From positions 248,001 to 312,000 of the forward strand of contig NZ_JAMXHT010000004.1 of the NCBI RefSeq assembly GCF_023955655.1: DNA of 64,000 nt. Direction: 5' to 3'. Made by a program: the position numbers and the translations under genes. The notes beneath the pieces are model-generated. The model was not told the origin of the DNA. It ran no database searches and was given only the letters and a program-made list of their open reading frames with translations. Shown piece by piece: positions 1 to 64,000 of this stretch (within the stretch, counting starts at the first letter, position 1; every line of letters starts with the position of its first letter). Source of the DNA: Ralstonia soli (GTDB lineage: Bacteria > Pseudomonadota > Gammaproteobacteria > Burkholderiales > Burkholderiaceae).

Positions 1-247
1 TCGATGCGCCGCTGCGCTCGGTCTTGATGCGGAAGACGCGATCCTCCAGCCCGCAGCGATCGGGGTAGTACATCAACGAAATTTCGCTCTGCGGGTCTTC
101 GGTCAGCTGGTCGTCGTCATCCCATGCCGGCATCCAGTACGCGACGTCTTCCGCGTAGCACTCGAGCCAGGCATCCCACTGGCGGTCGTCGAGCAGCCGC
201 GCTTCGCGGTACAGGGCCGCGCAGATGGTCTGGTAATCGGCGCTCAT
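1..247 (-). CDS. benB: Benzoate 1,2-dioxygenase small (beta) subunit, partial
   Basis: This is the N-terminal 82 residues of the small, non-catalytic subunit of the ring-hydroxylating dioxygenase that turns benzoate into its cis-1,2-dihydrodiol. The gene runs off the left edge of the window. The translation begins [20 protein letters not shown] and continues with a tryptophan- and acid-rich segment (DRQWDAW, then YWMPAWDDD), which is typical of the cone-shaped beta subunits that support the alpha trimer. Its ATG overlaps the benA stop as ATGA, so the two are translationally coupled. benC (reductase) and benD (diol dehydrogenase) would be expected further left but cannot be seen here. Confidence 0.93.
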
Positions 248-1602
248 GCTGGCACCCCTTCGCGTTCCGTCTTCAGAGCGTTGCGCATGACATGCACCCA
301 ATATTCGTGCTGGCAGACGAACAGGCCTTCGTCTTCACTGCGCTCGCCCGAGATGAGCGGCTTCAAGCCCATCTTGGTGGCGTTTTCATCGGGGCCGTGC
401 ACCCACAGCGGCGCGCCGCGCGAGAGGTCGTTCCACAAGGCCGTGGTACCGGCATAGCCGTTCTGGCAGGCGCGGAACTCCTCCAGGTCGTCGGCGGTGC
501 CCATGCCGGTGACATTGAAGAAATCCTCGTACTGGCGGATGCGCGTTGCACGATCGGTTGCGCTTTCGCCCTTCGGCGCAAAACAGAAGATCGAAACCTC
601 GGTCTTGTCGACGCTGATCGGCCGCACCACACGAATCTGCGTGCTGAACTGATCCATCAGGAACACGTTCGGATACACGCACAGGTTGCGGGTCTGGTTG
701 ACGATGAAGTCGGTCTGCGTCTCGCCCACGCGTGCCTTGATCTCCTCACGGTGGGCATAGACGGGCCGCACTTCCGGGTTCATCGTCTGGGTCCACAGCA
801 GGATATGGCCGTGCTCGAAGCCGTACACGCCCGCCACCGACTTGCTCCAGCTGTTCGCATCCACCGCCTGCGTGCCGCCTTCCTTGCGCCGGCCCATCGT
901 GGCGGCGTAGTTCCAGTGCACGGTGCTCACGTGGTAGCCGTCGCAGCCGTTCTCCATCTGCATCTTCCAGTTGCCGTCATAGACGTACGAGGAATTGCCG
1001 CGCAGTACTTCCAGGCCTTCGGGCGCCTGGTCGACGATCTGGTCGATGATCACGCGCGCTTCGCCCAGGTACGTTTCGAGCGGCTGCACATCGGCATTGA
1101 GGCTGCCGAACAGAAAGCCACGGTAGTTTTCGAACCGCGCGACCTTCTTCAAGTCATGCGAACCATGCGTGTTGAACTGCACCGGATACTCGGTGGTCTT
1201 TTCGTCCTTCACCTTGAGCAGCTTGCCGGTGTTGGAAAACGTCCAGCCGTGGAACGGACACGTGAAGCTGCCCTTGTTGCCATGCTTGCGACGGCACAGC
1301 ATCGCGCCCTTGTGTGCGCAGGCGTTGATGACCGCATTCAGCTCCCCGGTCTTGTCACGGGTGATGACGATCGGCTGCCGGCCGATCCACGTGGTGTAGT
1401 AATCGTTGTTGTTCGGAATCTGGCTTTCGTGCGCCAGATACACCCAGTTGCTCTCGAAGATGTGCTTCATCTCCAGTTCGAACAGGTCCGGGTTGGTGAA
1501 GATGTCTCGGCGGCAGCGGAAAACGCCCGCCTCTTCGTCATCCACCACCGCGGTTGAGAGCAGGTGATCCAGTTCGTTGGCTTTGTCGATCAAGGCGGAC
1601 AT
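244..1602 (-). CDS. benA: Benzoate 1,2-dioxygenase large (alpha) subunit
   Basis: This is the catalytic subunit (452 aa) of benzoate dioxygenase, which uses O2 and electrons from BenC to make 1,2-dihydroxycyclohexa-3,5-diene carboxylate. The Rieske [2Fe-2S] ligands are C95, H97, C115 and H118 (CAHKG, then CPFHGW). The mononuclear iron site is in [13 protein letters not shown], with H224 and H229 as ligands and bridging D221. The ATG at 1602 is preferred over an in-frame GTG 12 bases upstream, because that GTG lies inside the GGAG ribosome binding site. The gene follows catA by 28 bp and couples to benB, so it is probably the fourth gene of a catBCA-benAB operon driven from the divergent promoter near 4.1 kb. 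Confidence 0.96.
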
Positions 1603-1630
1603 GGTCGTCTCCACTTAGCGTTCTAAGGTC

Positions 1631-2566
1631 TCAGACCTCGGCCGAGGCGCGCAGGCGGTTCACGCGCTGGTTGTCCTTGCCCTGCACCAGCGGCGTCAGC
1701 ACGACGTTGAATTCGATGTCCTTGTACGCATCGGTCTTCAGGTCGAACGCGGCGCCGCCGGTTTTCTCAACCACGTGCGGAATCAGTTCTTCGCGGGTGG
1801 CATAGGCGAAGTCGTCCCAGATCAGCGGATCGCCTTCGATGTTGAATTGCGTCGTCAGCTTGCGGTGCCCGTCGCTCGACACGAAGAAGTGCACGTGCGC
1901 TGGCCGGTTGCCGTGGCGGGCCAGCCCGTTCAGCAGTTGCTGGGTTGCGCCCTGCGGCGGGCAGCCGTAGCCCACCGGCATGAGCGTGCGGAATTCGTAC
2001 TTGCCGTCGGCACCCGTCCGGACAGCACCGCGCAGGTTGAACGGGCTCTGCTCGCCGGTCGGGTCGAAGTGCGAGTAGAAGCCGTTCGAGTTCGCATGCC
2101 AGCATTCGACCAGGGCGCCGGCCACCGGCTTGCCGTCGGGGCCAGTCACCGTGCCGTGAATGATCAGCGGGCCCGCGGCTGGGTCCGGATCAACGTCGAT
2201 GCGGGACACGCCATCGCGCACTGTCGCGCCTGCCACATACAGCGGGCCTTCGATCGTGCGTGGCGTGCCGCCATTGAGGCCAAGCGCCTCGTCGGCGGCG
2301 TCCATGCGGATGTCGAGATACTTCTCCAGGCCCACGCCAGCGGCAAGCAGTGCCGCCTCGCCGTCCTGGCCGAGCTTGTTCAGGTAGTTGATGCCTGCCC
2401 AGACTTCATCCGGCGTGATGTCGAGATCGTCGATGGCCTTGAACAAGTCAGCCAGCAGACGGTGGGTGATCTGCTTCAGGCGGGCGTTCCCGTCCTTGCC
2501 ATCCAGGTTGGTGGCGGCCTTCAGCAGGTCCTGCACTTCTTTCGTTTGGAATACGGTCACGCTCAT
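1631..2566 (-). CDS. catA: Catechol 1,2-dioxygenase
   Basis: Intradiol, Fe(III)-dependent cleavage of catechol to cis,cis-muconate, the entry to the catechol branch of the beta-ketoadipate pathway. The protein is 311 aa, the usual CatA length. Iron ligands are visible as Y164 (NGFYSHFD), Y200 (MPVGYG), H224 and H226 (RPAHVHF). They fall at the same numbers I recall for Acinetobacter CatA. The N-terminal helical dimerisation domain fills about residues 1-100. I chose ATG 2566 because GGAG lies 9 bases upstream; the open frame extends further but the added residues look like arginine-rich shadow sequence. It lies between catC (44 bp) and benA (28 bp). Confidence 0.97.
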   Translation of the reverse strand: MSVTVFQTKEVQDLLKAATNLDGKDGNARLKQITHRLLADLFKAIDDLDITPDEVWAGINYLNKLGQDGEAALLAAGVGLEKYLDIRMDAADEALGLNGGTPRTIEGPLYVAGATVRDGVSRIDVDPDPAAGPLIIHGTVTGPDGKPVAGALVECWHANSNGFYSHFDPTGEQSPFNLRGAVRTGADGKYEFRTLMPVGYGCPPQGATQQLLNGLARHGNRPAHVHFFVSSDGHRKLTTQFNIEGDPLIWDDFAYATREELIPHVVEKTGGAAFDLKTDAYKDIEFNVVLTPLVQGKDNQRVNRLRASAEV

Positions 2567-2610
2567 GATGGGTGTCTCCATTTGGTTTTCTGGGGCAATG
2601 TCTACGGTAC

Positions 2611-2901
2611 TCAGGCGTCGTCGCCGTGAACGGACGACGGATGACGGCACAGCGGCGTCACGGCGATCTGCATGTACGGAAACAACGGCAACGCCGTCAG
2701 GATGTCGTGCAGTTCGGCGTTGCTCTGCACGTCGAACACGCTGACGTTCGCGTACTCGCCGACCAGGCGCCAAATGTGGCGCCACTTGCCGCTGCGCTGC
2801 AGGTCTTGCGAGTAGGCCTTCTCGCGCGCCTTGATCTCGTTGGCGACATCGGCGGGCATGTCGGCCGGCAGGTAGACATCCATGCGGACGTGGAACAGCA
2901 T
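2611..2901 (-). CDS. catC: Muconolactone delta-isomerase
   Basis: This 96-aa enzyme isomerises (+)-muconolactone to beta-ketoadipate enol-lactone and normally forms a ring-shaped decamer. The sequence opens MLFHVRMDVYLPADMP and contains KWRHIWRLVGEYANVSVFD and LPLFPYMQI, all characteristic of the family, at full length. A clear AAGGAG precedes the start. The gene lies 34 bp after catB and 44 bp before catA on the same strand, in the order catB-catC-catA. The product would be handled next by an enol-lactone hydrolase (PcaD/CatD), which is not in this window. Confidence 0.97.
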   Translation of the reverse strand: MLFHVRMDVYLPADMPADVANEIKAREKAYSQDLQRSGKWRHIWRLVGEYANVSVFDVQSNAELHDILTALPLFPYMQIAVTPLCRHPSSVHGDDA

Positions 2902-2935
2902 CGTGGTCTCCTTGGTGGTGTCGTTCGTTCTGGAT

Positions 2936-4045
2936 TTATTGCCGGCGCAAGCGCGCGAGCTTGTTGCGGTCGATCTGGATGCCGAGGCCGGGGCCGGTGG
3001 GCACCTGCAGCATGAAATCGCGGTACTGCAGCGGCTCGGTCAGCAGTTCTTGCGTGAGCAACAACGGGCCGAACAGCTCGGTGCCGAACTGCAGATCGCC
3101 GAAGGTGGAAAACACGTGGGCCGACGCCGCCGTGCCCACCGCGCCTTCGAGCATCGTTCCGCCGTACAGGCTGATGCCTGCGAGCTGCGCGATGGCCGCC
3201 ACCTGCATGGCCGGGATCAACCCGCCGGACTGTGCGATCTTCACGGCGAACACATCGGCGCTCGCACTGCAGGCCAGCTCGAAGGCATCGAGCGGACCGT
3301 GCAGTGCTTCGTCGGCCATCATCGGCACGGCGAACTGGCGGGCCAGGCGTTCGAGGGCGGCGCGGTTTTCGGCGCGCACCGGTTGTTCGATCAGGTCGAT
3401 GCCACCGGCCTGCAGTGCGGCGATACCGTTGGCGGCATCGAGTTCGCTCCAGGCCTGGTTGACGTCTACGCGCACGCTCACGGCGTCGCCCAGTGCGCGC
3501 TTGATGGCCAGCACGTGGGCCACGTCGTCTGCCACCGGGCGCAGGCCGATCTTCAGCTTGAAGATGCGGTGGCGGCGCTCGGCCAGCATCGTTTCTGCCT
3601 CGGCAATGTCCTTCGCCGTGTCGCCGCTGGCGAGCGTCCAGGCCACCGGCAGCGCTTCACGCAGGCGGCCGCCAAGCAGCTCCGACAGCGGCACGTTCAA
3701 CCGGCGCGCCTGGGCATCGAGCAGCGCCGTTTCCAGCGCGCACTTGGCAAAGCGGTTGCCCTGGATGGTCTTGCGCACGCGTGCCATGGCAGCCGCCACG
3801 TTGCGTGCATCCATGCCGATCAGCAGCGGCGCGATGTGCGTGTCGATGTTGACCTTGATGCTCTCGGGGCTCTCTTCGCCGTAGTTGAGGCCGCCGATGG
3901 TGGTGGCCTCGCCCCAGCCTTCGATGCCGTCTTCGCAGCACACATGCACGAGGACAAGCGTCTGGGTGTGCATGGTGGCGACGGAGAGCTTGTGCGGACG
4001 GATGGTGGGCACATCCACTAGAATGGCCTCGATCGAGCGAATCAT
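2936..4045 (-). CDS. catB: Muconate cycloisomerase
   Basis: Cycloisomerises cis,cis-muconate to muconolactone (enolase superfamily, Mn-dependent), 369 aa. The catalytic KxK pair is K163/K165 (FKLKIG). Metal ligands are D194 (VRVDVNQAW), E220 (LIEQP) and D245 (MMADEAL), and the second-face lysine is K269 (FAVKIAQSGG). It is the first gene of the minus-strand cat-ben operon and diverges from the LysR gene at 4156. Its ribosome binding site is weak (GGAAA just before the ATG). A GTATCAG motif lies about 10 bases upstream of the start, a possible regulator half-site. The residue context favours plain muconate cycloisomerase over a chloromuconate enzyme, but I cannot exclude broader specificity. 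Confidence 0.95.
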   Translation of the reverse strand: MIRSIEAILVDVPTIRPHKLSVATMHTQTLVLVHVCCEDGIEGWGEATTIGGLNYGEESPESIKVNIDTHIAPLLIGMDARNVAAAMARVRKTIQGNRFAKCALETALLDAQARRLNVPLSELLGGRLREALPVAWTLASGDTAKDIAEAETMLAERRHRIFKLKIGLRPVADDVAHVLAIKRALGDAVSVRVDVNQAWSELDAANGIAALQAGGIDLIEQPVRAENRAALERLARQFAVPMMADEALHGPLDAFELACSASADVFAVKIAQSGGLIPAMQVAAIAQLAGISLYGGTMLEGAVGTAASAHVFSTFGDLQFGTELFGPLLLTQELLTEPLQYRDFMLQVPTGPGLGIQIDRNKLARLRRQ

Positions 4046-4126
4046 GTTTTCCAGGTATCAGAAGAACTGCGTTCAACGTGGAAACCAGATTACGCAGCGC
4101 AATTTATTGCGTCCAACACCGATTTA

Positions 4127-4141
4127 GTATCAGGTTCATAC
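4127..4141. promoter_or_regulatory. Probable BenM/CatM-type operator between catB and its regulator
   Basis: A perfect dyad GTAT-N7-ATAC lies in the 110-bp divergent region and satisfies the LysR T-N11-A rule. BenM/CatM sites are classically ATAC-N7-GTAT, so the arm order here is reversed. A related GTATCAG heptamer occurs again at 4055-4061 beside the catB start, which fits a strong recognition site plus a weaker activation site near the promoter. Confidence 0.55.
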
Positions 4142-4155
4142 CTATAAGGTTGGAT

Positions 4156-5067
4156 ATGGAACTGCGCCACCTGCGCTACTTCGTAGCCGTTGCTGAAGAG
4201 CTGAACTTCACGCGCGCGGCCGAGCGCCTGCACATCGCCCAGCCGCCGCTCTCGCGGCAGATTCAGCAACTCGAAGACGAAATCGGCGTGCTGCTGTTCG
4301 AGCGTGGCAGCCGCCCGCTCAGGCTCACGGAGGCCGGCCGCTTCTTCCACGCGCATGCGCGCCAGTTGCTGGCGCAGACGGCCGAACTGGCCTCGATGAC
4401 GCAGCGTGTCGGCCAGATTGAGCGGCGCCTGTCGATCGGCTTCGTGGCCTCAACGCTGTACGGGATGCTCCCGAAGGTCATCCGCCGCTTTCGCGCGGAG
4501 TACCCGATGGTCGATCTCACCATGCACGAGATGACCACCATGGACCAGATCCAGGCGCTCAAGGATGGCCGCATCGACGTCGGCTTCGGCCGCATCCGCT
4601 ATGAAGACCCCAACGTGCGGCGCATTCTGCTGCGCGATGAGCGGCTGATGGTTGCCCTGCCCTCGGGGCATCCGTTGCTGGGGGCCAAGCCGGCGGCATC
4701 GCTGCGCGACCTGGTGGGCGATACGCTGATCATCTACCCGCGCGCGCCGCGTCCAAGCTATGCCGACCAGGTGCTTGCCCTGTTCCACGACCGCGCCTTG
4801 GAACCAAGCAAGATTTACGAGGCACGGGAATTGCAAATCGCCCTGGGATTGGTCGCGGCAGGCGAAGGGGTGTCGGTGGTGCCGCGCAGCGTGGCGGGTT
4901 TGAAGCGCGAAGATGTCTGCTACATGGAACTCGACGATCCGCAGCTGGTCTCGCCCATTATCTTCAGCACGCGGCTGCTGGATGAGTCTGAAGACATCCA
5001 GGCCATCCTGGCCCTGACGTACCGGTTGTACGACGAGCAGAACATTCCGTACTACACGCCGTCGTAA
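4156..5067 (+). CDS. LysR-type regulator of the cat-ben operon (BenM/CatM/CatR type)
   Basis: A 303-aa LysR-type transcription factor. The N-terminal winged helix opens MELRHLRYFVAVAEELNFTR and contains AQPPLSRQIQQLE. The C-terminal part is a periplasmic-binding-like co-inducer domain. It is divergent from catB, and the BenM/CatM/CatR family responds to cis,cis-muconate and, for BenM, also benzoate. I chose ATG 4156 because it gives the canonical LysR N-terminus; the frame extends 26 codons upstream without a good binding site. Which of BenM, CatM or CatR is the closest match cannot be decided by eye. Only one regulator covers both ben and cat genes here. Confidence 0.92.
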   Translation: MELRHLRYFVAVAEELNFTRAAERLHIAQPPLSRQIQQLEDEIGVLLFERGSRPLRLTEAGRFFHAHARQLLAQTAELASMTQRVGQIERRLSIGFVASTLYGMLPKVIRRFRAEYPMVDLTMHEMTTMDQIQALKDGRIDVGFGRIRYEDPNVRRILLRDERLMVALPSGHPLLGAKPAASLRDLVGDTLIIYPRAPRPSYADQVLALFHDRALEPSKIYEARELQIALGLVAAGEGVSVVPRSVAGLKREDVCYMELDDPQLVSPIIFSTRLLDESEDIQAILALTYRLYDEQNIPYYTPS

Positions 5068-5169
5068 GGCTTGCAATCGCGGCCCCAAAATTACAAGCCG
5101 CTGGACACGACAGCCGCATCGGCTAGATTGAAGTGAGGCGCGCATCCGCCTGCGACTGGAGCGTAGCGA

Positions 5170-8100
5170 GTGACAAGAAAACGCCGCCGCATCATCAAGT
5201 GGGCCGTGTTTGCGGCGCTGGTGCTTGCAGTGGCCGCATGGCTTGTCGCTCGCGAATTCCGCACGTCTTCCTGGCAGGCACACCACTTCGCACAACTCGC
5301 GCAGTCGCAAACCTTTCCCGTCAAGCCGGGGCCCAATGCCTCGGCCCGTTTTCCCAACTCCGGCCCTTACGACGCGCGTCTCGGGTATCACGACCTCCCG
5401 AATTTTCTCGACCGCCTGCGTGCGCGCGGCTACATCGTCGCGCAGCAGGCCGTGCCATCGAAAGACATGGTCGCGTGGATGGACCGCGGCATGAACGCGC
5501 CCTATCACGAGAAAGACCAGGCGGGCCTGGAACTGCTCGACGACGACGGCCGCCCGATCTACCGTGTGCGCCACCCGGAGCGCGTGTATGACAGTTTTGC
5601 GTCGGTGCCGCCGCTGCTGGTGGACTCGCTGCTCGCCATCGAGAACCGCACGCTGCTGCAAACCGAATACCCCAAGCGCAACCCGGCCGTGGAATGGTCA
5701 CGCCTTGCGCGCGCCATGTGGGACCGCGCCCTCCATACCGTCAACACCGCGCACGAATCGCCCGGCGGCAGCACGCTCGCCACGCAAATCGAGAAGTACC
5801 GGCATTCGCCCGAAGGCCGCACCGATTCGCCCAGTGAAAAGCTGCGCCAGATGGCCTCGGCATCCGCACGCGCTTACCTCAACGGCGAAGACACGACCGC
5901 GACGCGACGCCAGCTCGCGGTCGATTATCTGAACACCGTACCGCTGGGTGCGCGCGCCGGGTTTGGCGAGATCCAGGGCATCGGCGATGCGCTGTGGGTC
6001 TGGTACGGGCGCGATTTTGGGCAGGTCAATGCGTTGTTGTCGGCCAAGTCGACCGCGCTGCTGGAAGACCGTGCGCTAGCGTACAAAGAGGCACTGAGCC
6101 TGTTGGTGTCGCAGCGGCGGCCGTCGTACTACCTCGACAACCTCGACGAACTTGAAGCGCTGACGAACGCCTATCTGCGCGTGCTGGCCGCGACGGGCGT
6201 CATTCCGCCCGCCCTGCGTGACGCAGCCATCGCGCAATCGCTCAAACAGCAGGCGCTGAACACCCACGTGCCGCCTCCACCGATCGAGCACAAGGGCACC
6301 AATGCCGTGCGCGTGAACCTGGCGGGCATGCTGGGCATTTCGCGCATGTACGCTCTCGACCGGCTGGACCTGACGGCCAGCAGCACGCTCGATGCGCCCT
6401 TGCAGCGTGATATCACCACCGAGCTGCGCAAGCTGCGCGACCCCGAACGCGCCAAGGCAGCCGGCCTCGTCGGCGACATGATGTTGCAGCACGGTGATCC
6501 GCGCGGCGTGACCTACAGCTTCACGCTGTACGAGCGCGCGCCCGGCGGGAACCGCGTACTGGTGCAGGCCGACACGTTCGACAAGCCGTTCGACATCAAT
6601 GAAGGCGTGAAGCTGGACCTGGGCTCCACCGCCAAGCTGCGCACGCTGGTGACGTATCTGCAAATCGTGGCCGCGCTGCACAAGCGCTATGTCGACCAGC
6701 CCGCCGCCGCCCTGCGCAAGCTCAACATCCCCGTGCAGAACCCGATCGAGCGCTGGGCCGTCGACTATCTGGCCCACACGCAAGACCGCTCGCTGGCGGC
6801 CATGCTCGATGCATCGATGGAGCGCAAGTACTCCGGCAACGCCGGCGAATGGTTCGCCACCGGCGGCGGCATGCAGAGTTTCGAGAATTTCGAGAAATGG
6901 GAAAGCTACCAGCAGTTCACCGTGCGCGAGGGGCTCAAGCACTCGGTCAACCTGGTTTTCGTGCGGATCATGCGCGATATCTCGCGCTACTTTCAGCATC
7001 AATTGCCCAGCGCCGGCGCCGAGGCGCTGACGAATCCCGATTCCCCGCAGCGGCAAATCTACCTGCGCCGCTTTGCCGATCGCGAAGGCAAGCTCTTCAT
7101 GGGCCGCTTCTACGCCAAATACAAGGGCAAGACCGACCAGGAGCGCGAAGCCATCCTGGTGCAAAGCACGCATGCCACCCCGGTGCGGCTGGCGACCATC
7201 TTCCGCAGCATCGACCCGGAAGCCGGCCCGGGCAAGCTCGCGGCGTTCATTCGTGCCTACCTGCCCGGCACAAAGCTGGATGAGTCTGAACTCACCAGCC
7301 TGTACGAGAAGTATTCCGTCCAGCGCTTTGACCTGGCTGACCGCGGCTACATCGCCCGGCTGCACCCGCTGGAGCTGTGGCTGGTGGCGTATCTGCGCAG
7401 CCACCCGCAGGCGACGCTCGCGCAGGTGAACGAGGCCAGCGCCGATGAACGGCTGGCCGTCTACAAATGGCTGCTGCAATCGCACCGCAAGGGCGCGCAG
7501 GACAAGCGCATCAAGCAGATGCTGGAAATCGAAGCGTTCCAGCAGATTCATGCCATGTGGAAGCGGCTCGGCTATCCGTTTGAATCGCTGGTGCCGTCGT
7601 ACGGCACGGCGATTGGCGCATCGGCAGACCGGCCGGCATCGCTGGCGGAGCTGATGGGCATCATCGAGAACGATGGCATCCGCCTGCCCACCGTGCGTAT
7701 CGACCGCCTGCGCTTTGCCGCCAACACGCCGTACGAAGTCATGCTCTGCCGCGACCCTGACGCGGGCGAACGCGTGCTGCCGCCCGAGATCCCGTCGCTG
7801 GTCAAATCCGCACTGGCGGGCGTGGTGGAAGGCGGCACCGCCAAGCGGATATCCGGCACGTTCGTGCAGAAAGACGGCCAGCCCATCGCCGTCGGCGGCA
7901 AGACCGGCACCGGCGACAACCGCTTCAAAACCTTCAGCCGCGGCGGCGGGCTCATCTCCGAACGCGTGGTCAGCCGCTCCGGCGCCTTCGTCTTCTACCT
8001 TGGAGACCGCTACTTCGGCACCGTCGTCGCCTACGTAGCCGGCGCGGACGCGGCCAAGTACAAGTTCACCAGCGCACTGACGGTGCAGGTGCTCAAGGTG

Positions 8101-8202
8101 CTGGCCCCCACCCTGATGAACCACCTGGACCTGAAAGACGAAGCCCCCGCCTTCAACTGCAAGCTGCCGCAGGCAACTGCTCCCGAACAAAAACTGGATT
8201 GA
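5170..8202 (+). CDS. Large class A penicillin-binding protein (transglycosylase plus transpeptidase)
   Basis: A 1010-aa bifunctional peptidoglycan synthase-like protein, anchored by one membrane segment at about residues 9-27. The GT51 glycosyltransferase domain shows the Glu motif (E158 in ENRTLL) and GGSTLATQIEK near residue 199. The transpeptidase motifs are SxxK at S486-K489 (GSTAK), SxN at S592-N594 (HSVN) and KTG at 911-913 (GGKTGTGDNR). SxN to KTG spans about 317 residues, far more than in common class A PBPs (about 125 in E. coli PBP1b), so there is an insertion in the transpeptidase domain. The start is GTG with GGAG 8 bases upstream. It stands alone, 100 bp after the LysR gene. It is not obviously PBP1a, 1b or 1c. 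Confidence 0.85.
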   Translation: MTRKRRRIIKWAVFAALVLAVAAWLVAREFRTSSWQAHHFAQLAQSQTFPVKPGPNASARFPNSGPYDARLGYHDLPNFLDRLRARGYIVAQQAVPSKDMVAWMDRGMNAPYHEKDQAGLELLDDDGRPIYRVRHPERVYDSFASVPPLLVDSLLAIENRTLLQTEYPKRNPAVEWSRLARAMWDRALHTVNTAHESPGGSTLATQIEKYRHSPEGRTDSPSEKLRQMASASARAYLNGEDTTATRRQLAVDYLNTVPLGARAGFGEIQGIGDALWVWYGRDFGQVNALLSAKSTALLEDRALAYKEALSLLVSQRRPSYYLDNLDELEALTNAYLRVLAATGVIPPALRDAAIAQSLKQQALNTHVPPPPIEHKGTNAVRVNLAGMLGISRMYALDRLDLTASSTLDAPLQRDITTELRKLRDPERAKAAGLVGDMMLQHGDPRGVTYSFTLYERAPGGNRVLVQADTFDKPFDINEGVKLDLGSTAKLRTLVTYLQIVAALHKRYVDQPAAALRKLNIPVQNPIERWAVDYLAHTQDRSLAAMLDASMERKYSGNAGEWFATGGGMQSFENFEKWESYQQFTVREGLKHSVNLVFVRIMRDISRYFQHQLPSAGAEALTNPDSPQRQIYLRRFADREGKLFMGRFYAKYKGKTDQEREAILVQSTHATPVRLATIFRSIDPEAGPGKLAAFIRAYLPGTKLDESELTSLYEKYSVQRFDLADRGYIARLHPLELWLVAYLRSHPQATLAQVNEASADERLAVYKWLLQSHRKGAQDKRIKQMLEIEAFQQIHAMWKRLGYPFESLVPSYGTAIGASADRPASLAELMGIIENDGIRLPTVRIDRLRFAANTPYEVMLCRDPDAGERVLPPEIPSLVKSALAGVVEGGTAKRISGTFVQKDGQPIAVGGKTGTGDNRFKTFSRGGGLISERVVSRSGAFVFYLGDRYFGTVVAYVAGADAAKYKFTSALTVQVLKVLAPTLMNHLDLKDEAPAFNCKLPQATAPEQKLD

Positions 8203-8263
8203 CCACCGAAAAAAATGCGGCGACAACACACGCCCCGCGACGGTGTGGCCGTACCCTGCCCTA

Positions 8264-8429
8264 GATGGCGCCTTGAATTTCTGTAAGCGGGCGGAAAAAG
8301 GAAGGAGGCTTGTCTGAGCGCAGCGAGTTTGCCTCCTTCCCCGCCCGGTTACAGAAATTCAAGGGGAAGTCGCCATCTCGGGCGCGCCTTTCTTTGCTTA
8401 CCTTTCTTTGGCAAGACAAAGAAAGTAAG
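8264..8429. repeat. Compound palindromic intergenic repeat
   Basis: Two hairpins fill the gap between the PBP gene and the convergent MFS gene. The first has outer arms GATGGCG (8264-8270) and CGCCATC (8371-8377), inner arms CCTTGAATTTCTGTAA (8271-8286) and TTACAGAAATTCAAGG (8349-8364), and a GGAAGGAGGC/GCCTCCTTCC stem closing on the tip. The second pairs 8397-8410 with 8417-8429 (CTTTCTTTG, then CAAAGAAAG). I remember both segments as recurring intergenic elements in Ralstonia and Burkholderia genomes. No transposase is present. It may also end transcription from both sides. Confidence 0.75.
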
Positions 8430-8470
8430 TCGGCCCCGTCGGGGGACGAAACCCACGGCAAGCAGCACCA

Positions 8471-10024
8471 CTAGCGCAAAGACCTCTGCAACCAGATAGC
8501 ACCAGCACACACCACCGCAATCACCGCCCCCCAGGCAAACAAATCACTCACCGCCAGCAACGTCGCCTGCCGATCAATCTCAGCAGAAATCCGAATCAGC
8601 TCCACACCTTGCAGCGGATGCGGCCACTGCCAGGCAGGCGTGAGCGCACTCACATGCCCCACCAGATCCGTCCGGTGCTGCGCCTGCCCACGCTGCAGCA
8701 GCAACGTGGCCGCCATCGTGCCGAAGGCCTGCGCCCAGGCCCGCATGATCCCCTTGAACTGATAGGCGTGGCCGAAATCCTTGGCGGGCATGTCCACGAA
8801 CGTGAGCCCCGCCACCTGGATCACCACGAACATCCCCACCATGCCTTCGATCATGAAGCCCGGCGCCACCGCCGCCACGGAAGCCCCTGGCATGGCCGCG
8901 CGCGACATCCACAACAGCGCCGTTGCCATCAGCACGAAGCCGATGGAGATCAGCACGCGCTTGGTCGGCAGCACATTCGTCAACTGGAAGTTCAGCACGC
9001 CCAGCACGATGGTCACCAGCCCGCCCAGGCTCATCAATTGCGCGGTGGTCTCGTAACGGAAGCCCAGGCCGTTCTGCAGCAGGCTCGACGACAGAAAGCC
9101 CCACGCGCTGGCAAACACGTAGTAGATGGCATAGAACACCATGCCCATCAGGAAGCGGCGCTGCAGCGTGGCGCGCAGGTCCACCCACGGCAGCGGGTGG
9201 GCGGTCTGGCGAATGCCGATCCAGGCGATGAGCGCCACCACGGCAATGATCGGCACCACCTGCGCGGGTGACCCATCCGGGTGAATGAAGCGTGCCTGCT
9301 GGAACCCGTGCAGCGCAATCAGTGCCGCCACCCCGAACGCAACGGCCGAAGGCCAGTCGAGCGAGGCGAAATCGCCCTTGCGCTCATGCATCTTCGGGTG
9401 CGGATAGAACGCGGCTACCAGCCCGCACACCACCACCGCCACCAGCAGCTGGGCGACGAAGATGGCGCGCCAGCCAAACTGCTCCGTGAGCGCGGCCGAC
9501 AGCATCGGAGACACGCAGCTCAGTCCGAAGATGCCGTAGATCATCCCCTTCATCAGCGTGCGGCGTTCCTGCGCGGGGCTGTGCTGCACGAAGATGCGCG
9601 AAGTGGACAGCATCGGCCCGCCGCCAAAACCCTGCACCGCCCGGCCCAGCACCAGCATCGTGCCGCCCTCGGCCGCCGCGCACATCAGCGTGCCGATAAT
9701 GAAGACGAGTAGCGACAGCAGCGTGTGCTTGCGATACGTCATGTGGTCGGCCAGCCGGCCCATCACCAGGATCGCCAAGCTGGCCGCCGCCGCATAGGCC
9801 GTCACGGCCCAGAGATAAATGTCTTGTGACGCCAGTACCCCGCCCTCGATATGCGGCCCCGCAATCGAGAACATCAGGTTGGACATGTAGTCCACGCCTG
9901 TTGCCAGGCCGATCACCATGCCCACCATGCGCAGTTCCATCCGGCTGCCCACAGTCGATTCGGCAGCAGGTTTGCGGAGCGCGGGGGGCGGTGAAGCCAT
10001 GTGGTCTGTGCTTGGCGTGTTCAT
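8471..10024 (-). CDS. MFS transporter, DHA2 (EmrB/QacA-like) family
   Basis: A 517-aa inner-membrane protein with about 14 predicted hydrophobic segments, as in the drug:H+ antiporter-2 family. Family motifs include the loop 2-3 GRLADHMTYRKH, the motif-C-like helix around GIFGLSCVSPMLSAAL, and GRAVQGFGGG. It probably exports a small toxic or aromatic compound. No membrane-fusion partner (EmrA-like) is next to it. It is divergent from the LysR gene at 10089, with starts only 64 bp apart, which suggests control by that regulator. The exact substrate cannot be read from sequence. Confidence 0.88.
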   Translation of the reverse strand: MNTPSTDHMASPPPALRKPAAESTVGSRMELRMVGMVIGLATGVDYMSNLMFSIAGPHIEGGVLASQDIYLWAVTAYAAAASLAILVMGRLADHMTYRKHTLLSLLVFIIGTLMCAAAEGGTMLVLGRAVQGFGGGPMLSTSRIFVQHSPAQERRTLMKGMIYGIFGLSCVSPMLSAALTEQFGWRAIFVAQLLVAVVVCGLVAAFYPHPKMHERKGDFASLDWPSAVAFGVAALIALHGFQQARFIHPDGSPAQVVPIIAVVALIAWIGIRQTAHPLPWVDLRATLQRRFLMGMVFYAIYYVFASAWGFLSSSLLQNGLGFRYETTAQLMSLGGLVTIVLGVLNFQLTNVLPTKRVLISIGFVLMATALLWMSRAAMPGASVAAVAPGFMIEGMVGMFVVIQVAGLTFVDMPAKDFGHAYQFKGIMRAWAQAFGTMAATLLLQRGQAQHRTDLVGHVSALTPAWQWPHPLQGVELIRISAEIDRQATLLAVSDLFAWGAVIAVVCAGAIWLQRSLR

Positions 10025-10088
10025 GCGGGGATGGTAATTTGCCTTGAAACCGGCGGAAACCGCCCTCCAACAAATTCATTGTTCAATT

Positions 10089-11057
10089 ATGCGAACGACG
10101 GACTGGAACGACTGGGACACCTTCTGCACCGTGGCCACACTCGGCAGCTTCACACGCGCGGCCGATCGCCTGGGGTTGCCCAAGTCGTCGGTCAGTACAG
10201 CGGTGTCGCGGCTGGAAGGCAAGATGGGCGTGCGCCTGTTCGAACGTAGCACGCGGCGTTTGCGCCTGACCGATGCCGGCGAAGCCCTGCTGCGCGATGC
10301 CGGACCCTTGTTCCAGCGGCTGCGCGAAGTCTCGGAAGACGCGGCTGCGACGTTTCAGTCACCCGCAGGCACGCTGCGCATTGCCATGCCGTACGAGTTT
10401 GCCGCCAGGCAGCTCGCCGAGGTGGTATTGGAAGTCATGCGCGAGCACACCGCCCTGCGCATCGAGGTGGACGTGGCCCCGCGCCAGATCGATCCCCTGG
10501 CCCAGGGCTACGACATCATGCTGACCGTGCCGCGCGGGCCCTTACCCGATTCGGGGCTGGTTGCCCAGCGCGTGTTCGACCTGCGGCGCGCCATGGTGGT
10601 CGCGCCGCAACTGCTGAAACGCCTTGGGCCGCTCACCCACCCCGACCAGCTCGTCGACTGGCCTTGCCTCGGTACCTCCAACGAAACCGAATGGCAGGTC
10701 CGCACACCCGGCGGCGAGACCATCAATCTCCCCCTCGATTTCCGCATGCGCACGTCCAACAGCGAATTGCGGATGCAAGCGGCCATTGCTGGCCTGGGCG
10801 TCGCCCGAATCACTTCCGTTTTTGCCACCGACCTGATCGCGTCCGGCGCGCTGCAAGAGGTGCTGACGGCGTTCCAGTCCCCGCCGATGCGCGTCTATGC
10901 CGTCTTTCCGGGCCGGCGCCTGATGCCGGCCAAGGTAAAAGTCTTTATGGACGCCCTGCACCGCCGCATCGAGCAATCCCGCGAGCAGCACGCCGACGTG
11001 CGTCCCACCTTCGTGGACGAAGCGGCGACGTCGTGGCCGCCCGAATCGCTGCTCTGA
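10089..11057 (+). CDS. LysR-type transcriptional regulator, divergent from MFS exporter
   Basis: A 322-aa LysR regulator. The winged helix covers residues 1-65 with [24 protein letters not shown] and ends in [13 protein letters not shown]. The effector domain follows, including the AARITSVF-like hinge ([14 protein letters not shown]). The sequence resembles the AaeR/DsdC-like group with a short effector domain and a serine-rich recognition helix. The start is ATG 10089; there is no convincing Shine-Dalgarno, and a 15-codon upstream extension in frame is possible. Its natural target is the divergent MFS gene. Ligand unknown. Confidence 0.88.
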
Positions 11058-11094
11058 TCCCAAGGCCTCTCTTCTTCTATACGTAGGCAAGACC

Positions 11095-11586
11095 ATGCGC
11101 TCGTTTATCCGCTCCCTGACCCGCCTTCCCATCCTCGTTGCCGCGCTGGGGCTGTGCGCCACCGCGTGCTCGCGCGCCGAAGACATCGGCAGCGTCAGCA
11201 CCAATTTCCGCATTACCGGCTCTGACAAGATCGTTGTCGAGGCGTTTGACGACCCGCTCGTGCAGGGCGTGACCTGTTATGTATCGCGCGCCCGCACCGG
11301 CGGCATCAAGGGCACGCTGGGCGTGGCCGAAGACGTGAGCGAGGCGGCGGTGGCCTGCCGCCAGGTGGACGACATCGCGTTCACCAAGCCGCTGCCGCAG
11401 CAGGACGACATGTTCACGCAGCGCCTGTCGCTCGTCTTCAAGACACTGCACGTGGTGCGCGTGGTAGACCGAAAGCGCAACGTGCTGGTCTATCTGGTGT
11501 ATTCCGACAAGGTCATCTCGGGCAGCCCGAAGAACAGCGTGACGGCGGTGCCGGTGCCGGCCAGCCAGCCGATCCCCGTCAAATAG
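11095..11586 (+). CDS. creA: CreA family periplasmic protein
   Basis: A 163-aa exported protein of the CreA family, whose biochemical role is unknown although the name derives from catabolite regulation in E. coli. The signal peptide occupies about residues 1-25. Cys24 in the local context ATACS could be a weak lipobox, whereas E. coli CreA is simply secreted. The mature part carries the family core: [29 protein letters not shown] and [12 protein letters not shown]. It lies 37 bp after the LysR gene on the same strand and could share its transcript, but no functional link is evident. Confidence 0.92.
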
Positions 11587-11660
11587 CGTCAGAAGCGGCG
11601 ATTGCACCGCATTGGTGCCGCGCAAAGAAAGCGTGGCGGCCAAGCAACGCGAAGTGGTGC

Positions 11661-11678
11661 ATACGTAAGCTTACGTAT
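11661..11678. repeat. Perfect 18-bp palindrome ATACGTAAGCTTACGTAT
   Basis: A perfect palindrome lies between creA and the small gene at 11746, flanked on both sides by GGTGC (direct repeat). It sits about 20 bp upstream of a TATCAT box (11700-11705) that could be a -10 element. This placement fits a dimeric repressor or activator site for the small gene. No regulator is adjacent to identify it. Confidence 0.6.
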
Positions 11679-11745
11679 GGTGCATTGCAATATTTGGTCT
11701 ATCATAGGGGTATTCCCTAACCGGGAAATCCCTAAGAGGCCAATC

Positions 11746-11922
11746 ATGCAAAACACGAACGACCTGAAGCTGACCGACCAACTCGAGCGCGAACTGATCG
11801 AGCGCGAGATGTCCGAAGGTATCTACTACTATCGCCGCCCGAACGGCACCTCGTTCTCGTTCGCCCAGTTCTTCTCGGCAATCGCGAACCTGTTCAGCAC
11901 GCAACGCACCGCCAAGGCCTGA
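11746..11922 (+). CDS. Unrecognised 58-residue protein
   Basis: A small gene supported by AAGAGG 6 bases before the ATG and by a well-organised upstream region with the 18-bp palindrome and the inverted pair TTCCC/GGGAA. The protein has a charged N-terminal half (LTDQLERELIEREMSE) and a tyrosine/arginine- and phenylalanine-rich C-terminal half (YYYRRPNG, then SFAQFFSAIANLF) that could form one amphipathic or membrane-associated helix. I do not recognise a family with confidence; it recalls other short stress-type proteins of Burkholderiaceae. No signal peptide. Confidence 0.7.
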   Translation: MQNTNDLKLTDQLERELIEREMSEGIYYYRRPNGTSFSFAQFFSAIANLFSTQRTAKA

Positions 11923-12293
11923 CCTGTTGTCAGCCGCCATTGTTGTTGATGGGCGTGTGCCCGAGCTAGCTGTAGCGTAGTCATCGCAATACCAGCAGTA
12001 CCGTGCGCCGGCCGTGGGCGACCACGCAAGCCGCCACACCCGCCAGGTCATGACCGCCTGGTGCCAAATCGAGGGCCGGATTCCGGCCCTTTGTCATGTC
12101 TGCGGCACCTGCATTGCGTGCCGCAGCATCGTCCCTTCCCTGCCGCCTGCCCCTACCGCGCTGCGGTTGTCTTCTCCTTGGCCTGTGCTTTACTGAGTAG
12201 AGTCGCCACCACCGATACCCAGATTCCGCGCGCCTCTTCGTTGCAAGGAAGGCGCACAACGGAGCCCCGGCGACCATCCCCAAGGAGACTCCC
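11923..12293. other. 371-bp gap before the molybdenum hydroxylase operon
   Basis: I see no credible gene here. It holds a hairpin AGGGCCGG-ATT-CCGGCCCT at 12073-12091 followed by TTT, a possible terminator for the small gene. After it comes the operon leader, ending in AAGGAG 8 bases before the coxS-like ATG. No strong dyad or riboswitch-like structure was found. Confidence 0.5.
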
Positions 12294-12821
12294 ATGGCGA
12301 TCAGCCTCAAGCTGTCGGTCAACGGTGCACCTGTCACCGTCAGTGTCGAACCCCATACCCTGCTGGTCCAAATGCTGCGCGAGCAACTGCGGCTCACCGG
12401 CACCCACATCGGGTGCGATACGGCGCAATGCGGCGCCTGCACGGTGCATATGAACGGGCGCGCGGTGAAGTCGTGCAACATTCTGGCGGTGCAGGCCGAT
12501 GGCGCCGAGGTGACCACCATCGAAGGGTTGTCCAAGGATGGTGCACTGCACCCGATGCAGGAGGCGTTTCGTGAATGCCATGGTCTGCAATGCGGCTTCT
12601 GCACACCGGGCATGGTGATGGCCGCCACGGCGCTGGTCGCACAGCGCCCACATCCGGACGAACATAGGGTGCGCGAGCAGCTCGACGGCAACCTGTGCCG
12701 CTGCACGGGGTATCACAACATCGTGCGCGCCGTGATGAAGGGCGCCGAAGCCATGGCGGAGGCTGAAGGCAACGATGCCTCCCTGCAAAGCCTGGCCGCC
12801 GCCCGCGCCCACGCTGCCTGA
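12294..12821 (+). CDS. (2Fe-2S)-binding small subunit of a molybdenum hydroxylase (CoxS-like)
   Basis: Small subunit (175 aa) of a xanthine-oxidase-family enzyme, carrying electrons from the molybdenum site to FAD. The plant-ferredoxin-type cluster is bound by C41, C46, C49 and C61 ([11 protein letters not shown]). The second cluster, in the helical domain, uses C100, C103, C135 and C137 (CGFC, then CRC). It is the first gene of a seven-gene run on one strand, preceded by AAGGAG. The tail after about residue 160 is alanine-rich and unusual but short. Homologues exist in CO, nicotine, quinoline and aldehyde oxidoreductases. Confidence 0.95.
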
Positions 12822-12840
12822 TCCGAGCGAGGAGACCACC

Positions 12841-15219
12841 ATGAACGCTCCCGCAGAACCCAACAACCACCTGATCGGCGCAGCCGTCAAGCGCAAGGAA
12901 GACTACCGCTTCCTCACCGGCGCCGGACAGTACACCGACGACGTCATCCAGGCGCACCAGTCGTATGCGGTGTTCCTGCGTTCGCCGTATGCGCATGCGC
13001 GCATCAAGCACATCAATGCGGATGCTGCACGCAAGCATCCGGGTGTGCTGGCCGTGCTCACAGGCGACGACCTGGCCGCCGACAAGGTGGGCGGCTTGCC
13101 GTGCGGCTGGCTGATCCACAGCATTGACGGCACGCCGATGAAGGAGCCGCCCCACCCCGTGCTCGCGCAAGGCAAGGTGCGCCACGTGGGCGACCAGGTG
13201 GCGCTGGTGGTGGCGGAATCGGTGAAGATCGCCAAGGACGCCGTCGAGATGATCGACGTGGAGTACGAAGAACTGCCTGCGGTGGTCGACACCGCTACGG
13301 CGGACACCGCCCGCTCCGCTGTCCACGACGAGGTGCCCGACAACATCTGCTACACCTGGGGCCACGGCGATAAGGCCGCTACCGATGCCGCCTTTGCCAA
13401 GGCTGCGCATGTCACGCAACTGCATATCGTCAACAACCGGCTGATCCCGAACGCCATCGAGCCGCGCGCCGTCAACGCCAGCTATTCACGCCAGGACGAC
13501 AGCTACACGCTCTACGTCGCCAACCAGAACCCGCATGTGGAGCGCCTGCTGATGTCGGCCTTCGTGCTGGGCCTGACCGAAGCGAAGGTGCGTGTGATTG
13601 CGCCCGATGTGGGCGGCGGTTTCGGCTCGAAGATCTTCCTGTACCCGGAAGATGTGGCGCTCACGTGGGCATCGAAGAAGGTGGGCCGGCCGATCAAGTG
13701 GACGGCCGAGCGGTCCGAATCCTTCCTGACCGACGCGCATGGGCGTGACCACGTTACGCATGCCGAACTGGCCCTCGATGCGCAGGGCAACTTCCTCGCC
13801 ATGCGCGTGCATACGACGGCCAACATGGGTGCGTATCTGTCGACGTTTGCCAGCAGCGTGCCGACCATCCTCTACGCGACGCTGCTTGCGGGCCAGTACA
13901 AGACGCCGGCCATTTACGCTGAGGTGAAGGCCGTGTTCACGAACACTGCGCCGGTCGATGCATACCGCGGCGCCGGGCGGCCCGAGGCAACGTACGTGGT
14001 CGAGCGCCTGGTTGAAACCGCCGCGCGCGAGTTGCAGATCGACCCCGCCGAACTGCGCCGCCGCAACTTCATCCGCACGTTCCCCTACGCCACGCCGGTC
14101 GGTCTGACCTACGACACGGGCGACTACGAGCCCTGCCTCGACCGCGCCATCGAACTGGCTGACGTGAAAGGCTTCGCCGCCCGCCGCGATGCCTCGCGCG
14201 CAAAGGGCCGACTGCGCGGCATGGGCTACTCCTGCTATATCGAGGCGTGCGGGCTGGCGCCGTCGAACATCGCCGGAGCGCTCGGCGCGCGTGCGGGGTT
14301 GTTCGAAGCGGGCGAGATCCGCGTGCACCCCACGGGCTCCGTCACCGTGTTCACCGGTTCACACAGCCACGGTCAAGGCCATGAGACGACGTTTGCGCAG
14401 GTGGTGGCCGATCGCCTGGGTGTGCCCATCGAGAACATCGAAGTCGTGCATGGCGATACGGGACGCATCCCCTTCGGCATGGGTACGTACGGCTCGCGTT
14501 CGATTGCCGTGGGCGGCTCGGCCATCATGAAAGCGCTCGACAAGATCGAAGCCAAGGCCAAGAAGATCGCCGCGCATCTGCTGGAAGCATCCGCCGAAGA
14601 CATCGAGTTCAAGGACGGCGTCTTCCGCGTGGCCGGCACCGATCGCACCAAGACCTTCGGCGAAGTCGCGCTCACGGCCTATGTGCCGCACAACTACCCG
14701 CTCGACAAGCTCGAACCGGGCCTGGACGAAAACGCCTTCTACGACCCGACCAACTTCACCTATCCCGCAGGCGCGTACATCTGCGAGGTGGAAGTGGACC
14801 CCGATACCGGCGAGGTCCACATCGACCGCTTCGTTGCGGTGGACGATTTCGGCAACATCATCAACCCGATGATCGTCGAGGGGCAGGTGCATGGAGGCCT
14901 CGGCCAGGGTATCGGTCAGGCGCTGATGGAGGCCTGCGTGTACGACGAAAACGGCCAGCTGCTGACCGGCTCGTACATGGACTACGCCATGCCGCGCGCC
15001 GACAACCTGCCGAGCTTTACCGTCGAAACCGCCAAGGGCACACCGTGCACGCACAACCCGCTGGGCGTGAAGGGGTGCGGTGAGGCAGGTGCCATCGGCT
15101 CGCCGCCAGCGCTCATCAACGCCATCGTCGATGCGCTGACGCCGCTGGGCGTGAAGGACATCCAGATGCCCGCCACGCCGCATCGTGTCTGGCAGACCAT
15201 CCAAGCGGCCAAGGCCTAG
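12841..15219 (+). CDS. Molybdenum-binding large subunit, form II CoxL-like
   Basis: A 792-aa catalytic subunit of a molybdenum hydroxylase. The active-site loop is AYRGAGR at 374-380, the signature of form II (CODH-like) proteins, and not the AYRCSFR of true aerobic CO dehydrogenase with its Cys ligand to copper. The catalytic glutamate is E748 in GCGEAG. Molybdopterin-binding stretches GGGFGSK and the GQGHETTF region are present. The start at 12841 follows GGAG and gives the family N-terminus ([23 protein letters not shown]). It follows coxS by 19 bp. Form II proteins occur in many non-carboxydotrophs, and their natural substrates are mostly unknown. Confidence 0.95.
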
Positions 15220-15234
15220 GCAGAGGAGCCCACC

Positions 15235-16041
15235 ATGTACGACTTCGAGTACCAGAAAGCCACCGACGCCCAGACCGCCGTCACCGCGATGAAGACGCAT
15301 GCCGACGCCAAGTACCTCGGCGGCGGCCAGAGCCTGCTGGCGGCGATGAAGCTGCGGCTGGCGCAACCGTCCACGCTGGTCGATGTCACGCGCATTCCCG
15401 GCATGTCGGGTATCCGCTCGCAGCCGGGCGTCATCACCGTAGGGGCCGCCACACGCCATGCGGATGTGGCCGAAAACGCGGACATTGTCCGTATGCTGCC
15501 CGCCCTGGCAGAACTGGCCGGCGGTATCGGCGACCGACAGGTGCGGGCCATGGGCACGCTCGGCGGGTCGCTGGCCAACAACGACCCGGCCGCGTGCTAT
15601 CCGGCCGCTGTGCTGGGCCTGAACGCCACCGTCGTCACCGAGCGGCGCAACATCGCGGCGGACGACTTCTTCCTCGGCATGTACGAGACGGCGTTGGCTG
15701 CAGACGAGCTCATCACCGAGGTGCAGTTCCCCGTGCCGGATCAGGCGGCCTACGTGAAGTTCCGCAACCCGGCATCGCGCTTTGCGCTGGTGGGTGTGTT
15801 CGTCAGCCGCAAGGGCAACAACGTGCGCGTGGCGGTGACGGGCGCGGCGCCGTGCGTGTTCCGGTGTACGCCGCTGGAGCAGGCGCTGGCCGCCAATTTC
15901 ACGTCGGAAGCTGCACGCAAGGTGGTGGTCTCGCCCGATGATCTGGTGGGCGATCTGCATGCCTCGCCGGAATATCGGGCGCACCTGATTCCGGTGCTCG
16001 CGGCACGCGCCGTGGAGCACGCCCTGGCGAAGCACCATTAA
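15235..16041 (+). CDS. FAD-binding medium subunit of molybdenum hydroxylase (CoxM-like)
   Basis: A 268-aa flavoprotein subunit that passes electrons from the iron-sulfur subunit to an external acceptor. The FAD motifs are AKYLGGGQSLL (near residue 30) and the TLGGSLANNDPA stretch (near 105-116), both well conserved. The C-terminal CODH-FAD domain includes VAVTGAAPCVFR. It sits 15 bp after the large subunit with GAGGAG before its ATG. The S-L-M gene order differs from the M-S-L order of Oligotropha coxMSL, another sign that this is a CODH relative and not CODH itself. Confidence 0.95.
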   Translation: MYDFEYQKATDAQTAVTAMKTHADAKYLGGGQSLLAAMKLRLAQPSTLVDVTRIPGMSGIRSQPGVITVGAATRHADVAENADIVRMLPALAELAGGIGDRQVRAMGTLGGSLANNDPAACYPAAVLGLNATVVTERRNIAADDFFLGMYETALAADELITEVQFPVPDQAAYVKFRNPASRFALVGVFVSRKGNNVRVAVTGAAPCVFRCTPLEQALAANFTSEAARKVVVSPDDLVGDLHASPEYRAHLIPVLAARAVEHALAKHH

Positions 16042-16062
16042 GCGTATCGGCCAAGGAACGGC

Positions 16063-16959
16063 ATGCCGGTCGACTCCATCGACGACTGCATCGCGCAACT
16101 GCAGGGCCAGGGCTATTTCGCCAGCCGCGAGTTGGCCACGGCCCTGTTCCTCGCACTGCGCATGCAGCGGCCGCTGTTTCTGGAGGGTGAACCCGGTGTC
16201 GGCAAGACCGAGCTGGCGAAGGCGGCGGCGGGGCTGCTCGGCACATCGCTGCTGCGGCTGCAATGCTACGAAGGGCTCGACACCGCCAGCGCGCTGTACG
16301 AGTGGGATTACCCGCGCCAGATCATGGCCCTGCGCCTGGCGGAGGCGGCGGGCAACAAACCTAGCGCCGATACGCTCTACCGTGATGAATTCCTGCTCAA
16401 GCGCCCGTTGTTGCAGGCGCTGCTGCCAGACCCCAACCACCCCGACACACCCCGCGTCTTGCTGATCGACGAAATCGATCGAGCGGACGAGCCGTTCGAG
16501 GCGTTTCTGCTGGAGCTGCTGTCGGATTTTCAGGTGTCGATTCCTGAGTTTGGTACGGTGCGCGCGCAGGTGATTCCCCTGGTCATCATGACCTCCAATC
16601 GCACGCGCGAGGTGCATGACGCGCTCAAGCGGCGCTGCCTGTATCAGTGGATCGGCTACCCCGACAAGGCCCGCGAACTGCAGATCGTGGCGCAGCGCGC
16701 GCCCGAGACTGCCGCCCGCCTGCAACAGCGCGCGGTCGATTTCGTACATCGGCTGCGCGGCATCGACCTGTTCAAGGCACCCGGCATTGCCGAGGCCATC
16801 GACTGGTGCCGCGCACTGGCCGCGCTGAACGTGACAGAGCTCGACCCGCAATCCGTGCAAGACACGCTGGGCGTGCTGCTCAAATACCAGGACGACCTGG
16901 CCCGCGTGGATGCGCCGACCATCGAGCAATTACTTGCCGCGCCCGCGCTGCCGGAGTAA
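16063..16959 (+). CDS. MoxR-family AAA+ ATPase (CoxD-like)
   Basis: A 298-aa AAA+ ATPase. The Walker A is GEPGVGKT (42-49), the Walker B LLIDEID with D136/E137, and the sensor stretch is MTSNRTREVHDALKRR. In carboxydotrophs the CoxD ATPase works with the VWA protein CoxE to mature the Mo-Cu centre. Here the pair is kept next to a form II enzyme, where it probably handles cofactor insertion or sulfuration. Only 3 bp separate it from the VWA gene, so the two are clearly one unit. MoxR proteins outside such operons have other chaperone roles; the operon context decides this call. Confidence 0.93.
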   Translation: MPVDSIDDCIAQLQGQGYFASRELATALFLALRMQRPLFLEGEPGVGKTELAKAAAGLLGTSLLRLQCYEGLDTASALYEWDYPRQIMALRLAEAAGNKPSADTLYRDEFLLKRPLLQALLPDPNHPDTPRVLLIDEIDRADEPFEAFLLELLSDFQVSIPEFGTVRAQVIPLVIMTSNRTREVHDALKRRCLYQWIGYPDKARELQIVAQRAPETAARLQQRAVDFVHRLRGIDLFKAPGIAEAIDWCRALAALNVTELDPQSVQDTLGVLLKYQDDLARVDAPTIEQLLAAPALPE

Positions 16960-16962
16960 GGC

Positions 16963-18195
16963 GTGGAAGCGACCCTGCCGACGCAGTTACCAACCCTCGC
17001 CCGCAACGTGACGCACTTCGTGCGCCTGCTACGCAACGCCGGGATGCCGCTGGCGCCCTCGCGCGCGGTGGATGCCATCGAGGCCATGGCCTATGTCGAC
17101 ATCAGCCGCCGCGACGACGTGAAGGCCGCGCTGGCCGCCCTGCTCGTCTCCCACCCGGATGAGCGCACGCTGTTCGATGCCGCATTCAACGTGTTCTGGC
17201 GCGATCCGGACTGGGACGGCAAGCTGCGCGCCCTGCTGCTGCCCAAGGTGCGTGGTGGCATTCCGCCTGATCGTCGCCCTGGCAGCAACCGCCTGGCCGA
17301 TGCGCTGCGTGCGCAGCCGCCTGCCAACCTGCCGCCGGGCCCCAAGCCCGATGGCGAGCGCCATGACATCGTTGCGCCGTTGGCGTTCTCGGCCAACGAG
17401 GCCCTGCGCACGCGCGATTTCGACACGCTCAACGCGGAGGAATGGCGCACGCTGCAACACATGATCCGCCGGCGGCGCGTGCATCTGGCGCAGGAGCGCA
17501 CGCGCCGGTTGAAAGCGGCCTCGCGCGGGCGGCATCCGGACCTGCGCGCCACCGCCGCCCAAGCCGTGCGCGCCGGCGGCGAGTGGACCGGCTGGAAATA
17601 CCGCCAACCCGTCGACCGCACGCCGCCGCTTGTGCTGCTGCTCGACATCTCCGGATCGATGAGCCGCTACTCGCGCGCGGTGCTCTATTACTGCCACGCG
17701 CTGGTGCAATCGCGCGAGCGCATCCAGGCCTTCCTGTTCGGCACGCGGCTGACGAACGTCTCGCGGCAACTGCGGGAGCGCGATCCGGACATCGCCGTGC
17801 AAGCCATCGCGCAGCTTGTGCCCGACTGGTCGGGCGGTACCCGCATCGGCGCGGCGCTGGCGGAATTCAACCGCCGCTGGGCGCGTCGTACGCTCTCCGG
17901 CCGCGCCACCGTGCTGCTCGTGACCGACGGGCTCGATCACGAACACATCGACATGCTCGACGCAGAAATGGCCCGGCTGGCGCGGTTCGCGCATCGCATC
18001 GTCTGGCTCAACCCACTGCTTCGCTTTGCTGGCTTTGAACCTCGGGCACGTGGCGTGCGAGCCATCCTGCCGCACGTCGATGCGATGGTGCCTGCTCACC
18101 ACTTTGACAGCCTGGCTGCGCTGGAGCAGGAATTGGCGCATGCTCGCCGCACACGTACCCCCACCCCTGCACGCCCAACCGCACCATGGAACTGA
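16963..18195 (+). CDS. VWA domain-containing CoxE-like protein
   Basis: A 410-aa partner of the MoxR ATPase. The C-terminal von Willebrand A domain carries a full MIDAS: DISGSMS at 228-234, a central threonine region around WSGGTRIG, and VTDGLDH. The N-terminal half is basic and helical. The start is GTG with GGAG 6 bases upstream. Its 3' end overlaps the CoxG gene by 10 bp. In cox operons CoxD-CoxE is required for active-site assembly, and I infer the same kind of role here. Confidence 0.92.
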   Translation: MEATLPTQLPTLARNVTHFVRLLRNAGMPLAPSRAVDAIEAMAYVDISRRDDVKAALAALLVSHPDERTLFDAAFNVFWRDPDWDGKLRALLLPKVRGGIPPDRRPGSNRLADALRAQPPANLPPGPKPDGERHDIVAPLAFSANEALRTRDFDTLNAEEWRTLQHMIRRRRVHLAQERTRRLKAASRGRHPDLRATAAQAVRAGGEWTGWKYRQPVDRTPPLVLLLDISGSMSRYSRAVLYYCHALVQSRERIQAFLFGTRLTNVSRQLRERDPDIAVQAIAQLVPDWSGGTRIGAALAEFNRRWARRTLSGRATVLLVTDGLDHEHIDMLDAEMARLARFAHRIVWLNPLLRFAGFEPRARGVRAILPHVDAMVPAHHFDSLAALEQELAHARRTRTPTPARPTAPWN

Positions 18196-18854
18196 CCCAG
18201 ACCCATCTCCTGCCTGTGCCCCTCCAGACCGCCTGGGATGCACTGAACGACCCTGCTGTGCTGCAGCGCTGCATTCCCGGTTGCGAAAGCCTGACCGCCA
18301 CGGGCGATGGCAACCCACCGGTCTACGACATCGCCATGCTGGCCGCCGTCGGCCCCGTCAAGGCACGGTTCAAGGGGCGCATGGAGGTGGTCGATGTGAT
18401 GCCACCACGCAGCTACACGCTGCATTTCGACGGCCAGGGCGGTGCCGCGGGCTTCGGCAAGGGCAGCGCGCAAGTCGAGCTTGCACCCGAGGGACCGACC
18501 GTCACGCGGCTGTCCTACACCGCCACGGCACAAGTGGGTGGCAAGCTTGCGCAGATCGGTTCACGGCTGATCGATGGTGCGGCGCGCAAACTGGCGGACG
18601 AGTTTTTCCAGCGTTTTGCGGCAGAATTTGGCTCCGCAGAGGCAGCCGCAGATGCCGCATCGCCCGTCGACGGCATGCGCGCAGAACAGGCGATCCCAGA
18701 CCTGGCCGCCGGCGATGGGCAGGCCCATGGCGCACAACAGGGGCGCCCACCCAACATCAGTCCGGTCCTGCAGCCGCGCAATCCCTGGCCGTGGATCATC
18801 GTGGCGCTGGTGGCGGTGGTAGCCGCCTACCTCTTTTTGCACCACGGGGCATAA
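18186..18854 (+). CDS. CoxG-like SRPBCC protein with C-terminal membrane anchor
   Basis: A 222-aa protein. The first ~150 residues form a CoxG (SRPBCC/START-like) domain, recognisable from the start MELTQTHLLPVP, WDALNDPAVLQRCIPGCESL and YTATAQVGGKLAQIGSRLIDGAARKLADEFF. A disordered linker leads to one C-terminal hydrophobic segment (PWPWIIVALVAVVAAYLFL), so the protein is probably tail-anchored in the inner membrane. CoxG has been proposed to recruit the oxidoreductase to the membrane, which would link it to respiratory quinones, and in other systems to bind a hydrophobic ligand. It overlaps the end of the VWA gene, so it is translationally coupled. Confidence 0.92.
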   Translation: MELTQTHLLPVPLQTAWDALNDPAVLQRCIPGCESLTATGDGNPPVYDIAMLAAVGPVKARFKGRMEVVDVMPPRSYTLHFDGQGGAAGFGKGSAQVELAPEGPTVTRLSYTATAQVGGKLAQIGSRLIDGAARKLADEFFQRFAAEFGSAEAAADAASPVDGMRAEQAIPDLAAGDGQAHGAQQGRPPNISPVLQPRNPWPWIIVALVAVVAAYLFLHHGA

Positions 18855-18909
18855 TTGAACATCCCCCGCAACAGACACCTACAGCGCGCGAAAGCGCAGC
18901 AAACGCATC

Positions 18910-19941
18910 ATGGACAGCGTCGATCTTGAAGTCTTGAAAACCAGCGCGCGCTGGCTCGAACAGGGGCGGCGTGTGCTGCTCGTCACGGTGGTCAAGACGT
19001 GGGGCTCGTCCCCTCGGCCCGAAGGCGCGATGCTCGCGCTGCGTGACGATGGCGTCGTCATCGGTTCGGTCTCGGGCGGCTGCATTGAAGACGACCTCAT
19101 CGACCGCGTGCGCCGCGAGGGCCTGCACCACACCAAGCCAGAGGCCGTCAAATACGGCATCAGCGCCGAAGAGGCCCACCGCTTCGGCCTGCCCTGTGGC
19201 GGTACCCTGCAACTGGTGCTGGAACCGCTGAGCGCCGCCAGCGGCATCGATGCCCTGCTGCACGCCGTGGAGGCGGGGCAGCTTGTCGCCCGCACGCTCG
19301 ACATGGCAACCGGAGCGACCACGTTGCAGCACGCCACCGCCACCGATGGGCTGCAGTTTGACGAGGCGCGCCTGGTAACCATCCACGGGCCGCGCTATCG
19401 GATGCTCGTGATCGGCGCGGGACAGCTCTCGCGCTACCTGTGCCAGATCGCCGTCGGCCTGGATTACCACGTCACCGTCTGCGACCCGCGCGAAGAGTAC
19501 AGCGAAGAGTGGGATATCGCCGGCGTCACCATGGTCCGCACCATGCCCGACGATACGGTCACGGCCATGAAGCTGGACGAGCGCTGTGCCGTGATTGCCC
19601 TCACGCACGACCCGAAGCTCGATGACCTCGCGCTGATGGAGGCGCTCAAGACGCGCGCCTTTTACGTGGGTGCGCTCGGCAGCCGCCGCAACAACGCCAA
19701 CCGCCGCGAACGCCTGAAGGAATTCGACCTGAGCGATGCCGAACTGGCGCGCCTGCACGGGCCGGTGGGCATCTATATTGGCAGCCGCACTCCGCCCGAA
19801 ATCGCCATCTCGATCCTGGCCGAAGTGACGGCCGCCAAGAACGGCGTCTCCCTGCCGACGATCCTGCAGGTGGAAGGCGCCAAGGCCGCCCGTGAAATTG
19901 CCGCGAATGCCACGTCGAGCTGCGCAGTTCCTCAGGCTTGA
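18910..19941 (+). CDS. XdhC/CoxI family molybdenum cofactor chaperone
   Basis: A 343-aa protein of the XdhC/CoxI family that binds and modifies (sulfurates) the molybdenum cofactor before insertion into a hydroxylase. The N-terminal XdhC/CoxI domain has VKTWGSSPRPEGA and SVSGGCIEDD; the C-terminal Rossmann domain has VIGAGQLSRYL and VGALGSRRNNANRRERL. It begins 55 bp after coxG and closes the operon. Because it sits with coxSLM, its client is most likely this hydroxylase and not a xanthine dehydrogenase elsewhere. Confidence 0.93.
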   Translation: MDSVDLEVLKTSARWLEQGRRVLLVTVVKTWGSSPRPEGAMLALRDDGVVIGSVSGGCIEDDLIDRVRREGLHHTKPEAVKYGISAEEAHRFGLPCGGTLQLVLEPLSAASGIDALLHAVEAGQLVARTLDMATGATTLQHATATDGLQFDEARLVTIHGPRYRMLVIGAGQLSRYLCQIAVGLDYHVTVCDPREEYSEEWDIAGVTMVRTMPDDTVTAMKLDERCAVIALTHDPKLDDLALMEALKTRAFYVGALGSRRNNANRRERLKEFDLSDAELARLHGPVGIYIGSRTPPEIAISILAEVTAAKNGVSLPTILQVEGAKAAREIAANATSSCAVPQA

Positions 19942-19973
19942 GTCAACCCTCTGGTCGAATGGGATGATGAAAG

Positions 19974-20029
19974 GCGGCCGAAAGGTTACATTCTTATAAA
20001 TCGCTGATTCTGCGCGGGTTTTCGGCCGC
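19974..20029. repeat. Inverted repeat GCGGCCGAAA / TTTCGGCCGC
   Basis: Ten-base perfect arms at 19974-19983 and 20020-20029 flank a 36-base AT-richer loop, in the 269-bp space between the Mo-hydroxylase operon and the SDR gene. The loop contains TTATAAAT, which could be a -10 region. The structure could end the operon, or it could surround the promoter of the SDR gene. Nothing else in the gap resembles a gene. Confidence 0.4.
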
Positions 20030-20210
20030 GGGTATCACGCGAACTATGCGTTTTGCGAGCTTGCCTCGCGTGCGCGCATCATCAGATGCCACCGCCTGCC
20101 CTCGCCCGCGAGGGCGGCCCGCGCGTGCCTAGCCGGTGCGGCAGCGGTAGTGTTGTTTGCAAGCGGGTCGGTCGCCCGCGTTGCCATCCAAGGAATTCGA
20201 GTTTTTTCGC

Positions 20211-21314
20211 ATGAGTATTTTGTTGACCGGCGCCACCGGCTTCGTGGGCGGCGCCATTGCCGCCAATCTGGCAACCAAGGGTTTGCTGGCCGACACGCGC
20301 TTTGCCGTGCGCGGCAGCACGCCTGCTGAAGGGCTGGCGCGGCTGCGCAGCAATCTGCGCCGCTTCAAGTTTGCACAAGCCACGCTGGATGGCATCACGG
20401 AATCGCAGATCGTGCCGTTCGACCTGCGCGAGGGTGGTGCCGCCAAACTGGGCGATCCGGAACTCATCATCAACTGCGCGGCCCTGGCAACGTTCTCGAA
20501 CCATCCGTCGCTGTGGGAAACCAACGTGGATGGCGTGCTGGCGCTGGGCGAGCTCGCGGCGCAGGGCCAGCGGCTCAAGCGCTTCGTGCAGATCGGCACG
20601 GCCATGTCGTGCGGCCAGCTGGCGGACCGCCACGTCAGCGAAAGCTGGGATGTGCCGCCCATCGGGCAGCACGCGGTGCCGTACACGTATTCCAAGGGGA
20701 TGGCCGAGCGGAAGCTGCGCGAGGCTGTGCCCGAGCTGCCGCTGGTGGTGGTGCGGCCCTCTATCGTCGTTGGCCACAGCACGCTCGGCTGCGAGCCCTC
20801 GGGCAGCATCTTCTGGATGCTGCGCATGGTGGCAATGCTGGAAACCTTCAGCTGCCGCTTGTCCGACCGGGTCGACATCCTGCCGGTGGACGACTGCGCC
20901 GAGGCCATCGTGCAGCTGTCGACCAAGCCCACGCTGGCGTACGACCTGTATCACGTCAGCGCAGGGGACGCGAACTCCGAGCGCATCGAAACGCTGTACC
21001 CCCGCTTCAAGCGCTGCCAGACGCCCGAAGAAGACGCCCAGGCGCTGGCCGGCTACGTGTACCAGGAAAAAATCGCCGAGAAAGCCCTGGCCCGCAAATT
21101 CCTGAGCATGACGGGCGACGGTAACGTGCGACTGGTCGCGCGCTGCATCCACCTGTACGCCAAGTTCGCGAGCATGAGCTACGTGTTCGACAACACGCGG
21201 CTGGTGCAGGAAACCGGCTTCCAGCCGCGCTCGCTTCTCGCCTACCTCGACCGCTGCCTCGAGACGTCGGACGCCGTGCCGATTCCCGAGCAGATGCAGT
21301 GGGACTATAAGTAG
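20211..21314 (+). CDS. NAD(P)-dependent extended SDR, acyl-CoA-reductase-like
   Basis: A 367-aa extended short-chain dehydrogenase. The nucleotide motif TGATGFVG is at residues 6-13, and the catalytic Tyr-x3-Lys pair is Y158/K162 (YTYSK). It belongs to the NAD-binding-4 / male-sterility-like group that includes fatty acyl-CoA reductases and carboxylic acid reductase R-domains, but it stands alone with no acyl carrier or adenylation domain, so the substrate is unknown. I chose ATG 20211 because it places the Rossmann motif at the expected distance. The nearest AAGGA lies about 16 bases upstream, so the start is not fully secure. Confidence 0.8.
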   Translation: MSILLTGATGFVGGAIAANLATKGLLADTRFAVRGSTPAEGLARLRSNLRRFKFAQATLDGITESQIVPFDLREGGAAKLGDPELIINCAALATFSNHPSLWETNVDGVLALGELAAQGQRLKRFVQIGTAMSCGQLADRHVSESWDVPPIGQHAVPYTYSKGMAERKLREAVPELPLVVVRPSIVVGHSTLGCEPSGSIFWMLRMVAMLETFSCRLSDRVDILPVDDCAEAIVQLSTKPTLAYDLYHVSAGDANSERIETLYPRFKRCQTPEEDAQALAGYVYQEKIAEKALARKFLSMTGDGNVRLVARCIHLYAKFASMSYVFDNTRLVQETGFQPRSLLAYLDRCLETSDAVPIPEQMQWDYK

Positions 21315-21420
21315 CCGTCTGCCCTCTCCGGCCAGCACGGCGTGTCATGGCGCCGTGCTATAACCGTCGGCGCCTCATTTCGCACCTGAGCAAGACTCCG
21401 GTCACAACAAGGAGCCGCCG

Positions 21421-22143
21421 ATGACGCTGCAAGCCCTCGTCCACCTCAATGTCGCCACGCTGGTGGATTCGTTCATCAGCCTTGCCTCGGCCTTTGCGCT
21501 CGGGTCGTTGATCGGTTTTGAACGGCAGATCAGGCAGCGTACCGCCGGCCTGCGCACCAACGCGCTGGTGGCGGTGGCCGCCTCCGCCTTCGTCGACATG
21601 GCCGCGCAGATCGGCACCGCATCGGACACGACTCGCGTGATCGCCTACGTGGTCTCCGGTGTCGGCTTCCTCGGGGCCGGCACGATCATGAAGGAAGGGC
21701 TGAACGTGCGCGGGCTGAACACCGCCGCCACGCTGTGGGGTTCGGCGGCCGTGGGGGCAGCGGCGGGGTCTGACCTGGTCGGGCAGGCCATCCTGATCAC
21801 GCTGTTCGTACTGGCCTCGAACATCCTCCTGCGACCCGTGGTGGACCGCATCAACCGCACGCCGCTGGACAACCAGGCCAGCGAAGTCACCTACACGATG
21901 TGCGTGATCTCCACGAGCACGCGCCAGAAAGAAGCCTTGGCTGATCTGGAACGCATGCTGGAAGAGGCCAGCTACCCGATCAGCGATCTGTCGGTCGAGC
22001 CGTTTGGCGAAGACCACGTGGAAATCGAGGCCATGCTGATGTCGACTGCGGTGAACGCGGCCGAGCTGGACCGGATCGTCGCCTCGTTGCAGGCGCAGCC
22101 GCATATTGCTCAGGCGTTCTGGAACCCGAGCACAACGGAATAG
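21421..22143 (+). CDS. MgtC/SapB family inner-membrane protein
   Basis: A 240-aa membrane protein with about four to five hydrophobic segments in residues 10-140. The family signature reads LGSLIGFERQIRQRTAGLRTNALV and then VSGVGFLGAGTIMK, followed by GLNTAATLW. The soluble C-terminal part (about 150-240) looks like an ACT-like domain, as in MgtC itself. MgtC proteins are linked to growth in low magnesium and to control of F-ATPase in pathogens. No magnesium-transporter gene is adjacent, so the role here is open. It stands alone, 106 bp after the SDR gene. Confidence 0.9.
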   Translation: MTLQALVHLNVATLVDSFISLASAFALGSLIGFERQIRQRTAGLRTNALVAVAASAFVDMAAQIGTASDTTRVIAYVVSGVGFLGAGTIMKEGLNVRGLNTAATLWGSAAVGAAAGSDLVGQAILITLFVLASNILLRPVVDRINRTPLDNQASEVTYTMCVISTSTRQKEALADLERMLEEASYPISDLSVEPFGEDHVEIEAMLMSTAVNAAELDRIVASLQAQPHIAQAFWNPSTTE

Positions 22144-22145
22144 GA

Positions 22146-22242
22146 GCCGCCAACAATACCGGCCTGGCGTCGTTGCGCCTCCTTGCCGTACTTCAGTACT
22201 GTCTGCGTCGGCACGCCTAGCCAGGACAGTTTTGTTAGCGGC
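22146..22242. repeat. Long imperfect palindromic intergenic repeat
   Basis: Outer arms GCCGCCAACAA (22146-22156) and TTGTTAGCGGC (22232-22242) pair with one mismatch. Inner CCTGGCGT and ACGCCTAGCCAGG pair partly, and the tip is GTACTTCAGTAC. The whole gap between two convergent genes is symmetric. I remember very similar intergenic elements in other Ralstonia/Burkholderia genomes. It could act as a bidirectional terminator. Confidence 0.6.
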
Positions 22243-22250
22243 GCTTAGGA

Positions 22251-22718
22251 TCAAAGCTCCTGCGTGGCCGCCAGGGCGAAGATCTTCGCCCAGCGCTTCG
22301 CCTCCTGGCGATTGCGCATCGGGATCGGCCACTCTGCCTGCGCCTGATGCTTCAGGCGCAGCACCAGCGTCCAGGTGCCATCACGTTCCGCGGCTTCGGC
22401 GCCGGCAATGTCGGCAAAGAGAAAGCGGATATCTTGGCCATGCAGCTGCAGCGTCCCACGCTTTTGCTCGGCATCGACGGCAACCCGGCCCCACGCCCCG
22501 CTGACCGACACGATCCGCTGCCCCTTCACGTTGACGCCATGAACGGCGCGGTAACGCTGAACCAGGGTGACGACAATTGCCGTTAGCAGCGCCGCAGCCA
22601 CCAGCACGGCAGCACTGCCCGCCACGGCGCCGTAAGCCGACGCGACCATCGCATACAACCGGACTGCGCCATAGACGAGCAGGCCAACCAGCGCAAACGC
22701 GGCAATGATGAACGGCAT
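22251..22718 (-). CDS. Small membrane protein of unknown function
   Basis: A 155-aa protein with two N-terminal hydrophobic segments (about residues 3-20 and 34-57) and a cytoplasmic C-terminal domain of about 100 residues. That domain contains YRAVHGVNVKGQRIVSVSGAW and ends RQEAKRWAKIFALA, giving a PH-like or YcxB-like impression, but I cannot assign a family. ATG 22718 is preferred because AAGGA lies about 9 bases upstream and the membrane segment begins right after it. It is convergent with the MgtC-like gene and follows the chemoreceptor gene on the same strand. Confidence 0.7.
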   Translation of the reverse strand: MPFIIAAFALVGLLVYGAVRLYAMVASAYGAVAGSAAVLVAAALLTAIVVTLVQRYRAVHGVNVKGQRIVSVSGAWGRVAVDAEQKRGTLQLHGQDIRFLFADIAGAEAAERDGTWTLVLRLKHQAQAEWPIPMRNRQEAKRWAKIFALAATQEL

Positions 22719-22838
22719 GGTGTGATTCCTTGATCCTTGAATAAGCCAGCCGGTTATATCAACCGAAACGGCGTTCAAGGCAAGTCATTGCCACACCTGC
22801 CCATCAACGCGACACATCGTATCGATGGTGGCGCGGTA

Positions 22839-24380
22839 TCAGGTGAGGCGGAAGGCCGCAATCGCCGCGTTGAGCGCCTGTGCCTGCTCTTCCAGCGATT
22901 CGGCGGCCGCCGCGGCCTGCTCCACCAGGGCGGCGTTCTGCTGCGTGGCTTCGTCCATCAGGGTGACGGCCTTGTTGACCTGCTCGATGCCCGAGCTTTG
23001 TTCGTTCGATGCGGCGGCAATCTCGCCCATGATGTCGGTTACACGGCGAATGGACGACACGATGTCTTCCATCGTGCTGCCTGCGCGCTCGGCCAGCGCG
23101 CTGCCGGCCTCGACCTTGGAGAGCGACGCCTCGATCATCTCCTTGATTTCCTTGGCGGCGGCCGCGCTGCGCTGCGCGAGGTTGCGCACCTCGCCGGCAA
23201 CGACGGCAAAGCCACGGCCCTGCTCGCCGGCACGCGCCGCTTCCACGGCCGCATTGAGGGCGAGGATGTTGGTCTGGAACGCAATGCCGTCGATCACGCC
23301 GATGATTTCCGACACCGTGCGCGAGGACGCGCTGATCTCGCGCATGGTCGCCACTACGTCGGTCACCACGGCGCCGCCCTGGGCTGCGACGTCGGATGCG
23401 CTGTCGGCCAGTTGGCTGGCCTGGCGGGCGTTGTCGGCATTCTGGCGCACGATGGAGGTCATCTCTTCCATGCTCGACGCCGTTTCTTCCAGCGAGCTGG
23501 CCTGTTCTTCCGTGCGTTGCGAAAGGTCGGCATTGCCCGCCGCGATCTGCTTGGTGGCGGCACCGATGGATTCGGAGCCGGTGCGCACGCGGCGCACGGT
23601 ATCGGTCAGCGCAGTCTGCATGCGGGCAAGACCTTCGAGCAGACGGCCCATTTCGTCCTGGCGGTCCACACGCACGGGCTTGGTCAGATCACCAGCGGCG
23701 ATGCGGTCGAACTGGGCCAGCGCGGCGTTCAGCGGCCCGACAATCGACCGCAGCAGCGACCACGCGCACCACAGCGCCACCACCAGCGCCACGAGGATGG
23801 CGGCCGTCACGATCACGCGAAAGCGCGCATAGGCTTCTTGCGAATCGTCGTAGTTGGCCTTGGAGAAACTAAGTTGCTTCTTGCTCAATGCTAGGCTCGT
23901 GTCGTTCGAATCGCGGAACGCCTTGGAGACCGTCTTTTCCATGATGCGGTCGGCGGCGGCGCGATCCCCCGCGCGCAGCGCCTTGATGATGTCGCGCAGG
24001 CTGCCGGTGGCGGCTTCGCGCTTGGCGGCCACCTCCTTGGAGAGGCGCTCTTCCTCCTCGGTGCGCGGCAGCGACAGGTATTTTTTCCAGGCCTCGTCGG
24101 AACGGGCGATCAGCTCTTCCGTGCGGTCGAGCAACTGCATCGCGCCCTTGTCTTCCGGATAGAGCATCGCCTTGTCGAGCGCAGTGCGGGCACGCGTGAG
24201 GCTCAGGTCGGATTCGCCCAGCGCCAGCGCTGACGGGAACTGGTTGGTGAAGGTTTCTTCGTGCGCGCGGTTGGCGCCACGCAGGCCAAGTAGGCCGGCC
24301 ACGCCAATCAGCAGGGCCAGCAGGAACAGGATGGAAACCGAGAGCACCAGGCGGGTGCGGATGGTCAGGCGAGCGGACAT
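22839..24380 (-). CDS. Methyl-accepting chemotaxis protein
   Basis: A 513-aa chemoreceptor. Transmembrane segment 1 is at about residues 8-30, a periplasmic four-helix-bundle ligand domain covers about 31-185, transmembrane segment 2 about 190-212, then HAMP ([11 protein letters not shown] to about 265). The signalling domain contains the conserved hairpin tip ([22 protein letters not shown], about 375-397). It has no C-terminal CheR-docking pentapeptide. It senses an unknown small molecule. ATG 24380 fits the usual MCP start, although no good binding site precedes it; a GTG 8 codons upstream (24404) is an alternative. A sigma-28-like promoter lies upstream. Confidence 0.93.
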
Positions 24381-24455
24381 GGGCGCAGCGAGAGTGTCGT
24401 GCACGGCTCTTCACGCAGGCGCGACCATCGCGCCGGGCGGCCGGCTACTCCGTGA

Positions 24456-24483
24456 GTAACGGCCCCTCCTGGGGAGAACTTAA
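24456..24483 (-). promoter_or_regulatory. Possible sigma-28 (FliA) promoter of the chemoreceptor gene
   Basis: Read on the minus strand, TTAAGTTC is followed after 12 bases by GCCGTTAC. This resembles the flagellar consensus TAAAGTTT-N11-GCCGATAA with one extra spacer base and a few mismatches. It lies about 75 bp upstream of the chemoreceptor start, as expected for a late flagellar gene. The call is by eye only. Confidence 0.45.
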
Positions 24484-24528
24484 GGGGCGCGTGCTTGCGG
24501 TGCCACTTACCGGCCCACCGCTCGACGA

Positions 24529-25761
24529 TCAGCGCGCCTTCGTCCCCCGCGCCTGGCGGTAATCCTCGCCAAATTCGGCCCATTGCTGGAGCGAGACGTT
24601 GCGCCCGTGCGTTGCCAGCTTCAGCGCCGACTTGCGCCATGCCGTGCCGGCGGCGTAGTCCTGCACCGCCTCGACCAGGTCGGTGCCATGCCGGCCGCAG
24701 CCGCGCAGGTGGCACCAGGCGGCCACGCGCGCCATGGTCTGCAGAGCATCGTCCAGGTCGGCCACCACGTTCTTGCCCGAGCCGAGGGAGACGCGGTCGG
24801 CCGTCGGCTGCAGGCTTTTGACGACGTACGACTTGGGCTTTTCACCCTTGGCCCCGTACACCACACCCCGCAGCAGCGCCGGCGAGATGGCCTGCGAAAG
24901 GCGCTGGATGTCGACCACGCGCCCAGCCTCGCTATGCCAGGGCGCCACGCTGCACGCGCTGCCCAGCACACCGGCCCAGACAGTCGGAACGGCAAGCTTG
25001 ATGTCGATCAGGCGCAATGTCGTCGGGTCGTTTTCGGGGCGTGCCAGCACGGTATAGCGTTCCAGGCCCAAGCTGCCGGTGCCGGCAATGCGCCGCGCCA
25101 CATCGATGGCGATGAAGCGCTGGCCACGGCCACCGCCTTGCTCGCCATACGCTTGCAGGATGCGCCGTGCGCGGCGGGCCTCATCCTTGCTGGCACGCAA
25201 GGTGCGGCGGCCATCGATGCGCAGGGTGATCCGGTTGCCATCGCGCTCGGTGCGCTGGGCCAGGTAGGCGGCGCGGTTGCGTTTGCGCAGCGCGCGCAGC
25301 AGGTCGCGCACGATACCCGTGGCGGTGGCGCGCTCGACCCAGCGCGCCTTGCCGTCGACCAGTGCGGCAGCGTAGGTGTCGAGAAAGCGGCGACACAGGT
25401 TGTGGGCGTCCTCGTCGGCCAGCTTCCAACTGTGGGCGGCCACCTGGAGGCTCGACAGCACGCGCACGAGGTCGACAGTAAACGGCGCAGCCAGGGCCTC
25501 GTCAAAGTCGTTCATGTCGAAGTAGACGAGGCCGTTGTCGCCCTTGAAGCTGCCGAAGTTCTCGAGGTGCAGATCGCCACAGACCAGCGTGCGCGGTGCT
25601 TCGTGCAGCAGCGGCGCATCGGCCAGCGACGCTGCATACAGGTTGTTGGTGCCGCGAAAGAATGAAAACGGGTCGGCGGCGATGGCATCCAGCTTTCGGG
25701 TGAGTCTTTCCGGATCACGCCCGGCGTTGTATTCAAGCAGGATGCGGGTGCTGTCGTGCAT
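24529..25761 (-). CDS. DUF2252 family protein
   Basis: A 410-aa member of DUF2252, a family of unknown biochemical function with a protein-kinase/aminoglycoside-phosphotransferase-like core. The core is visible as VCGDLHLENFG followed by FDMNDFDEA, which look like catalytic-loop and metal-binding segments, plus the conserved FFRGTNNLY near residue 35. No signal peptide or membrane segment. It is divergent from the GH15 gene with only 48 bp between the two starts, so they may share regulation. No kinase activity can be claimed from this alone. Confidence 0.85.
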   Translation of the reverse strand: MHDSTRILLEYNAGRDPERLTRKLDAIAADPFSFFRGTNNLYAASLADAPLLHEAPRTLVCGDLHLENFGSFKGDNGLVYFDMNDFDEALAAPFTVDLVRVLSSLQVAAHSWKLADEDAHNLCRRFLDTYAAALVDGKARWVERATATGIVRDLLRALRKRNRAAYLAQRTERDGNRITLRIDGRRTLRASKDEARRARRILQAYGEQGGGRGQRFIAIDVARRIAGTGSLGLERYTVLARPENDPTTLRLIDIKLAVPTVWAGVLGSACSVAPWHSEAGRVVDIQRLSQAISPALLRGVVYGAKGEKPKSYVVKSLQPTADRVSLGSGKNVVADLDDALQTMARVAAWCHLRGCGRHGTDLVEAVQDYAAGTAWRKSALKLATHGRNVSLQQWAEFGEDYRQARGTKAR

Positions 25762-25809
25762 GGGTCACGGCCTCGTCGATTGGCTTGCTTTGGAGCGGAG
25801 TGGAGCGCA

Positions 25810-27669
25810 ATGCCCTCAAAAATCGAAGATTACGCGCTGATTGGCGATTGCGAAACCGCGGCGCTGGTCTCGCGCGATGGATCGATCGACTGGCTCTGCT
25901 GGCCCCGGTTCGATTCGGGCGCATGCTTTGCCGCCCTGCTCGGCACACCCGACCACGGCCGGTGGCGCATCGCTGCGCAAGGCGACGTGCGTGCCGTGCA
26001 TCGCCGCTACCTGCCCGGCACGCTCGTGCTCGAAACCGTGTTCGAGACCGACGCCGGCAGTATCAGCGTGACCGACCTGATGGCCGTGCGCACGGCCGGC
26101 TCAGCCGTGGAACGCGACGACACCTCCCACCTCATCCGCATTGTGCGCGGGGTCTCCGGCACGGTACCGGTGAGGATGGACCTGACACTGCGCTTTGACT
26201 ATGGCGCCTCCGTGCCGTGGGTGAGTCGCGTATCGGAGGCCACGGGGGCGGCTGCCGAGGGCCCCTGCGACATGCCCGAGTGCGTGCTGCGCGCCATCGC
26301 CGGGCCCGACATGGTGACGCTGCGCACGCCGGCACCGATCCGCGGCGAGAATCTCTCCACCGTGGCGGACTTCACCATCGGAGAAGGCGAAGCGATGCCC
26401 TTTGTGCTGACGCATTCGCCGTCGCACCTGCCATTGCCGGATTCGCTCGATGCGTTGGAGGCACAGGTCGACGTGGAAACACGCTGGCGGGCATGGTCTG
26501 ACCGCTGCAAGGGCGCGGGTGAATGGACGGAAGCCGTCGATCGCTCGCTCATCACGCTCAAGGCGCTGACATACCACCGCACCGGCGGCGTGGTGGCCGC
26601 GCCCACGACATCGCTGCCCGAACAGCTCGGCGGCGTGCGCAACTGGGACTACCGCTACTGCTGGCTGCGCGATGCCACCCTCACGCTGCTCGCGCTCATG
26701 AATGCGGGCTACTACAACGAGGCCCGCACCTGGCGCGAATGGCTGGAGCGCGCCATCGCCGGCAGCCCGGCGCAGGTGCAGATCATGTACGGCATTGCCG
26801 GCGAGCGCCGCCTGGGCGAGTGGACCGTCCCCTGGCTGCCCGGCTATGAAGGCGCGCAACCCGTACGCGTGGGCAACGCGGCGGCATTGCAGCTCCAGCT
26901 CGACGTGTACGGCGAATTGATGGACGCCCTCTACATCGCTCGCAAGGGCGGTCTCGATGGTGACGAGGCCTCGTGGCGCCTGCAGGTCGCGCTGATGACG
27001 CATCTGGAGAGCATCTGGCAGACGCCCGACGAAGGCATCTGGGAGGTACGCGGCCCGTCTCGGCATTTCACGCACTCCAAGGTCATGGCGTGGGTCGCTT
27101 TCGATCGCGCCGTCAAGACCATCGAACAGTTCAACGTAGACGGCCCGGCCGAGCGCTGGCGTGCCGTGCGCGACCGCATCCATGCCGAGGTCTGCGCCCA
27201 CGGTGTCAATGCAAAGCGCGGCTGCTTCGTGCAAAGCTACGGCAGCACGGAATTGGACGCCGCGCTGCTCATGCTGCCGCTGGTCGGCTTTCTACCTGCC
27301 TCCGACTCGCGCATCCAAGGCACCGTCAAGGCCATCGAGGAAGACCTGCTCGTCGATGGGCTCGTGCGCCGCTACCGCACCGAGGCCGTGACCGATGGTC
27401 TGCCCGAAGGCGAAGGCGTGTTCCTGGCCTGCAGCTTCTGGTATGTCGACAACCTCGTCATGCAGGGCCGACATGACGAGGCGCGCGCGCTCTTCACCAA
27501 GCTGCTGGCGCTGCGCAACGACGTGGGACTGCTGGCCGAAGAATACGACCCGCGCGTGCACCGGCTGGTCGGCAACTTCCCGCAGGCGTTTTCGCATATC
27601 GCCCTGGTGAATTCGGCGCTGGCGTTGTCCGCATCGGCCGATCATGTCAGCCAGCGCACCGGCACCTGA
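25810..27669 (+). CDS. Glycoside hydrolase family 15 protein (glucoamylase/trehalase-like)
   Basis: A 619-aa cytoplasmic enzyme of GH15. An N-terminal beta-sandwich domain covers about residues 1-230, including the family start IEDYALIGDCETAALVSRDGSIDWLCWPRFDS. The (alpha/alpha)6 barrel begins around TYHRTGGVVAAPTTSLPE and carries VRNWDYRYCWLRDA; the late LLAEEYDP segment probably supplies a catalytic glutamate. Bacterial proteins of this layout include glucoamylases and the mycobacterial-type trehalase, so the substrate may be trehalose or an alpha-glucan; no neighbour decides it. ATG 25810 is preferred: GGAG motifs precede it, and the family N-terminus starts right there. Confidence 0.88.
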   Translation: MPSKIEDYALIGDCETAALVSRDGSIDWLCWPRFDSGACFAALLGTPDHGRWRIAAQGDVRAVHRRYLPGTLVLETVFETDAGSISVTDLMAVRTAGSAVERDDTSHLIRIVRGVSGTVPVRMDLTLRFDYGASVPWVSRVSEATGAAAEGPCDMPECVLRAIAGPDMVTLRTPAPIRGENLSTVADFTIGEGEAMPFVLTHSPSHLPLPDSLDALEAQVDVETRWRAWSDRCKGAGEWTEAVDRSLITLKALTYHRTGGVVAAPTTSLPEQLGGVRNWDYRYCWLRDATLTLLALMNAGYYNEARTWREWLERAIAGSPAQVQIMYGIAGERRLGEWTVPWLPGYEGAQPVRVGNAAALQLQLDVYGELMDALYIARKGGLDGDEASWRLQVALMTHLESIWQTPDEGIWEVRGPSRHFTHSKVMAWVAFDRAVKTIEQFNVDGPAERWRAVRDRIHAEVCAHGVNAKRGCFVQSYGSTELDAALLMLPLVGFLPASDSRIQGTVKAIEEDLLVDGLVRRYRTEAVTDGLPEGEGVFLACSFWYVDNLVMQGRHDEARALFTKLLALRNDVGLLAEEYDPRVHRLVGNFPQAFSHIALVNSALALSASADHVSQRTGT

Positions 27670-27711
27670 GCCTCGGGTGGGCACCATGCCGATACCGGTA
27701 AAATAGCGGCC

Positions 27712-27969
27712 ATGACCGAATCGACCGCTTTCCGCCCTCAGCCCGACGACGCCAGTGCTTCCGGCAGCACCTTGCTTGGCCGCCCCGACAGCCCGTGCAT
27801 CGGCATCTGCTCGACCCTGTTCGACGAGGTCTGCCAGGGCTGCGGGCGCACGCAGCTCGAAGTCAGCAATTGGGTCTTCATGTCCGACGAAGAACGCAAC
27901 GCGGTCTGGACGCGCATCCTGGCCGAGGGCACCGCACAGGGCTACAATCCCGACGGCAGTCGCAAGTAA
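27712..27969 (+). CDS. DUF1289 domain-containing small cysteine protein
   Basis: An 85-aa protein. The DUF1289 core is SPCIGICSTLFDEVCQGCGRT, with four cysteines (C-x3-C, then C-x2-C) suited to bind zinc or an iron-sulfur cluster, followed by the typical NWVFMSDEERNAVWTRI. The family is widespread in proteobacteria and has no settled function. It begins 43 bp after the GH15 gene and could be its last co-transcribed gene. A strong hairpin terminator follows its stop codon. Confidence 0.9.
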   Translation: MTESTAFRPQPDDASASGSTLLGRPDSPCIGICSTLFDEVCQGCGRTQLEVSNWVFMSDEERNAVWTRILAEGTAQGYNPDGSRK

Positions 27970-27970
27970 G

Positions 27971-28000
27971 AAAAAAAACCCGGCCGAAGCCGGGTTTTTG
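27971..28000. terminator. Bidirectional intrinsic terminator between DUF1289 and ALDH genes
   Basis: AACCCGGC-CGAA-GCCGGGTT with an A-tract on the left and a T-tract on the right, so it can stop transcripts from both converging genes. The stable CGAA tetraloop is typical of intrinsic terminators. Confidence 0.92.
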
Positions 28001-28017
28001 TTTGGGCGACCGATCGA

Positions 28018-29454
28018 TCAGGCCGTCTGCGCCGGTTTGAGCTGCAGCGCCTTGTACTCCAGGAACTCCTCCAGCCCGTACTTGCCGTTCTCGCGGCCGT
28101 TGCCCGACTGCTTGTAGCCGCCGAACGGCGCCTGCATGTTGAACGGCCCGCCGTTGATGTCGACCTGCCCGGTGCGGATGCGCCGCGCCACGCGGATCGC
28201 CCGCGCCTCGTCGCCTGACCACACGCCGCCGCCCAGGCCGTAGATGCTGTCGTTGGCGATGCGCACGGCTTCGTCCTCGTCGTCGTAGCAGATGACGGTG
28301 AGCACGGGGCCGAAGATTTCTTCGCGCGCCACCGTGTCGGAGGTCTTGACGTTGCCAAGCACCGTCGGCTTGACGAAGAAGCCGGTGGACAGGCCTTCCG
28401 GCGTGTCAGCACCACCGGTGATGAGCTCCGCGCCCTCTTCCAGGCCACGGCGGATATAGCCGAGCACGCGGTCACGCTGCACGGCAGAGATCAGCGGACC
28501 GAGGCGTGTGGTTTCCTGTGCAGGATCGCCCGGCACGTAGGCTGCTGCGAATTGCGCGGCGAGTGCCTTCACCTCTTCGTACTTGGCGCGCGGCACCAGC
28601 ATGCGGGTGTGCGCCGAGCAGGTCTGCCCCGAGTTGAGGAAACACGCCGACAGCGTGCCCTTGACCGCCGCCGACAGATCGGCGTCATCCAGGATTACCG
28701 ATGCCGACTTGCCGCCCAGCTCCAGCGCCACGCGTTTGACGGTCTGCGAAGCCAGTTCGGCCACGCGCTTGCCCGCGCGCGTCGAGCCCGTGAACGACAC
28801 CATATCGACCTCGGGATGGCTCGCCAGCACCTCGCCCACCACCGGGCCGTAGCCGGTGACGAGGTTGAACACGCCCGGCGGCAGGCCGGCTTCTTCAATG
28901 ACTTCCGCCAGCACGAAAGCGTTGAGCGGCGCCACTTCCGACGGCTTGAGCACCACCGTGCAACCGGCAGCCAACGCGGGCGCAACCTTCAGCGTGATCT
29001 GGTTGAGCGGGTAGTTCCACGGCGTGATGGCGCCCACCACGCCCACCGGCTCGCGCACCACCAGCGAGTTGGCGACCTGCTCTTCAAACTCGAACTTGGC
29101 CGTCAGCTTGGCGAAGTTGCCCCAGTTGAACACCGGACCACCCACCTGGATGGCGCGCGCCAGCTTGATCGGCATGCCGACTTCACCGGCAATCAACTGG
29201 GCCAGTTCTTCGCTGCGGGCCTTGAGGCCATCGGCGATCTTCTGAATGTATTCGGCGCGCTTGGCCACGGGTGTGGCTGCCCAACCGTCAAACGCCGCGC
29301 GAGCCGCTGCCACAGCGGCTTCCGCGTCGGCGGCGCTGCCTTCCGGGATGGTGCCCATCACCGCTTCGGTGGCCGAATGAATCACTTCAATCACGCCCTT
29401 GCCCTGCGGCGTGACCCACTTGCCGTTGATGAAAAGCTTGTCGCGTTGCTGCAT
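28018..29454 (-). CDS. Aldehyde dehydrogenase family protein
   Basis: A 478-aa NAD(P)-dependent aldehyde dehydrogenase. The cofactor and active-site elements are PWNYPL (oxyanion-hole asparagine), [13 protein letters not shown], the general base in ALELGGKSA, and the catalytic cysteine in NSGQTC. Late motifs EEIFGPV and [14 protein letters not shown] are complete. The family resembles the broad AldA/AldB-like class; the physiological aldehyde cannot be read from the sequence. ATG 29454 gives the normal ALDH N-terminus (KLFINGKWV). The binding site is weak. No catabolic neighbours give its substrate. Confidence 0.92.
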
Positions 29455-29606
29455 CGTTGCTCGTCTCGCTCTGGTGGATGCGCGATTTGCGCGTTGTGCT
29501 ATCCGGGTTGTGACTAGGATTGCCGTCGCTACCCGGGCGGTTATGATCATCCTATTGTAGAGGCAGGAGAGCGCGCACTGCAGACGCGCCGGCAGAGGGA
29601 GAGAGC

Positions 29607-30140
29607 ATGACCAGCACCATCTATCAGAAGACCGAAAAGGGACACGACGAAATCCGCACGCGCGCGAACCACCTCGACCAGCGGCACCGCGCGGTGCTTC
29701 TGATGATCAACGGCGAGAAGACCTGCGGCGACATCCTGCTTCAGCTCAACCCGCTGGGCATGACGCTGGCGGTCTTCAACGAGCTCGAAGACGGAGGCTA
29801 CATCCGGGCGCACGAGCCCGGCGCAGCCGCTGTGAAGAGCGTTCCGGCCAGCGCGTCAGCACCGCCACCGGCGGCAACGGCAGTAACCACAACGGGCTCC
29901 AACGAACACAGGGCCGAAGGCTATCAGCGCCTCTACCGCTTCTATACCGAAACCATCAGCCGCTATCTGGGCCTGCGCGGCTACCTGCTCGAGATGAAGG
30001 TGGAGAAAGCCGGCAACGTGCAGGAGCTCGTCGCCCTGCGCGAGGCGCTCAAGACCGCGCTCGCCAAGATACGCGGCGAGCCCGATACCAGCAACGTGAT
30101 CGCCCAGCTCGATCTGCTCATCGACGAAGCCACCAGCTAA
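29607..30140 (+). CDS. Conserved-looking hypothetical protein
   Basis: A 177-aa protein that I do not recognise. Residues 1-70 look like a small helical/winged-helix domain ([14 protein letters not shown] to LEDGGYIRA, with [11 protein letters not shown]). An alanine/proline/serine-rich linker (75-98) follows, then a helical C-terminal domain ([27 protein letters not shown]). The layout fits a cytoplasmic regulatory or response protein, but no function is claimed. A good binding site (GAGGGAGAG) precedes the ATG, and an intrinsic terminator follows, so it seems to be monocistronic. It is divergent from the ALDH gene. Confidence 0.75.
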
Positions 30141-30160
30141 GCCCGAACGCGCGGGCAACA

Positions 30161-30189
30161 AAAAAGGCGGCTGATCAGGCCGCCTTTTT
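30161..30189. terminator. Bidirectional intrinsic terminator
   Basis: AAAAAGGCGGC (30161-30171) pairs with GCCGCCTTTTT (30179-30189) around a short loop. It serves the hypothetical gene on the plus strand and the convergent ABC-F gene on the minus strand. Confidence 0.92.
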
Positions 30190-30218
30190 GTTGAGTCCGC
30201 GCTGCGTAGGCGTGGCGC

Positions 30219-31841
30219 TCAGACTTCCACGCCCTGGCTCTGCAGGTACTCGTCGTATGTGCCGAGGTAGTCGGTGAGCGTGCCGTTCGGGCGCACTTCG
30301 ATGATGCGCGTGGCCAGGCCGCTGACGAACTCACGGTCATGCGACACGAAGATCAGCGTGCCCTCGAACTTGTCGAGCGCGATCTGCAGCGACTCGATCG
30401 ACTCCATGTCCATGTGGTTGGTCGGTTCGTCCAGCGCCAGCACGTTGTGGCGGCCCAGCATCAGCTTGCCCCAGATCATGCGGCCCTTCTCGCCACCGGA
30501 GAGCACCTTGACGTTCTTCTTGATGTCGTCCGCCGAGAACAGCAGGCGGCCCATCGTGCCGCGCAGCGATTGGTCGTCATCACCGGCCTGCGTCCACTGG
30601 CTCATCCAGTCCATCAGGTCGCGGTCTTCGGGGAATTCTTCGTAGGTGTCCTGCGGCATGTAGCCGACGTTGGCGTGCTCGGCCCACTTGACGGTGCCAC
30701 CGTCGATCTCGATGCCGCGCTGCACGCCGGTCTTGACAGCACCATTGAGCAGGCAGCGCAGCAGCGTGGTCTTGCCCGCGCCGTTCTCACCAATGATGGC
30801 GATGCGCTCACCCGCGCGCACGGCCATGGTCAGGTTGTCGAAAATCTTGCGGTCGTAGGTCTTGCGCGCGTTCTCAGTTTCGACGGCCAGGTTGTGCAGC
30901 TTCTTCTCGAACTCGAAGCGGATGAACGGGTTCTGGCGCGACGACGGCTTGATGTCTTCCACCTTGATCTTGTCGATCATCTTCAGGCGCGACGTGGCCT
31001 GACGTGCCTTGGACTTGTTGGCCGAGAAGCGGCGCACGAAGTCCTGCAGGTCGGAGATACGTTCCTTCGCGCGCGCATTGGCAGCCTGCAGGCGTTCGCG
31101 GGCCTGCATGGAGGCTTCCATGTAGTCGTCGTAGTTGCCCGGGTAGACCTTGAGCGTGCCGTAGTCCATGTCCGCCATGTGCGTGCAGACCTGGTTCAGG
31201 AAGTGGCGATCGTGGGAGATGATGACCATGGTGGAATTGCGCTCGTTGAGCACCGATTCCAGCCAGCGGATCGTGTTGATGTCGAGGTTGTTGGTCGGTT
31301 CGTCCAGCAACAGCACGTCGGGGTTGGAGAACAGCGCCTGTGCCAGCAGCACGCGCAGCTTCCAGCCGGGGGCGACGTTGCTCATCGTGCCGTTGTGCTG
31401 GTCGGTCGGGATGCCGACGCCCAGCAGCAGTTCACCCGCGCGGGCTTCCGCCGTGTAGCCGTCGTATTCGGCGTACTTGGCCTCCAGGTCGGCGGCCTTC
31501 ATGTAGTCGTCGTCGGTGGCTTCCGGGTTGGCGTAGATGGCGTCGCGCTCTTGCGCGGCGGCCCACATTTCGGTGTGGCCCATCATCACCACGTCCAGCA
31601 CGCGCATGTCTTCGTAGGCGAACTGGTCCTGGCGCAGCTTGCCCAGGCGCACGCCTGGTTCCAGCATCACATTGCCCGAGCTCGGCTCCAGATCGCCGCC
31701 CAGGATCTTCATGAAGGTCGACTTGCCGCAGCCATTGGCGCCGATCAGGCCATAGCGATTGCCCTCGCCAAACTTGACCGAGATGTTCTCGAACAAGGGC
31801 TTGGGCCCGAACTGCATGGTGATGTTGGCGGTGGAAAGCAC
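30219..31841 (-). CDS. ybiT: ABC-F family ATPase, YbiT type
   Basis: A 540-aa soluble protein with two ABC ATPase domains and no membrane segments, as in ribosome-associated ABC-F translation factors. Walker A motifs are GANGCGKST and GENGAGKTT, both with signature and Walker B segments ([21 protein letters not shown]). The inter-domain linker carries the long charged helix pair seen in ABC-F proteins. The N-terminus [24 protein letters not shown] closely resembles E. coli YbiT. The start is GTG 31841 with AAGG 7 bases upstream; the longer frame adds 28 unlikely residues. It is probably monocistronic and acts on ribosomes. Confidence 0.93.
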
Positions 31842-31964
31842 GTGGAAACCTTGATTTGAAAAGCGGTGATCTGGCGCGGCAAGCACTTGGCCGTTCGCCA
31901 TTTGGGGAACCTGGGATTTTACCACCCGGGCGTGACCTGGATGGGCCGGTGGCGACGTTCGCGA

Positions 31965-33932
<1,968 letters not shown>

Positions 33933-34009
33933 GGAGCGCTAAGGACTAAGCTGCGGCAGCGGGGCTGCAAAAACGGCTGGAACGACTGGACAAGATGCAG
34001 CAGCCCGCC

Positions 34010-34648
34010 TCAGCGGATGCCCAGCATCTTATGGGTTTGCAGCGACAGGCGCCAGCGCGGCCGACGTTGGCATAGCTCGACGGCTGCCGCAGTATTCTGC
34101 CGCGCGAGCGGGCCATCCATGGCCTGCAGGAAGAAATGCTGAAAATCCAGCCGTTCGTATGCGTCGAGGTCCTGCCCGTCTTGCGGGATCACGACCTTCA
34201 GCTCGTCGCCACGCGTGACGACCAGTTCCGAGCCCATCTTCGGGCTCACGCACACCCAGTCGATGCCGTCGGGCACGGCGATGGTGCCGTTGGTCTCGAT
34301 GGCGATCTCGAAGCCGCGTGCATGCAGCGCGTCGATCAGGGGCTTGTCGAGTTGCAGCAGCGGCTCGCCGCCGGTGCAGATGACGAGCGGTTTGCCGCCC
34401 GTGGCGCTGGCCGGCCATTCGGCAGCGACGGTGTCGGCCAGGGCATCTGCGGTGGTGTATTTGCCGCCTTGCGTGCCGTCCGTGCCGACGAAGTCGGTGT
34501 CACAGAACTGGCAGACGGCGGTGGCGCGATCGGCTTCGCGCCCGCTCCAGAGGTTGCAGCCGGCAAAGCGGCAGAAGACGGCTGCGCGGCCAGTGTTGGC
34601 ACCCTCGCCTTGCAGCGTGTAGAAGATTTCCTTGACGGCGTAAGTCAT
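34010..34648 (-). CDS. queE: 7-carboxy-7-deazaguanine synthase
   Basis: A 212-aa radical-SAM enzyme converting CPH4 to 7-carboxy-7-deazaguanine for queuosine. The cysteine motif is CRFAGC, then CQFCDTDF after a long insertion. This extended C-x14-C-x2-C spacing is seen in a proteobacterial QueE subgroup. Glycine-rich ICTGGEPLL binds SAM. ATG 34648 gives the normal N-terminus (YAVKEIFYTLQGEGANTGR). With queD it forms the second and third steps of the pathway. No preQ1 riboswitch was evident upstream. Confidence 0.95.
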   Translation of the reverse strand: MTYAVKEIFYTLQGEGANTGRAAVFCRFAGCNLWSGREADRATAVCQFCDTDFVGTDGTQGGKYTTADALADTVAAEWPASATGGKPLVICTGGEPLLQLDKPLIDALHARGFEIAIETNGTIAVPDGIDWVCVSPKMGSELVVTRGDELKVVIPQDGQDLDAYERLDFQHFFLQAMDGPLARQNTAAAVELCQRRPRWRLSLQTHKMLGIR

Positions 34649-34907
34649 GTCTGAACGGTGGCATTCACAGGAGAACGGCGCAAAAGCGACGTCATTCCCG
34701 CGCAAACCGTACCAGTACCCACTAGTGAATAACCCGGTATTGTTTCACAGATCGGGCTTTCGCGCCGCCCTACCCGCAGAAGGACGCCAGCGTCACAAAC
34801 GAAAACGCACCTTCCGGAGTCAGCCATGCTGTGAAGACCCATGCAGCACCGGCTATCGCCAGGGCCCATGCCGTCCAGCGGCCAAGTCGCACGCTCATGC
34901 TGCGCAT
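34649..34907. other. Gap between queE start and the MFS stop
   Basis: A 259-bp stretch without a supported gene. It must contain the promoter of the minus-strand queE-queD-tadA-peptidase run. No clear hairpin, riboswitch or dyad was found. Confidence 0.4.
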
Positions 34908-36125
34908 TTACGCCATTCCTGCCACTGGCGTGCGCGCCAGTTGGCGGTCATCAATCGGCCAGTGCAGCAGCGCGGCCACCACACCGAGCGCCATCGCCCC
35001 AAACCAGATCGGGTCGTACGAATGCAGGTGGTCGTACACCACGCCGCCAAGCCACACACCCAGGAACGCGCCGATCTGGTGGCCGAGGAACACAAACCCG
35101 AACAGCGTGCCGATATAGCGCACCCCAAACACCTGCGACAGCAGCCCGTTGGTAAGCGGCACCGTGCCCAGCCACAGCAGCCCCATCACGATGGCAAATC
35201 CATACAGCGTGACCGCCGACAGCGGCAGCAGGATGAACAGCGCAATCGCCGCCGTGCGGATCAGGTACAGCAACGACAGCAGAGTCTTGCGCCGGAACAG
35301 CCCGCCCAGCGCGCCGCAGTAATACGTGCCGACGATATTGGCGGCGGCAATCAGCGCCAGCGCGACCATGCCGTGGCGGCCCGTGAGCCCCTTGTCGAGC
35401 AGGTAGGCCGGCATATGCGCGCCGATGAAGGCGAGCTGGAACCCGCAGGTCAGAAAACCGAGGTTCAGCAGCCAGAAACCCCGGTGCGCAAAGGCTTCGC
35501 GGATAGCCGCTCCCATGCTCTGATGCGCCTCCTGAGCCACGGCTGCCGACGTGCGCTCTCGCAGCGGCACCGCCAGCGGCAAAAACACCGCCATCACCAG
35601 CGCCATGACCACCAGTGCCGACACCCAGCCGACAGAGCTCAGTAGGCCCTGCGCCGTCGGCACCATGATGAATTGGCCGACGCCACCCACCGCACCCGCC
35701 ACGCCCAGCGCCCAACTGCGGCGGTCAGGCGTTGTGAGCCGGCTGATGGCGCCATACACCACGCCGAATGACGTGCCCGACAACCCCATGCCAACCAGCA
35801 ATCCCGCCGATAACGTAAAGCCCAGCGGCGTGCCGGCATGCGCCATCAGCAGCAAACCCAACGCATAGACGGCGATGCCGGCGACCATCACCTTCGCCGC
35901 TCCAAACCGATCTGCCAGCATGCCGGCAAACGGCTGCATCGCACCCCAGATCAGGTTCTGCAGCGCGATGGCCAGGCCGAAGGCTTCGCGCGTCCAGCCG
36001 CGGTCCATGGTGATCGGCACCAGAAACAGGCCCTGTACGTGGCGAATGCCCAGCGCCAGCCCGATCACCGCCCCGCCCGCCAGGATCAGCAGCCAGGAGG
36101 ATTGTGTTAGCGATTTCGATGTCAT
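34908..36125 (-). CDS. MFS transporter (monocarboxylate/OFA-like)
   Basis: A 405-aa inner-membrane carrier with about 12 hydrophobic segments. The motif MDRGWTREAFGLAIALQN after the first helix and GMLADRFGAAKV between helices 2 and 3 resemble the MCT and oxalate/formate-type MFS families that take up small organic acids. ATG 36125 is selected because GGAG lies 9 bases upstream; the longer frame adds only 11 residues. It is divergent from the GcvA-like LysR gene (147 bp between starts), which is presumably its regulator. Substrate unknown. Confidence 0.85.
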   Translation of the reverse strand: MTSKSLTQSSWLLILAGGAVIGLALGIRHVQGLFLVPITMDRGWTREAFGLAIALQNLIWGAMQPFAGMLADRFGAAKVMVAGIAVYALGLLLMAHAGTPLGFTLSAGLLVGMGLSGTSFGVVYGAISRLTTPDRRSWALGVAGAVGGVGQFIMVPTAQGLLSSVGWVSALVVMALVMAVFLPLAVPLRERTSAAVAQEAHQSMGAAIREAFAHRGFWLLNLGFLTCGFQLAFIGAHMPAYLLDKGLTGRHGMVALALIAAANIVGTYYCGALGGLFRRKTLLSLLYLIRTAAIALFILLPLSAVTLYGFAIVMGLLWLGTVPLTNGLLSQVFGVRYIGTLFGFVFLGHQIGAFLGVWLGGVVYDHLHSYDPIWFGAMALGVVAALLHWPIDDRQLARTPVAGMA

Positions 36126-36229
36126 GCGCGATGTCTCCGTTGCAGCTGACATTCCCATCCCGCAACCGTACCGGATGTGCGTTTGGGTGGAATGTCGCCC
36201 GATGGCCTATTAAACTTCGCCATATTCGG

Positions 36230-36252
36230 GTTCTCAATTGATCTTTGAGAAC
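36230..36252. promoter_or_regulatory. Candidate LysR operator GTTCTCA-N9-TGAGAAC
   Basis: A perfect 7-base inverted repeat lies between the MFS and LysR starts, only 20 bp before the LysR ATG. It contains a T-N11-A spaced pair. It is the only clear dyad of this 147-bp region, so it is a likely site for autoregulation and control of the carrier. Confidence 0.5.
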
Positions 36253-36272
36253 GCTTTGCATGAGGAAAGCGC

Positions 36273-37208
36273 ATGTCTGCACCCCTGGTTCGATTGGCAT
36301 CCCTGGACTTGCTGCGCGGTTTCGTGGCGGTGGGCCGGCGCATGAGCATCACGCTTGCCGCTGATGACCTATGCCTGACCCAATCAGCGGTCAGCCGGCA
36401 GGTGTCTGCGCTTGAGGAAACGCTGGGCGTGAAGCTGCTGGTGCGCGGCCATCGCTCAATTGCATTCACGCCCGAGGGTGAACGCCTGTTCCGCAGCGCC
36501 GACAGCGCCGTGCAGCAGTTGCAGGACGCCATTGGCGCCATCCGCGTGGCCGCCGAGCGACGACCGGTCACGATTACCGCCAGCATCGGCGTAACAGGCT
36601 TGTGGCTGCTGCCCCGCCTGGCGCGCTTTCAGCAGCAGTATCCCGACATCGACGTGCGCGTGGCCACCAATAACCGCCTCGTCGACCTGAAAAATGAGGG
36701 CATTGAACTGGCCATTCGCTACTGCCCACCGGCGGATGCACCACCGGGCGCGATCCGCCTGTTTGGGGAAACCGTGGCCCCCGTCGCACATCCGTCGCTC
36801 GGCGTGCGCGCGCTCGACTCCGCCGAAGCGCTGGCCGGCCTGACCCTGCTCGATTTTGACGACCGTGACCTGCGCCGCCCCTGGCTCCAGTGGACCGATT
36901 GGCTGGCCGCCGCCGGCTGGAGCCACGCCAAACCCCGCACCGTGCTGCGCTTCAACCAGCACGACCAGATCATCCACGCAGCGGTGGCGGGCCAGGGCAT
37001 CGCGCTTGGGCGCCTTGAGCTGATCGCGCCGCTACTGGCCGATGGCCGTCTGGTGACAGTGCCGACCACGGCCCCTGGCCTGCATAACACGCATGCGTAC
37101 TGGCTGATCCAGGCGGAGCCCAATCCGCGTCGCGATGTGCGCGATGTGGCGGCATGGATCCGTGCGGAGGCTGAAGCCCAGGCCGCTCCCACACCTGAGC
37201 GCGTTTGA
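36273..37208 (+). CDS. LysR-type regulator, GcvA-like subgroup
   Basis: A 311-aa LysR protein. The winged helix has LRGFVAVGRRMSITLAADDL and LTQSAVSRQVSALEETLGVKLLVRGHRSIAFTPEGE. The effector domain begins VTITASIGVTGLWLLPRLARF and includes DLKNEGIELAIRY, both strongly GcvA-like. GcvA in E. coli controls glycine cleavage, but this subgroup is very large in Burkholderiaceae and mostly regulates the neighbouring gene, here the divergent MFS carrier. Ligand unknown. Confidence 0.9.
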   Translation: MSAPLVRLASLDLLRGFVAVGRRMSITLAADDLCLTQSAVSRQVSALEETLGVKLLVRGHRSIAFTPEGERLFRSADSAVQQLQDAIGAIRVAAERRPVTITASIGVTGLWLLPRLARFQQQYPDIDVRVATNNRLVDLKNEGIELAIRYCPPADAPPGAIRLFGETVAPVAHPSLGVRALDSAEALAGLTLLDFDDRDLRRPWLQWTDWLAAAGWSHAKPRTVLRFNQHDQIIHAAVAGQGIALGRLELIAPLLADGRLVTVPTTAPGLHNTHAYWLIQAEPNPRRDVRDVAAWIRAEAEAQAAPTPERV

Positions 37209-37245
37209 ACGCACACCCCAGAGACGTCATTCGGGCTGCCACAAA

Positions 37246-37344
37246 TATCGCCAAAAAACGATAAGCTACAAATATCGCTGATTTGCGATATCTTGCATTT
37301 ATCGCTTTTGAGCGATAGAGTGCAGATATCGTCTTTGGGTGATA
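37246..37344. promoter_or_regulatory. Four HipB-type operators at an exact 27-bp period
   Basis: Four 18-bp dyads start at 37246, 37273, 37300 and 37327: TATCG-N8-CGATA, TATCGC-N6-GCGATA (twice) and TATC-N10-GATA. The period is exactly 27 bp. E. coli hipBA is likewise controlled by four operators of TATCC-N8-GGATA form. The third dyad overlaps a probable promoter (TTGCAT at 37293-37298, 17-bp spacer, TAGAGT at 37316-37321), and the fourth ends 4 bp before the hipB ATG. This gives a clear autorepression region. Confidence 0.85.
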
Positions 37345-37348
37345 TCTG

Positions 37349-37594
37349 ATGGATACACTGCTTTCCTCAGCGCCGCAGTTGTCGGCGCATCTGAAATCGT
37401 TGCGCAAGGCGCGCGGGCTCACGCAGGCCCAACTCGGCGCGCTGCTGGGCGTGAGCCAGAACCGCATCGCCGACATCGAAAAAGACCCTGGCGCGGTCGG
37501 CTTCGAGCAACTGCTACGCATCCTGCATGCACTCGGCGCACAGTTGGCCGTGCGCACCGCCGCGCCCGCCACCGACACACCGGCCGACTGGTAA
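37349..37594 (+). CDS. hipB: HipB-like antitoxin, XRE-family DNA-binding protein
   Basis: An 81-aa antitoxin. The helix-turn-helix spans about residues 11-62 (LSAHLKSLRKARGLTQAQLGALLGVSQNRIADIEKDPG), followed by a short tail LHALGAQLAVR, which in HipB proteins forms part of the dimer. It probably binds and neutralises the HipA kinase and represses the operon through the four operators just upstream. The stop lies 3 bp before the hipA ATG. The C-terminal extension ends in tryptophan, as in E. coli HipB, where that residue matters for stability; this may be chance. Confidence 0.92.
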   Translation: MDTLLSSAPQLSAHLKSLRKARGLTQAQLGALLGVSQNRIADIEKDPGAVGFEQLLRILHALGAQLAVRTAAPATDTPADW

Positions 37595-37597
37595 GCG

Positions 37598-38944
37598 ATG
37601 GCGCATCCCGAACTCCATCTGTGGATGAACGGCGAGCACGTCGGCGTCTGGACCGCCAGTCGCGCGGGTGTGCCGATCCTGCGCTATGACGATGCGTGGC
37701 TGCGCTCGCCGAATGCCCGGCCGCTGTCGCTGTCCCTGCCGATCCCCGCCGGTGTGCCTGAGCTGCGTGGCCAGGTCGTCGACGACTATTTCGACAACCT
37801 GCTGCCCGACGCCCAGCCCATCCGCGAGCGCGTGCGGCGACGTTTCGGCCTTGCCTCCACCGATGCGGCCGAGCTGCTGGCTGCCATCGGTCGCGACTGC
37901 GTGGGCGCCGTGCAGCTGCTGCCGCCCGGCATGGAGCCCACCGGCTTCAACCGCATCGACAGCGAACCGCTTTCCGACACCCAGGTCGATACGCTGCTGC
38001 GCAACCTGACCGCCAACCCCGCGCTCGGTGAAGACGCCGACGACCCCGACGCCTTCCGCATCTCGATTGCCGGCGCCCAGGAGAAAACCGCTCTCCTGCG
38101 GATCAGCGGCAAATCGGGCGATGCCTGGCACCGGCCGCTGGGCGCCACGCCCACCACGCACATCCTCAAGCTGCCGCTGGGCCTGATCGGCAACATCCGC
38201 GCCGACATGCAGGACTCCGTGGACAACGAGTGGCTGTGCGCGCAGTTGCTCTCGGCATGGGGCCTGGACGTGGCCCGCACGGAAATCGCCCGTTTCGGCG
38301 GTCGCAAGGTGCTGGCCGTCGAGCGCTTCGATCGGCGCTGGATGCCCGGCAACACCTGGATTGCGCGCCTGCCGCAAGAAGATTTCTGCCAGGCCACCGG
38401 CACGCCCGCGCATCGCAAGTACGAGAACGACGGCGGCCCGGGCATGCGTACGTGCCTCGGCCTGCTGTCGGCCTCCGAACAGGCCATCGACGACAAGCGC
38501 CGCTTCGTGCTGGCGCAGCTCGCTTTCTGGCTGCTGGCCGCCACGGACGGGCATGCGAAGAACTTCTCGCTGGCCATCGAGCGCGGCGGGCGTTTCCGTA
38601 TGACGCCGCTGTATGACGTGCTCTCCGTCTGGCCGATCATGGGCGACGGGCCAAATCAGCTCTCGCCGTATCGCGCGCGGCTGGCGATGGCGCTGCGCGG
38701 CAAGAACGCACATGCGCGGCTGGCCGACATCCACGTGCGGCACTGGCAGGCGCTGGCCGCACAATCAGGCGTGCCGCATGCGTTTGCGCAGATGCAGGCG
38801 CTGATGGAGCGCGTACCCGCCGGGTTGGATCAGGTTCAGTCCATGCTGCCGAACGATTTCTCCACGCGCGTGTGGGATACCGTGCGCGCCGGCGTCCTGT
38901 CGCAAGTCGAACGCTTTCATACCGAACTGGCTGCCACACCATGA
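37598..38944 (+). CDS. hipA: HipA-like serine/threonine kinase toxin
   Basis: A 448-aa HipA-type toxin. The N-subdomain (1-110) includes LRYDDAWLRSPNARPLSLSLP and VVDDYFDNLLPD. The glycine-rich ATP loop is in FRISIAGAQEKTALL, and the catalytic segment is D317-GHAKNFS, followed by the metal-binding DFG-equivalent in LYDVLS. In E. coli HipA phosphorylates GltX and causes persistence. The usual size and intact catalytic residues suggest an active kinase. Its stop overlaps the next ATG (ATGA), so the MFS gene downstream is translationally coupled to the toxin. Confidence 0.94.
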   Translation: MAHPELHLWMNGEHVGVWTASRAGVPILRYDDAWLRSPNARPLSLSLPIPAGVPELRGQVVDDYFDNLLPDAQPIRERVRRRFGLASTDAAELLAAIGRDCVGAVQLLPPGMEPTGFNRIDSEPLSDTQVDTLLRNLTANPALGEDADDPDAFRISIAGAQEKTALLRISGKSGDAWHRPLGATPTTHILKLPLGLIGNIRADMQDSVDNEWLCAQLLSAWGLDVARTEIARFGGRKVLAVERFDRRWMPGNTWIARLPQEDFCQATGTPAHRKYENDGGPGMRTCLGLLSASEQAIDDKRRFVLAQLAFWLLAATDGHAKNFSLAIERGGRFRMTPLYDVLSVWPIMGDGPNQLSPYRARLAMALRGKNAHARLADIHVRHWQALAAQSGVPHAFAQMQALMERVPAGLDQVQSMLPNDFSTRVWDTVRAGVLSQVERFHTELAATP

Positions 38945-40143
38945 CCCTTACCTCGCGCCGCAGCGTCCTGCGACAGATTCCTGCGGGCATCTGGATCCTC
39001 GGCGGCGTCAGCCTGCTGATGGACGTCGCCTCCGAGATGATCCACAGCCTGCTGCCGCTGTTCATGGTGTCGACACTCGGGGCCAGCGCCTTGACGGTCG
39101 GGCTGATCGAGGGGCTGGGCGAATCGACCGCGCTGGTGGTCAAGATCTTCTCCGGCACGCTGAGCGACTACCTAGGCAAGCGCAAGGGCCTGGCCGTGTT
39201 CGGCTATGCGCTGGGGGCGCTCTCCAAGCCGCTGTTTGCCATCGCGCCCACCACCGGCATCGTGCTGACGGCACGTTTGCTGGACCGCGTCGGCAAGGGC
39301 GTACGCGGGGCGCCCCGCGATGCGCTGGTCGCCGACATTGCGCCTTCCGAACTGCGCGGCGCGGCCTTCGGGTTGCGGCAATCGCTCGACACCGTGGGGG
39401 CGTTTCTGGGGCCGCTCCTGGCAGTCGGGCTGATGCTGCTGTGGGCCAACGATTTCCGCGCCGTGTTCTGGGTAGCCGTGATGCCGGGGCTGCTGTCGGT
39501 CGCGCTGCTCGCATTCGGCCTGCGTGAGCCGGAGGCCGGCAACGGCACCCAGCGCACCAACCCCATCCGCCGAGACAACCTGAAGCGGCTGAGCGGCGCG
39601 TATTGGTGGGTGGTGATGATCGGCGCGGTCTTCACGCTCGCGCGCTTTTCCGAGGCGTTTCTGGTGCTGCGCGCGCAGCAAGGCGGTATTCCCGCAGCGC
39701 TGGTACCGCTGGTGATGGTGGCGATGAACGTGGTCTATGCGCTGACGGCGTATCCGTTCGGCAAGCTCTCCGACCGCATGCGGCATACGCGGCTGCTGGT
39801 GCTTGGGCTGATCGTGCTGATTGCCGCCGATGTGGTGCTCGGCCTGTCCAGCCACTGGAGTGTGGTCATCGCGGGCGTGGCGCTGTGGGGCGTGCATATG
39901 GGCATCACACAGGGCCTGCTGGCAACCATGGTGGCCGATACGGCACCACCGGACCTGCGCGGCACTGCGTACGGCATGTTCAACCTGGTAAGCGGTGTGG
40001 CCATGCTGGCCGCCAGCGTCCTGGCGGGCGCGCTATGGGACAAGCTGGGGGCGGCTGCCACCTTCCACGCGGGCGCGGTGTTCTGCGTGCTGGCGCTGGG
40101 TCTGCTGGCCGTACGGCGCCCCGATGGCGGACGTACCGCATGA
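38941..40143 (+). CDS. MFS transporter coupled to hipBA
   Basis: A 400-aa inner-membrane protein with about 12 hydrophobic segments. Features are SLLMDVASEMIHSLLPLFM in helix 1, IFSGTLSDYLGKRKGLAV between helices 2 and 3, and GKGVRGAPRDALVADIAP in the following loop, a signature of a bacterial MFS group I do not know a substrate for. ATG 38941 overlaps the hipA TGA; the frame extends further upstream only as hipA shadow. The coupling is unusual for a toxin-antitoxin locus, and it may simply reflect read-through from the hip promoter. Confidence 0.85.
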   Translation: MTLTSRRSVLRQIPAGIWILGGVSLLMDVASEMIHSLLPLFMVSTLGASALTVGLIEGLGESTALVVKIFSGTLSDYLGKRKGLAVFGYALGALSKPLFAIAPTTGIVLTARLLDRVGKGVRGAPRDALVADIAPSELRGAAFGLRQSLDTVGAFLGPLLAVGLMLLWANDFRAVFWVAVMPGLLSVALLAFGLREPEAGNGTQRTNPIRRDNLKRLSGAYWWVVMIGAVFTLARFSEAFLVLRAQQGGIPAALVPLVMVAMNVVYALTAYPFGKLSDRMRHTRLLVLGLIVLIAADVVLGLSSHWSVVIAGVALWGVHMGITQGLLATMVADTAPPDLRGTAYGMFNLVSGVAMLAASVLAGALWDKLGAAATFHAGAVFCVLALGLLAVRRPDGGRTA

Positions 40144-40248
40144 CAGCGGCCTACTCGCCTGCCAGCGCTCGCAACGCATGCGCCTCCGTATTGGTGTTGA
40201 TCTGCGCCCAGGGCGAAATGAAGTGACCTCAATAACATGGAAACAGCC

Positions 40249-40944
40249 ATGACGACATTGCATTACATCTACGACCCGCTGTGCGGCTGGTGCTACGGCG
40301 CCGCGCCGCTGGTGGATGCTGCACGCACGGTGCCGGGCCTGCAGGTCGCCTTCCACGGCGGCGGCATGCTGGCGGGCCCGAACCGCCGCGCAGTTACGCC
40401 GCAATGGCGCAACTACGTCATGCCGCACGATCACCGCATCGCCGAGATGACCGGCCAGCCCTTCGGCGAACCGTATTTCGAGGGCCTGCTGCGCGACCCC
40501 ACTGCGGTGATGGATTCCGAACCGCCCATCACCACAGTGCTGGCGGCAGAGGCGCTGGGCGGGCGCGGGCTGGACATGATCCACCGTATTCAGCGCGCAC
40601 ATTACGAAGAAGGCCGGCGAGTTGCCGATGTGCCCGTGCTGCGTGAACTGGCGGCAGAGATCGGCTTGTCGCCTGAAGCCTTCGATGCGGAATACGCGCG
40701 GCAAGCCGGGGCGCTCGCGCAGCAGCACATGGCGGCCGCTCGGCAGTGGCTCGATCGTGTGGGCGGCCAGGGTTATCCGACGTTTGCATTGGAAGACGCT
40801 GATGGCCGCGTGGGCAGTATCGACATCGGCCCGTGGCTTGGCCGCCCCGAACAATGGGCACAGGCGCTGGCACAGCACATCGGTGCACCGGCACCGGTGG
40901 GCGGAGCCGACGGCCCGGTCTGCGGGCCTGAGGGCTGTGCCTGA
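40249..40944 (+). CDS. DsbA family oxidoreductase (FrnE-like)
   Basis: A 231-aa thioredoxin-fold protein with an all-helical insertion. The active site is C12-GW-C15 (LCGWCYGA), and the cis-proline loop is GYPTF near residue 170. There is no signal peptide, so it is probably cytoplasmic, like FrnE/2-hydroxychromene-isomerase-type DsbA relatives. The C-terminus ends with two more cysteines in PVCGPEGC, which could be a second redox or metal site. ATG 40249 is preferred because GGAAA lies shortly upstream; an ATG 4 codons earlier has no binding site. Confidence 0.88.
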   Translation: MTTLHYIYDPLCGWCYGAAPLVDAARTVPGLQVAFHGGGMLAGPNRRAVTPQWRNYVMPHDHRIAEMTGQPFGEPYFEGLLRDPTAVMDSEPPITTVLAAEALGGRGLDMIHRIQRAHYEEGRRVADVPVLRELAAEIGLSPEAFDAEYARQAGALAQQHMAAARQWLDRVGGQGYPTFALEDADGRVGSIDIGPWLGRPEQWAQALAQHIGAPAPVGGADGPVCGPEGCA

Positions 40945-40956
40945 TGCGCGATCTTC

Positions 40957-41541
40957 TCAACCGTTGAGCGGCCAGCGTCCGAGTTCGTCATACCGGGTCT
41001 TGCCCAGCCAGCTATGGATCAGCACGAACTCGCGTACGGTCCAGCTGATGGGCTCGACCGCTTTCGGCGCGAAGCCGCCGCGGTCATACAGCAGCGTGAC
41101 GTGTGGCTTGAAATGCCCGCGCGGCACGGGCACCCCGGCGTGCTGCAAGGCCTCGCCCAGCACTGCCTGAAACGTCATCAACTCGGCAACCCCCTCGCCG
41201 CCCAGCAGCACGAAGGGGCGATGGTCGCGGCGGCCGTGAAAGCTCACCACTTGGTCAAAGGCAACATCAAATGGCGGCAGCGCAAGCCCGGCTGCGGCCT
41301 GCCGCGTTCTCGCAATCAGGTCTTCTGGCGGCGGTTGAACGAAGTCGCCCAGGTGGTGCAGCGTGACGTGCAGACGCTCGGGGCGCAGCGCTTTCCCCTT
41401 GAATCCGACCACAGGCCGCAACTGCTCGACCCGCTGTGCAATGCGCGCTGCGGTATCGGCGTCGGGCTTGATGGCCAGAAACACGCGATGCGCAGGCAAC
41501 TGCGGGGTGGCTTCGAATCCGGGAAGGGTCAGTTGGGTCAC
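40957..41541 (-). CDS. thpR: RNA 2',3'-cyclic phosphodiesterase (2'-5' RNA ligase family)
   Basis: A 194-aa protein of the 2H phosphoesterase superfamily. The two catalytic HxT motifs are H58-V-T60 (RLHVTLHHLG) and H147-V-T149 (KPHVTLLYD). ThpR opens 2',3'-cyclic phosphates and can join 2'-5' tRNA halves in vitro; the natural substrate is unsettled. It is convergent with the DsbA-family gene, with 12 bp between stops, and lies downstream of pcaG. A terminator separates it from pcaG, so it is transcribed on its own. Confidence 0.92.
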   Translation of the reverse strand: MTQLTLPGFEATPQLPAHRVFLAIKPDADTAARIAQRVEQLRPVVGFKGKALRPERLHVTLHHLGDFVQPPPEDLIARTRQAAAGLALPPFDVAFDQVVSFHGRRDHRPFVLLGGEGVAELMTFQAVLGEALQHAGVPVPRGHFKPHVTLLYDRGGFAPKAVEPISWTVREFVLIHSWLGKTRYDELGRWPLNG

Positions 41542-41642
41542 GGGACGGTCGCAAGACGCCGGTTGGCGATCCGCTCATTATCGGCGCACGCGTGACGTGT
41601 CGCTGAAAGTCCGGTTGAAACGCCTGCCTGCCGCACAAAAAA

Positions 41643-41675
41643 CAACGCCCGGCGGTGCAAACCTGCCGGGCGTTG
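41643..41675 (-). terminator. Intrinsic terminator of the pcaHG operon
   Basis: On the minus strand the hairpin CAACGCCCGGC / GCCGGGCGTTG (11-bp arms at 41665-41675 and 41643-41653) is followed by a run of T (the A-tract at 41637-41642). It stands 24 bp after the pcaG stop. Confidence 0.92.
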
Positions 41676-41698
41676 TGCCTGCTGCTGTGATGCGTCGA

Positions 41699-42393
41699 TC
41701 AGATATCGAAGAACACCGTCTCCGGCCCGCCGTCGGGCGTGTCCTGCAGGCGCACGTCAAAGGTGTAGACCACCTCGCCGTTGCGCTCGCTGCGCTGGGC
41801 GACCAGTGTCTGGCGGCGCACTTCCCACTCGATACCGTTCAGCACCGGGTCAGCGCTGTTGGCGGCAGCCTCGTCGCTGAAATACACCCGCGTATGCAGG
41901 CCCAGGTTGATGCCACGCGCAAACAGCACCATGCAGATGTGCGGCGCCTGCACCGCGCCCGCGCGGCCAGCCACCGCACCCGGCTTGATGGTGTCGAAGC
42001 GGTAGACCCCCGTGTCGAAATCGGCGCCGCCACGCCCCCAGCCGCGGAAGGCGGCGTCGACAGGCTTGTCTTGGCGATCTCCCGGGTGGGCGTATTTGCC
42101 ATCGGCGTTGGCCTGCCAGATCTCGATCAGCACATCGCGCACGAGCGAGCCGGAGCCGTCGTAGACGCGGCCTTCCAGGGCGATGCGTTCGCCGCGCGTG
42201 GCAGGCGTGGTCAGCACGCTGCCGAATTCCTTGTCGTAGATATCGAAGCCGGCCTGGCGCGGCGCAAGGCCGATATGCACATACGGGCCGCCCGTCTGCG
42301 AGGCCGTCTCGTTGAAGTGCGCAAACGGCGGTGTGGTCGTCATGGCCGTTGCCTGGGCACGTTCGAGCGATTCACGGAGCGTGGTCGTCGTCA

Positions 42394-42394
<1 letters not shown>
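41699..42394 (-). CDS. pcaG: Protocatechuate 3,4-dioxygenase alpha subunit
   Basis: A 231-aa alpha subunit of the intradiol enzyme that cleaves protocatechuate to beta-carboxymuconate. The intradiol core is visible (GRVYDGSGSLVRDVLIEIWQANADGKYAHPGD and RAGAVQAPHICMVLFARGINLGLHTRVYFSDE). As expected for PcaG, the iron-binding His/Tyr set is not complete, because the iron is bound by PcaH. The ATG overlaps the pcaH stop by one base (TAATG), with GGAGCC 6 bases upstream. A terminator follows. It is slightly longer at the N-terminus than common PcaG proteins. Confidence 0.96.
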
Positions 42395-44169
<1,775 letters not shown>

Positions 44170-44181
44170 TAAGCCGCCAAG

Positions 44182-44213
44182 AAAAATGCCGACCCCAGGG
44201 CCGGCATTTTTTC
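44182..44213. terminator. Bidirectional terminator between pcaQ and symporter gene
   Basis: AAAAATGCCG (44182-44191) pairs with CGGCATTTTT (44202-44211) around a C/G-rich loop, with A- and T-tracts on both sides. It can stop transcripts from the two converging genes. Confidence 0.88.
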
Positions 44214-44228
44214 TTTGCGACACAGCGC

Positions 44229-45617
44229 TCAGCGATGGCTCAATTCGGGCGCATCATCGGTGTCGATGACACTGCGATCGGTTTGTCCCAGCAACTGGCT
44301 GGTGATGGTCCCGGCGGTCATCGATCCGTTGACGTTGAGCGCGGTACGGCCCATGTCGATCAGCGGTTCGATGGAGATCAGCAGCGCCACGAGCGTCACC
44401 GGCAAGCCCATGGCCGGCAGCACGATCAGCGCTGCGAAGGTGGCGCCGCCGCCAACGCCCGCCACGCCGGCCGAGCTGAGGGTGACGACCGCAACCAGCG
44501 TCGCAATCCAGGCGGGATCGAGCGGGTTGATGCCGACAGTGGGCGCCACCATCACCGCCAGCATGGCGGGATATAACCCCGCGCAGCCGTTCTGGCCGAT
44601 CGTGGTACCAAACGAAGCCGCAAAGCTGGCGATGGATTCCGGCACCCCCAGGCGCCGTGTCTGCGCCTCGATGCTCAGCGGAATGGTGGCCGCGCTCGAC
44701 CGGCTCGTGAACGCGAAGGACAGCGCCGGCCATACCTTGCGGAAGAAGCGCAGCGGGTTGATGCCGGTCAGAGCCAGCAGCACGGCATGCACGCCGAACA
44801 TGATCGCCAGCCCCAGATAAGAGGCCACGACAAAGCCGCCGAGCTTGATGATGTCCTGCACGTTGGACACGGCCACCACGTTCGTCATGAGCGCCAGCAC
44901 GCCGTATGGGGTCAGGCGGATGACGAGTCGCACGAGCTTCATCACCCAGGCCTGCGCGGTGTCAATGGCGGTCAATACGCGCTCGCCCTTCACTGCGTCA
45001 TCCTTGAGCAGATGCAGCGCGGCCACCCCCAGGAAAGCGGCGAAGATCACCACGCCGATGATGGACGTCGGCTTGGCGCCGGTCAGCTCTGCAAACGGAT
45101 TCTTCGGCAGGAAGGACTGCAGCAGCTGCGGAACCGTCAGGTCTGCCACTTTGCCCACGTAGTTGTCCTGGATGGCGGTCAGCCGAGCGGTTTCCTGGGC
45201 GCCTTGCACGAGACCCTGGGCTGTCAGGCCGAACAGGTTGGTGACGAACACCCCGACCAGCGCGGAAATCAGCGTCGTGAGCAGCAGCGTGCCGATCGTC
45301 AGCACGCTGATCTTCCCCAGCGATGCCGTGCTGTTCAGCTTGGCCACCGAGTTCAGCACCGAGACCAGCACCAGCGGCATGACGATCATCTGCAGCAGTT
45401 GGATATAACCGCCGCCGACGATGCTGAACCAGGAGATCGACTGCTTGAGCGTCGCGCTGTCGTCGCCGTAGATCAGGTGCAGCACCAGCCCGAACACGAT
45501 GCCCAGCACCATGCCCAACAGCACGCGTTTGGCGAGGCTCCAGCTCGCGTTCACGCGGCCCAGAGCCCCCAGGATGACGACGAAAGTCGCGATATTCAGT
45601 AAGAGCGGAACGTTCAT
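44229..45617 (-). CDS. Dicarboxylate/amino-acid:cation symporter, TcyP (L-cystine) type
   Basis: A 462-aa inner-membrane protein of the DAACS family. Eight or more hydrophobic segments are visible, with the family hairpin signatures: [19 protein letters not shown], the serine-rich loop [14 protein letters not shown], and [17 protein letters not shown]. The N-terminal [22 protein letters not shown] and the general length resemble TcyP/YdjN cystine transporters better than DctA. ATG 45617 is chosen with GGGAA shortly upstream. It stands alone, closed by a shared terminator with pcaQ. Sulfur-source uptake is likely but not proven by sequence. Confidence 0.85.
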
Positions 45618-45737
45618 TTTCCCTTTGTGTTGCAAGCGGCGATCAAAAATCGAGCCGGCATCTTACGCCAGATGTACAAAGGGTGCCGAAGCAAGAAACG
45701 CCGCGTGAACGCCCGTGGACATGCCTTCAAGGCCACG

Positions 45738-46514
45738 TCAGACACCGAGAAGCGGCTCAGCAATCCAGTACAAGCCCGCGCCCATGGCAACCGTGCCGAC
45801 GAGGCGGGCGATGTGATCTCCGGCGGGCGCAAGCCGCTCCAGCGTGATGCAGGCCGACACTGCCGCCATGACCCGCAGGTCCATGACGCCGGCCACCAGG
45901 AGGATCGCCGTCAGACCGGCGCAAGAACCCACGCACCGGACGCCAAGGCGCGCCCCGTGTCGCCATGCCGCCCCGTTGGGCGTAGGAGCCATGTGGCAGC
46001 GCGCCAGCTGCCGCGCCTTCCACGCGCTGAATTGGAGCGCCCCCGCCGCAACAACGATGAGCCCGCCTGCAGCGGTAACGCCCCGCGCCAGCACCGGCCA
46101 TGTCATCTCCAACGCCGCCAGCACCGCCCCGAGCGCAAAGACCACCACGCCGACCGCCGCCCACACCGCGAAATACGCCGCTCCCGCCAACGCCGTCGGC
46201 ACATCGATGTTCGGCGCGCCGGCCGCGCGAAGCGCCACACGGTAGCGCCACAGCACGGGCAGCAAGGATGGCAGCATCATCTGCACCATCATCAGCGTCC
46301 ACATGCCGATGAACGTTACCGCGAAGGTTGGCCACGTCTGCCCGCACATCGGCATCCAGGCCATCGGCATCGCGCTCATGCTGGGCATGGCGTGGCACCA
46401 CGCTATCGTCGCCGCCGTGCTGGCCACGAACAGCAGCGCCGAGGCAGCCAGGAAACCGCGCTCGGACGCCGCATGCGCGCGCGGCAGTTCAACGCGGTTG
46501 GCCGTACTCATCAT
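45738..46514 (-). CDS. DUF2182 membrane protein
   Basis: A 258-aa integral membrane protein with about six to seven hydrophobic segments. The DUF2182 signature is the methionine-rich WTLMMVQMMLPSLLP, and another Met-rich stretch MPSMSAMPMAWMPMCG precedes it; such residues suggest a soft-metal (copper) ligand role, which is how the family is often described. Function is not established. Two adjacent ATG codons are at 46514 and 46511; the gene overlaps the end of the DUF899 gene by about 26 bp and is coupled to it. In other genomes DUF2182 often neighbours DUF1326 or similar metal-linked genes. Confidence 0.85.
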   Translation of the reverse strand: MMSTANRVELPRAHAASERGFLAASALLFVASTAATIAWCHAMPSMSAMPMAWMPMCGQTWPTFAVTFIGMWTLMMVQMMLPSLLPVLWRYRVALRAAGAPNIDVPTALAGAAYFAVWAAVGVVVFALGAVLAALEMTWPVLARGVTAAGGLIVVAAGALQFSAWKARQLARCHMAPTPNGAAWRHGARLGVRCVGSCAGLTAILLVAGVMDLRVMAAVSACITLERLAPAGDHIARLVGTVAMGAGLYWIAEPLLGV

Positions 46515-47259
46515 GGCGACGCCACCAGACACCGGTCTCATTCCGGCCCAGTGGCGCGCGATCAAGCCATTGGTAGGCACCCCACAAGCCATCGAGCCCA
46601 CGTGCGTAGGTGGAGTACGTGTGGTACACGACGCCATCCTTGAGCACGAACGCGCTCATGCCGGGCCGGTCGCGCACGTAGGTGGGCGCGTCGGTGCCGC
46701 ACATGCTCGCGAACTGCTGCACGGGCTCGGGCAAGTCGGATGCGTCCATCACGTGGCTGCCGCGCACGTAGTTGTAGTCGGCGCTGCCCGCGCGCTGCTG
46801 GTCTTCCGTGATCGACACGTTGAAGTCGTAGTTGAAATCGCTGCCCACCGACGACACCCACGGAAAACTCCAGCCCATCCGCCCGCGGTATTCGAGCAGC
46901 TTGGCCAGCGGCCCGCGCGACACCGCCATCAGCGTGACGTCGTGGTTTGCCAGATGCGTGACGAAGCCGTCAAAACCATCGGCAATCATCGAGCACGACG
47001 GGCAGCCCGCCTTGTAGTCGGGGCCGAACATGAAGTGATAGACCAGCAACTGCGAGCGCCCCCCGAACAGATCAGCGAGCGCGGCAGCGCCGTTCTCGGT
47101 TTCAAAGCGATAGGTCTTGTCGACGCGGACCCACGGCAGCGCTTGTCGGCGGCGTGCCAGCTCGTCGCTGCGGCGGGTGAGTTCCTTCTCCGCCTTGAGG
47201 AGTTCGATGCGCTCCGCGAGCCACGCTTCACGGGTTCCGATGGGATGTACTGCACTCAT
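46489..47259 (-). CDS. DUF899 thioredoxin-like protein
   Basis: A 256-aa protein of DUF899, a thioredoxin-fold family. The family start is visible (GTREAWLAERIELLKAEKELTRRSDELARRRQALPWV), and the putative redox site is in GPDYKAGCPSCSMIADG, with two cysteines two residues apart, followed by RGPLAKLLEYRGRMGWSFPWVSS. ATG 47259 is selected because GGAGG lies 6 bases upstream. It is the first gene of a two-gene unit with DUF2182 and is divergent from the regulator at 47355 (95 bp), a plausible controller. Substrate unknown. Confidence 0.9.
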   Translation of the reverse strand: MSAVHPIGTREAWLAERIELLKAEKELTRRSDELARRRQALPWVRVDKTYRFETENGAAALADLFGGRSQLLVYHFMFGPDYKAGCPSCSMIADGFDGFVTHLANHDVTLMAVSRGPLAKLLEYRGRMGWSFPWVSSVGSDFNYDFNVSITEDQQRAGSADYNYVRGSHVMDASDLPEPVQQFASMCGTDAPTYVRDRPGMSAFVLKDGVVYHTYSTYARGLDGLWGAYQWLDRAPLGRNETGVWWRRHDEYGQPR

Positions 47260-47354
47260 GCCTGCCTCCATGTCGGTCAAAAATCAGGTGATTGGTCGTG
47301 CTAGATTAGGCGCCGACCTCAACCGGCGGGAGTGACAAGTGTGGCGGGATTCGA

Positions 47355-48575
47355 ATGGATTCTTTGATCACGGCCGCAGCGCGCGCCCTCGCTGCCGGTG
47401 ACCCATTCGGAGCGCTGAACCGCGTTGCCCTGCGCGACGACGCGGCCGCGCTCGCGCTGCGCGGCATCGCCATGGCACAGCTCGGTGACCTGTCCCGCGC
47501 CAGGTTGCTGCTGCGTCGCGCCGCCCGCGCATTCGGCGCAAGAGAAGCCCTGGCGCGGGCTCGCTGCATCGTGGCGGAAGCGGAAGTCGCCCTCGCCTCG
47601 CGCGATCTCGGCTGGCCCGCCAAGACCCTCGACAGTGCCCGCGCCACGCTGGAGGCGCACGGCGATCACGTCAACGCTGCCCATGCGCGGTATCTCGACA
47701 TCCGCCGCCTGCTGCTGATCGGCCGCCTGGACGATGCCGAGCGCGCGCTTGCGGCACTGAACCCGGTGCGGCTGCCGCCGGTATTGCGGGCTGCCCACGC
47801 CCTGGTAGTCGCCGGCATTGCGTTGCGCCGGCTGCAGACTGCTGCAGCGTGCGCCGCCCTGGCCAACGCCGATCTCGCTGCGCGGCAGGCCGGCATCCCG
47901 ACGTTGACGGCAGAGGTCGAACGCGCCGCGCAGGCACTGAGCGCGCCTGCCGCCCGGCTGATCTCACGCGGCAACGAATGTGTTCTCCGGCTTGACGAGG
48001 TGGAAGCGCTCTTCGCATCCGACGCGCTTGTCGTCGATGCTTGCCGGCTCGCCATACGGCGGGCCGACACGGTTGTCTCGCTTGCCACGCGTCCGGTGCT
48101 GTTCACGCTTGCGCGCGCACTGGCTGAAGCGTGGCCGGAAGACGCGCCAAGAGACACCCTCATCGCCCGCGCATTCCGCACACGGCACCCTGATGAGTCG
48201 CACCGCGTGCGCCTGCGTGTTGAAATCGGGCGTCTGCGCACGGCCCTCGGCGCGTTAGGCACGGTCAAGGCGACCCGGCACGGATTCGCCCTGCAGCCGA
48301 CCCGGGCCGAAGACGTCGTCGTGCTTGCGCAGCCGGTTGAAGAGCCTCATGCCGCCGTGCTTGCCTGCCTGGCCGATGGGGAGTCGTGGTCGAGCTCGGC
48401 GCTGGCATTGGCGCTTGGGGCCAGCCAGCGTACGGTGCAGCGTGCGCTCGATGCATTGGCGGCAGCCGACAAGGTGCAGTCCTTCGGGCACGGACGGGCG
48501 CGCCGCTGGGTGACCCCGCCGGTACCCGGATTCGCGACCACCTTGTTACTCCCGGCACCGCTGCCGAGTGAGTAG
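47355..48575 (+). CDS. Putative regulator with helical-repeat region and two winged-helix-like domains
   Basis: A 406-aa protein of no family I can name. Residues 1-190 are alanine-rich helical repeats of TPR type (ALALRGIAMAQLGDLSRARLLLRRAARAF). Residues about 215-320 resemble an OmpR/AfsR-like DNA-binding domain (RPVLFTLARALAEAWPEDAPRDTLIARAFRTR, then RLRVEIGRLRTALG and the beta-hairpin HGFALQP). Residues about 333-390 look like a second winged helix (VLACLADGESWSSSALALALGASQRTVQRALDALAAADKV). No membrane segment. It is divergent from DUF899-DUF2182 and followed by the beta-propeller gene after 36 bp. Confidence 0.72.
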   Translation: MDSLITAAARALAAGDPFGALNRVALRDDAAALALRGIAMAQLGDLSRARLLLRRAARAFGAREALARARCIVAEAEVALASRDLGWPAKTLDSARATLEAHGDHVNAAHARYLDIRRLLLIGRLDDAERALAALNPVRLPPVLRAAHALVVAGIALRRLQTAAACAALANADLAARQAGIPTLTAEVERAAQALSAPAARLISRGNECVLRLDEVEALFASDALVVDACRLAIRRADTVVSLATRPVLFTLARALAEAWPEDAPRDTLIARAFRTRHPDESHRVRLRVEIGRLRTALGALGTVKATRHGFALQPTRAEDVVVLAQPVEEPHAAVLACLADGESWSSSALALALGASQRTVQRALDALAAADKVQSFGHGRARRWVTPPVPGFATTLLLPAPLPSE

Positions 48576-48611
48576 GATGAAGACTCCTCAACCGAATCCA
48601 GCGAGCCCGAC

Positions 48612-49256
48612 ATGAAACGATCCACCGCCGAAGTCGTCCGCGAATATGGCCCCTTCCCCGGTGTCGAAAACGTGGGCGGCGTCACCTACAACGGCGAGCG
48701 CATTTGGTTTGCCGCGGGCGGCCAGTTGAAGGAGCTCGATCCCGACAGCGGCAAGACGGAGCGCTCCATCGACGTACCCGCCCATGCCGGCACGGCGTTT
48801 GACGGGAGGCACCTGTTCCAGATCGCCGAAGACCGCATCCAGAAAATTGACCCGCAAACGGGCAACGTGCTTGCGACGATTCCCGCACCGGGCGCCGGCG
48901 GCGATTCCGGCCTCGCGTGGGCCGAAGGCACGCTGTGGGTCGGCCACTACCGTGAGCGCAAGATCCGCCAGATCGACCCGGACACCGGCAAGGTGTTGCG
49001 CACGATCGAATCGAACCGGTTCGTCACCGGCGTCACGTGGGTCGACGGTGAACTCTGGCACGCCACGTGGGAAGGCGATACGAGCGACTTGCGGCACATC
49101 GATCCGCATACCGGCGAGGTGCTGGAGCAGCTCGACATGCCGCCCGGCGTGACCGTATCGGGGCTGGAATCGGATGGCGCAGATCAATTCTTCTGCGGCG
49201 GCGGGCCCACCGGCAAGATCCGCGCGGTACGGCGCCCCCGCAAGCAGGCAGCCTAG
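48612..49256 (+). CDS. YncE-like / glutaminyl-cyclase-like beta-propeller protein
   Basis: A 214-aa protein built of repeated four-strand blades, seen as recurring PxTGKxLxxI units (DPDSGKTERSIDVP, DPQTGNVLATIPAP, DPDTGKVLRTIES, DPHTGEVLEQLDMP). No signal peptide. Such short propellers occur in YncE, SMP-30 and glutaminyl-peptide cyclotransferase families; the blade number (about five) is low for an independent propeller, so it may oligomerise. It probably shares a transcript with the regulator upstream. An intrinsic terminator follows. Confidence 0.75.
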   Translation: MKRSTAEVVREYGPFPGVENVGGVTYNGERIWFAAGGQLKELDPDSGKTERSIDVPAHAGTAFDGRHLFQIAEDRIQKIDPQTGNVLATIPAPGAGGDSGLAWAEGTLWVGHYRERKIRQIDPDTGKVLRTIESNRFVTGVTWVDGELWHATWEGDTSDLRHIDPHTGEVLEQLDMPPGVTVSGLESDGADQFFCGGGPTGKIRAVRRPRKQAA

Positions 49257-49280
49257 GCTTGATCGCGCCGCCCTAAAAGG

Positions 49281-49310
49281 AACAAAGCCCGCTGCAACGC
49301 GGGCTTTGTT
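49281..49310. terminator. Bidirectional intrinsic terminator
   Basis: AACAAAGCCCGC / GCGGGCTTTGTT form a 12-bp stem with a 6-base loop. It lies between the propeller gene and convergent uraH and can serve both. Confidence 0.92.
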
Positions 49311-49337
49311 CATTGGAACATCGGGGAGCGCGGCGCC

Positions 49338-49667
49338 TCAGCTGCCGCGATAGGTGCCAAAGCTCCAGGGCGAACACAACAACGGCACGTGATAGTGCTG
49401 CGCTGCGTCGGCCACCGTAAAGCGCACGGGCACCATGTCGGAGAATGCGTCCTGAAAATGGTCTGCGACCCAGAAGCGCAACTCGAACTCGCCCGTGCGC
49501 GCCTGAGCGGCGGGAAGCATGGGGGCGTCGGTGCGGCCGTCGCCGTTGGTCTGCGTGCGGTTGATGAGCTTGGGGGGCTGCGTGCTCATGTCGAACAGTT
49601 CGATCCGCATGCCGGCCACGGGCTTGCCAACGGATACGTCGAGTACGTGCGTGCTGATGCCTGCCAT
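49338..49667 (-). CDS. uraH: 5-hydroxyisourate hydrolase
   Basis: A 109-aa transthyretin-like enzyme that hydrolyses 5-hydroxyisourate to OHCU in urate breakdown. The family residues are H7 (STHVLD), the arginine in GDGRTDAP, histidines in HYHVPLL, and the diagnostic C-terminal tetrapeptide YRGS. It is the third gene of a run MFS - exported paralogue - uraH on one strand. ATG 49667 has GGAGACCC upstream. OHCU decarboxylase is encoded at 53.1 kb; a uricase or FAD urate oxidase is not in the window. Confidence 0.95.
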   Translation of the reverse strand: MAGISTHVLDVSVGKPVAGMRIELFDMSTQPPKLINRTQTNGDGRTDAPMLPAAQARTGEFELRFWVADHFQDAFSDMVPVRFTVADAAQHYHVPLLCSPWSFGTYRGS

Positions 49668-49684
49668 GGTGGGTCTCCTGATGC

Positions 49685-50209
49685 TTAGCTGCCGAGGTAG
49701 TAGTTGTAGCTCCACGGCCCGAACAGCACGGGCAGGTGGATGCGGCGGCTGGCATCCATCACGCGAAAGCGCAGGGGAATCTTCGACAGAAACAGCGGTT
49801 TCGGCAGGTTGGCCTTGCGGGCAGCGAAGTATTCATCGGCGTGCAGCAGCAGCTCGTAAGTGCCGTTGCGATAGGCGTCGCCAATCAGCAGCGGCGGGTC
49901 GCTGCGACCGTTGGGGGCCAGCGTGATCGTCTGGATGTGCTGCGACTGGCCATTCTCGACGCGGAACATGTCCACGCGCATGCCGGCGGCCGGCGTGCCG
50001 TGCCAGGTGTCCAGCGCGTGCATCGTCAGGCGCGGGCTCAGGCCAGCCTGCTGTACCGGGCCGGTGGTCTGGTTGGGTACCGCAGCCGCGGCATCGGCGC
50101 CGGCCGCTTGAGCCGCACCGGCCAGCAGCGCACTGCCGCCCAGTGCTACGGATTGCAAGGCAAAGCGACGGCGCCCTGCATCGAAGATGGTGTTGTCGTT
50201 GTCACGCAT
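49685..50209 (-). CDS. Tat-exported 5-hydroxyisourate hydrolase paralogue
   Basis: A 174-aa protein with a twin-arginine signal (GRRRFALQ, then a hydrophobic stretch ending AGAAQAAG), then a complete HIUase-like domain. Equivalent positions to uraH are the histidine in LTMHALD, the arginine in APNGRSDPP and the histidine in RIHLPV. The C-terminal tetrapeptide is YLGS, so the arginine of YRGS is lost. An insertion (KANLPKPLFLSKIP) is also present. It is likely periplasmic. It starts one base after the MFS stop and 17 bp before uraH. It may be an active periplasmic HIUase or a divergent, transthyretin-like protein. Confidence 0.88.
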   Translation of the reverse strand: MRDNDNTIFDAGRRRFALQSVALGGSALLAGAAQAAGADAAAAVPNQTTGPVQQAGLSPRLTMHALDTWHGTPAAGMRVDMFRVENGQSQHIQTITLAPNGRSDPPLLIGDAYRNGTYELLLHADEYFAARKANLPKPLFLSKIPLRFRVMDASRRIHLPVLFGPWSYNYYLGS

Positions 50210-50210
50210 G

Positions 50211-51551
50211 TCATGCCTCTTTGGTGTTGCGCAGATTGCGGATGCCGATGAGCACCAGCACCGCCGCCAGGACCTCGATGACCGCCACCAGATACAAGCC
50301 GCTGGTGACCTTGCCGGTCGCATTCTTGATCAGCCCCATCACATAAGGCGCGCCGAAGCCGGCCAGGTTCGAGACGGAGTTGATCAACGCCACGCCCACC
50401 GCCGCGGCGCTGCCCGCCAGATAGCGATTGGGAAGCTGCCAGAACACGGGGATGGCGCTCATGGTGCCCACCAGCGAGGCCGTCATGGCCAGCATGATGA
50501 TGACGGGGGACATCGCCGGCACGCCCATCAGCACGGCCAGCGCCGCCATGGCAACACCACCGACGATCGCTGCACCGCTGAAGTGCCAGCGGACCTCGTT
50601 GCGGCGATCGGAATGCGCGCCGTTGGCGATCATGCCGATGGCGCCGCAGAGGTAGGCCACAGCCGCAATCCAGCCGACGACCATCGGGTTGCCGAAGCCC
50701 ACATCCTTGATGATGGTCGGGATCCAGAACGTGAGCGTCGAATTGGCGCACAGCAGGCAGAAGAAGATGGCGATCAGCAGCCATACCTTCGGGTTGGTGA
50801 ACGGCTCACGCCAGCTATGGCCGCGCTCACCCATGGCGGCGCTGTCGCGGCGCAGTGCGTCGAGTACGACGCGCTTCTCGCCCTCGGTCAGCCAGTGGGC
50901 ATCCTCAGGCTTGTCGGTCATGTAGAACCACGTCACCACGCCCGCCACCACCGAGGGGATGCCCTCCAGGATGAACAGCCACTGCCAGCCGTGCATGCCT
51001 TGCACACCGCCCATCGTGGTCATGATCCAGCCCGCCAGCGGACCGCCCAGCACGCCCGCAATGGCCGACGCCGACATGAACGTGCCAAACGCCCGTGCGC
51101 GCCGCTGCGAGGGGTACCAGTAGGTCAGGTACAGGATCACGCCCGGATAGAAGCCCGCCTCGAACGCGCCCAGCAGAAAACGCAGGATGTAGAACTGCGT
51201 GGGCGTGGTCACATAGGTCTGCAACATGCAGATCACGCCCCAGCAGATGGTGATGCGCATGATGGTCTTCTTGGCGCCGATCTTCTGCAGCAACGCGTTC
51301 GAGGGCACCTCGAAGAGGAAATACCCCAGGAAGAAGATGCCAGCGCCCAGGCCGTACACCGCCTCGCTGAAGTGCAGCGAATCCAGCATCTGCAGCTTGG
51401 CAAAACCGATGTTGACGCGGTCCAGCCACGCCAGCACCCACAGCACGCCCAGGAACGGCAGCAAGCGCCATGAGATCTTGCGGTAAGTGCTGGATTCCGC
51501 GTCATCGGTCGCTCCCGCGAACACGGGAATGTCCTGTTTGGTGATGGACAT
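50211..51551 (-). CDS. MFS transporter, anion:cation symporter family
   Basis: A 446-aa inner-membrane carrier with about 12 hydrophobic segments. The ACS-family signatures are RLLPFLGVLWVLAWLDRVNIGFAKLQML and the first-loop GYFLFEVPSNALLQKIGAKKTI. The family imports organic anions (phthalate, tartrate, hydroxyphenylacetate and others). The gene is first in an operon with two 5-hydroxyisourate hydrolases, so a purine ureide or urate-like anion is a reasonable guess, but it is inference. ATG 51551 has GGAGGG 6 bases upstream. Divergent from the LysR gene with a long 429-bp gap. Confidence 0.88.
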   Translation of the reverse strand: MSITKQDIPVFAGATDDAESSTYRKISWRLLPFLGVLWVLAWLDRVNIGFAKLQMLDSLHFSEAVYGLGAGIFFLGYFLFEVPSNALLQKIGAKKTIMRITICWGVICMLQTYVTTPTQFYILRFLLGAFEAGFYPGVILYLTYWYPSQRRARAFGTFMSASAIAGVLGGPLAGWIMTTMGGVQGMHGWQWLFILEGIPSVVAGVVTWFYMTDKPEDAHWLTEGEKRVVLDALRRDSAAMGERGHSWREPFTNPKVWLLIAIFFCLLCANSTLTFWIPTIIKDVGFGNPMVVGWIAAVAYLCGAIGMIANGAHSDRRNEVRWHFSGAAIVGGVAMAALAVLMGVPAMSPVIIMLAMTASLVGTMSAIPVFWQLPNRYLAGSAAAVGVALINSVSNLAGFGAPYVMGLIKNATGKVTSGLYLVAVIEVLAAVLVLIGIRNLRNTKEA

Positions 51552-51980
51552 GAGAGTCCCTCCTGTTTCGGTTGACGTCGTTCCGCCATCCAACCCGTGG
51601 GGCATCACGACAGCAGGCCATTCGTCCGGAGGCAAGAATTGCACCAAGCCGACGGCCGTCTGTTTTTGTTGCAGGCAGTATATGAAGCGCCCCGCAACGG
51701 GAAACGGGGGGACGCTGGTATAGGCCCTATAGCAGCATCGATATGGGCCGCGAAGCCTTGTGTGGAAAGGGATTGTGGGCCGTCACCAGAGAGATCGGCT
51801 GACCTATGGATTACCCTAGGCGGCATCTCGCCAGTGCTTGCCGCGCACGACGCGCACGACAAGCCGAACCGAATCGGGGCGCTGGTGTTCGGGTTGCACC
51901 GCGTTGCCCTGCCCGGAACAACACGCTAAAACATTGCCAACACAACGTTCGCTGCCCTTGCCCGCCCGGCCCCACGCCTT
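51552..51980. promoter_or_regulatory. 429-bp divergent regulatory region with a strong dyad
   Basis: No gene is supported here. The main structure is the 13-bp palindrome TATAGG-C-CCTATA at 51719-51731. With flanking CTG and CAG it extends to 51715-51735, with one mismatched pair. It sits about 165 bp upstream of the MFS operon start and 250 bp upstream of the LysR start. It is a good candidate for the LysR binding site; the long distance suggests long leaders. Confidence 0.5.
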
Positions 51981-52928
51981 ATGATCCGCGCCGACGACCC
52001 GTTCGATACCTACCTGCTCCGCGTCCTGTGCACGCTGATCGCCGAGCAAAGCGTGTCTCGCACCGCCATTCGCATGAACCAGTCGCAACCCGCCATCAGC
52101 TCGGCGCTCAAGCGGCTGCGCACCATCTTCAACGATCCGCTGCTCACGCGCGAGAAGAACGTCATGGTGCCCACCGAGCGCGCGCTGCAACTGGCACGCA
52201 ACGCGCAGGCGGCATTGAGCGCGCTGGACAACCTGCTGGTGTCGGATGACCGCTTCGACCCCGCCACCACCGAGCAGACCTTCACGGTGGCCATGCCCGA
52301 CTACCTGGCGCCGCCCTTCTTCGCCCACGTGGTGCGCGAGTTCCGTCAGGCGGCGCCCCATGCGCGCCTGGTGGCGGTGCCGCTCGCCGCCACGTTCAAC
52401 TATGAGCAGGCGCTGTCCGACGGCTCGGCCGACATCGTCATCGGCAACTGGCCCAACCCGCCGGAACACCTGCACCTGTCGGTACTGCTGGAAGACGATG
52501 TGGTCTGCGTGGTGGCGCAGGACAGCATTCACGCTCAGCCGGGAAAATTCACGCCGCAGGCGTATCTGAGCGCCTCGCATATCGTGCCGACGCCCTATTC
52601 GCGGGACCAGCGCGGCCTGGTGGATTCCGGCCTGAGCACCATGCGCGTGCACCGCGACAACCGCGTGAGCTGTCCGTACTTCAACCTCGCCCCCAGCCTG
52701 ATCCCAGGCACCGATTTGATCCTGACCACCGGCCGTCATTTCGCCAACTACCATGCGCAGCATGTGCCGGTGGCGGTGCTCAATCCGCCGATTGATTTTC
52801 CGTTCATGCGCTTCTACCAGTTGTGGCACCCGTCACGCCATCGCTCGGCTGCGCACATCTGGCTGCGCGGCATGCTGACGGCCGCCTCGCAGGCATTGCG
52901 CGACCTGCGCGACATGCACCGGGAATAG
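51981..52928 (+). CDS. LysR-type regulator, NodD/LinR-like
   Basis: A 315-aa LysR protein. The winged helix has TYLLRVLCTLIAEQSVSRTAIRMNQSQPAISSALKRLRTIFNDPLLTR, typical of the NodD/LeuO/PcaR-like subgroup, and the effector domain starts FTVAMPDYLAPPF. No clear Shine-Dalgarno. It lies between the ureide MFS/HIUase operon (divergent) and uraD (same strand, 142 bp downstream), so I infer control of urate-derived metabolism. The ligand is unknown. Confidence 0.88.
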   Translation: MIRADDPFDTYLLRVLCTLIAEQSVSRTAIRMNQSQPAISSALKRLRTIFNDPLLTREKNVMVPTERALQLARNAQAALSALDNLLVSDDRFDPATTEQTFTVAMPDYLAPPFFAHVVREFRQAAPHARLVAVPLAATFNYEQALSDGSADIVIGNWPNPPEHLHLSVLLEDDVVCVVAQDSIHAQPGKFTPQAYLSASHIVPTPYSRDQRGLVDSGLSTMRVHRDNRVSCPYFNLAPSLIPGTDLILTTGRHFANYHAQHVPVAVLNPPIDFPFMRFYQLWHPSRHRSAAHIWLRGMLTAASQALRDLRDMHRE

Positions 52929-53070
52929 GCACCCCGGCAGCGGTATCGCGTTCTGTTATGCGCCTTATTGGGGCATTGCTCTCGTCGGGGCCGCGGGCGC
53001 TTTCTATACTGCGCCCGTATTCATCGTCCATGCCCGGCTGGAACGGCGGGGTTTTACGGGAGAGCAGTCC

Positions 53071-53589
53071 ATGTCACAGTCAATCGATCTGGCGCAGGTC
53101 AATGCGCTGGACCACGCGGGCTTTGCGCATGCCTTCGGCAGCGTATTCGAGCATTTTCCGCAGGCCGCCGAAGGCGCCTGGGCACAGCGCCCGTTTGCGT
53201 CGGTGGATGCGCTGCATAACGCGATGATGAACGTGGTACGCACGCTTGACGCGCGCGGCCAGCGCGACTTCCTGAACCTGCACCCGCTGCTGTCGGGCGC
53301 CAACATCCGGGCGGGCACGATGACGGCGGATTCCAACGCCGAGCAGAAGAGCGCCGGGCTCGATGCCATGTCGGATCAGCAGGAAAGCACTCTCGACCGG
53401 TTGAACGCTGCTTACCTGGAGCGACACGGCTTTCCCTTCATCATCTGTGTGCGGCACTACACGCGAGAGGGCATCTTTGCCTCGTTGGAGCGCCGCCTGC
53501 ATCGCAGCACCGAGCAGGAGCAGGACGAAGCGCTGGCGCAGATCGCGGCGATCACGCGTGGCCGGTTGAATGCACGTCTGAGCGCGTAG
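53071..53589 (+). CDS. uraD: OHCU decarboxylase
   Basis: A 172-aa enzyme that decarboxylates 2-oxo-4-hydroxy-4-carboxy-5-ureidoimidazoline to (S)-allantoin. Family residues are H71 in LNLHPLLSG, the glutamate of SDQQESTL and the conserved stretch HGFPFIICVRHYT. The start has GGGAG 8 bases upstream. It follows the LysR gene and is closed by its own terminator. With uraH it gives steps two and three of urate oxidation; allantoin use would need genes elsewhere. Confidence 0.93.
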   Translation: MSQSIDLAQVNALDHAGFAHAFGSVFEHFPQAAEGAWAQRPFASVDALHNAMMNVVRTLDARGQRDFLNLHPLLSGANIRAGTMTADSNAEQKSAGLDAMSDQQESTLDRLNAAYLERHGFPFIICVRHYTREGIFASLERRLHRSTEQEQDEALAQIAAITRGRLNARLSA

Positions 53590-53608
53590 ACCCGGTTCGC
53601 CTGCCCAT

Positions 53609-53634
53609 GAAAGCCCGCGGCACTGCGGGCTTTT
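53609..53634. terminator. Intrinsic terminator after uraD
   Basis: AAAGCCCGC (53610-53618) pairs with GCGGGCTTT (53625-53633) followed by more T. It stops uraD and can also act on the converging phosphorylase gene. Confidence 0.9.
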
Positions 53635-53673
53635 CTGCTTTTTCGGACGCCTTGGCCCGCTCACCGATCTGGG

Positions 53674-55221
53674 TCAGCCCATTTGCATCGCAGACAGGCT
53701 GACTACGGCATGCGTCAGCGCGTATGTCGAGGAGTACTCCAGCTCGCCGGAGGCTTGGGCGTGAATCGTGAACAGCGGCTGGCCCACGGCGACCTGGTCG
53801 CGCAATCGCACGTGCATCTGCACGCCAGCGACCTGCCGCATGGGTGCGCCTGCGAGCTTCGCGATGCGCGCCAGGTGCCGGTTGTCGATATTGGTGACCA
53901 CGCCATTTTTCTCCGCCACGACGTCGCGACGGAAGACGGCCTCGCCTGGCGTGCGCAAGCCGCCCTGCGCTTCGCAGATGGCTTCGAACTTTCGCCAGGC
54001 CGCGCCGCTGTCCAGCAACCCGGTTGCCATGTCGAGCCCGGTTCCGGCAACGGCAGCACCGCAAAACTCCAGCAAGGCGCCGGCGAGCAATAGCGAACGG
54101 TCCCGCAAGTCGAACGGTGCGGTTGGCGAACGCTGCAGCACCGCCAGAACGTCTCTCGCTTCCAGCGCAGGGCCGATGCCGCGGCCAATCGGCTGCGTGC
54201 CGTCCGTGCGCACCATCAAAACCCGGACCCCGAATGCCTGTGCCACACGCTGGAGCAGCATGTCGAGGCGATCCAAGTCTTCGACACTACGCACCTTGGC
54301 CGTCGGCCCTACCGGCACATCGATCAGCACATGCGTCGACCCGGCCGCAATCTTCTTCGAAAGAATGGATGCGACCAGCTGCGCATCGCTGTCGACATCC
54401 AGCGCCCTTTCCACGCGGATCAGCACATCGTCTGCCGGACTCAGGCTCAATGCACCGCCCCAGGCCAGCGATGCGCCTACCTGATCCACAACCCTTCGCA
54501 GCTCCGCCGCACTCAGGTCGACGCGCGTGAGCGTTTCCATCATGTCGGCAGTCCCGGCCGGCGAAGTGATGGCACGTGACGAAGTCTTGGGCAGCAACAA
54601 CCCTGCCGCTGCCCCGATGGCAACGACGATGGGGCTGGTGCGATTGCCGGGCAGCCCGCCCACGCAGTGCTTGTCTGCAACGACGGCGCGATCCCAGTGC
54701 AGACGCTCGCCCGAATCGACCATGGCCTGCGTCAGGTCGATGGTCTCCCTGATGGTCATCCGCCCCGCCGCGCACGCGCTGAGGAACGCGGCGATATGGA
54801 CGTCGGCATAGCGTTCTTGCGAGATGTCGTTGATGATCTCCTGCAACTGGCGCGCATCCAGGTGCGCTCCATAGAGCTTGGCGCGCAAGGCGCGCAACGA
54901 CTCCAGCGATGGCGCATGCGTCACGCACACCTGGTCACCGGGGCGGGCCATCAACGGTTCCACCGCGCTGGACGACAGGCCGACCTCATGCTTCTCCAGC
55001 AGCCCCGAGCCCACCAGGTTGAGCGTGGCGATCAGCGATCGCTGCCCGATGCGGACTTCCACCCGGGCCTGCGCGGCAAAGCCTTCCGACCGGCAGACGG
55101 CGCTGTCGGGGTGCATGTAGATGACGTGCTCTTGCCACGTATCGATGCCCAGCGCCTTGAACGTCAGTTGCTCACAGGGCGTGCTCGGGGCATCGGCCAG
55201 GGGCATCAAGACAGTGGTCAT
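53674..55221 (-). CDS. Thymidine phosphorylase family protein, AMP-phosphorylase type
   Basis: A 515-aa nucleoside/nucleotide phosphorylase with three parts: an N-terminal barrel-like domain (about 1-95), which archaeal AMP phosphorylases carry but E. coli DeoA lacks, then the alpha domain (96-175) and the phosphate-binding domain. Motifs are [10 protein letters not shown] (184-193) and [15 protein letters not shown] (212-226), both matching the AMP phosphorylase/long DeoA group. The expected reaction is phosphorolysis of NMPs or nucleosides to ribose-(1,5-bis)phosphate and base. It is 9 bp after the DUF1488 gene and 315 bp from the PRPP-synthetase-like gene, on the same strand. Substrate choice (AMP or thymidine) is inferred. 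Confidence 0.87.
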
Positions 55222-55230
55222 GGCGGCGCG

Positions 55231-55509
55231 TCAGTTGGCAAAGCGGAAGTGCCCGCTGTGCAGCGTGATGTCCTTGGCGCCGGTCTGCTCGAACAGGGAG
55301 CGCGCCACCTTTTCGATGTCTCCGCGGTGCACGTGGAACGCACTGAGCAGATCGTCCGACCGGCATGAGCGCGCGCCAAAATGATCTTCGAGCGCCTCCG
55401 CCGTGATGGCGTAGCTCGCGCAGCTGCCGTCGATCGACGCGCCGCACTGCAGCAGCGGCCCGGCCGCGCAGTAGGTCGGCTCGTCCGGCGGGAACAGGAT
55501 CTGTTTCAT
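55231..55509 (-). CDS. DUF1488 family small protein
   Basis: A 92-aa protein matching the DUF1488 pattern: a beta-rich N-terminal half (MKQILFPPDEPTYCAAGPLLQCGASIDGS), then SYAITAEALEDHFGA, and a helical C-terminal half (LLSAFHVHRGDIEKVARSLFEQ). The function of the family is unknown. ATG 55509 has GGAG 6 bases upstream. It lies between the PRPP-synthetase-like gene (26 bp) and the phosphorylase gene (9 bp), so all three are in one transcript. Confidence 0.85.
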   Translation of the reverse strand: MKQILFPPDEPTYCAAGPLLQCGASIDGSCASYAITAEALEDHFGARSCRSDDLLSAFHVHRGDIEKVARSLFEQTGAKDITLHSGHFRFAN

Positions 55510-55535
55510 GATGGTCTCCAGATACGAAGGTCGGC

Positions 55536-56480
55536 TCATCCAGCAAGCAACTGCTGGCTCGCGCGCAGTGGCAGATCGAACATGCGAGTGATGGCGTCGA
55601 CCAGCGGTTTAGTCAGCGCTATCCGGTTCGACGGGTGAGGGATGGTGTCGCAGGTGACGACGTCTGCGCTGGCCGCGCACAACTGGCTGTAAGCGTCTGC
55701 GGCAAACAGGGCGTGGACTCCGATGCACACGGGCTGAGGATGGCCCGCCCGGCGCAGCGACTCCGCCGCGGCGAGCATCGTGCGCCCAGTCGAGACGATG
55801 TCATCAACCAGCACGGGAATACAGCGCGGCGGGATCGCCGGCGCATCTGCCACCTCCACGTGCCAGGCGCTGTGCCGCGTCTTGGCCAGCGCAGCCCAAG
55901 GCGCCTCGCAGATATCGGCCACCTGCGCGACCCATTGCCGGCTTTCTTCGTCAGGCCCTATCAGGAACGGTGCGCGCACGTGCGCCTGAATCCATGCGGC
56001 GATGGCGGGCGCAGCCTCCACCGCCGCCGTCGGCATGCGATAGACATCCGACAAATGCGCAATGCGGTGCAGGTGCGGGTCGACCGTCACGAGCCAGTCG
56101 AATGCGCCGTTCAACAGTGCGGCAAAGTGCTCGGCCGCGCGAACCTCGCCAGGATGAAAGACAGCGTCCTGCCGCATATAGGCGAGGTACGGCGCGATCA
56201 ACCCGACACGGCGCGCCCCGCCCTCACGCGCGGCAATCGCCAGCCATAGCAGTGGCAGGCATTTCTGGTCGGGGTGATCAAGCGTGCAGACGATGGCAAC
56301 CTCTGCGCCGTGCACCGGCGTGTACAGCCGCACGTACGATTCGCCATCCGGAAAGTGCGTTACGGCGGCGTGTCCAAGCTCGGCGCTCAGCGGGATGGCA
56401 AGTCGCATGGCGGCGGCCTCGCAGCCCGGCATGGCGATCAGCACGCGCTGCGGAGCAAGACCAACGGCCGGGGCGTTCAT
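55536..56480 (-). CDS. Ribose-phosphate pyrophosphokinase-like protein
   Basis: A 314-aa PRPP-synthetase homologue with the two phosphoribosyltransferase-like halves. The first half has FPDGESYVRL, YMRQDAVFHPGE (ATP-loop equivalent, without the usual RQDRK lysine) and VDPHLHR. The second half has KTRHSAW and the PRPP loop VDDIVSTGRT (225-234). It resembles archaeal-type or alternative PRS proteins and not the housekeeping Prs, which should be elsewhere. The ATG overlaps the upstream nuclease stop (ATGA). Next to an NMP phosphorylase it could interconvert ribose phosphates with PRPP, which is inference. Confidence 0.85.
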   Translation of the reverse strand: MNAPAVGLAPQRVLIAMPGCEAAAMRLAIPLSAELGHAAVTHFPDGESYVRLYTPVHGAEVAIVCTLDHPDQKCLPLLWLAIAAREGGARRVGLIAPYLAYMRQDAVFHPGEVRAAEHFAALLNGAFDWLVTVDPHLHRIAHLSDVYRMPTAAVEAAPAIAAWIQAHVRAPFLIGPDEESRQWVAQVADICEAPWAALAKTRHSAWHVEVADAPAIPPRCIPVLVDDIVSTGRTMLAAAESLRRAGHPQPVCIGVHALFAADAYSQLCAASADVVTCDTIPHPSNRIALTKPLVDAITRMFDLPLRASQQLLAG

Positions 56481-57841
56481 ACGTCCTCCAGATAGTAGGC
56501 CTGGCGATACTCGGGCATGCGGACCGGCCACTGCAGTTCGTGCTCGATGCGCTGGCGCAAGGCATCGCTCGCGGCCGGCTCCCCATGCACGATGAACGTT
56601 TGATGGGGTGCACGCGCAAAGCCGCGCAGCCAGGTCATCAACTCGTTGGCATCCGCATGGGCGGAAAGATTCTGGATCTGCTCGACCGAGGCGCGAATGG
56701 CAACCTCGCGGCCATGCACGCGCAACGCCCGTTGCCCCGCCAGCAGCGCTGCGCCTCGTGTACCCGCAGCCTGGAAGCCCGACATCAGGATGGCGTTGCG
56801 TCTGCCGCCGCCAAAGCTCTTGAGGTGATGCAAGACGCGGCCGCCCGTTGCCATGCCGCTGGCCGCAAGGATGATCTTGGGTGCGCGATCGTTGCCAAGG
56901 TGCATCGACTGCTCGGGGCTTTGCACCGGGATCGCCAACGCGCAAGCGGCCTGACAGTCCGCTGCCTCGATATGCAGATCATCGACATGGCGCGCGAATA
57001 CCTCGGTGGCGAGTTCGGCCATCGGGCTGTCGAGGTAGATCGGCACATGCGGGATCCGATGCTGGCGGATCAACATGTAGAGGCAATACAGCAGCGCTTG
57101 GGTACGGCCCACCGCGAAGGCGGGAATCAGCAACGTGCCGCCCTGCCCGATCGTCCGCTGCACCACCTGCTCAAGCGCGTCGAGCGGGTCGCCCTCTGGA
57201 TGCAGGCGATCTCCGTATGTCGATTCGACCAGCAGGGTATCGGCCTCGGTAATCGGCTCGGGCGGGCGCATGACGGGATCGATCTGCCGCCCGAGGTCGC
57301 CGGAAAAAACAATGCGCCGGCCCTCGGCAAACAAGGTCGCCGTGGCGGCACCGATGATGTGTCCTGCACGGTGGAACTCGGCTTCCACACCATCGGCTAC
57401 AGCAAAGCGCTCACCATAGCCCACCGGATGCAGCCTGCGCAGCGCCCTGGCGGCATCCTTCTCGTCGTAAAGCGGCAAGGCAGGATGATGGCGCGAGAAT
57501 CCCTCTGCGTTGGCGTAGTGCGCGTCTTCCTCGGCAAGCCGTGCGCTGTCAGGCAAGAGGATGTTGCACAGTTCCGCCGTGCCTTTCGTGCAATAGACCG
57601 GGCCGTGAAACCCATTGCGGACCAGCAGCGGAAGGTAGCCGCTGTGGTCGATGTGGGCGTGCGTGAGCACGACAGCGTCGATATGGTGCGGGTTGACGGC
57701 GAGCTTGTCCCAGTTGCGCAGGCGCAATGACTTGTAGCCCTGGAACAGCCCGCAGTCGACCATGACACGGCGCGCGCCGGTCTCAAGCACATACTTGGAG
57801 CCGGTCACCGTATCGGTAGCGCCGAGAAATTGCAGCCGCAT
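56477..57841 (-). CDS. MBL-fold beta-CASP RNA-metabolising hydrolase
   Basis: A 454-aa metallo-beta-lactamase protein with a beta-CASP insertion, a group of RNA nucleases (RNase J, CPSF73 and bacterial exoribonuclease-like proteins). The zinc site is H61-x-H63-x-D65-H66 (LTHAHIDHSG), followed by HRAGHIIGAA and SGDLG. The beta-CASP region has LLVESTYGDR and LIPAFAVGRTQ, and the C-terminal motif reads SAHAD and VHGEP. It is coupled to the PRPP-synthetase-like gene by ATGA and starts 15 bp after the Hsp20 stop. It probably acts on RNA in stress, but the substrate is unproven. Confidence 0.88.
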   Translation of the reverse strand: MRLQFLGATDTVTGSKYVLETGARRVMVDCGLFQGYKSLRLRNWDKLAVNPHHIDAVVLTHAHIDHSGYLPLLVRNGFHGPVYCTKGTAELCNILLPDSARLAEEDAHYANAEGFSRHHPALPLYDEKDAARALRRLHPVGYGERFAVADGVEAEFHRAGHIIGAATATLFAEGRRIVFSGDLGRQIDPVMRPPEPITEADTLLVESTYGDRLHPEGDPLDALEQVVQRTIGQGGTLLIPAFAVGRTQALLYCLYMLIRQHRIPHVPIYLDSPMAELATEVFARHVDDLHIEAADCQAACALAIPVQSPEQSMHLGNDRAPKIILAASGMATGGRVLHHLKSFGGGRRNAILMSGFQAAGTRGAALLAGQRALRVHGREVAIRASVEQIQNLSAHADANELMTWLRGFARAPHQTFIVHGEPAASDALRQRIEHELQWPVRMPEYRQAYYLEDV

Positions 57842-57856
57842 GCCGTGCCCCGATGC

Positions 57857-58279
57857 TCAGCGGATCGTAACGCGTTGCTGCGGCGAAGCTTCCTTCTTGG
57901 GCAGCGTCACGCGCAGCAGTCCGTTCTCATACGTGGCGTCGACCTTGTTCTCGTCGACGGCCGCATCCAGCGTGAACATGCGCTGCATTGCGCCGCTATA
58001 GCGTTCGCTGCGGATGATACGTTCGCCTTCCTTCTCCTCGGACTGGCGCTCCACCTTGGCCGAGATCATGACCGTACCGCGATCGACCGTCACGTCGATG
58101 TCTTCCTTCTTCGCGCCCGGGATTTCCGCAACGACGCTGTAGGCCTTGTCGGACTCCGTCACGTCGACCTTGAACGGCAGCACGCCGTCCATGTTGCCGC
58201 GAAACGAGCGCAGAAGCCCTTGAAAGATGTCGCCGACCGGCTCAATGGCGAACGGGTCATAACGCTTGAGCTGACTCAT
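57857..58279 (-). CDS. Hsp20 / alpha-crystallin family small heat-shock protein
   Basis: A 140-aa holdase chaperone. The alpha-crystallin domain spans about residues 35-135 (PFKVDVTESDKAYSVVAEIPGAKKEDIDVTV to TYENGLLRVTLPKK), and the C-terminal IxI-like motif is VTIR. A strong AGGAGG precedes the ATG. It appears to be the first gene of a five-gene operon: hsp20, beta-CASP nuclease, PRS-like, DUF1488, phosphorylase. A GC-rich hairpin lies just upstream of its ribosome binding site. Confidence 0.93.
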   Translation of the reverse strand: MSQLKRYDPFAIEPVGDIFQGLLRSFRGNMDGVLPFKVDVTESDKAYSVVAEIPGAKKEDIDVTVDRGTVMISAKVERQSEEKEGERIIRSERYSGAMQRMFTLDAAVDENKVDATYENGLLRVTLPKKEASPQQRVTIR

Positions 58280-58618
58280 GACTGCCTCCTAGTGAGTGGC
58301 CCCCGGGAATCTTGGGGCCGGCAAACTCATCGTGGCACGGCCGGCCGGGAGCGTCTTGCGGCAGATCAACGGCGGCGCACAGTCACGTCATCCGTGGCCC
58401 TGCAGGGTTCGTATTGCGCACATGGCTTCCGAGCCGCCCGCCGCCGTGTCAGGCTTTCCTGACATGGGAACCCGCCGCTCCGACAGCATTCTCAGCGCAG
58501 CCTGCATGACGCCAGCGCGCCCGCTGCCAATACTGGTGACACGCAGACACGCAACGCAGGCGCCCTGTCGAACCGCCCCAGAACACGACAACGCCAGCCA
58601 GTACAAAAGGAGCGCGCC
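58280..58618. promoter_or_regulatory. 339-bp divergent region between hsp20 and the LRAT-like gene
   Basis: No gene is supported. Near hsp20, GGCCCC (58298-58303) and GGGGCC (58314-58319) can form a hairpin in the leader, only a few bases before AGGAGG. No convincing sigma-32 pair (CTTGAAA, CCCCAT) was found on the minus strand. A TCAGG/CCTGA dyad (TGTCAGGCTTTCCTGACA, 58447-58464) with perfect 7-base arms is also present and may be an operator for either gene. Confidence 0.45.
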
Positions 58619-59119
58619 ATGACCCGGAACATTGAAGCTTTCCCCGCGTGGAACGAGCCATACGACGTCACCGCATTCGGCACTGAGCTTCCTCTCGGCG
58701 CGCACCTTGTCGCAGAACGCAATGGCTACGAACACCACGGCATCTATGTCGGCAATGGGCAGGTGATTCATTACGCCGGATTCTCCCGTCGTCAACGGCG
58801 GGGGCCGGTGGAGCGCATCTCAATCCACTGCTTTGCATGCGGTTTTGCGGTAGCCATTCAGCGCGACACCAGCCCCTGCTATGACGGCGAAGAAGTGGCC
58901 CGCCGCGCCAGTTCCCGCCTGGGGGAGCGCAACTACAGGCTGCTGACCAACAACTGCGAGCACTTCTGCTCGTGGTGCCTGTTTGGAGAGTGCCGCAGCG
59001 CGCAGGTCGAGGCATGCCTGAAAAGCCCCATGCGGGCCGCCCGCACGCTCTTCAGGTTGATGTGGGTAGCGCTTTCCATCGAATGGCCGGCCGCGCAACC
59101 ACGGGCGCAAACCGCATAA
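58619..59119 (+). CDS. LRAT domain-containing (NlpC/P60-like) protein
   Basis: A 166-aa protein with a circularly permuted NlpC/P60 fold of the lecithin:retinol acyltransferase group. Catalytic residues are the histidines of GYEHHGIYVGNG (H40) and VIHYAGF (H51) and the cysteine in NNCEHFCSWC (C113), the diagnostic NCEHF motif. The bacterial proteins are thioesterase, acyltransferase or protease candidates of unknown substrate. A final hydrophobic stretch (LFRLMWVALSI) may be membrane-associated. AAGGAG 6 bases before the ATG. Followed after 43 bp by the small gene at 59163. Confidence 0.9.
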   Translation: MTRNIEAFPAWNEPYDVTAFGTELPLGAHLVAERNGYEHHGIYVGNGQVIHYAGFSRRQRRGPVERISIHCFACGFAVAIQRDTSPCYDGEEVARRASSRLGERNYRLLTNNCEHFCSWCLFGECRSAQVEACLKSPMRAARTLFRLMWVALSIEWPAAQPRAQTA

Positions 59120-59162
59120 CGCCAATAGCGCCGATAACCTCGATAGCGCCGGAGGACACACC

Positions 59163-59384
59163 ATGGCCCCGCACCACACTTCACTGCGCGAGCTGGTCAA
59201 CAAATGGTTTGACTTGAGCGACACGCCGCACCTGCGCTTCACCCGCCTGCATTGTCCCGGTGTGGATTGCGGCTGCGTGCGGGTGGAACTCACAACGTCG
59301 ACCCGCCCGCTTGTCATCGTGTTCTTCCGTCACCAGCCGGGATGCTGGAGGTTGTTTCCGCCTTCGCACGTACGGCCGCGATAA
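59163..59384 (+). CDS. Unrecognised 73-residue protein
   Basis: A small gene supported by GGAGGACAC just before the ATG and by its position between the LRAT-like gene and ftsH on the same strand. The protein contains three cysteines in HCPGVDCGC and a hydrophobic strand PLVIVFFRHQPG, suggesting a small metal-binding fold. I know no family for it. It could be a chance frame, but the binding site and the spacing argue for a real gene. Confidence 0.55.
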   Translation: MAPHHTSLRELVNKWFDLSDTPHLRFTRLHCPGVDCGCVRVELTTSTRPLVIVFFRHQPGCWRLFPPSHVRPR

Positions 59385-59527
59385 CCATGACACGCGGCAC
59401 ATTCTCTGATGGCTCACGCGACTTTCAGGCTTGTTGATCCGCATCAAACTCCGGGCCGGTGCAAGCGCGAACATCCATTGTCGATCGGGACGTTGGTTCA
59501 GGATCGCGACCCTGCGAAGGTGAACAA

Positions 59528-61474
59528 GTGAAAGAGAGCATCCAGCCTCGGCAGCAAAGGTTCTCGCTCTGGTACGCAGTCATCGCCGCGTTGAGCATGC
59601 TTGCGTTCCAGGCGCTGTTCATGACCGAGCAGGTCGATACGCTGCCCTACAGCGACTTCAAGCTCCTGCTGCACGCGGGCAAGGTCAAGGACGTCGCCAT
59701 TGGCGAGCAGGACATCACGGGCACCTTCTCCACGGAAGGGATCGATGCGCTGCTGACGAAGCAGCAGGTTGATGACCTCCGCCGCGCAGGAAAAACCGAC
59801 CATCCTTTCCAGACGCTGCGCGTAAATGACCCAGCGCTTGTGCAGGAACTGGAGACCGCCAAAGTGCGCTTCGTCGGTCGCCCGGACAACAAATGGTTGG
59901 CCACGCTCCTGTCGTGGGTCGTGCCCGCGCTCCTGTTCTTTGCGGTGTGGAACTTCCTGATCAGGCGCATGGGTGGCGCGGCCGCCGGGGGGCTGATGGA
60001 AATCGGAAAGAGCAAGGCCAAGGTCTACATGCAAAAGGAAACCGGCGTGACTTTTGCCGACGTTGCCGGCATCGATGAAGCCAAGGAAGAGCTTTCGGAA
60101 ATCGTGAGCTTTCTGAAAGAGCCGCTGCGGTATCAGCTCCTGGGCGGCAGGATTCCCAAGGGCGTGTTGCTGGTCGGTGCGCCCGGTACGGGCAAGACCT
60201 TGCTTGCCAAAGCGGTAGCGGGCGAAGCCGCGGTCCCGTTCTTCAGCATGAGCGGGTCGGACTTTGTCGAGATGTTCGTGGGGGTGGGTGCGGCACGCGT
60301 GCGGGATCTGTTCAGCCAGGCCGAAACCATGGCGCCCTGCATCATCTTCATCGACGAACTGGACGCGCTGGGCAAAACCCGAGCGCTCAATCTGGTGGGT
60401 GGCAACGAAGAGCGCGAGCAGACGCTGAATCAGCTTCTGGTCGAGATGGACGGCTTTGACAGCAACAAGGGCGTGATCATCATGGCAGCGACGAACCGCC
60501 CCGAGATACTCGACCCTGCCCTGTTGCGGCCGGGGCGGTTTGATCGCCATATCGCACTGGACCGTCCGGACCTCAAGGGGCGCGAGCAGATTCTCAAGGT
60601 ACACGCCAAGAACGTCACGCTCCGCTCGGATGTCGACCTCAGCAAGATCGCCGCGCGCACACCTGGCTTCGCCGGTGCCGACCTGGCCAACCTTGTCAAC
60701 GAAGCGGCGCTCCTGGCCGCGCGCGAGGGCAAATCCGCCGTCGAGACCGTCGACTTTGACGAGGCATTGGATCGCATCGTGGGCGGCCTGGAGAAGAAGA
60801 ACCGCGTGATGAATGCCAAGGAGAAGGAGACGATCGCCTACCACGAAGCCGGGCATGCCATCGTGGCCGAGTACCGGCCCCTGGCGGACCGCGTGTCCAA
60901 GGTCTCCATCATCCCAAGAGGGATCGCGGCCCTCGGCTATACGCAGCAGACGCCGACGGAAGACCGTTACCTGCTCAAGCACAGCGAATTGCTGGACCGG
61001 CTGGACGTGCTGCTGGGCGGTTATGTGGCGGAGCAGATCGTGTACCACGACGTATCCACCGGCGCACAGAATGATCTGCAACGCGCAACCGACATGGCCC
61101 GCCAGATGGTGACCCAGTTCGGCATGAGCAAACAGCTTGGTCTGGCCACCTATGAGCAGATGCCCAATCCACTGCTCTCCGGTGCGGGCTGGGCGCAGCA
61201 CGAGCGCAAGGAATACAGCGAAGACACGGCTCGGCAGATCGATACGGAAGTCCGCAAGGTGCTGTCTGACGCCAGCGCACGCGTGACCGCCACCCTGGAG
61301 AGCCAGCGGGCCAAGCTCGAAGCGCTGTCGCGCCTATTGCTGGAGAAAGAGGCTGTCGACCGCCGCGACCTGGACATGATCCTCGCTGGCAACGTGACGC
61401 CCATGCTGCCTCCCAGATCAGAACCGGGCGCCGCGGCCGACATGGCGCAGTTGCCCGCGCACCAGCCGCACTGA
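59528..61474 (+). CDS. Accessory FtsH-type ATP-dependent zinc metalloprotease
   Basis: A 648-aa membrane protease. Two transmembrane segments flank a periplasmic domain (about residues 15-33 and 120-142), then AAA+ with Walker A GAPGTGKT (217-224), Walker [11 protein letters not shown], the second region of homology (RPGRFDR), and the zinc site H439-EAG-H443. The housekeeping ftsH normally lies next to rrmJ and folP; this copy lies beside stress genes and is probably an additional paralogue. The ATPase loop after FIDELDAL has [13 protein letters not shown], as in accessory FtsH proteins. I chose GTG 59528 with AAGGTG upstream. Confidence 0.92.
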
Positions 61475-61515
61475 TCGATGGCCCATGGCAATGCGTGCGG
61501 ATGAGGCACGTGGGC

Positions 61516-62802
61516 TCACGCTAACAGCGCCGTGCTCATAGGTTCGATGGCGGAGGTTTCGTTCAGATGGATAAGCGCATCAAACTGGGCGCCGATGGCT
61601 GCGTCAAAGTAGTGCGAGGCAAACTCGGTCTTCGGTAGGTAGAGCACACCGATTGCCCGTTCCAGAAGCGGCTCATGAAACGCGTCCGAAGCCGTATCGC
61701 CGAGTGGCAGGAAGAAGCGATCCAGCCCGGTGCTATGGAACAGATGTTCCCAGCTGTCGGGGCGCGCAGGCCGCACCCATTTCCGTTCGGGCTCGCCGCC
61801 CCACTCCGATGCCGCGCACACGTAGCCCGTGTAGGTGGTGAAGCCGACCAGCAATGCGGCCGCACCCACCTTCTCCCGCACGAGCTGCCCAAGGTTCCAC
61901 TCGCGCCGGCGGACGGATTCCGTGGCCCGTGCGTCGCCCACGTGCGAGTTGTGTGCCCACACGACGACGCGCCCATGACCTCCACGGCGCTGCCGATACG
62001 CAGCTACGCTCAACAGCGTTTGCGCCATGTGCGCATCGCGCAGGTTCCACGTATTGACGCGATGCCCGAACGATTCCCGGTAGTAGGCCTCGGCATTGAC
62101 GACGACGATGGCGTTTTGCTCGGCGAAGAAATGCGAGTCGATAGCTGCAATGCCATCCTGCTCAATGAGCCTCGCCTCGCTTGCCCGAAGCTGCTGAAGT
62201 TGCTCGATGACTTCGCGTTGCGCCGGCAACCTCAGACCTGCGGCCGCTTCGTAGCCGTACGTCATCGGCTCCCGCACATGATCGAGCGCCGCATAGTGCA
62301 TGCGCGCCACTGCGGCCTGATCCGGATCGGCCTTCTGCAGGTATTCGATGACCGCCTCAGCCGAGCGGTACAGGCTATACAGATCCAGCCCATAAACGCC
62401 CACGCGTTCCGAAGCGGCGAGCGCCGAGTTGTGATCACGAAGCCAGGTGATGAAGTCGAGCACTTCCTGATTGCGCCACATCCACTCGGGAAACCGGTGG
62501 AAATCGCCCAGTGCCTCGGCAGACGTGTCCGCGCCCTCACCCTGGACGTAGCGGTTGATGCGCCACACGTCGGGCCAGTCACCCTCGATGGCGATGGCGT
62601 CAAAGCCGCCTTGCACAATCAGTTGCCGGGTGATGTCGGCGCGTGTCTGGTAGAACTCGCGTGTTCCGTGCGTCGCCTCGCCCAAGAGGGCGTAGCGCTT
62701 GTCGCGCGCCATCTCCAGCAGGCGTTCATAGTCGGCAGCGCCGCCCGTGAGGCGGCTGGCCGCTTCGCGTACACCAAGAAACGGGGTGAGAGGCGCAGAC
62801 AT
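61516..62802 (-). CDS. Erythromycin esterase family protein
   Basis: A 428-aa member of the Ere-like family. Conserved segments are LLGEATHGTREFY (40-52, catalytic-histidine region), EGDWPDVWRIN, FHRFPEWMWRN and WAHNSHVGDAR. Few relatives are true macrolide esterases; many are found in stress or succinoglycan-type clusters, as here, so antibiotic resistance should not be assumed. ATG 62802 gives the family start. It is convergent with ftsH, with 41 bp between stops. It is divergent from the BCAM0308-like gene. Confidence 0.88.
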   Translation of the reverse strand: MSAPLTPFLGVREAASRLTGGAADYERLLEMARDKRYALLGEATHGTREFYQTRADITRQLIVQGGFDAIAIEGDWPDVWRINRYVQGEGADTSAEALGDFHRFPEWMWRNQEVLDFITWLRDHNSALAASERVGVYGLDLYSLYRSAEAVIEYLQKADPDQAAVARMHYAALDHVREPMTYGYEAAAGLRLPAQREVIEQLQQLRASEARLIEQDGIAAIDSHFFAEQNAIVVVNAEAYYRESFGHRVNTWNLRDAHMAQTLLSVAAYRQRRGGHGRVVVWAHNSHVGDARATESVRRREWNLGQLVREKVGAAALLVGFTTYTGYVCAASEWGGEPERKWVRPARPDSWEHLFHSTGLDRFFLPLGDTASDAFHEPLLERAIGVLYLPKTEFASHYFDAAIGAQFDALIHLNETSAIEPMSTALLA

Positions 62803-63036
62803 GGTCGGTGGACTCCAACGGGCGCAACGGCGGTATCTGCAGTCTATGCAGCACCACCGCGCGTTGATTGCGCTATCGCAAGCGACGGGCCACCCGGCGG
62901 GATACATACAGCGCCAAGACTTGATGCAGCCCAAACCGCGGCACGCTACGGCGGATATTCTGAAAACGACCCACCGCCTGCCGCGCCGACTGCGCTATGG
63001 AGCGGGCCGGACGAACGTCCCTACCAAGGAGTCAAC

Positions 63037-63537
63037 ATGAAACAACGTTCTCAATCCGAACGAGTACGGCCCGCACGCTGGAGCCCATTTGCCGTTGAGC
63101 CAATCCACAACCGGTATCGGGAGCCCGACAAGGCGCCGGCAGCAAGCCGCTGCCCGGTGTGCGGGGCCGTCTACCTCAAGGGCCGCTGGCTTTGGCGCAA
63201 TCCTCCTCCCGGTGCGGCCACGCTGGTCTGCTCGGCATGCCAGCGCGCCGCCGACCAGATGCCAGCAGCGCGCATCCATCTTTCGGGCGAATTCGAAGCC
63301 GCCCACCGTGAAGACATTCTTACGCTCGCGCGCCACCGCGAGGCGGATCTGCGTGCCGATCATCCGATGGAACGCATCATGACTGTCGAAAGCACCGCCG
63401 ACGGCACCGACATCCTGACGACAGGGTTCCACCTTGCGCGCGACATCGGCCACGCGATCCACCACGCATTCCACGGCCGGCTGACATTCGACTACGGCAA
63501 TGCTGAAACCGAACTGCACGTGAATTGGAGTCGCTAG
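63037..63537 (+). CDS. BCAM0308-like zinc-ribbon protein
   Basis: A 166-aa protein. A zinc-ribbon-like pair is CPVCGAVYLKGRW (about residue 40) and LVCSACQRAADQMPA (about 67), typical of the BCAM0308 family described from Burkholderia cenocepacia low-oxygen and stress clusters. The C-terminal half (HREADLRADHPMERIMTVESTADGTDILTTGFHLARDIGHAIHHAFHG) is a conserved alpha/beta segment. AAGGAG 5 bases before the ATG. No function is known. Long open frame upstream is a shadow of the esterase gene. Confidence 0.85.
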   Translation: MKQRSQSERVRPARWSPFAVEPIHNRYREPDKAPAASRCPVCGAVYLKGRWLWRNPPPGAATLVCSACQRAADQMPAARIHLSGEFEAAHREDILTLARHREADLRADHPMERIMTVESTADGTDILTTGFHLARDIGHAIHHAFHGRLTFDYGNAETELHVNWSR

Positions 63538-63573
63538 GGCCCCGGCCGATTGCCTGGCCCACAGGATGAATGC

Positions 63574-64000
63574 TCAACCGTGTGCAACCACGGCTTGCGA
63601 CAACGAAACCTCTCGGTAGCACTGCGCGATCTCGGCGGCGCTGCCGAGTTCGGTACCGGCATGGCTCAACGCTGCGGCAGCGGCAGCCATGCCGTATCGG
63701 AACGCCTCCAGCATGCCGGCATTCCGGTTAAGCGCCCATACCATTGCGCCCACGAAGCTGTCGCCCGCCCCGATGGTGCTGAGGATTGACGTCGCAACAG
63801 CACCCGAGCGAACAACCTCCTCCTGCGTGACAAGCAGGGCTCCGCCTGCACCGAGGGTGAGCGCAACCACCTGCGCGTGTCCCCTGCGGACGATCTCCAG
63901 TGCAGCCTCTATGCAATGGGCGTCCAACTCCAGTGCCTGCCCAGTCAGTTGCCGAAGCTCGTTGAAGCTTGGCTTGATCAGGTAGGGCCCGTGCGGCAGC
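63574..64000 (-). CDS. PfkB family carbohydrate kinase, partial (5' end outside window)
   Basis: The last ~140 residues of a ribokinase/1-phosphofructokinase-type sugar kinase, cut by the right edge. It includes YLIKPSFNELRQLTG, VVALTLGAGGALLVT and the catalytic GAGDSFVGAMVWALN with the active-site aspartate. The sequence suits PfkB (E. coli Pfk-2) or tagatose/fructose-6-phosphate kinases. It is convergent with the BCAM0308-like gene. In many stress clusters a PfkB gene lies next to universal-stress or Hsp20 genes, which would fit here. Confidence 0.9.
   Translation of the reverse strand, partial: LPHGPYLIKPSFNELRQLTGQALELDAHCIEAALEIVRRGHAQVVALTLGAGGALLVTQEEVVRSGAVATSILSTIGAGDSFVGAMVWALNRNAGMLEAFRYGMAAAAAALSHAGTELGSAAEIAQCYREVSLSQAVVAHG

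Follow-up and report, generated by a model that had tools for sequence, protein, structure and literature searches.

A candidate low-oxygen operon for nucleotide dismantling in Ralstonia soli pairs an archaeal-type phosphorylase with an altered PRPP synthase-like protein

In the window (the whole stretch of 64,000 nucleotides of Ralstonia soli DNA that was analysed), a five-gene operon on the minus strand, spanning 53674-58279, may represent a bacterial version of the archaeal nucleotide-dismantling route, with a conserved two-enzyme unit placed under an FNR/FixK-type switch at low oxygen; we put the probability of this reading at about 55%. Most descriptions of nucleotide dismantling via ribose 1,5-bisphosphate concern archaea. 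The two enzymes would be a phosphorylase (TP) and a protein with the fold of PRPP synthase (PRS-like), and together with a beta-CASP nuclease they would lead from RNA through NMP and alpha-ribose 1,5-bisphosphate (R15P) to R5P. We infer all of these substrates and reactions, the third step above all.

The five genes (Table 1) follow one another in the order hsp20, beta-CASP, PRS-like, DUF1488 and TP, nearly free of gaps as the preliminary description had it: hsp20 and beta-CASP are 15 bp apart, DUF1488 and TP 9 bp, and 4-bp ATGA overlaps join beta-CASP to PRS-like and PRS-like to DUF1488. The genes that it had listed on the other side, from the LRAT-like protein to PfkB, are all present as well. 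The same five-gene order was found in 11 of 11 close relatives, and this kept order, together with the co-occurrence of TP and PRS-like, means that the arrangement exceeds chance. The closest relative of the beta-CASP protein with a solved structure is RNase TTHA0252. A hairpin lies at 53609-53634, beyond the end of TP; since the folded minus strand at this putative terminator is no more stable than its shuffles (z -0.26), no terminator is claimed there, and a sigma-70 scan gave nothing at hsp20. A partial second copy of TP is present. The common annotations of TP and PRS-like are "thymidine phosphorylase" and "ribose-phosphate pyrophosphokinase".

Table 1. Genes of the operon and of the flanking island, with positions in the window and the profile matches (score vs cut-off) or other evidence behind each assignment.
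Feature	Position	Strand	Evidence
TP (515 aa): NMP (AMP) phosphorylase family of archaeal type; annotated as thymidine phosphorylase	53674..55221	-	TIGR02645
DUF1488 protein, 102 aa	55231..55539	-	PF07369, 68.2 vs 22
PRS-like (314 aa): PRPP-synthase fold, altered diphosphate loop; R15P enzyme as proposed here	55536..56480	-	NF005537, fold, fixed changes
Beta-CASP metallo-beta-lactamase (MBL) nuclease, 454 aa	56477..57841	-	PF10996 and PF07521 above cut-off
Hsp20 (140 aa), which opens the operon	57857..58279	-	PF00011, 76.3 vs 20.8
LRAT-like protein (island, not core)	58619..59119	+	PF04970, 88.6 vs 24.3
Small ORF (island, not core)	59163..59384	+	No Pfam match
FtsH protease (island, not core)	59459..61474	+	TIGR01241, 799.9 vs 600
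Erythromycin-esterase-family (Ere-like) protein (island, not core)	61516..62802	-	PF05139, 406.3 vs 26.4
BCAM0308 family protein, which marks lxa-type loci	63031..63537	+	NF040826, 153.2 vs 100
PfkB-family sugar kinase, C-terminal part, cut by window end	63574..64000	-	TIGR03168 best, 107.4

Among 398 genomes of the phylum, TP was found above cut-off in 43 and PRS-like in 40; both occur together in 39 genomes spread over 17 families, TP stands alone in four, PRS-like alone in one (G383), and 354 have neither above cut-off (Fisher P 2.7e-48, in a test that ignores the kinship of the genomes). The distance between the two genes is below 200 bp in 37 of the 39 measurable pairs. A beta-CASP gene lies within the same run in 17 of 45 sampled loci, a count which, like those of phosphoketolase and PRS, depends on thresholds that we set for HMMs built from the fetched loci, and outside the close Ralstonia relatives the core consists of TP and PRS-like, with or without beta-CASP. 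HMMs of the same origin also underlie the results given below on relatives of the small ORF, on residue conservation in PRS-like and TP, on the clade of fused ORFs and on promoter boxes outside Ralstonia. The same-strand run contains Hsp20 in one and DUF1488 in none of the 64 loci outside the close relatives (among them Cupriavidus loci, and one genome that contributes three copies as L062, L063 and L070), and DUF1488 belongs to the operon only in the 11 close relatives; these neighbourhood counts include L193, whose TP is slightly below cut-off, and omit L192 (no TP), L194 (TP end only) and the window's own locus (not in the ORF set). Co-conservation elsewhere, on which the preliminary description had staked its proposal, holds for TP, PRS-like and the beta-CASP RNase and is lost for Hsp20 and DUF1488. 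A genome-wide search took 12 of the 15 tree tips with TP and without PRS-like (leaving out L080, L176 and L195), all with non-fused TP and PRS-like absent from the fetched stretch: seven have no PRS-like above cut-off, three of these seven have PhnN above cut-off and four have neither, several being fragmentary MAGs.

TP passes TIGR02645 with 698 bits (cut-off 434.6) and PRK04350 with 681.5 (cut-off 434), which bears out the earlier suggestion of an AMP-phosphorylase-type enzyme in a bacterium; its 471.7 on the AMP phosphorylase equivalog TIGR03327 (AMP_phos) lies below the cut-off of 535, and it is therefore not called AMP phosphorylase proper. The nearest solved structure is 4ga5, and in the alignment to it TP shares the active-site segments GGxPGNxT and a further one of 16 letters with the archaeal enzyme; these segments are kept in 107 relatives and largely also in nine fused ones. 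By its sequence, TP is in the family of the archaeal enzyme and not in that of thymidine phosphorylase. Its automatic annotation as thymidine phosphorylase, which stands in the family name and in the Bradyrhizobium tables, would make it a (deoxy)nucleoside phosphorylase, and the cluster an ordinary nucleoside salvage within a stress island, which we consider improbable: the DeoA model TIGR02643 (T_phosphoryl) gives 138.5, far under its cut-off of 570.7, the characterised archaeal relative takes NMPs and yields R15P, and the fusions to PhnN are most sensible if the product is R15P. Since PRS-like is paired with TP and TP-PhnN fusions occur, TP would very probably make R15P from nucleotides, and PRS-like would, with less certainty, be its R15P partner.

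PhnN, the ribose 1,5-bisphosphokinase of Escherichia coli, uses R15P (PMC9700705). In all three sampled TP genomes without an adjoining PRS-like gene, TP lies in a single ORF with PhnN, and PhnN was above cut-off in nine of nine fused ORFs scanned (nine of 32 long ORFs, chosen because their TP part scores <610; among the other 23, most are stop-to-stop overextensions). The fused ORFs form one separate clade. R15P isomerase (TIGR00511) is above cut-off in 0 of 43 TP genomes, with weaker matches in 21 and not even a weak one in the window's genome, and PhnN is above cut-off in 12 of the 43 and also present in eight PRS-like genomes; therefore, 31 TP genomes, the window's included, have neither enzyme over cut-off, and all 31 have PRS-like. 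A route via RuBisCO or R15P isomerase was rejected for the window's genome, as it has no match to PF00016 or TIGR00511. The archaeal-type family of TP, its pairing with PRS-like and the PhnN fusions all support the proposed link to nucleotide dismantling. The idea that PRS-like re-uses ribose phosphates is plausible, and pairing and fusions point more specifically to R15P, on which PRS-like would, on balance, act.

In its predicted model (pLDDT 94.5; TM-score to 3mbi up to 0.93), PRS-like has the PRPP synthase fold, and it passes both NF005537 (420, cut-off 322) and TIGR01251 (157 bits). The catalytic positions D45, E47, R103, Q104, D105, H136, D177, K200, R202, D226, D227 and T234, which we take to be the flexible-loop K and R and the Mg/ATP/R5P residues, are kept in 94-95 of 95 PRS-like sequences, close relatives included. 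The loop that presumably holds the diphosphate of PRPP reads S-P-D-x-G-G in ordinary PRS and G-P-D-x-E-S in PRS-like: E179 is found in 95 and the S in 92 of the 95 sequences, whereas G-G stands there in 21 of 21 ordinary PRS (20 picked from the profile-match list and the one of the window's genome). Further fixed residues of PRS-like are H138, R139 and W183.

Fold, catalytic residues and the two PRS subfamily models would also fit a divergent PRPP synthase of the ordinary kind (R5P + ATP -> PRPP + AMP) that re-attaches bases freed elsewhere, with other enzymes handling R15P. This is quite unlikely, because the window's genome also encodes a housekeeping PRS (406 bits on TIGR01251), 92-95 of the 95 sequences carry the fixed loop changes, and near-strict pairing with TP (39 of 40 genomes) is unexpected for a general source of PRPP. 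Unlikely too is that PRS-like does the job of PhnN (R15P + ATP -> PRPP + ADP), so that the unit would turn NMP into base and PRPP for base exchange and salvage, with no ribose catabolism. In its favour, the other partner of TP, joined to it by fusion, is PhnN, an enzyme that converts R15P to PRPP, and ordinary proteins of the PRS fold bind PRPP; however, both glycines of the diphosphate loop are lost, so that PRPP as a product is disfavoured, and a phosphoketolase-like gene, which 12 of 64 named and 4 of 45 sampled loci carry within the run, suits R5P better.

In our preferred reading, with R5P as the end product, the beta-CASP nuclease would first release nucleoside 5'-monophosphates from RNA, TP would then convert NMP and phosphate to base and R15P, and PRS-like would act on R15P, preferably by R15P + AMP -> R5P + ADP, with the geometry of the ordinary PRS phosphoryl transfer and ADP replacing ATP. 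R5P and ADP are proposed as the products only tentatively. Under standard conditions, moving the C1 phosphate from R15P onto AMP is energetically unfavourable, and therefore high AMP would be needed. R5P could enter central metabolism, a gain of carbon without ATP cost in which part of the phosphoryl energy is recovered, and in some relatives the phosphoketolase-like gene of the same operon (the three operon-linked proteins scanned are divergent) could take the pentose to acetyl phosphate. For the organism studied here, a phosphoketolase step was rejected, as its genome has no PF09364 match. To hypothesize further, the PRS-like family may have a new activity, that of a ribose-1,5-bisphosphate:AMP phosphotransferase which arose from PRPP synthase through exchange of the diphosphate-binding glycines, and may form with TP a minimal "RNA fermentation" module for oxygen-starved bacteria; taken as a whole, this is speculative and rather unlikely. 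If true, bacteria would live on their own RNA, regenerating ADP without respiration and passing ribose to central metabolism or, in some lineages, via phosphoketolase to acetyl phosphate. If bacteria of many families (17 in the sample) dismantle nucleotides through R15P with another enzyme in second place, an unrecognised activity would reside in a well-known fold, and the annotations of both proteins would mislead; such a route would also suggest a carbon and energy source for aerobic bacteria persisting without oxygen.

Low-oxygen control of the operon is likely in this organism. An FNR/FixK-type box, TTGATCTGCCGCAA, lies at 58356..58369 on the minus strand, 5' of hsp20, and is identical in the window and in 11 of 11 close loci, 88-100 bp ahead of the start codon. 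In published tables for Bradyrhizobium diazoefficiens, TP, PRS and MBL genes form one predicted FixK2-dependent operon, which is induced by microoxia. The conserved box and these tables together support low-oxygen control; a box of this type was not found at 89 of 105 non-Ralstonia operons, in a survey whose control windows were random and mostly intragenic stretches. Within the island, the exact FNR-type palindrome TTGATCCGCATCAA at 59434..59447 precedes ftsH, and a FixK-type box at 62868..62881 precedes the Ere-like gene. The window plus 18 kb holds 14 such sites vs 5.1 expected; 13 of the 14 lie past 56.8 kb, two of them within beta-CASP.

The lxa locus of Burkholderia cenocepacia contains Hsp20 (BCAM0278), a metallo-beta-lactamase protein (BCAM0300), BCAM0308 and a phosphofructokinase (BCAM0311), and a FixK is discussed as its regulator (PMC6127331). 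Here, a BCAM0308 family protein was found, as were FixK/FNR-type sites before genes and an island that holds Hsp20, an MBL protein and PfkB together; the flanking genes, FtsH among them, as well as Hsp20 and DUF1488, seem to belong to an lxa-like low-oxygen island and not to the core. The small ORF has a relative in 9 of 11 close loci, the likelier start of FtsH is a GTG at 59528, and the PfkB match stays below the TIGR03168 cut-off (216.4) because the gene is partial. The preliminary description had joined hsp20, DUF1488, FtsH, Ere-like, LRAT-like and PfkB with the core into a single system in which nucleotide salvage would work together with Hsp20 and FtsH as protein quality control and with a sugar kinase. 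The genes do adjoin, and as FNR/FixK-type boxes precede several of the neighbours, joint switching-on is possible. However, distant relatives keep only TP, PRS-like and beta-CASP together, quality control was discarded as part of the core since Hsp20 and DUF1488 are lost beyond the close relatives, and the flanks seem to be of lxa type, so that one integrated system is hardly credible.

In titles and abstracts, no account was found of an AMP/NMP phosphorylase that has PRS, PhnN or phosphoketolase as its partner in a bacterium, which is weak evidence since the search covers CC-licensed papers only. The lxa locus shares Hsp20, MBL protein, BCAM0308, PfkB-type kinase and FixK with the present locus, and the FixK2 regulon of B. 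diazoefficiens shares the genes for TP, PRS and MBL, predicted to form one operon; both differ in gene order, and the excerpts considered describe no nucleotide-dismantling pathway for these genes. PRPP synthase has its fold and catalytic residues in common with PRS-like, which differs in the G-P-D-x-E-S loop, in the fixed H138, R139 and W183, and in its place almost solely beside TP. E. coli PhnN likewise uses R15P and is fused to TP in one clade, but it is unrelated in sequence to PRS-like and makes PRPP, whereas PRS-like is proposed to make R5P. The NMP-degradation (pentose bisphosphate) pathway of Thermococcus kodakarensis comprises AMP/NMP phosphorylase, R15P isomerase and RuBisCO; the phosphorylase family is the same as here, and so is the intermediate R15P if our reading holds, while in place of R15P isomerase (0 of 43 TP genomes) and of RuBisCO (without a match in the window's genome) stands PRS-like or a fused PhnN.

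The minus-strand operon lies in a genome of 5.73 Mb (window at G000:C26:248001-312000) and reads hsp20, beta-CASP nuclease, PRPP synthase-like protein (PRS-like), DUF1488 and archaeal-type NMP phosphorylase (TP). Two of its junctions leave gaps of 15 and 9 bp, the other two are ATGA overlaps, and this five-gene order is identical in 11 of 11 close relatives. Every gene listed in the preliminary description was found in the window; its proposal of an integrated quality-control system was not upheld, since outside the close relatives Hsp20 was in the run at 1 of 64 loci and DUF1488 at 0 of 64, and therefore neither counts as part of the core. The notable element is the conserved TP/PRS-like unit, together with its twin fused to PhnN, the ribose 1,5-bisphosphate (R15P) kinase.

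The co-conservation was determined on 398 genomes drawn evenly from the phylum, with the cut-offs of TIGR02645 (TP) and NF005537 (PRS-like) applied. TP was found in 43 genomes and PRS-like in 40; both were present in 39 genomes from 17 families, whereas 4 genomes had only TP, 1 had only PRS-like and 354 had neither (Fisher P 2.7e-48, relatedness of genomes ignored), while NF005537 was over its cut-off in 0 of 14 control genomes. Distances were taken for pairs on one contig, i.e., in 38 of the 39 co-occurring genomes plus G285, whose PRS-like protein scores 299.6 on NF005537, just under the cut-off. The spacing was at most 200 bp in 37 of these 39 pairs, the exceptions being the window's genome (402 bp, with DUF1488 between) and genome G293 (4.4 kb). 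The same-strand run included PRS-like at 38, beta-CASP at 17 and a phosphoketolase-like gene at 4 of 45 sampled TP loci (the window's own locus omitted), and at 43, 36 and 12, respectively, of the 64 named loci that do not belong to close relatives. As the gene order varies (TP-PRS-bCASP, bCASP-TP-PRS, PRS-XFP-bCASP-TP, where XFP is phosphoketolase), these comparisons argue for selection acting on the gene set rather than for a single inherited block. The sole sampled genome with PRS-like and no TP over the cut-off (G383) has the gene beside ORFs resembling, by eye, peptidase, oxygenase and ABC transporter genes, possibly a separate use of the enzyme.

TP passes TIGR02645 with 698 bits against a cut-off of 434.6; in the profile search it missed the AMP phosphorylase equivalog cut-off (471.7 under 535) and was far from reaching the thymidine phosphorylase model (138.5 under 570.7). 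Its nearest solved structure is the archaeal enzyme 4ga5, with which the alignment shows two common segments, GGxPGNxT and a second of 16 letters; both differ in the pyrimidine-nucleoside phosphorylase of the same alignment, and both are kept in 107 relatives and largely also in nine PhnN-fused TPs. The archaeal enzyme is described as splitting NMPs to R15P (PMC9700705; PMC8376864). TP is 89–91% identical to TPs of several Ralstonia, including R. pickettii, which marks the organism as Ralstonia-like. An isolated fragment of about 85 codons, 310 kb away and 58–60% identical to TP residues 342–428, is a remnant of a second copy. The Ralstonia island also occurs, with 90% TP identity and unchanged gene order, on contig NVTD01000041.1, filed as a Candidatus Wolfebacteria MAG and probably a binning contaminant.

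Four sampled genomes have TP with PRS-like not over the cut-off (G285, G308, G382 and G392), and in the last three TP and PhnN form one ORF. Nine such fused ORFs were scanned: those of G308, G382, G392 and G249, plus five at named loci (Roseovarius nubinhibens and a Flavobacteriaceae MAG included). In all nine PhnN was over its cut-off and TIGR02645 in seven (417.4 and 409.4 vs 434.6 in the remaining two), and the nine TPs form a single clade (support 1.0). The fusion of TP to an R15P-using enzyme is strong indirect evidence that the product of TP would be R15P. Two Cupriavidus genomes (L017, L020), in which no PRS-like match is over the cut-off, carry besides their free TP a further copy that shares its ORF with PhnN over its cut-off, so both forms are able to coexist in one cell.

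Twelve genomes in which the retrieved sequence around a non-fused TP had no PRS-like gene were searched in full: PRS-like was over the cut-off elsewhere in 5 and nowhere in the genome in 7, several of them fragmentary MAGs; of these 7, PhnN was over the cut-off in 3, and neither in 4. Short NF005537 matches at L017 and at another TP locus, L067, may be pieces of the gene. Three genomes with fused TP (L072, L075, L076) had, as expected, no PRS-like over the cut-off, and eight PRS-like genomes also carry PhnN.

Among the 43 TP genomes, R15P isomerase was over its cut-off in none (weaker matches in 21) and PhnN in 12; the 31 with neither, the window's genome included, all have PRS-like over the cut-off. 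The window's genome has no RuBisCO match and has a separate housekeeping PRS (406 bits vs 157 for the operon gene). PRS-like is the best placed user of R15P, if TP makes it.

The AlphaFold2 model of PRS-like (pLDDT 94.5, pTM 0.91) has the PRS fold (highest TM 0.93, with T. volcanium PRS). In an alignment of 95 PRS-like sequences against 21 ordinary PRS, residues D45, E47, R103, Q104, D105, H136, P176, D177, K200, R202, D226, D227 and T234 are kept; the flexible-loop K and R of PRS are catalytic. The S-P-D-x-G-G loop, which in PRS holds diphosphate, has become G-P-D-x-E-S (G and E 95/95, S 92/95); its first glycine is retained in the PRS sequences aligned from E. coli, M. jannaschii and S. solfataricus. 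In addition, Q139 is R in 95/95 and R183 is W in 94/95, and H138, mixed in ordinary PRS, is invariant in 95/95. These substitutions lead us to infer a closed pocket for the outer phosphate of ATP and PRPP; the enzyme would accordingly use ADP/AMP and R15P, whose alpha configuration after phosphorolysis is that of PRPP. The proposed reaction, R15P + AMP -> R5P + ADP, is a testable question, and PRS-like may alternatively form PRPP. The beta-CASP protein has as best solved relative TTHA0252 of Thermus (E 2.4e-79), for which 5'-3' exoRNase activity is reported (PMC4229858); a similar exoRNase would supply 5'-NMPs, the putative substrates of TP.

Boxes of the TTG(A/C)N6(T/G)CAA type bind FNR or FixK. 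The window plus 18 kb downstream has 14 such sites vs 5.1 expected, 13 of them beyond 56.8 kb, including two within the beta-CASP gene. The box TTGATCTGCCGCAA lies 88–100 bp upstream of hsp20 in 11/11 close loci (90 bp in the window), where the sequence around it is poorly conserved, and is missing from the distant locus L022 aligned with them. An Fnr equivalog (245 over 228) is encoded in the genome. Another Fnr-like gene, whose match spans one TGA and reaches 216 bits against the cut-off of 228, lies on the same contig about 29 kb past the window end. Outside Ralstonia the box is present in 16 of 105 operons (random windows: mean 4.1, maximum 10 in 200 draws), so control of the FNR/FixK type does not extend to all of them. 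The B. diazoefficiens genes bll3117 (TP), bll3116 (PRS) and bll3115 (MBL, metallo-beta-lactamase) are tabulated among microoxia-induced genes/proteins (PMC6515984), and their predicted operon has a FixK2 box at -74; such boxes are printed in PMC9104804, where fixK2 deletion lowers bll3117 6.6-fold, bll3115 30.6-fold, and phosphoketolase bll2518 and acetate kinase bll2517 about 10-fold. In the accessible text of both papers, these genes figure in tables only (PMC6515984, PMC9104804).

Coordinates of the operon core, putative control boxes and related features
Feature	Position	Remark
TP	53674-55221	minus strand
PRS-like	55536-56480	minus strand
73-codon ORF	59163-59384	between LRAT-like and ftsH
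exact TTGATCCGCATCAA	59434	before ftsH
TTG(A/C)N6(T/G)CAA-type box	62868	before Ere-like gene
TP fragment	G000:C26:614120-614371	L005, window's genome
second Fnr-like gene	G000:C26:340884-341564	L217, window's genome
PRS-like of G383	L192:9475-10416	
PhnN-TP fusion	L218:1662-3539	Cupriavidus
PhnN-TP fusion	L219:1630-3468	Cupriavidus
phosphoketolase-like	L053:6210-8594	operon-linked
phosphoketolase-like	L050:6177-8561	operon-linked

Operon-linked phosphoketolase-like proteins occur in other bacteria (L053, L050, L174 and L182-L184). The three scanned passed Pfam XFP (about 133 over 22) and were far under the NCBIfam phosphoketolase cut-offs, so that they are a divergent group of uncertain substrate. 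As PF09364 has no match in the window's genome, R5P would there feed other pentose metabolism.

The flanking island has a BCAM0308 family protein over its cut-off, and its 73-codon ORF, without Pfam match, has relatives in close Ralstonia loci. ORFs downstream of the window resemble, by eye, BON, hibernation-factor, CBS, nitroreductase, phosphoribosyltransferase and P-type ATPase genes. With the lxa locus of B. cenocepacia, for which FixK is discussed as regulator, the island has in common BCAM0308, Hsp20, PfkB and an MBL protein (PMC6127331); the island is of an already known kind, and the TP/PRS-like pair is the notable part.
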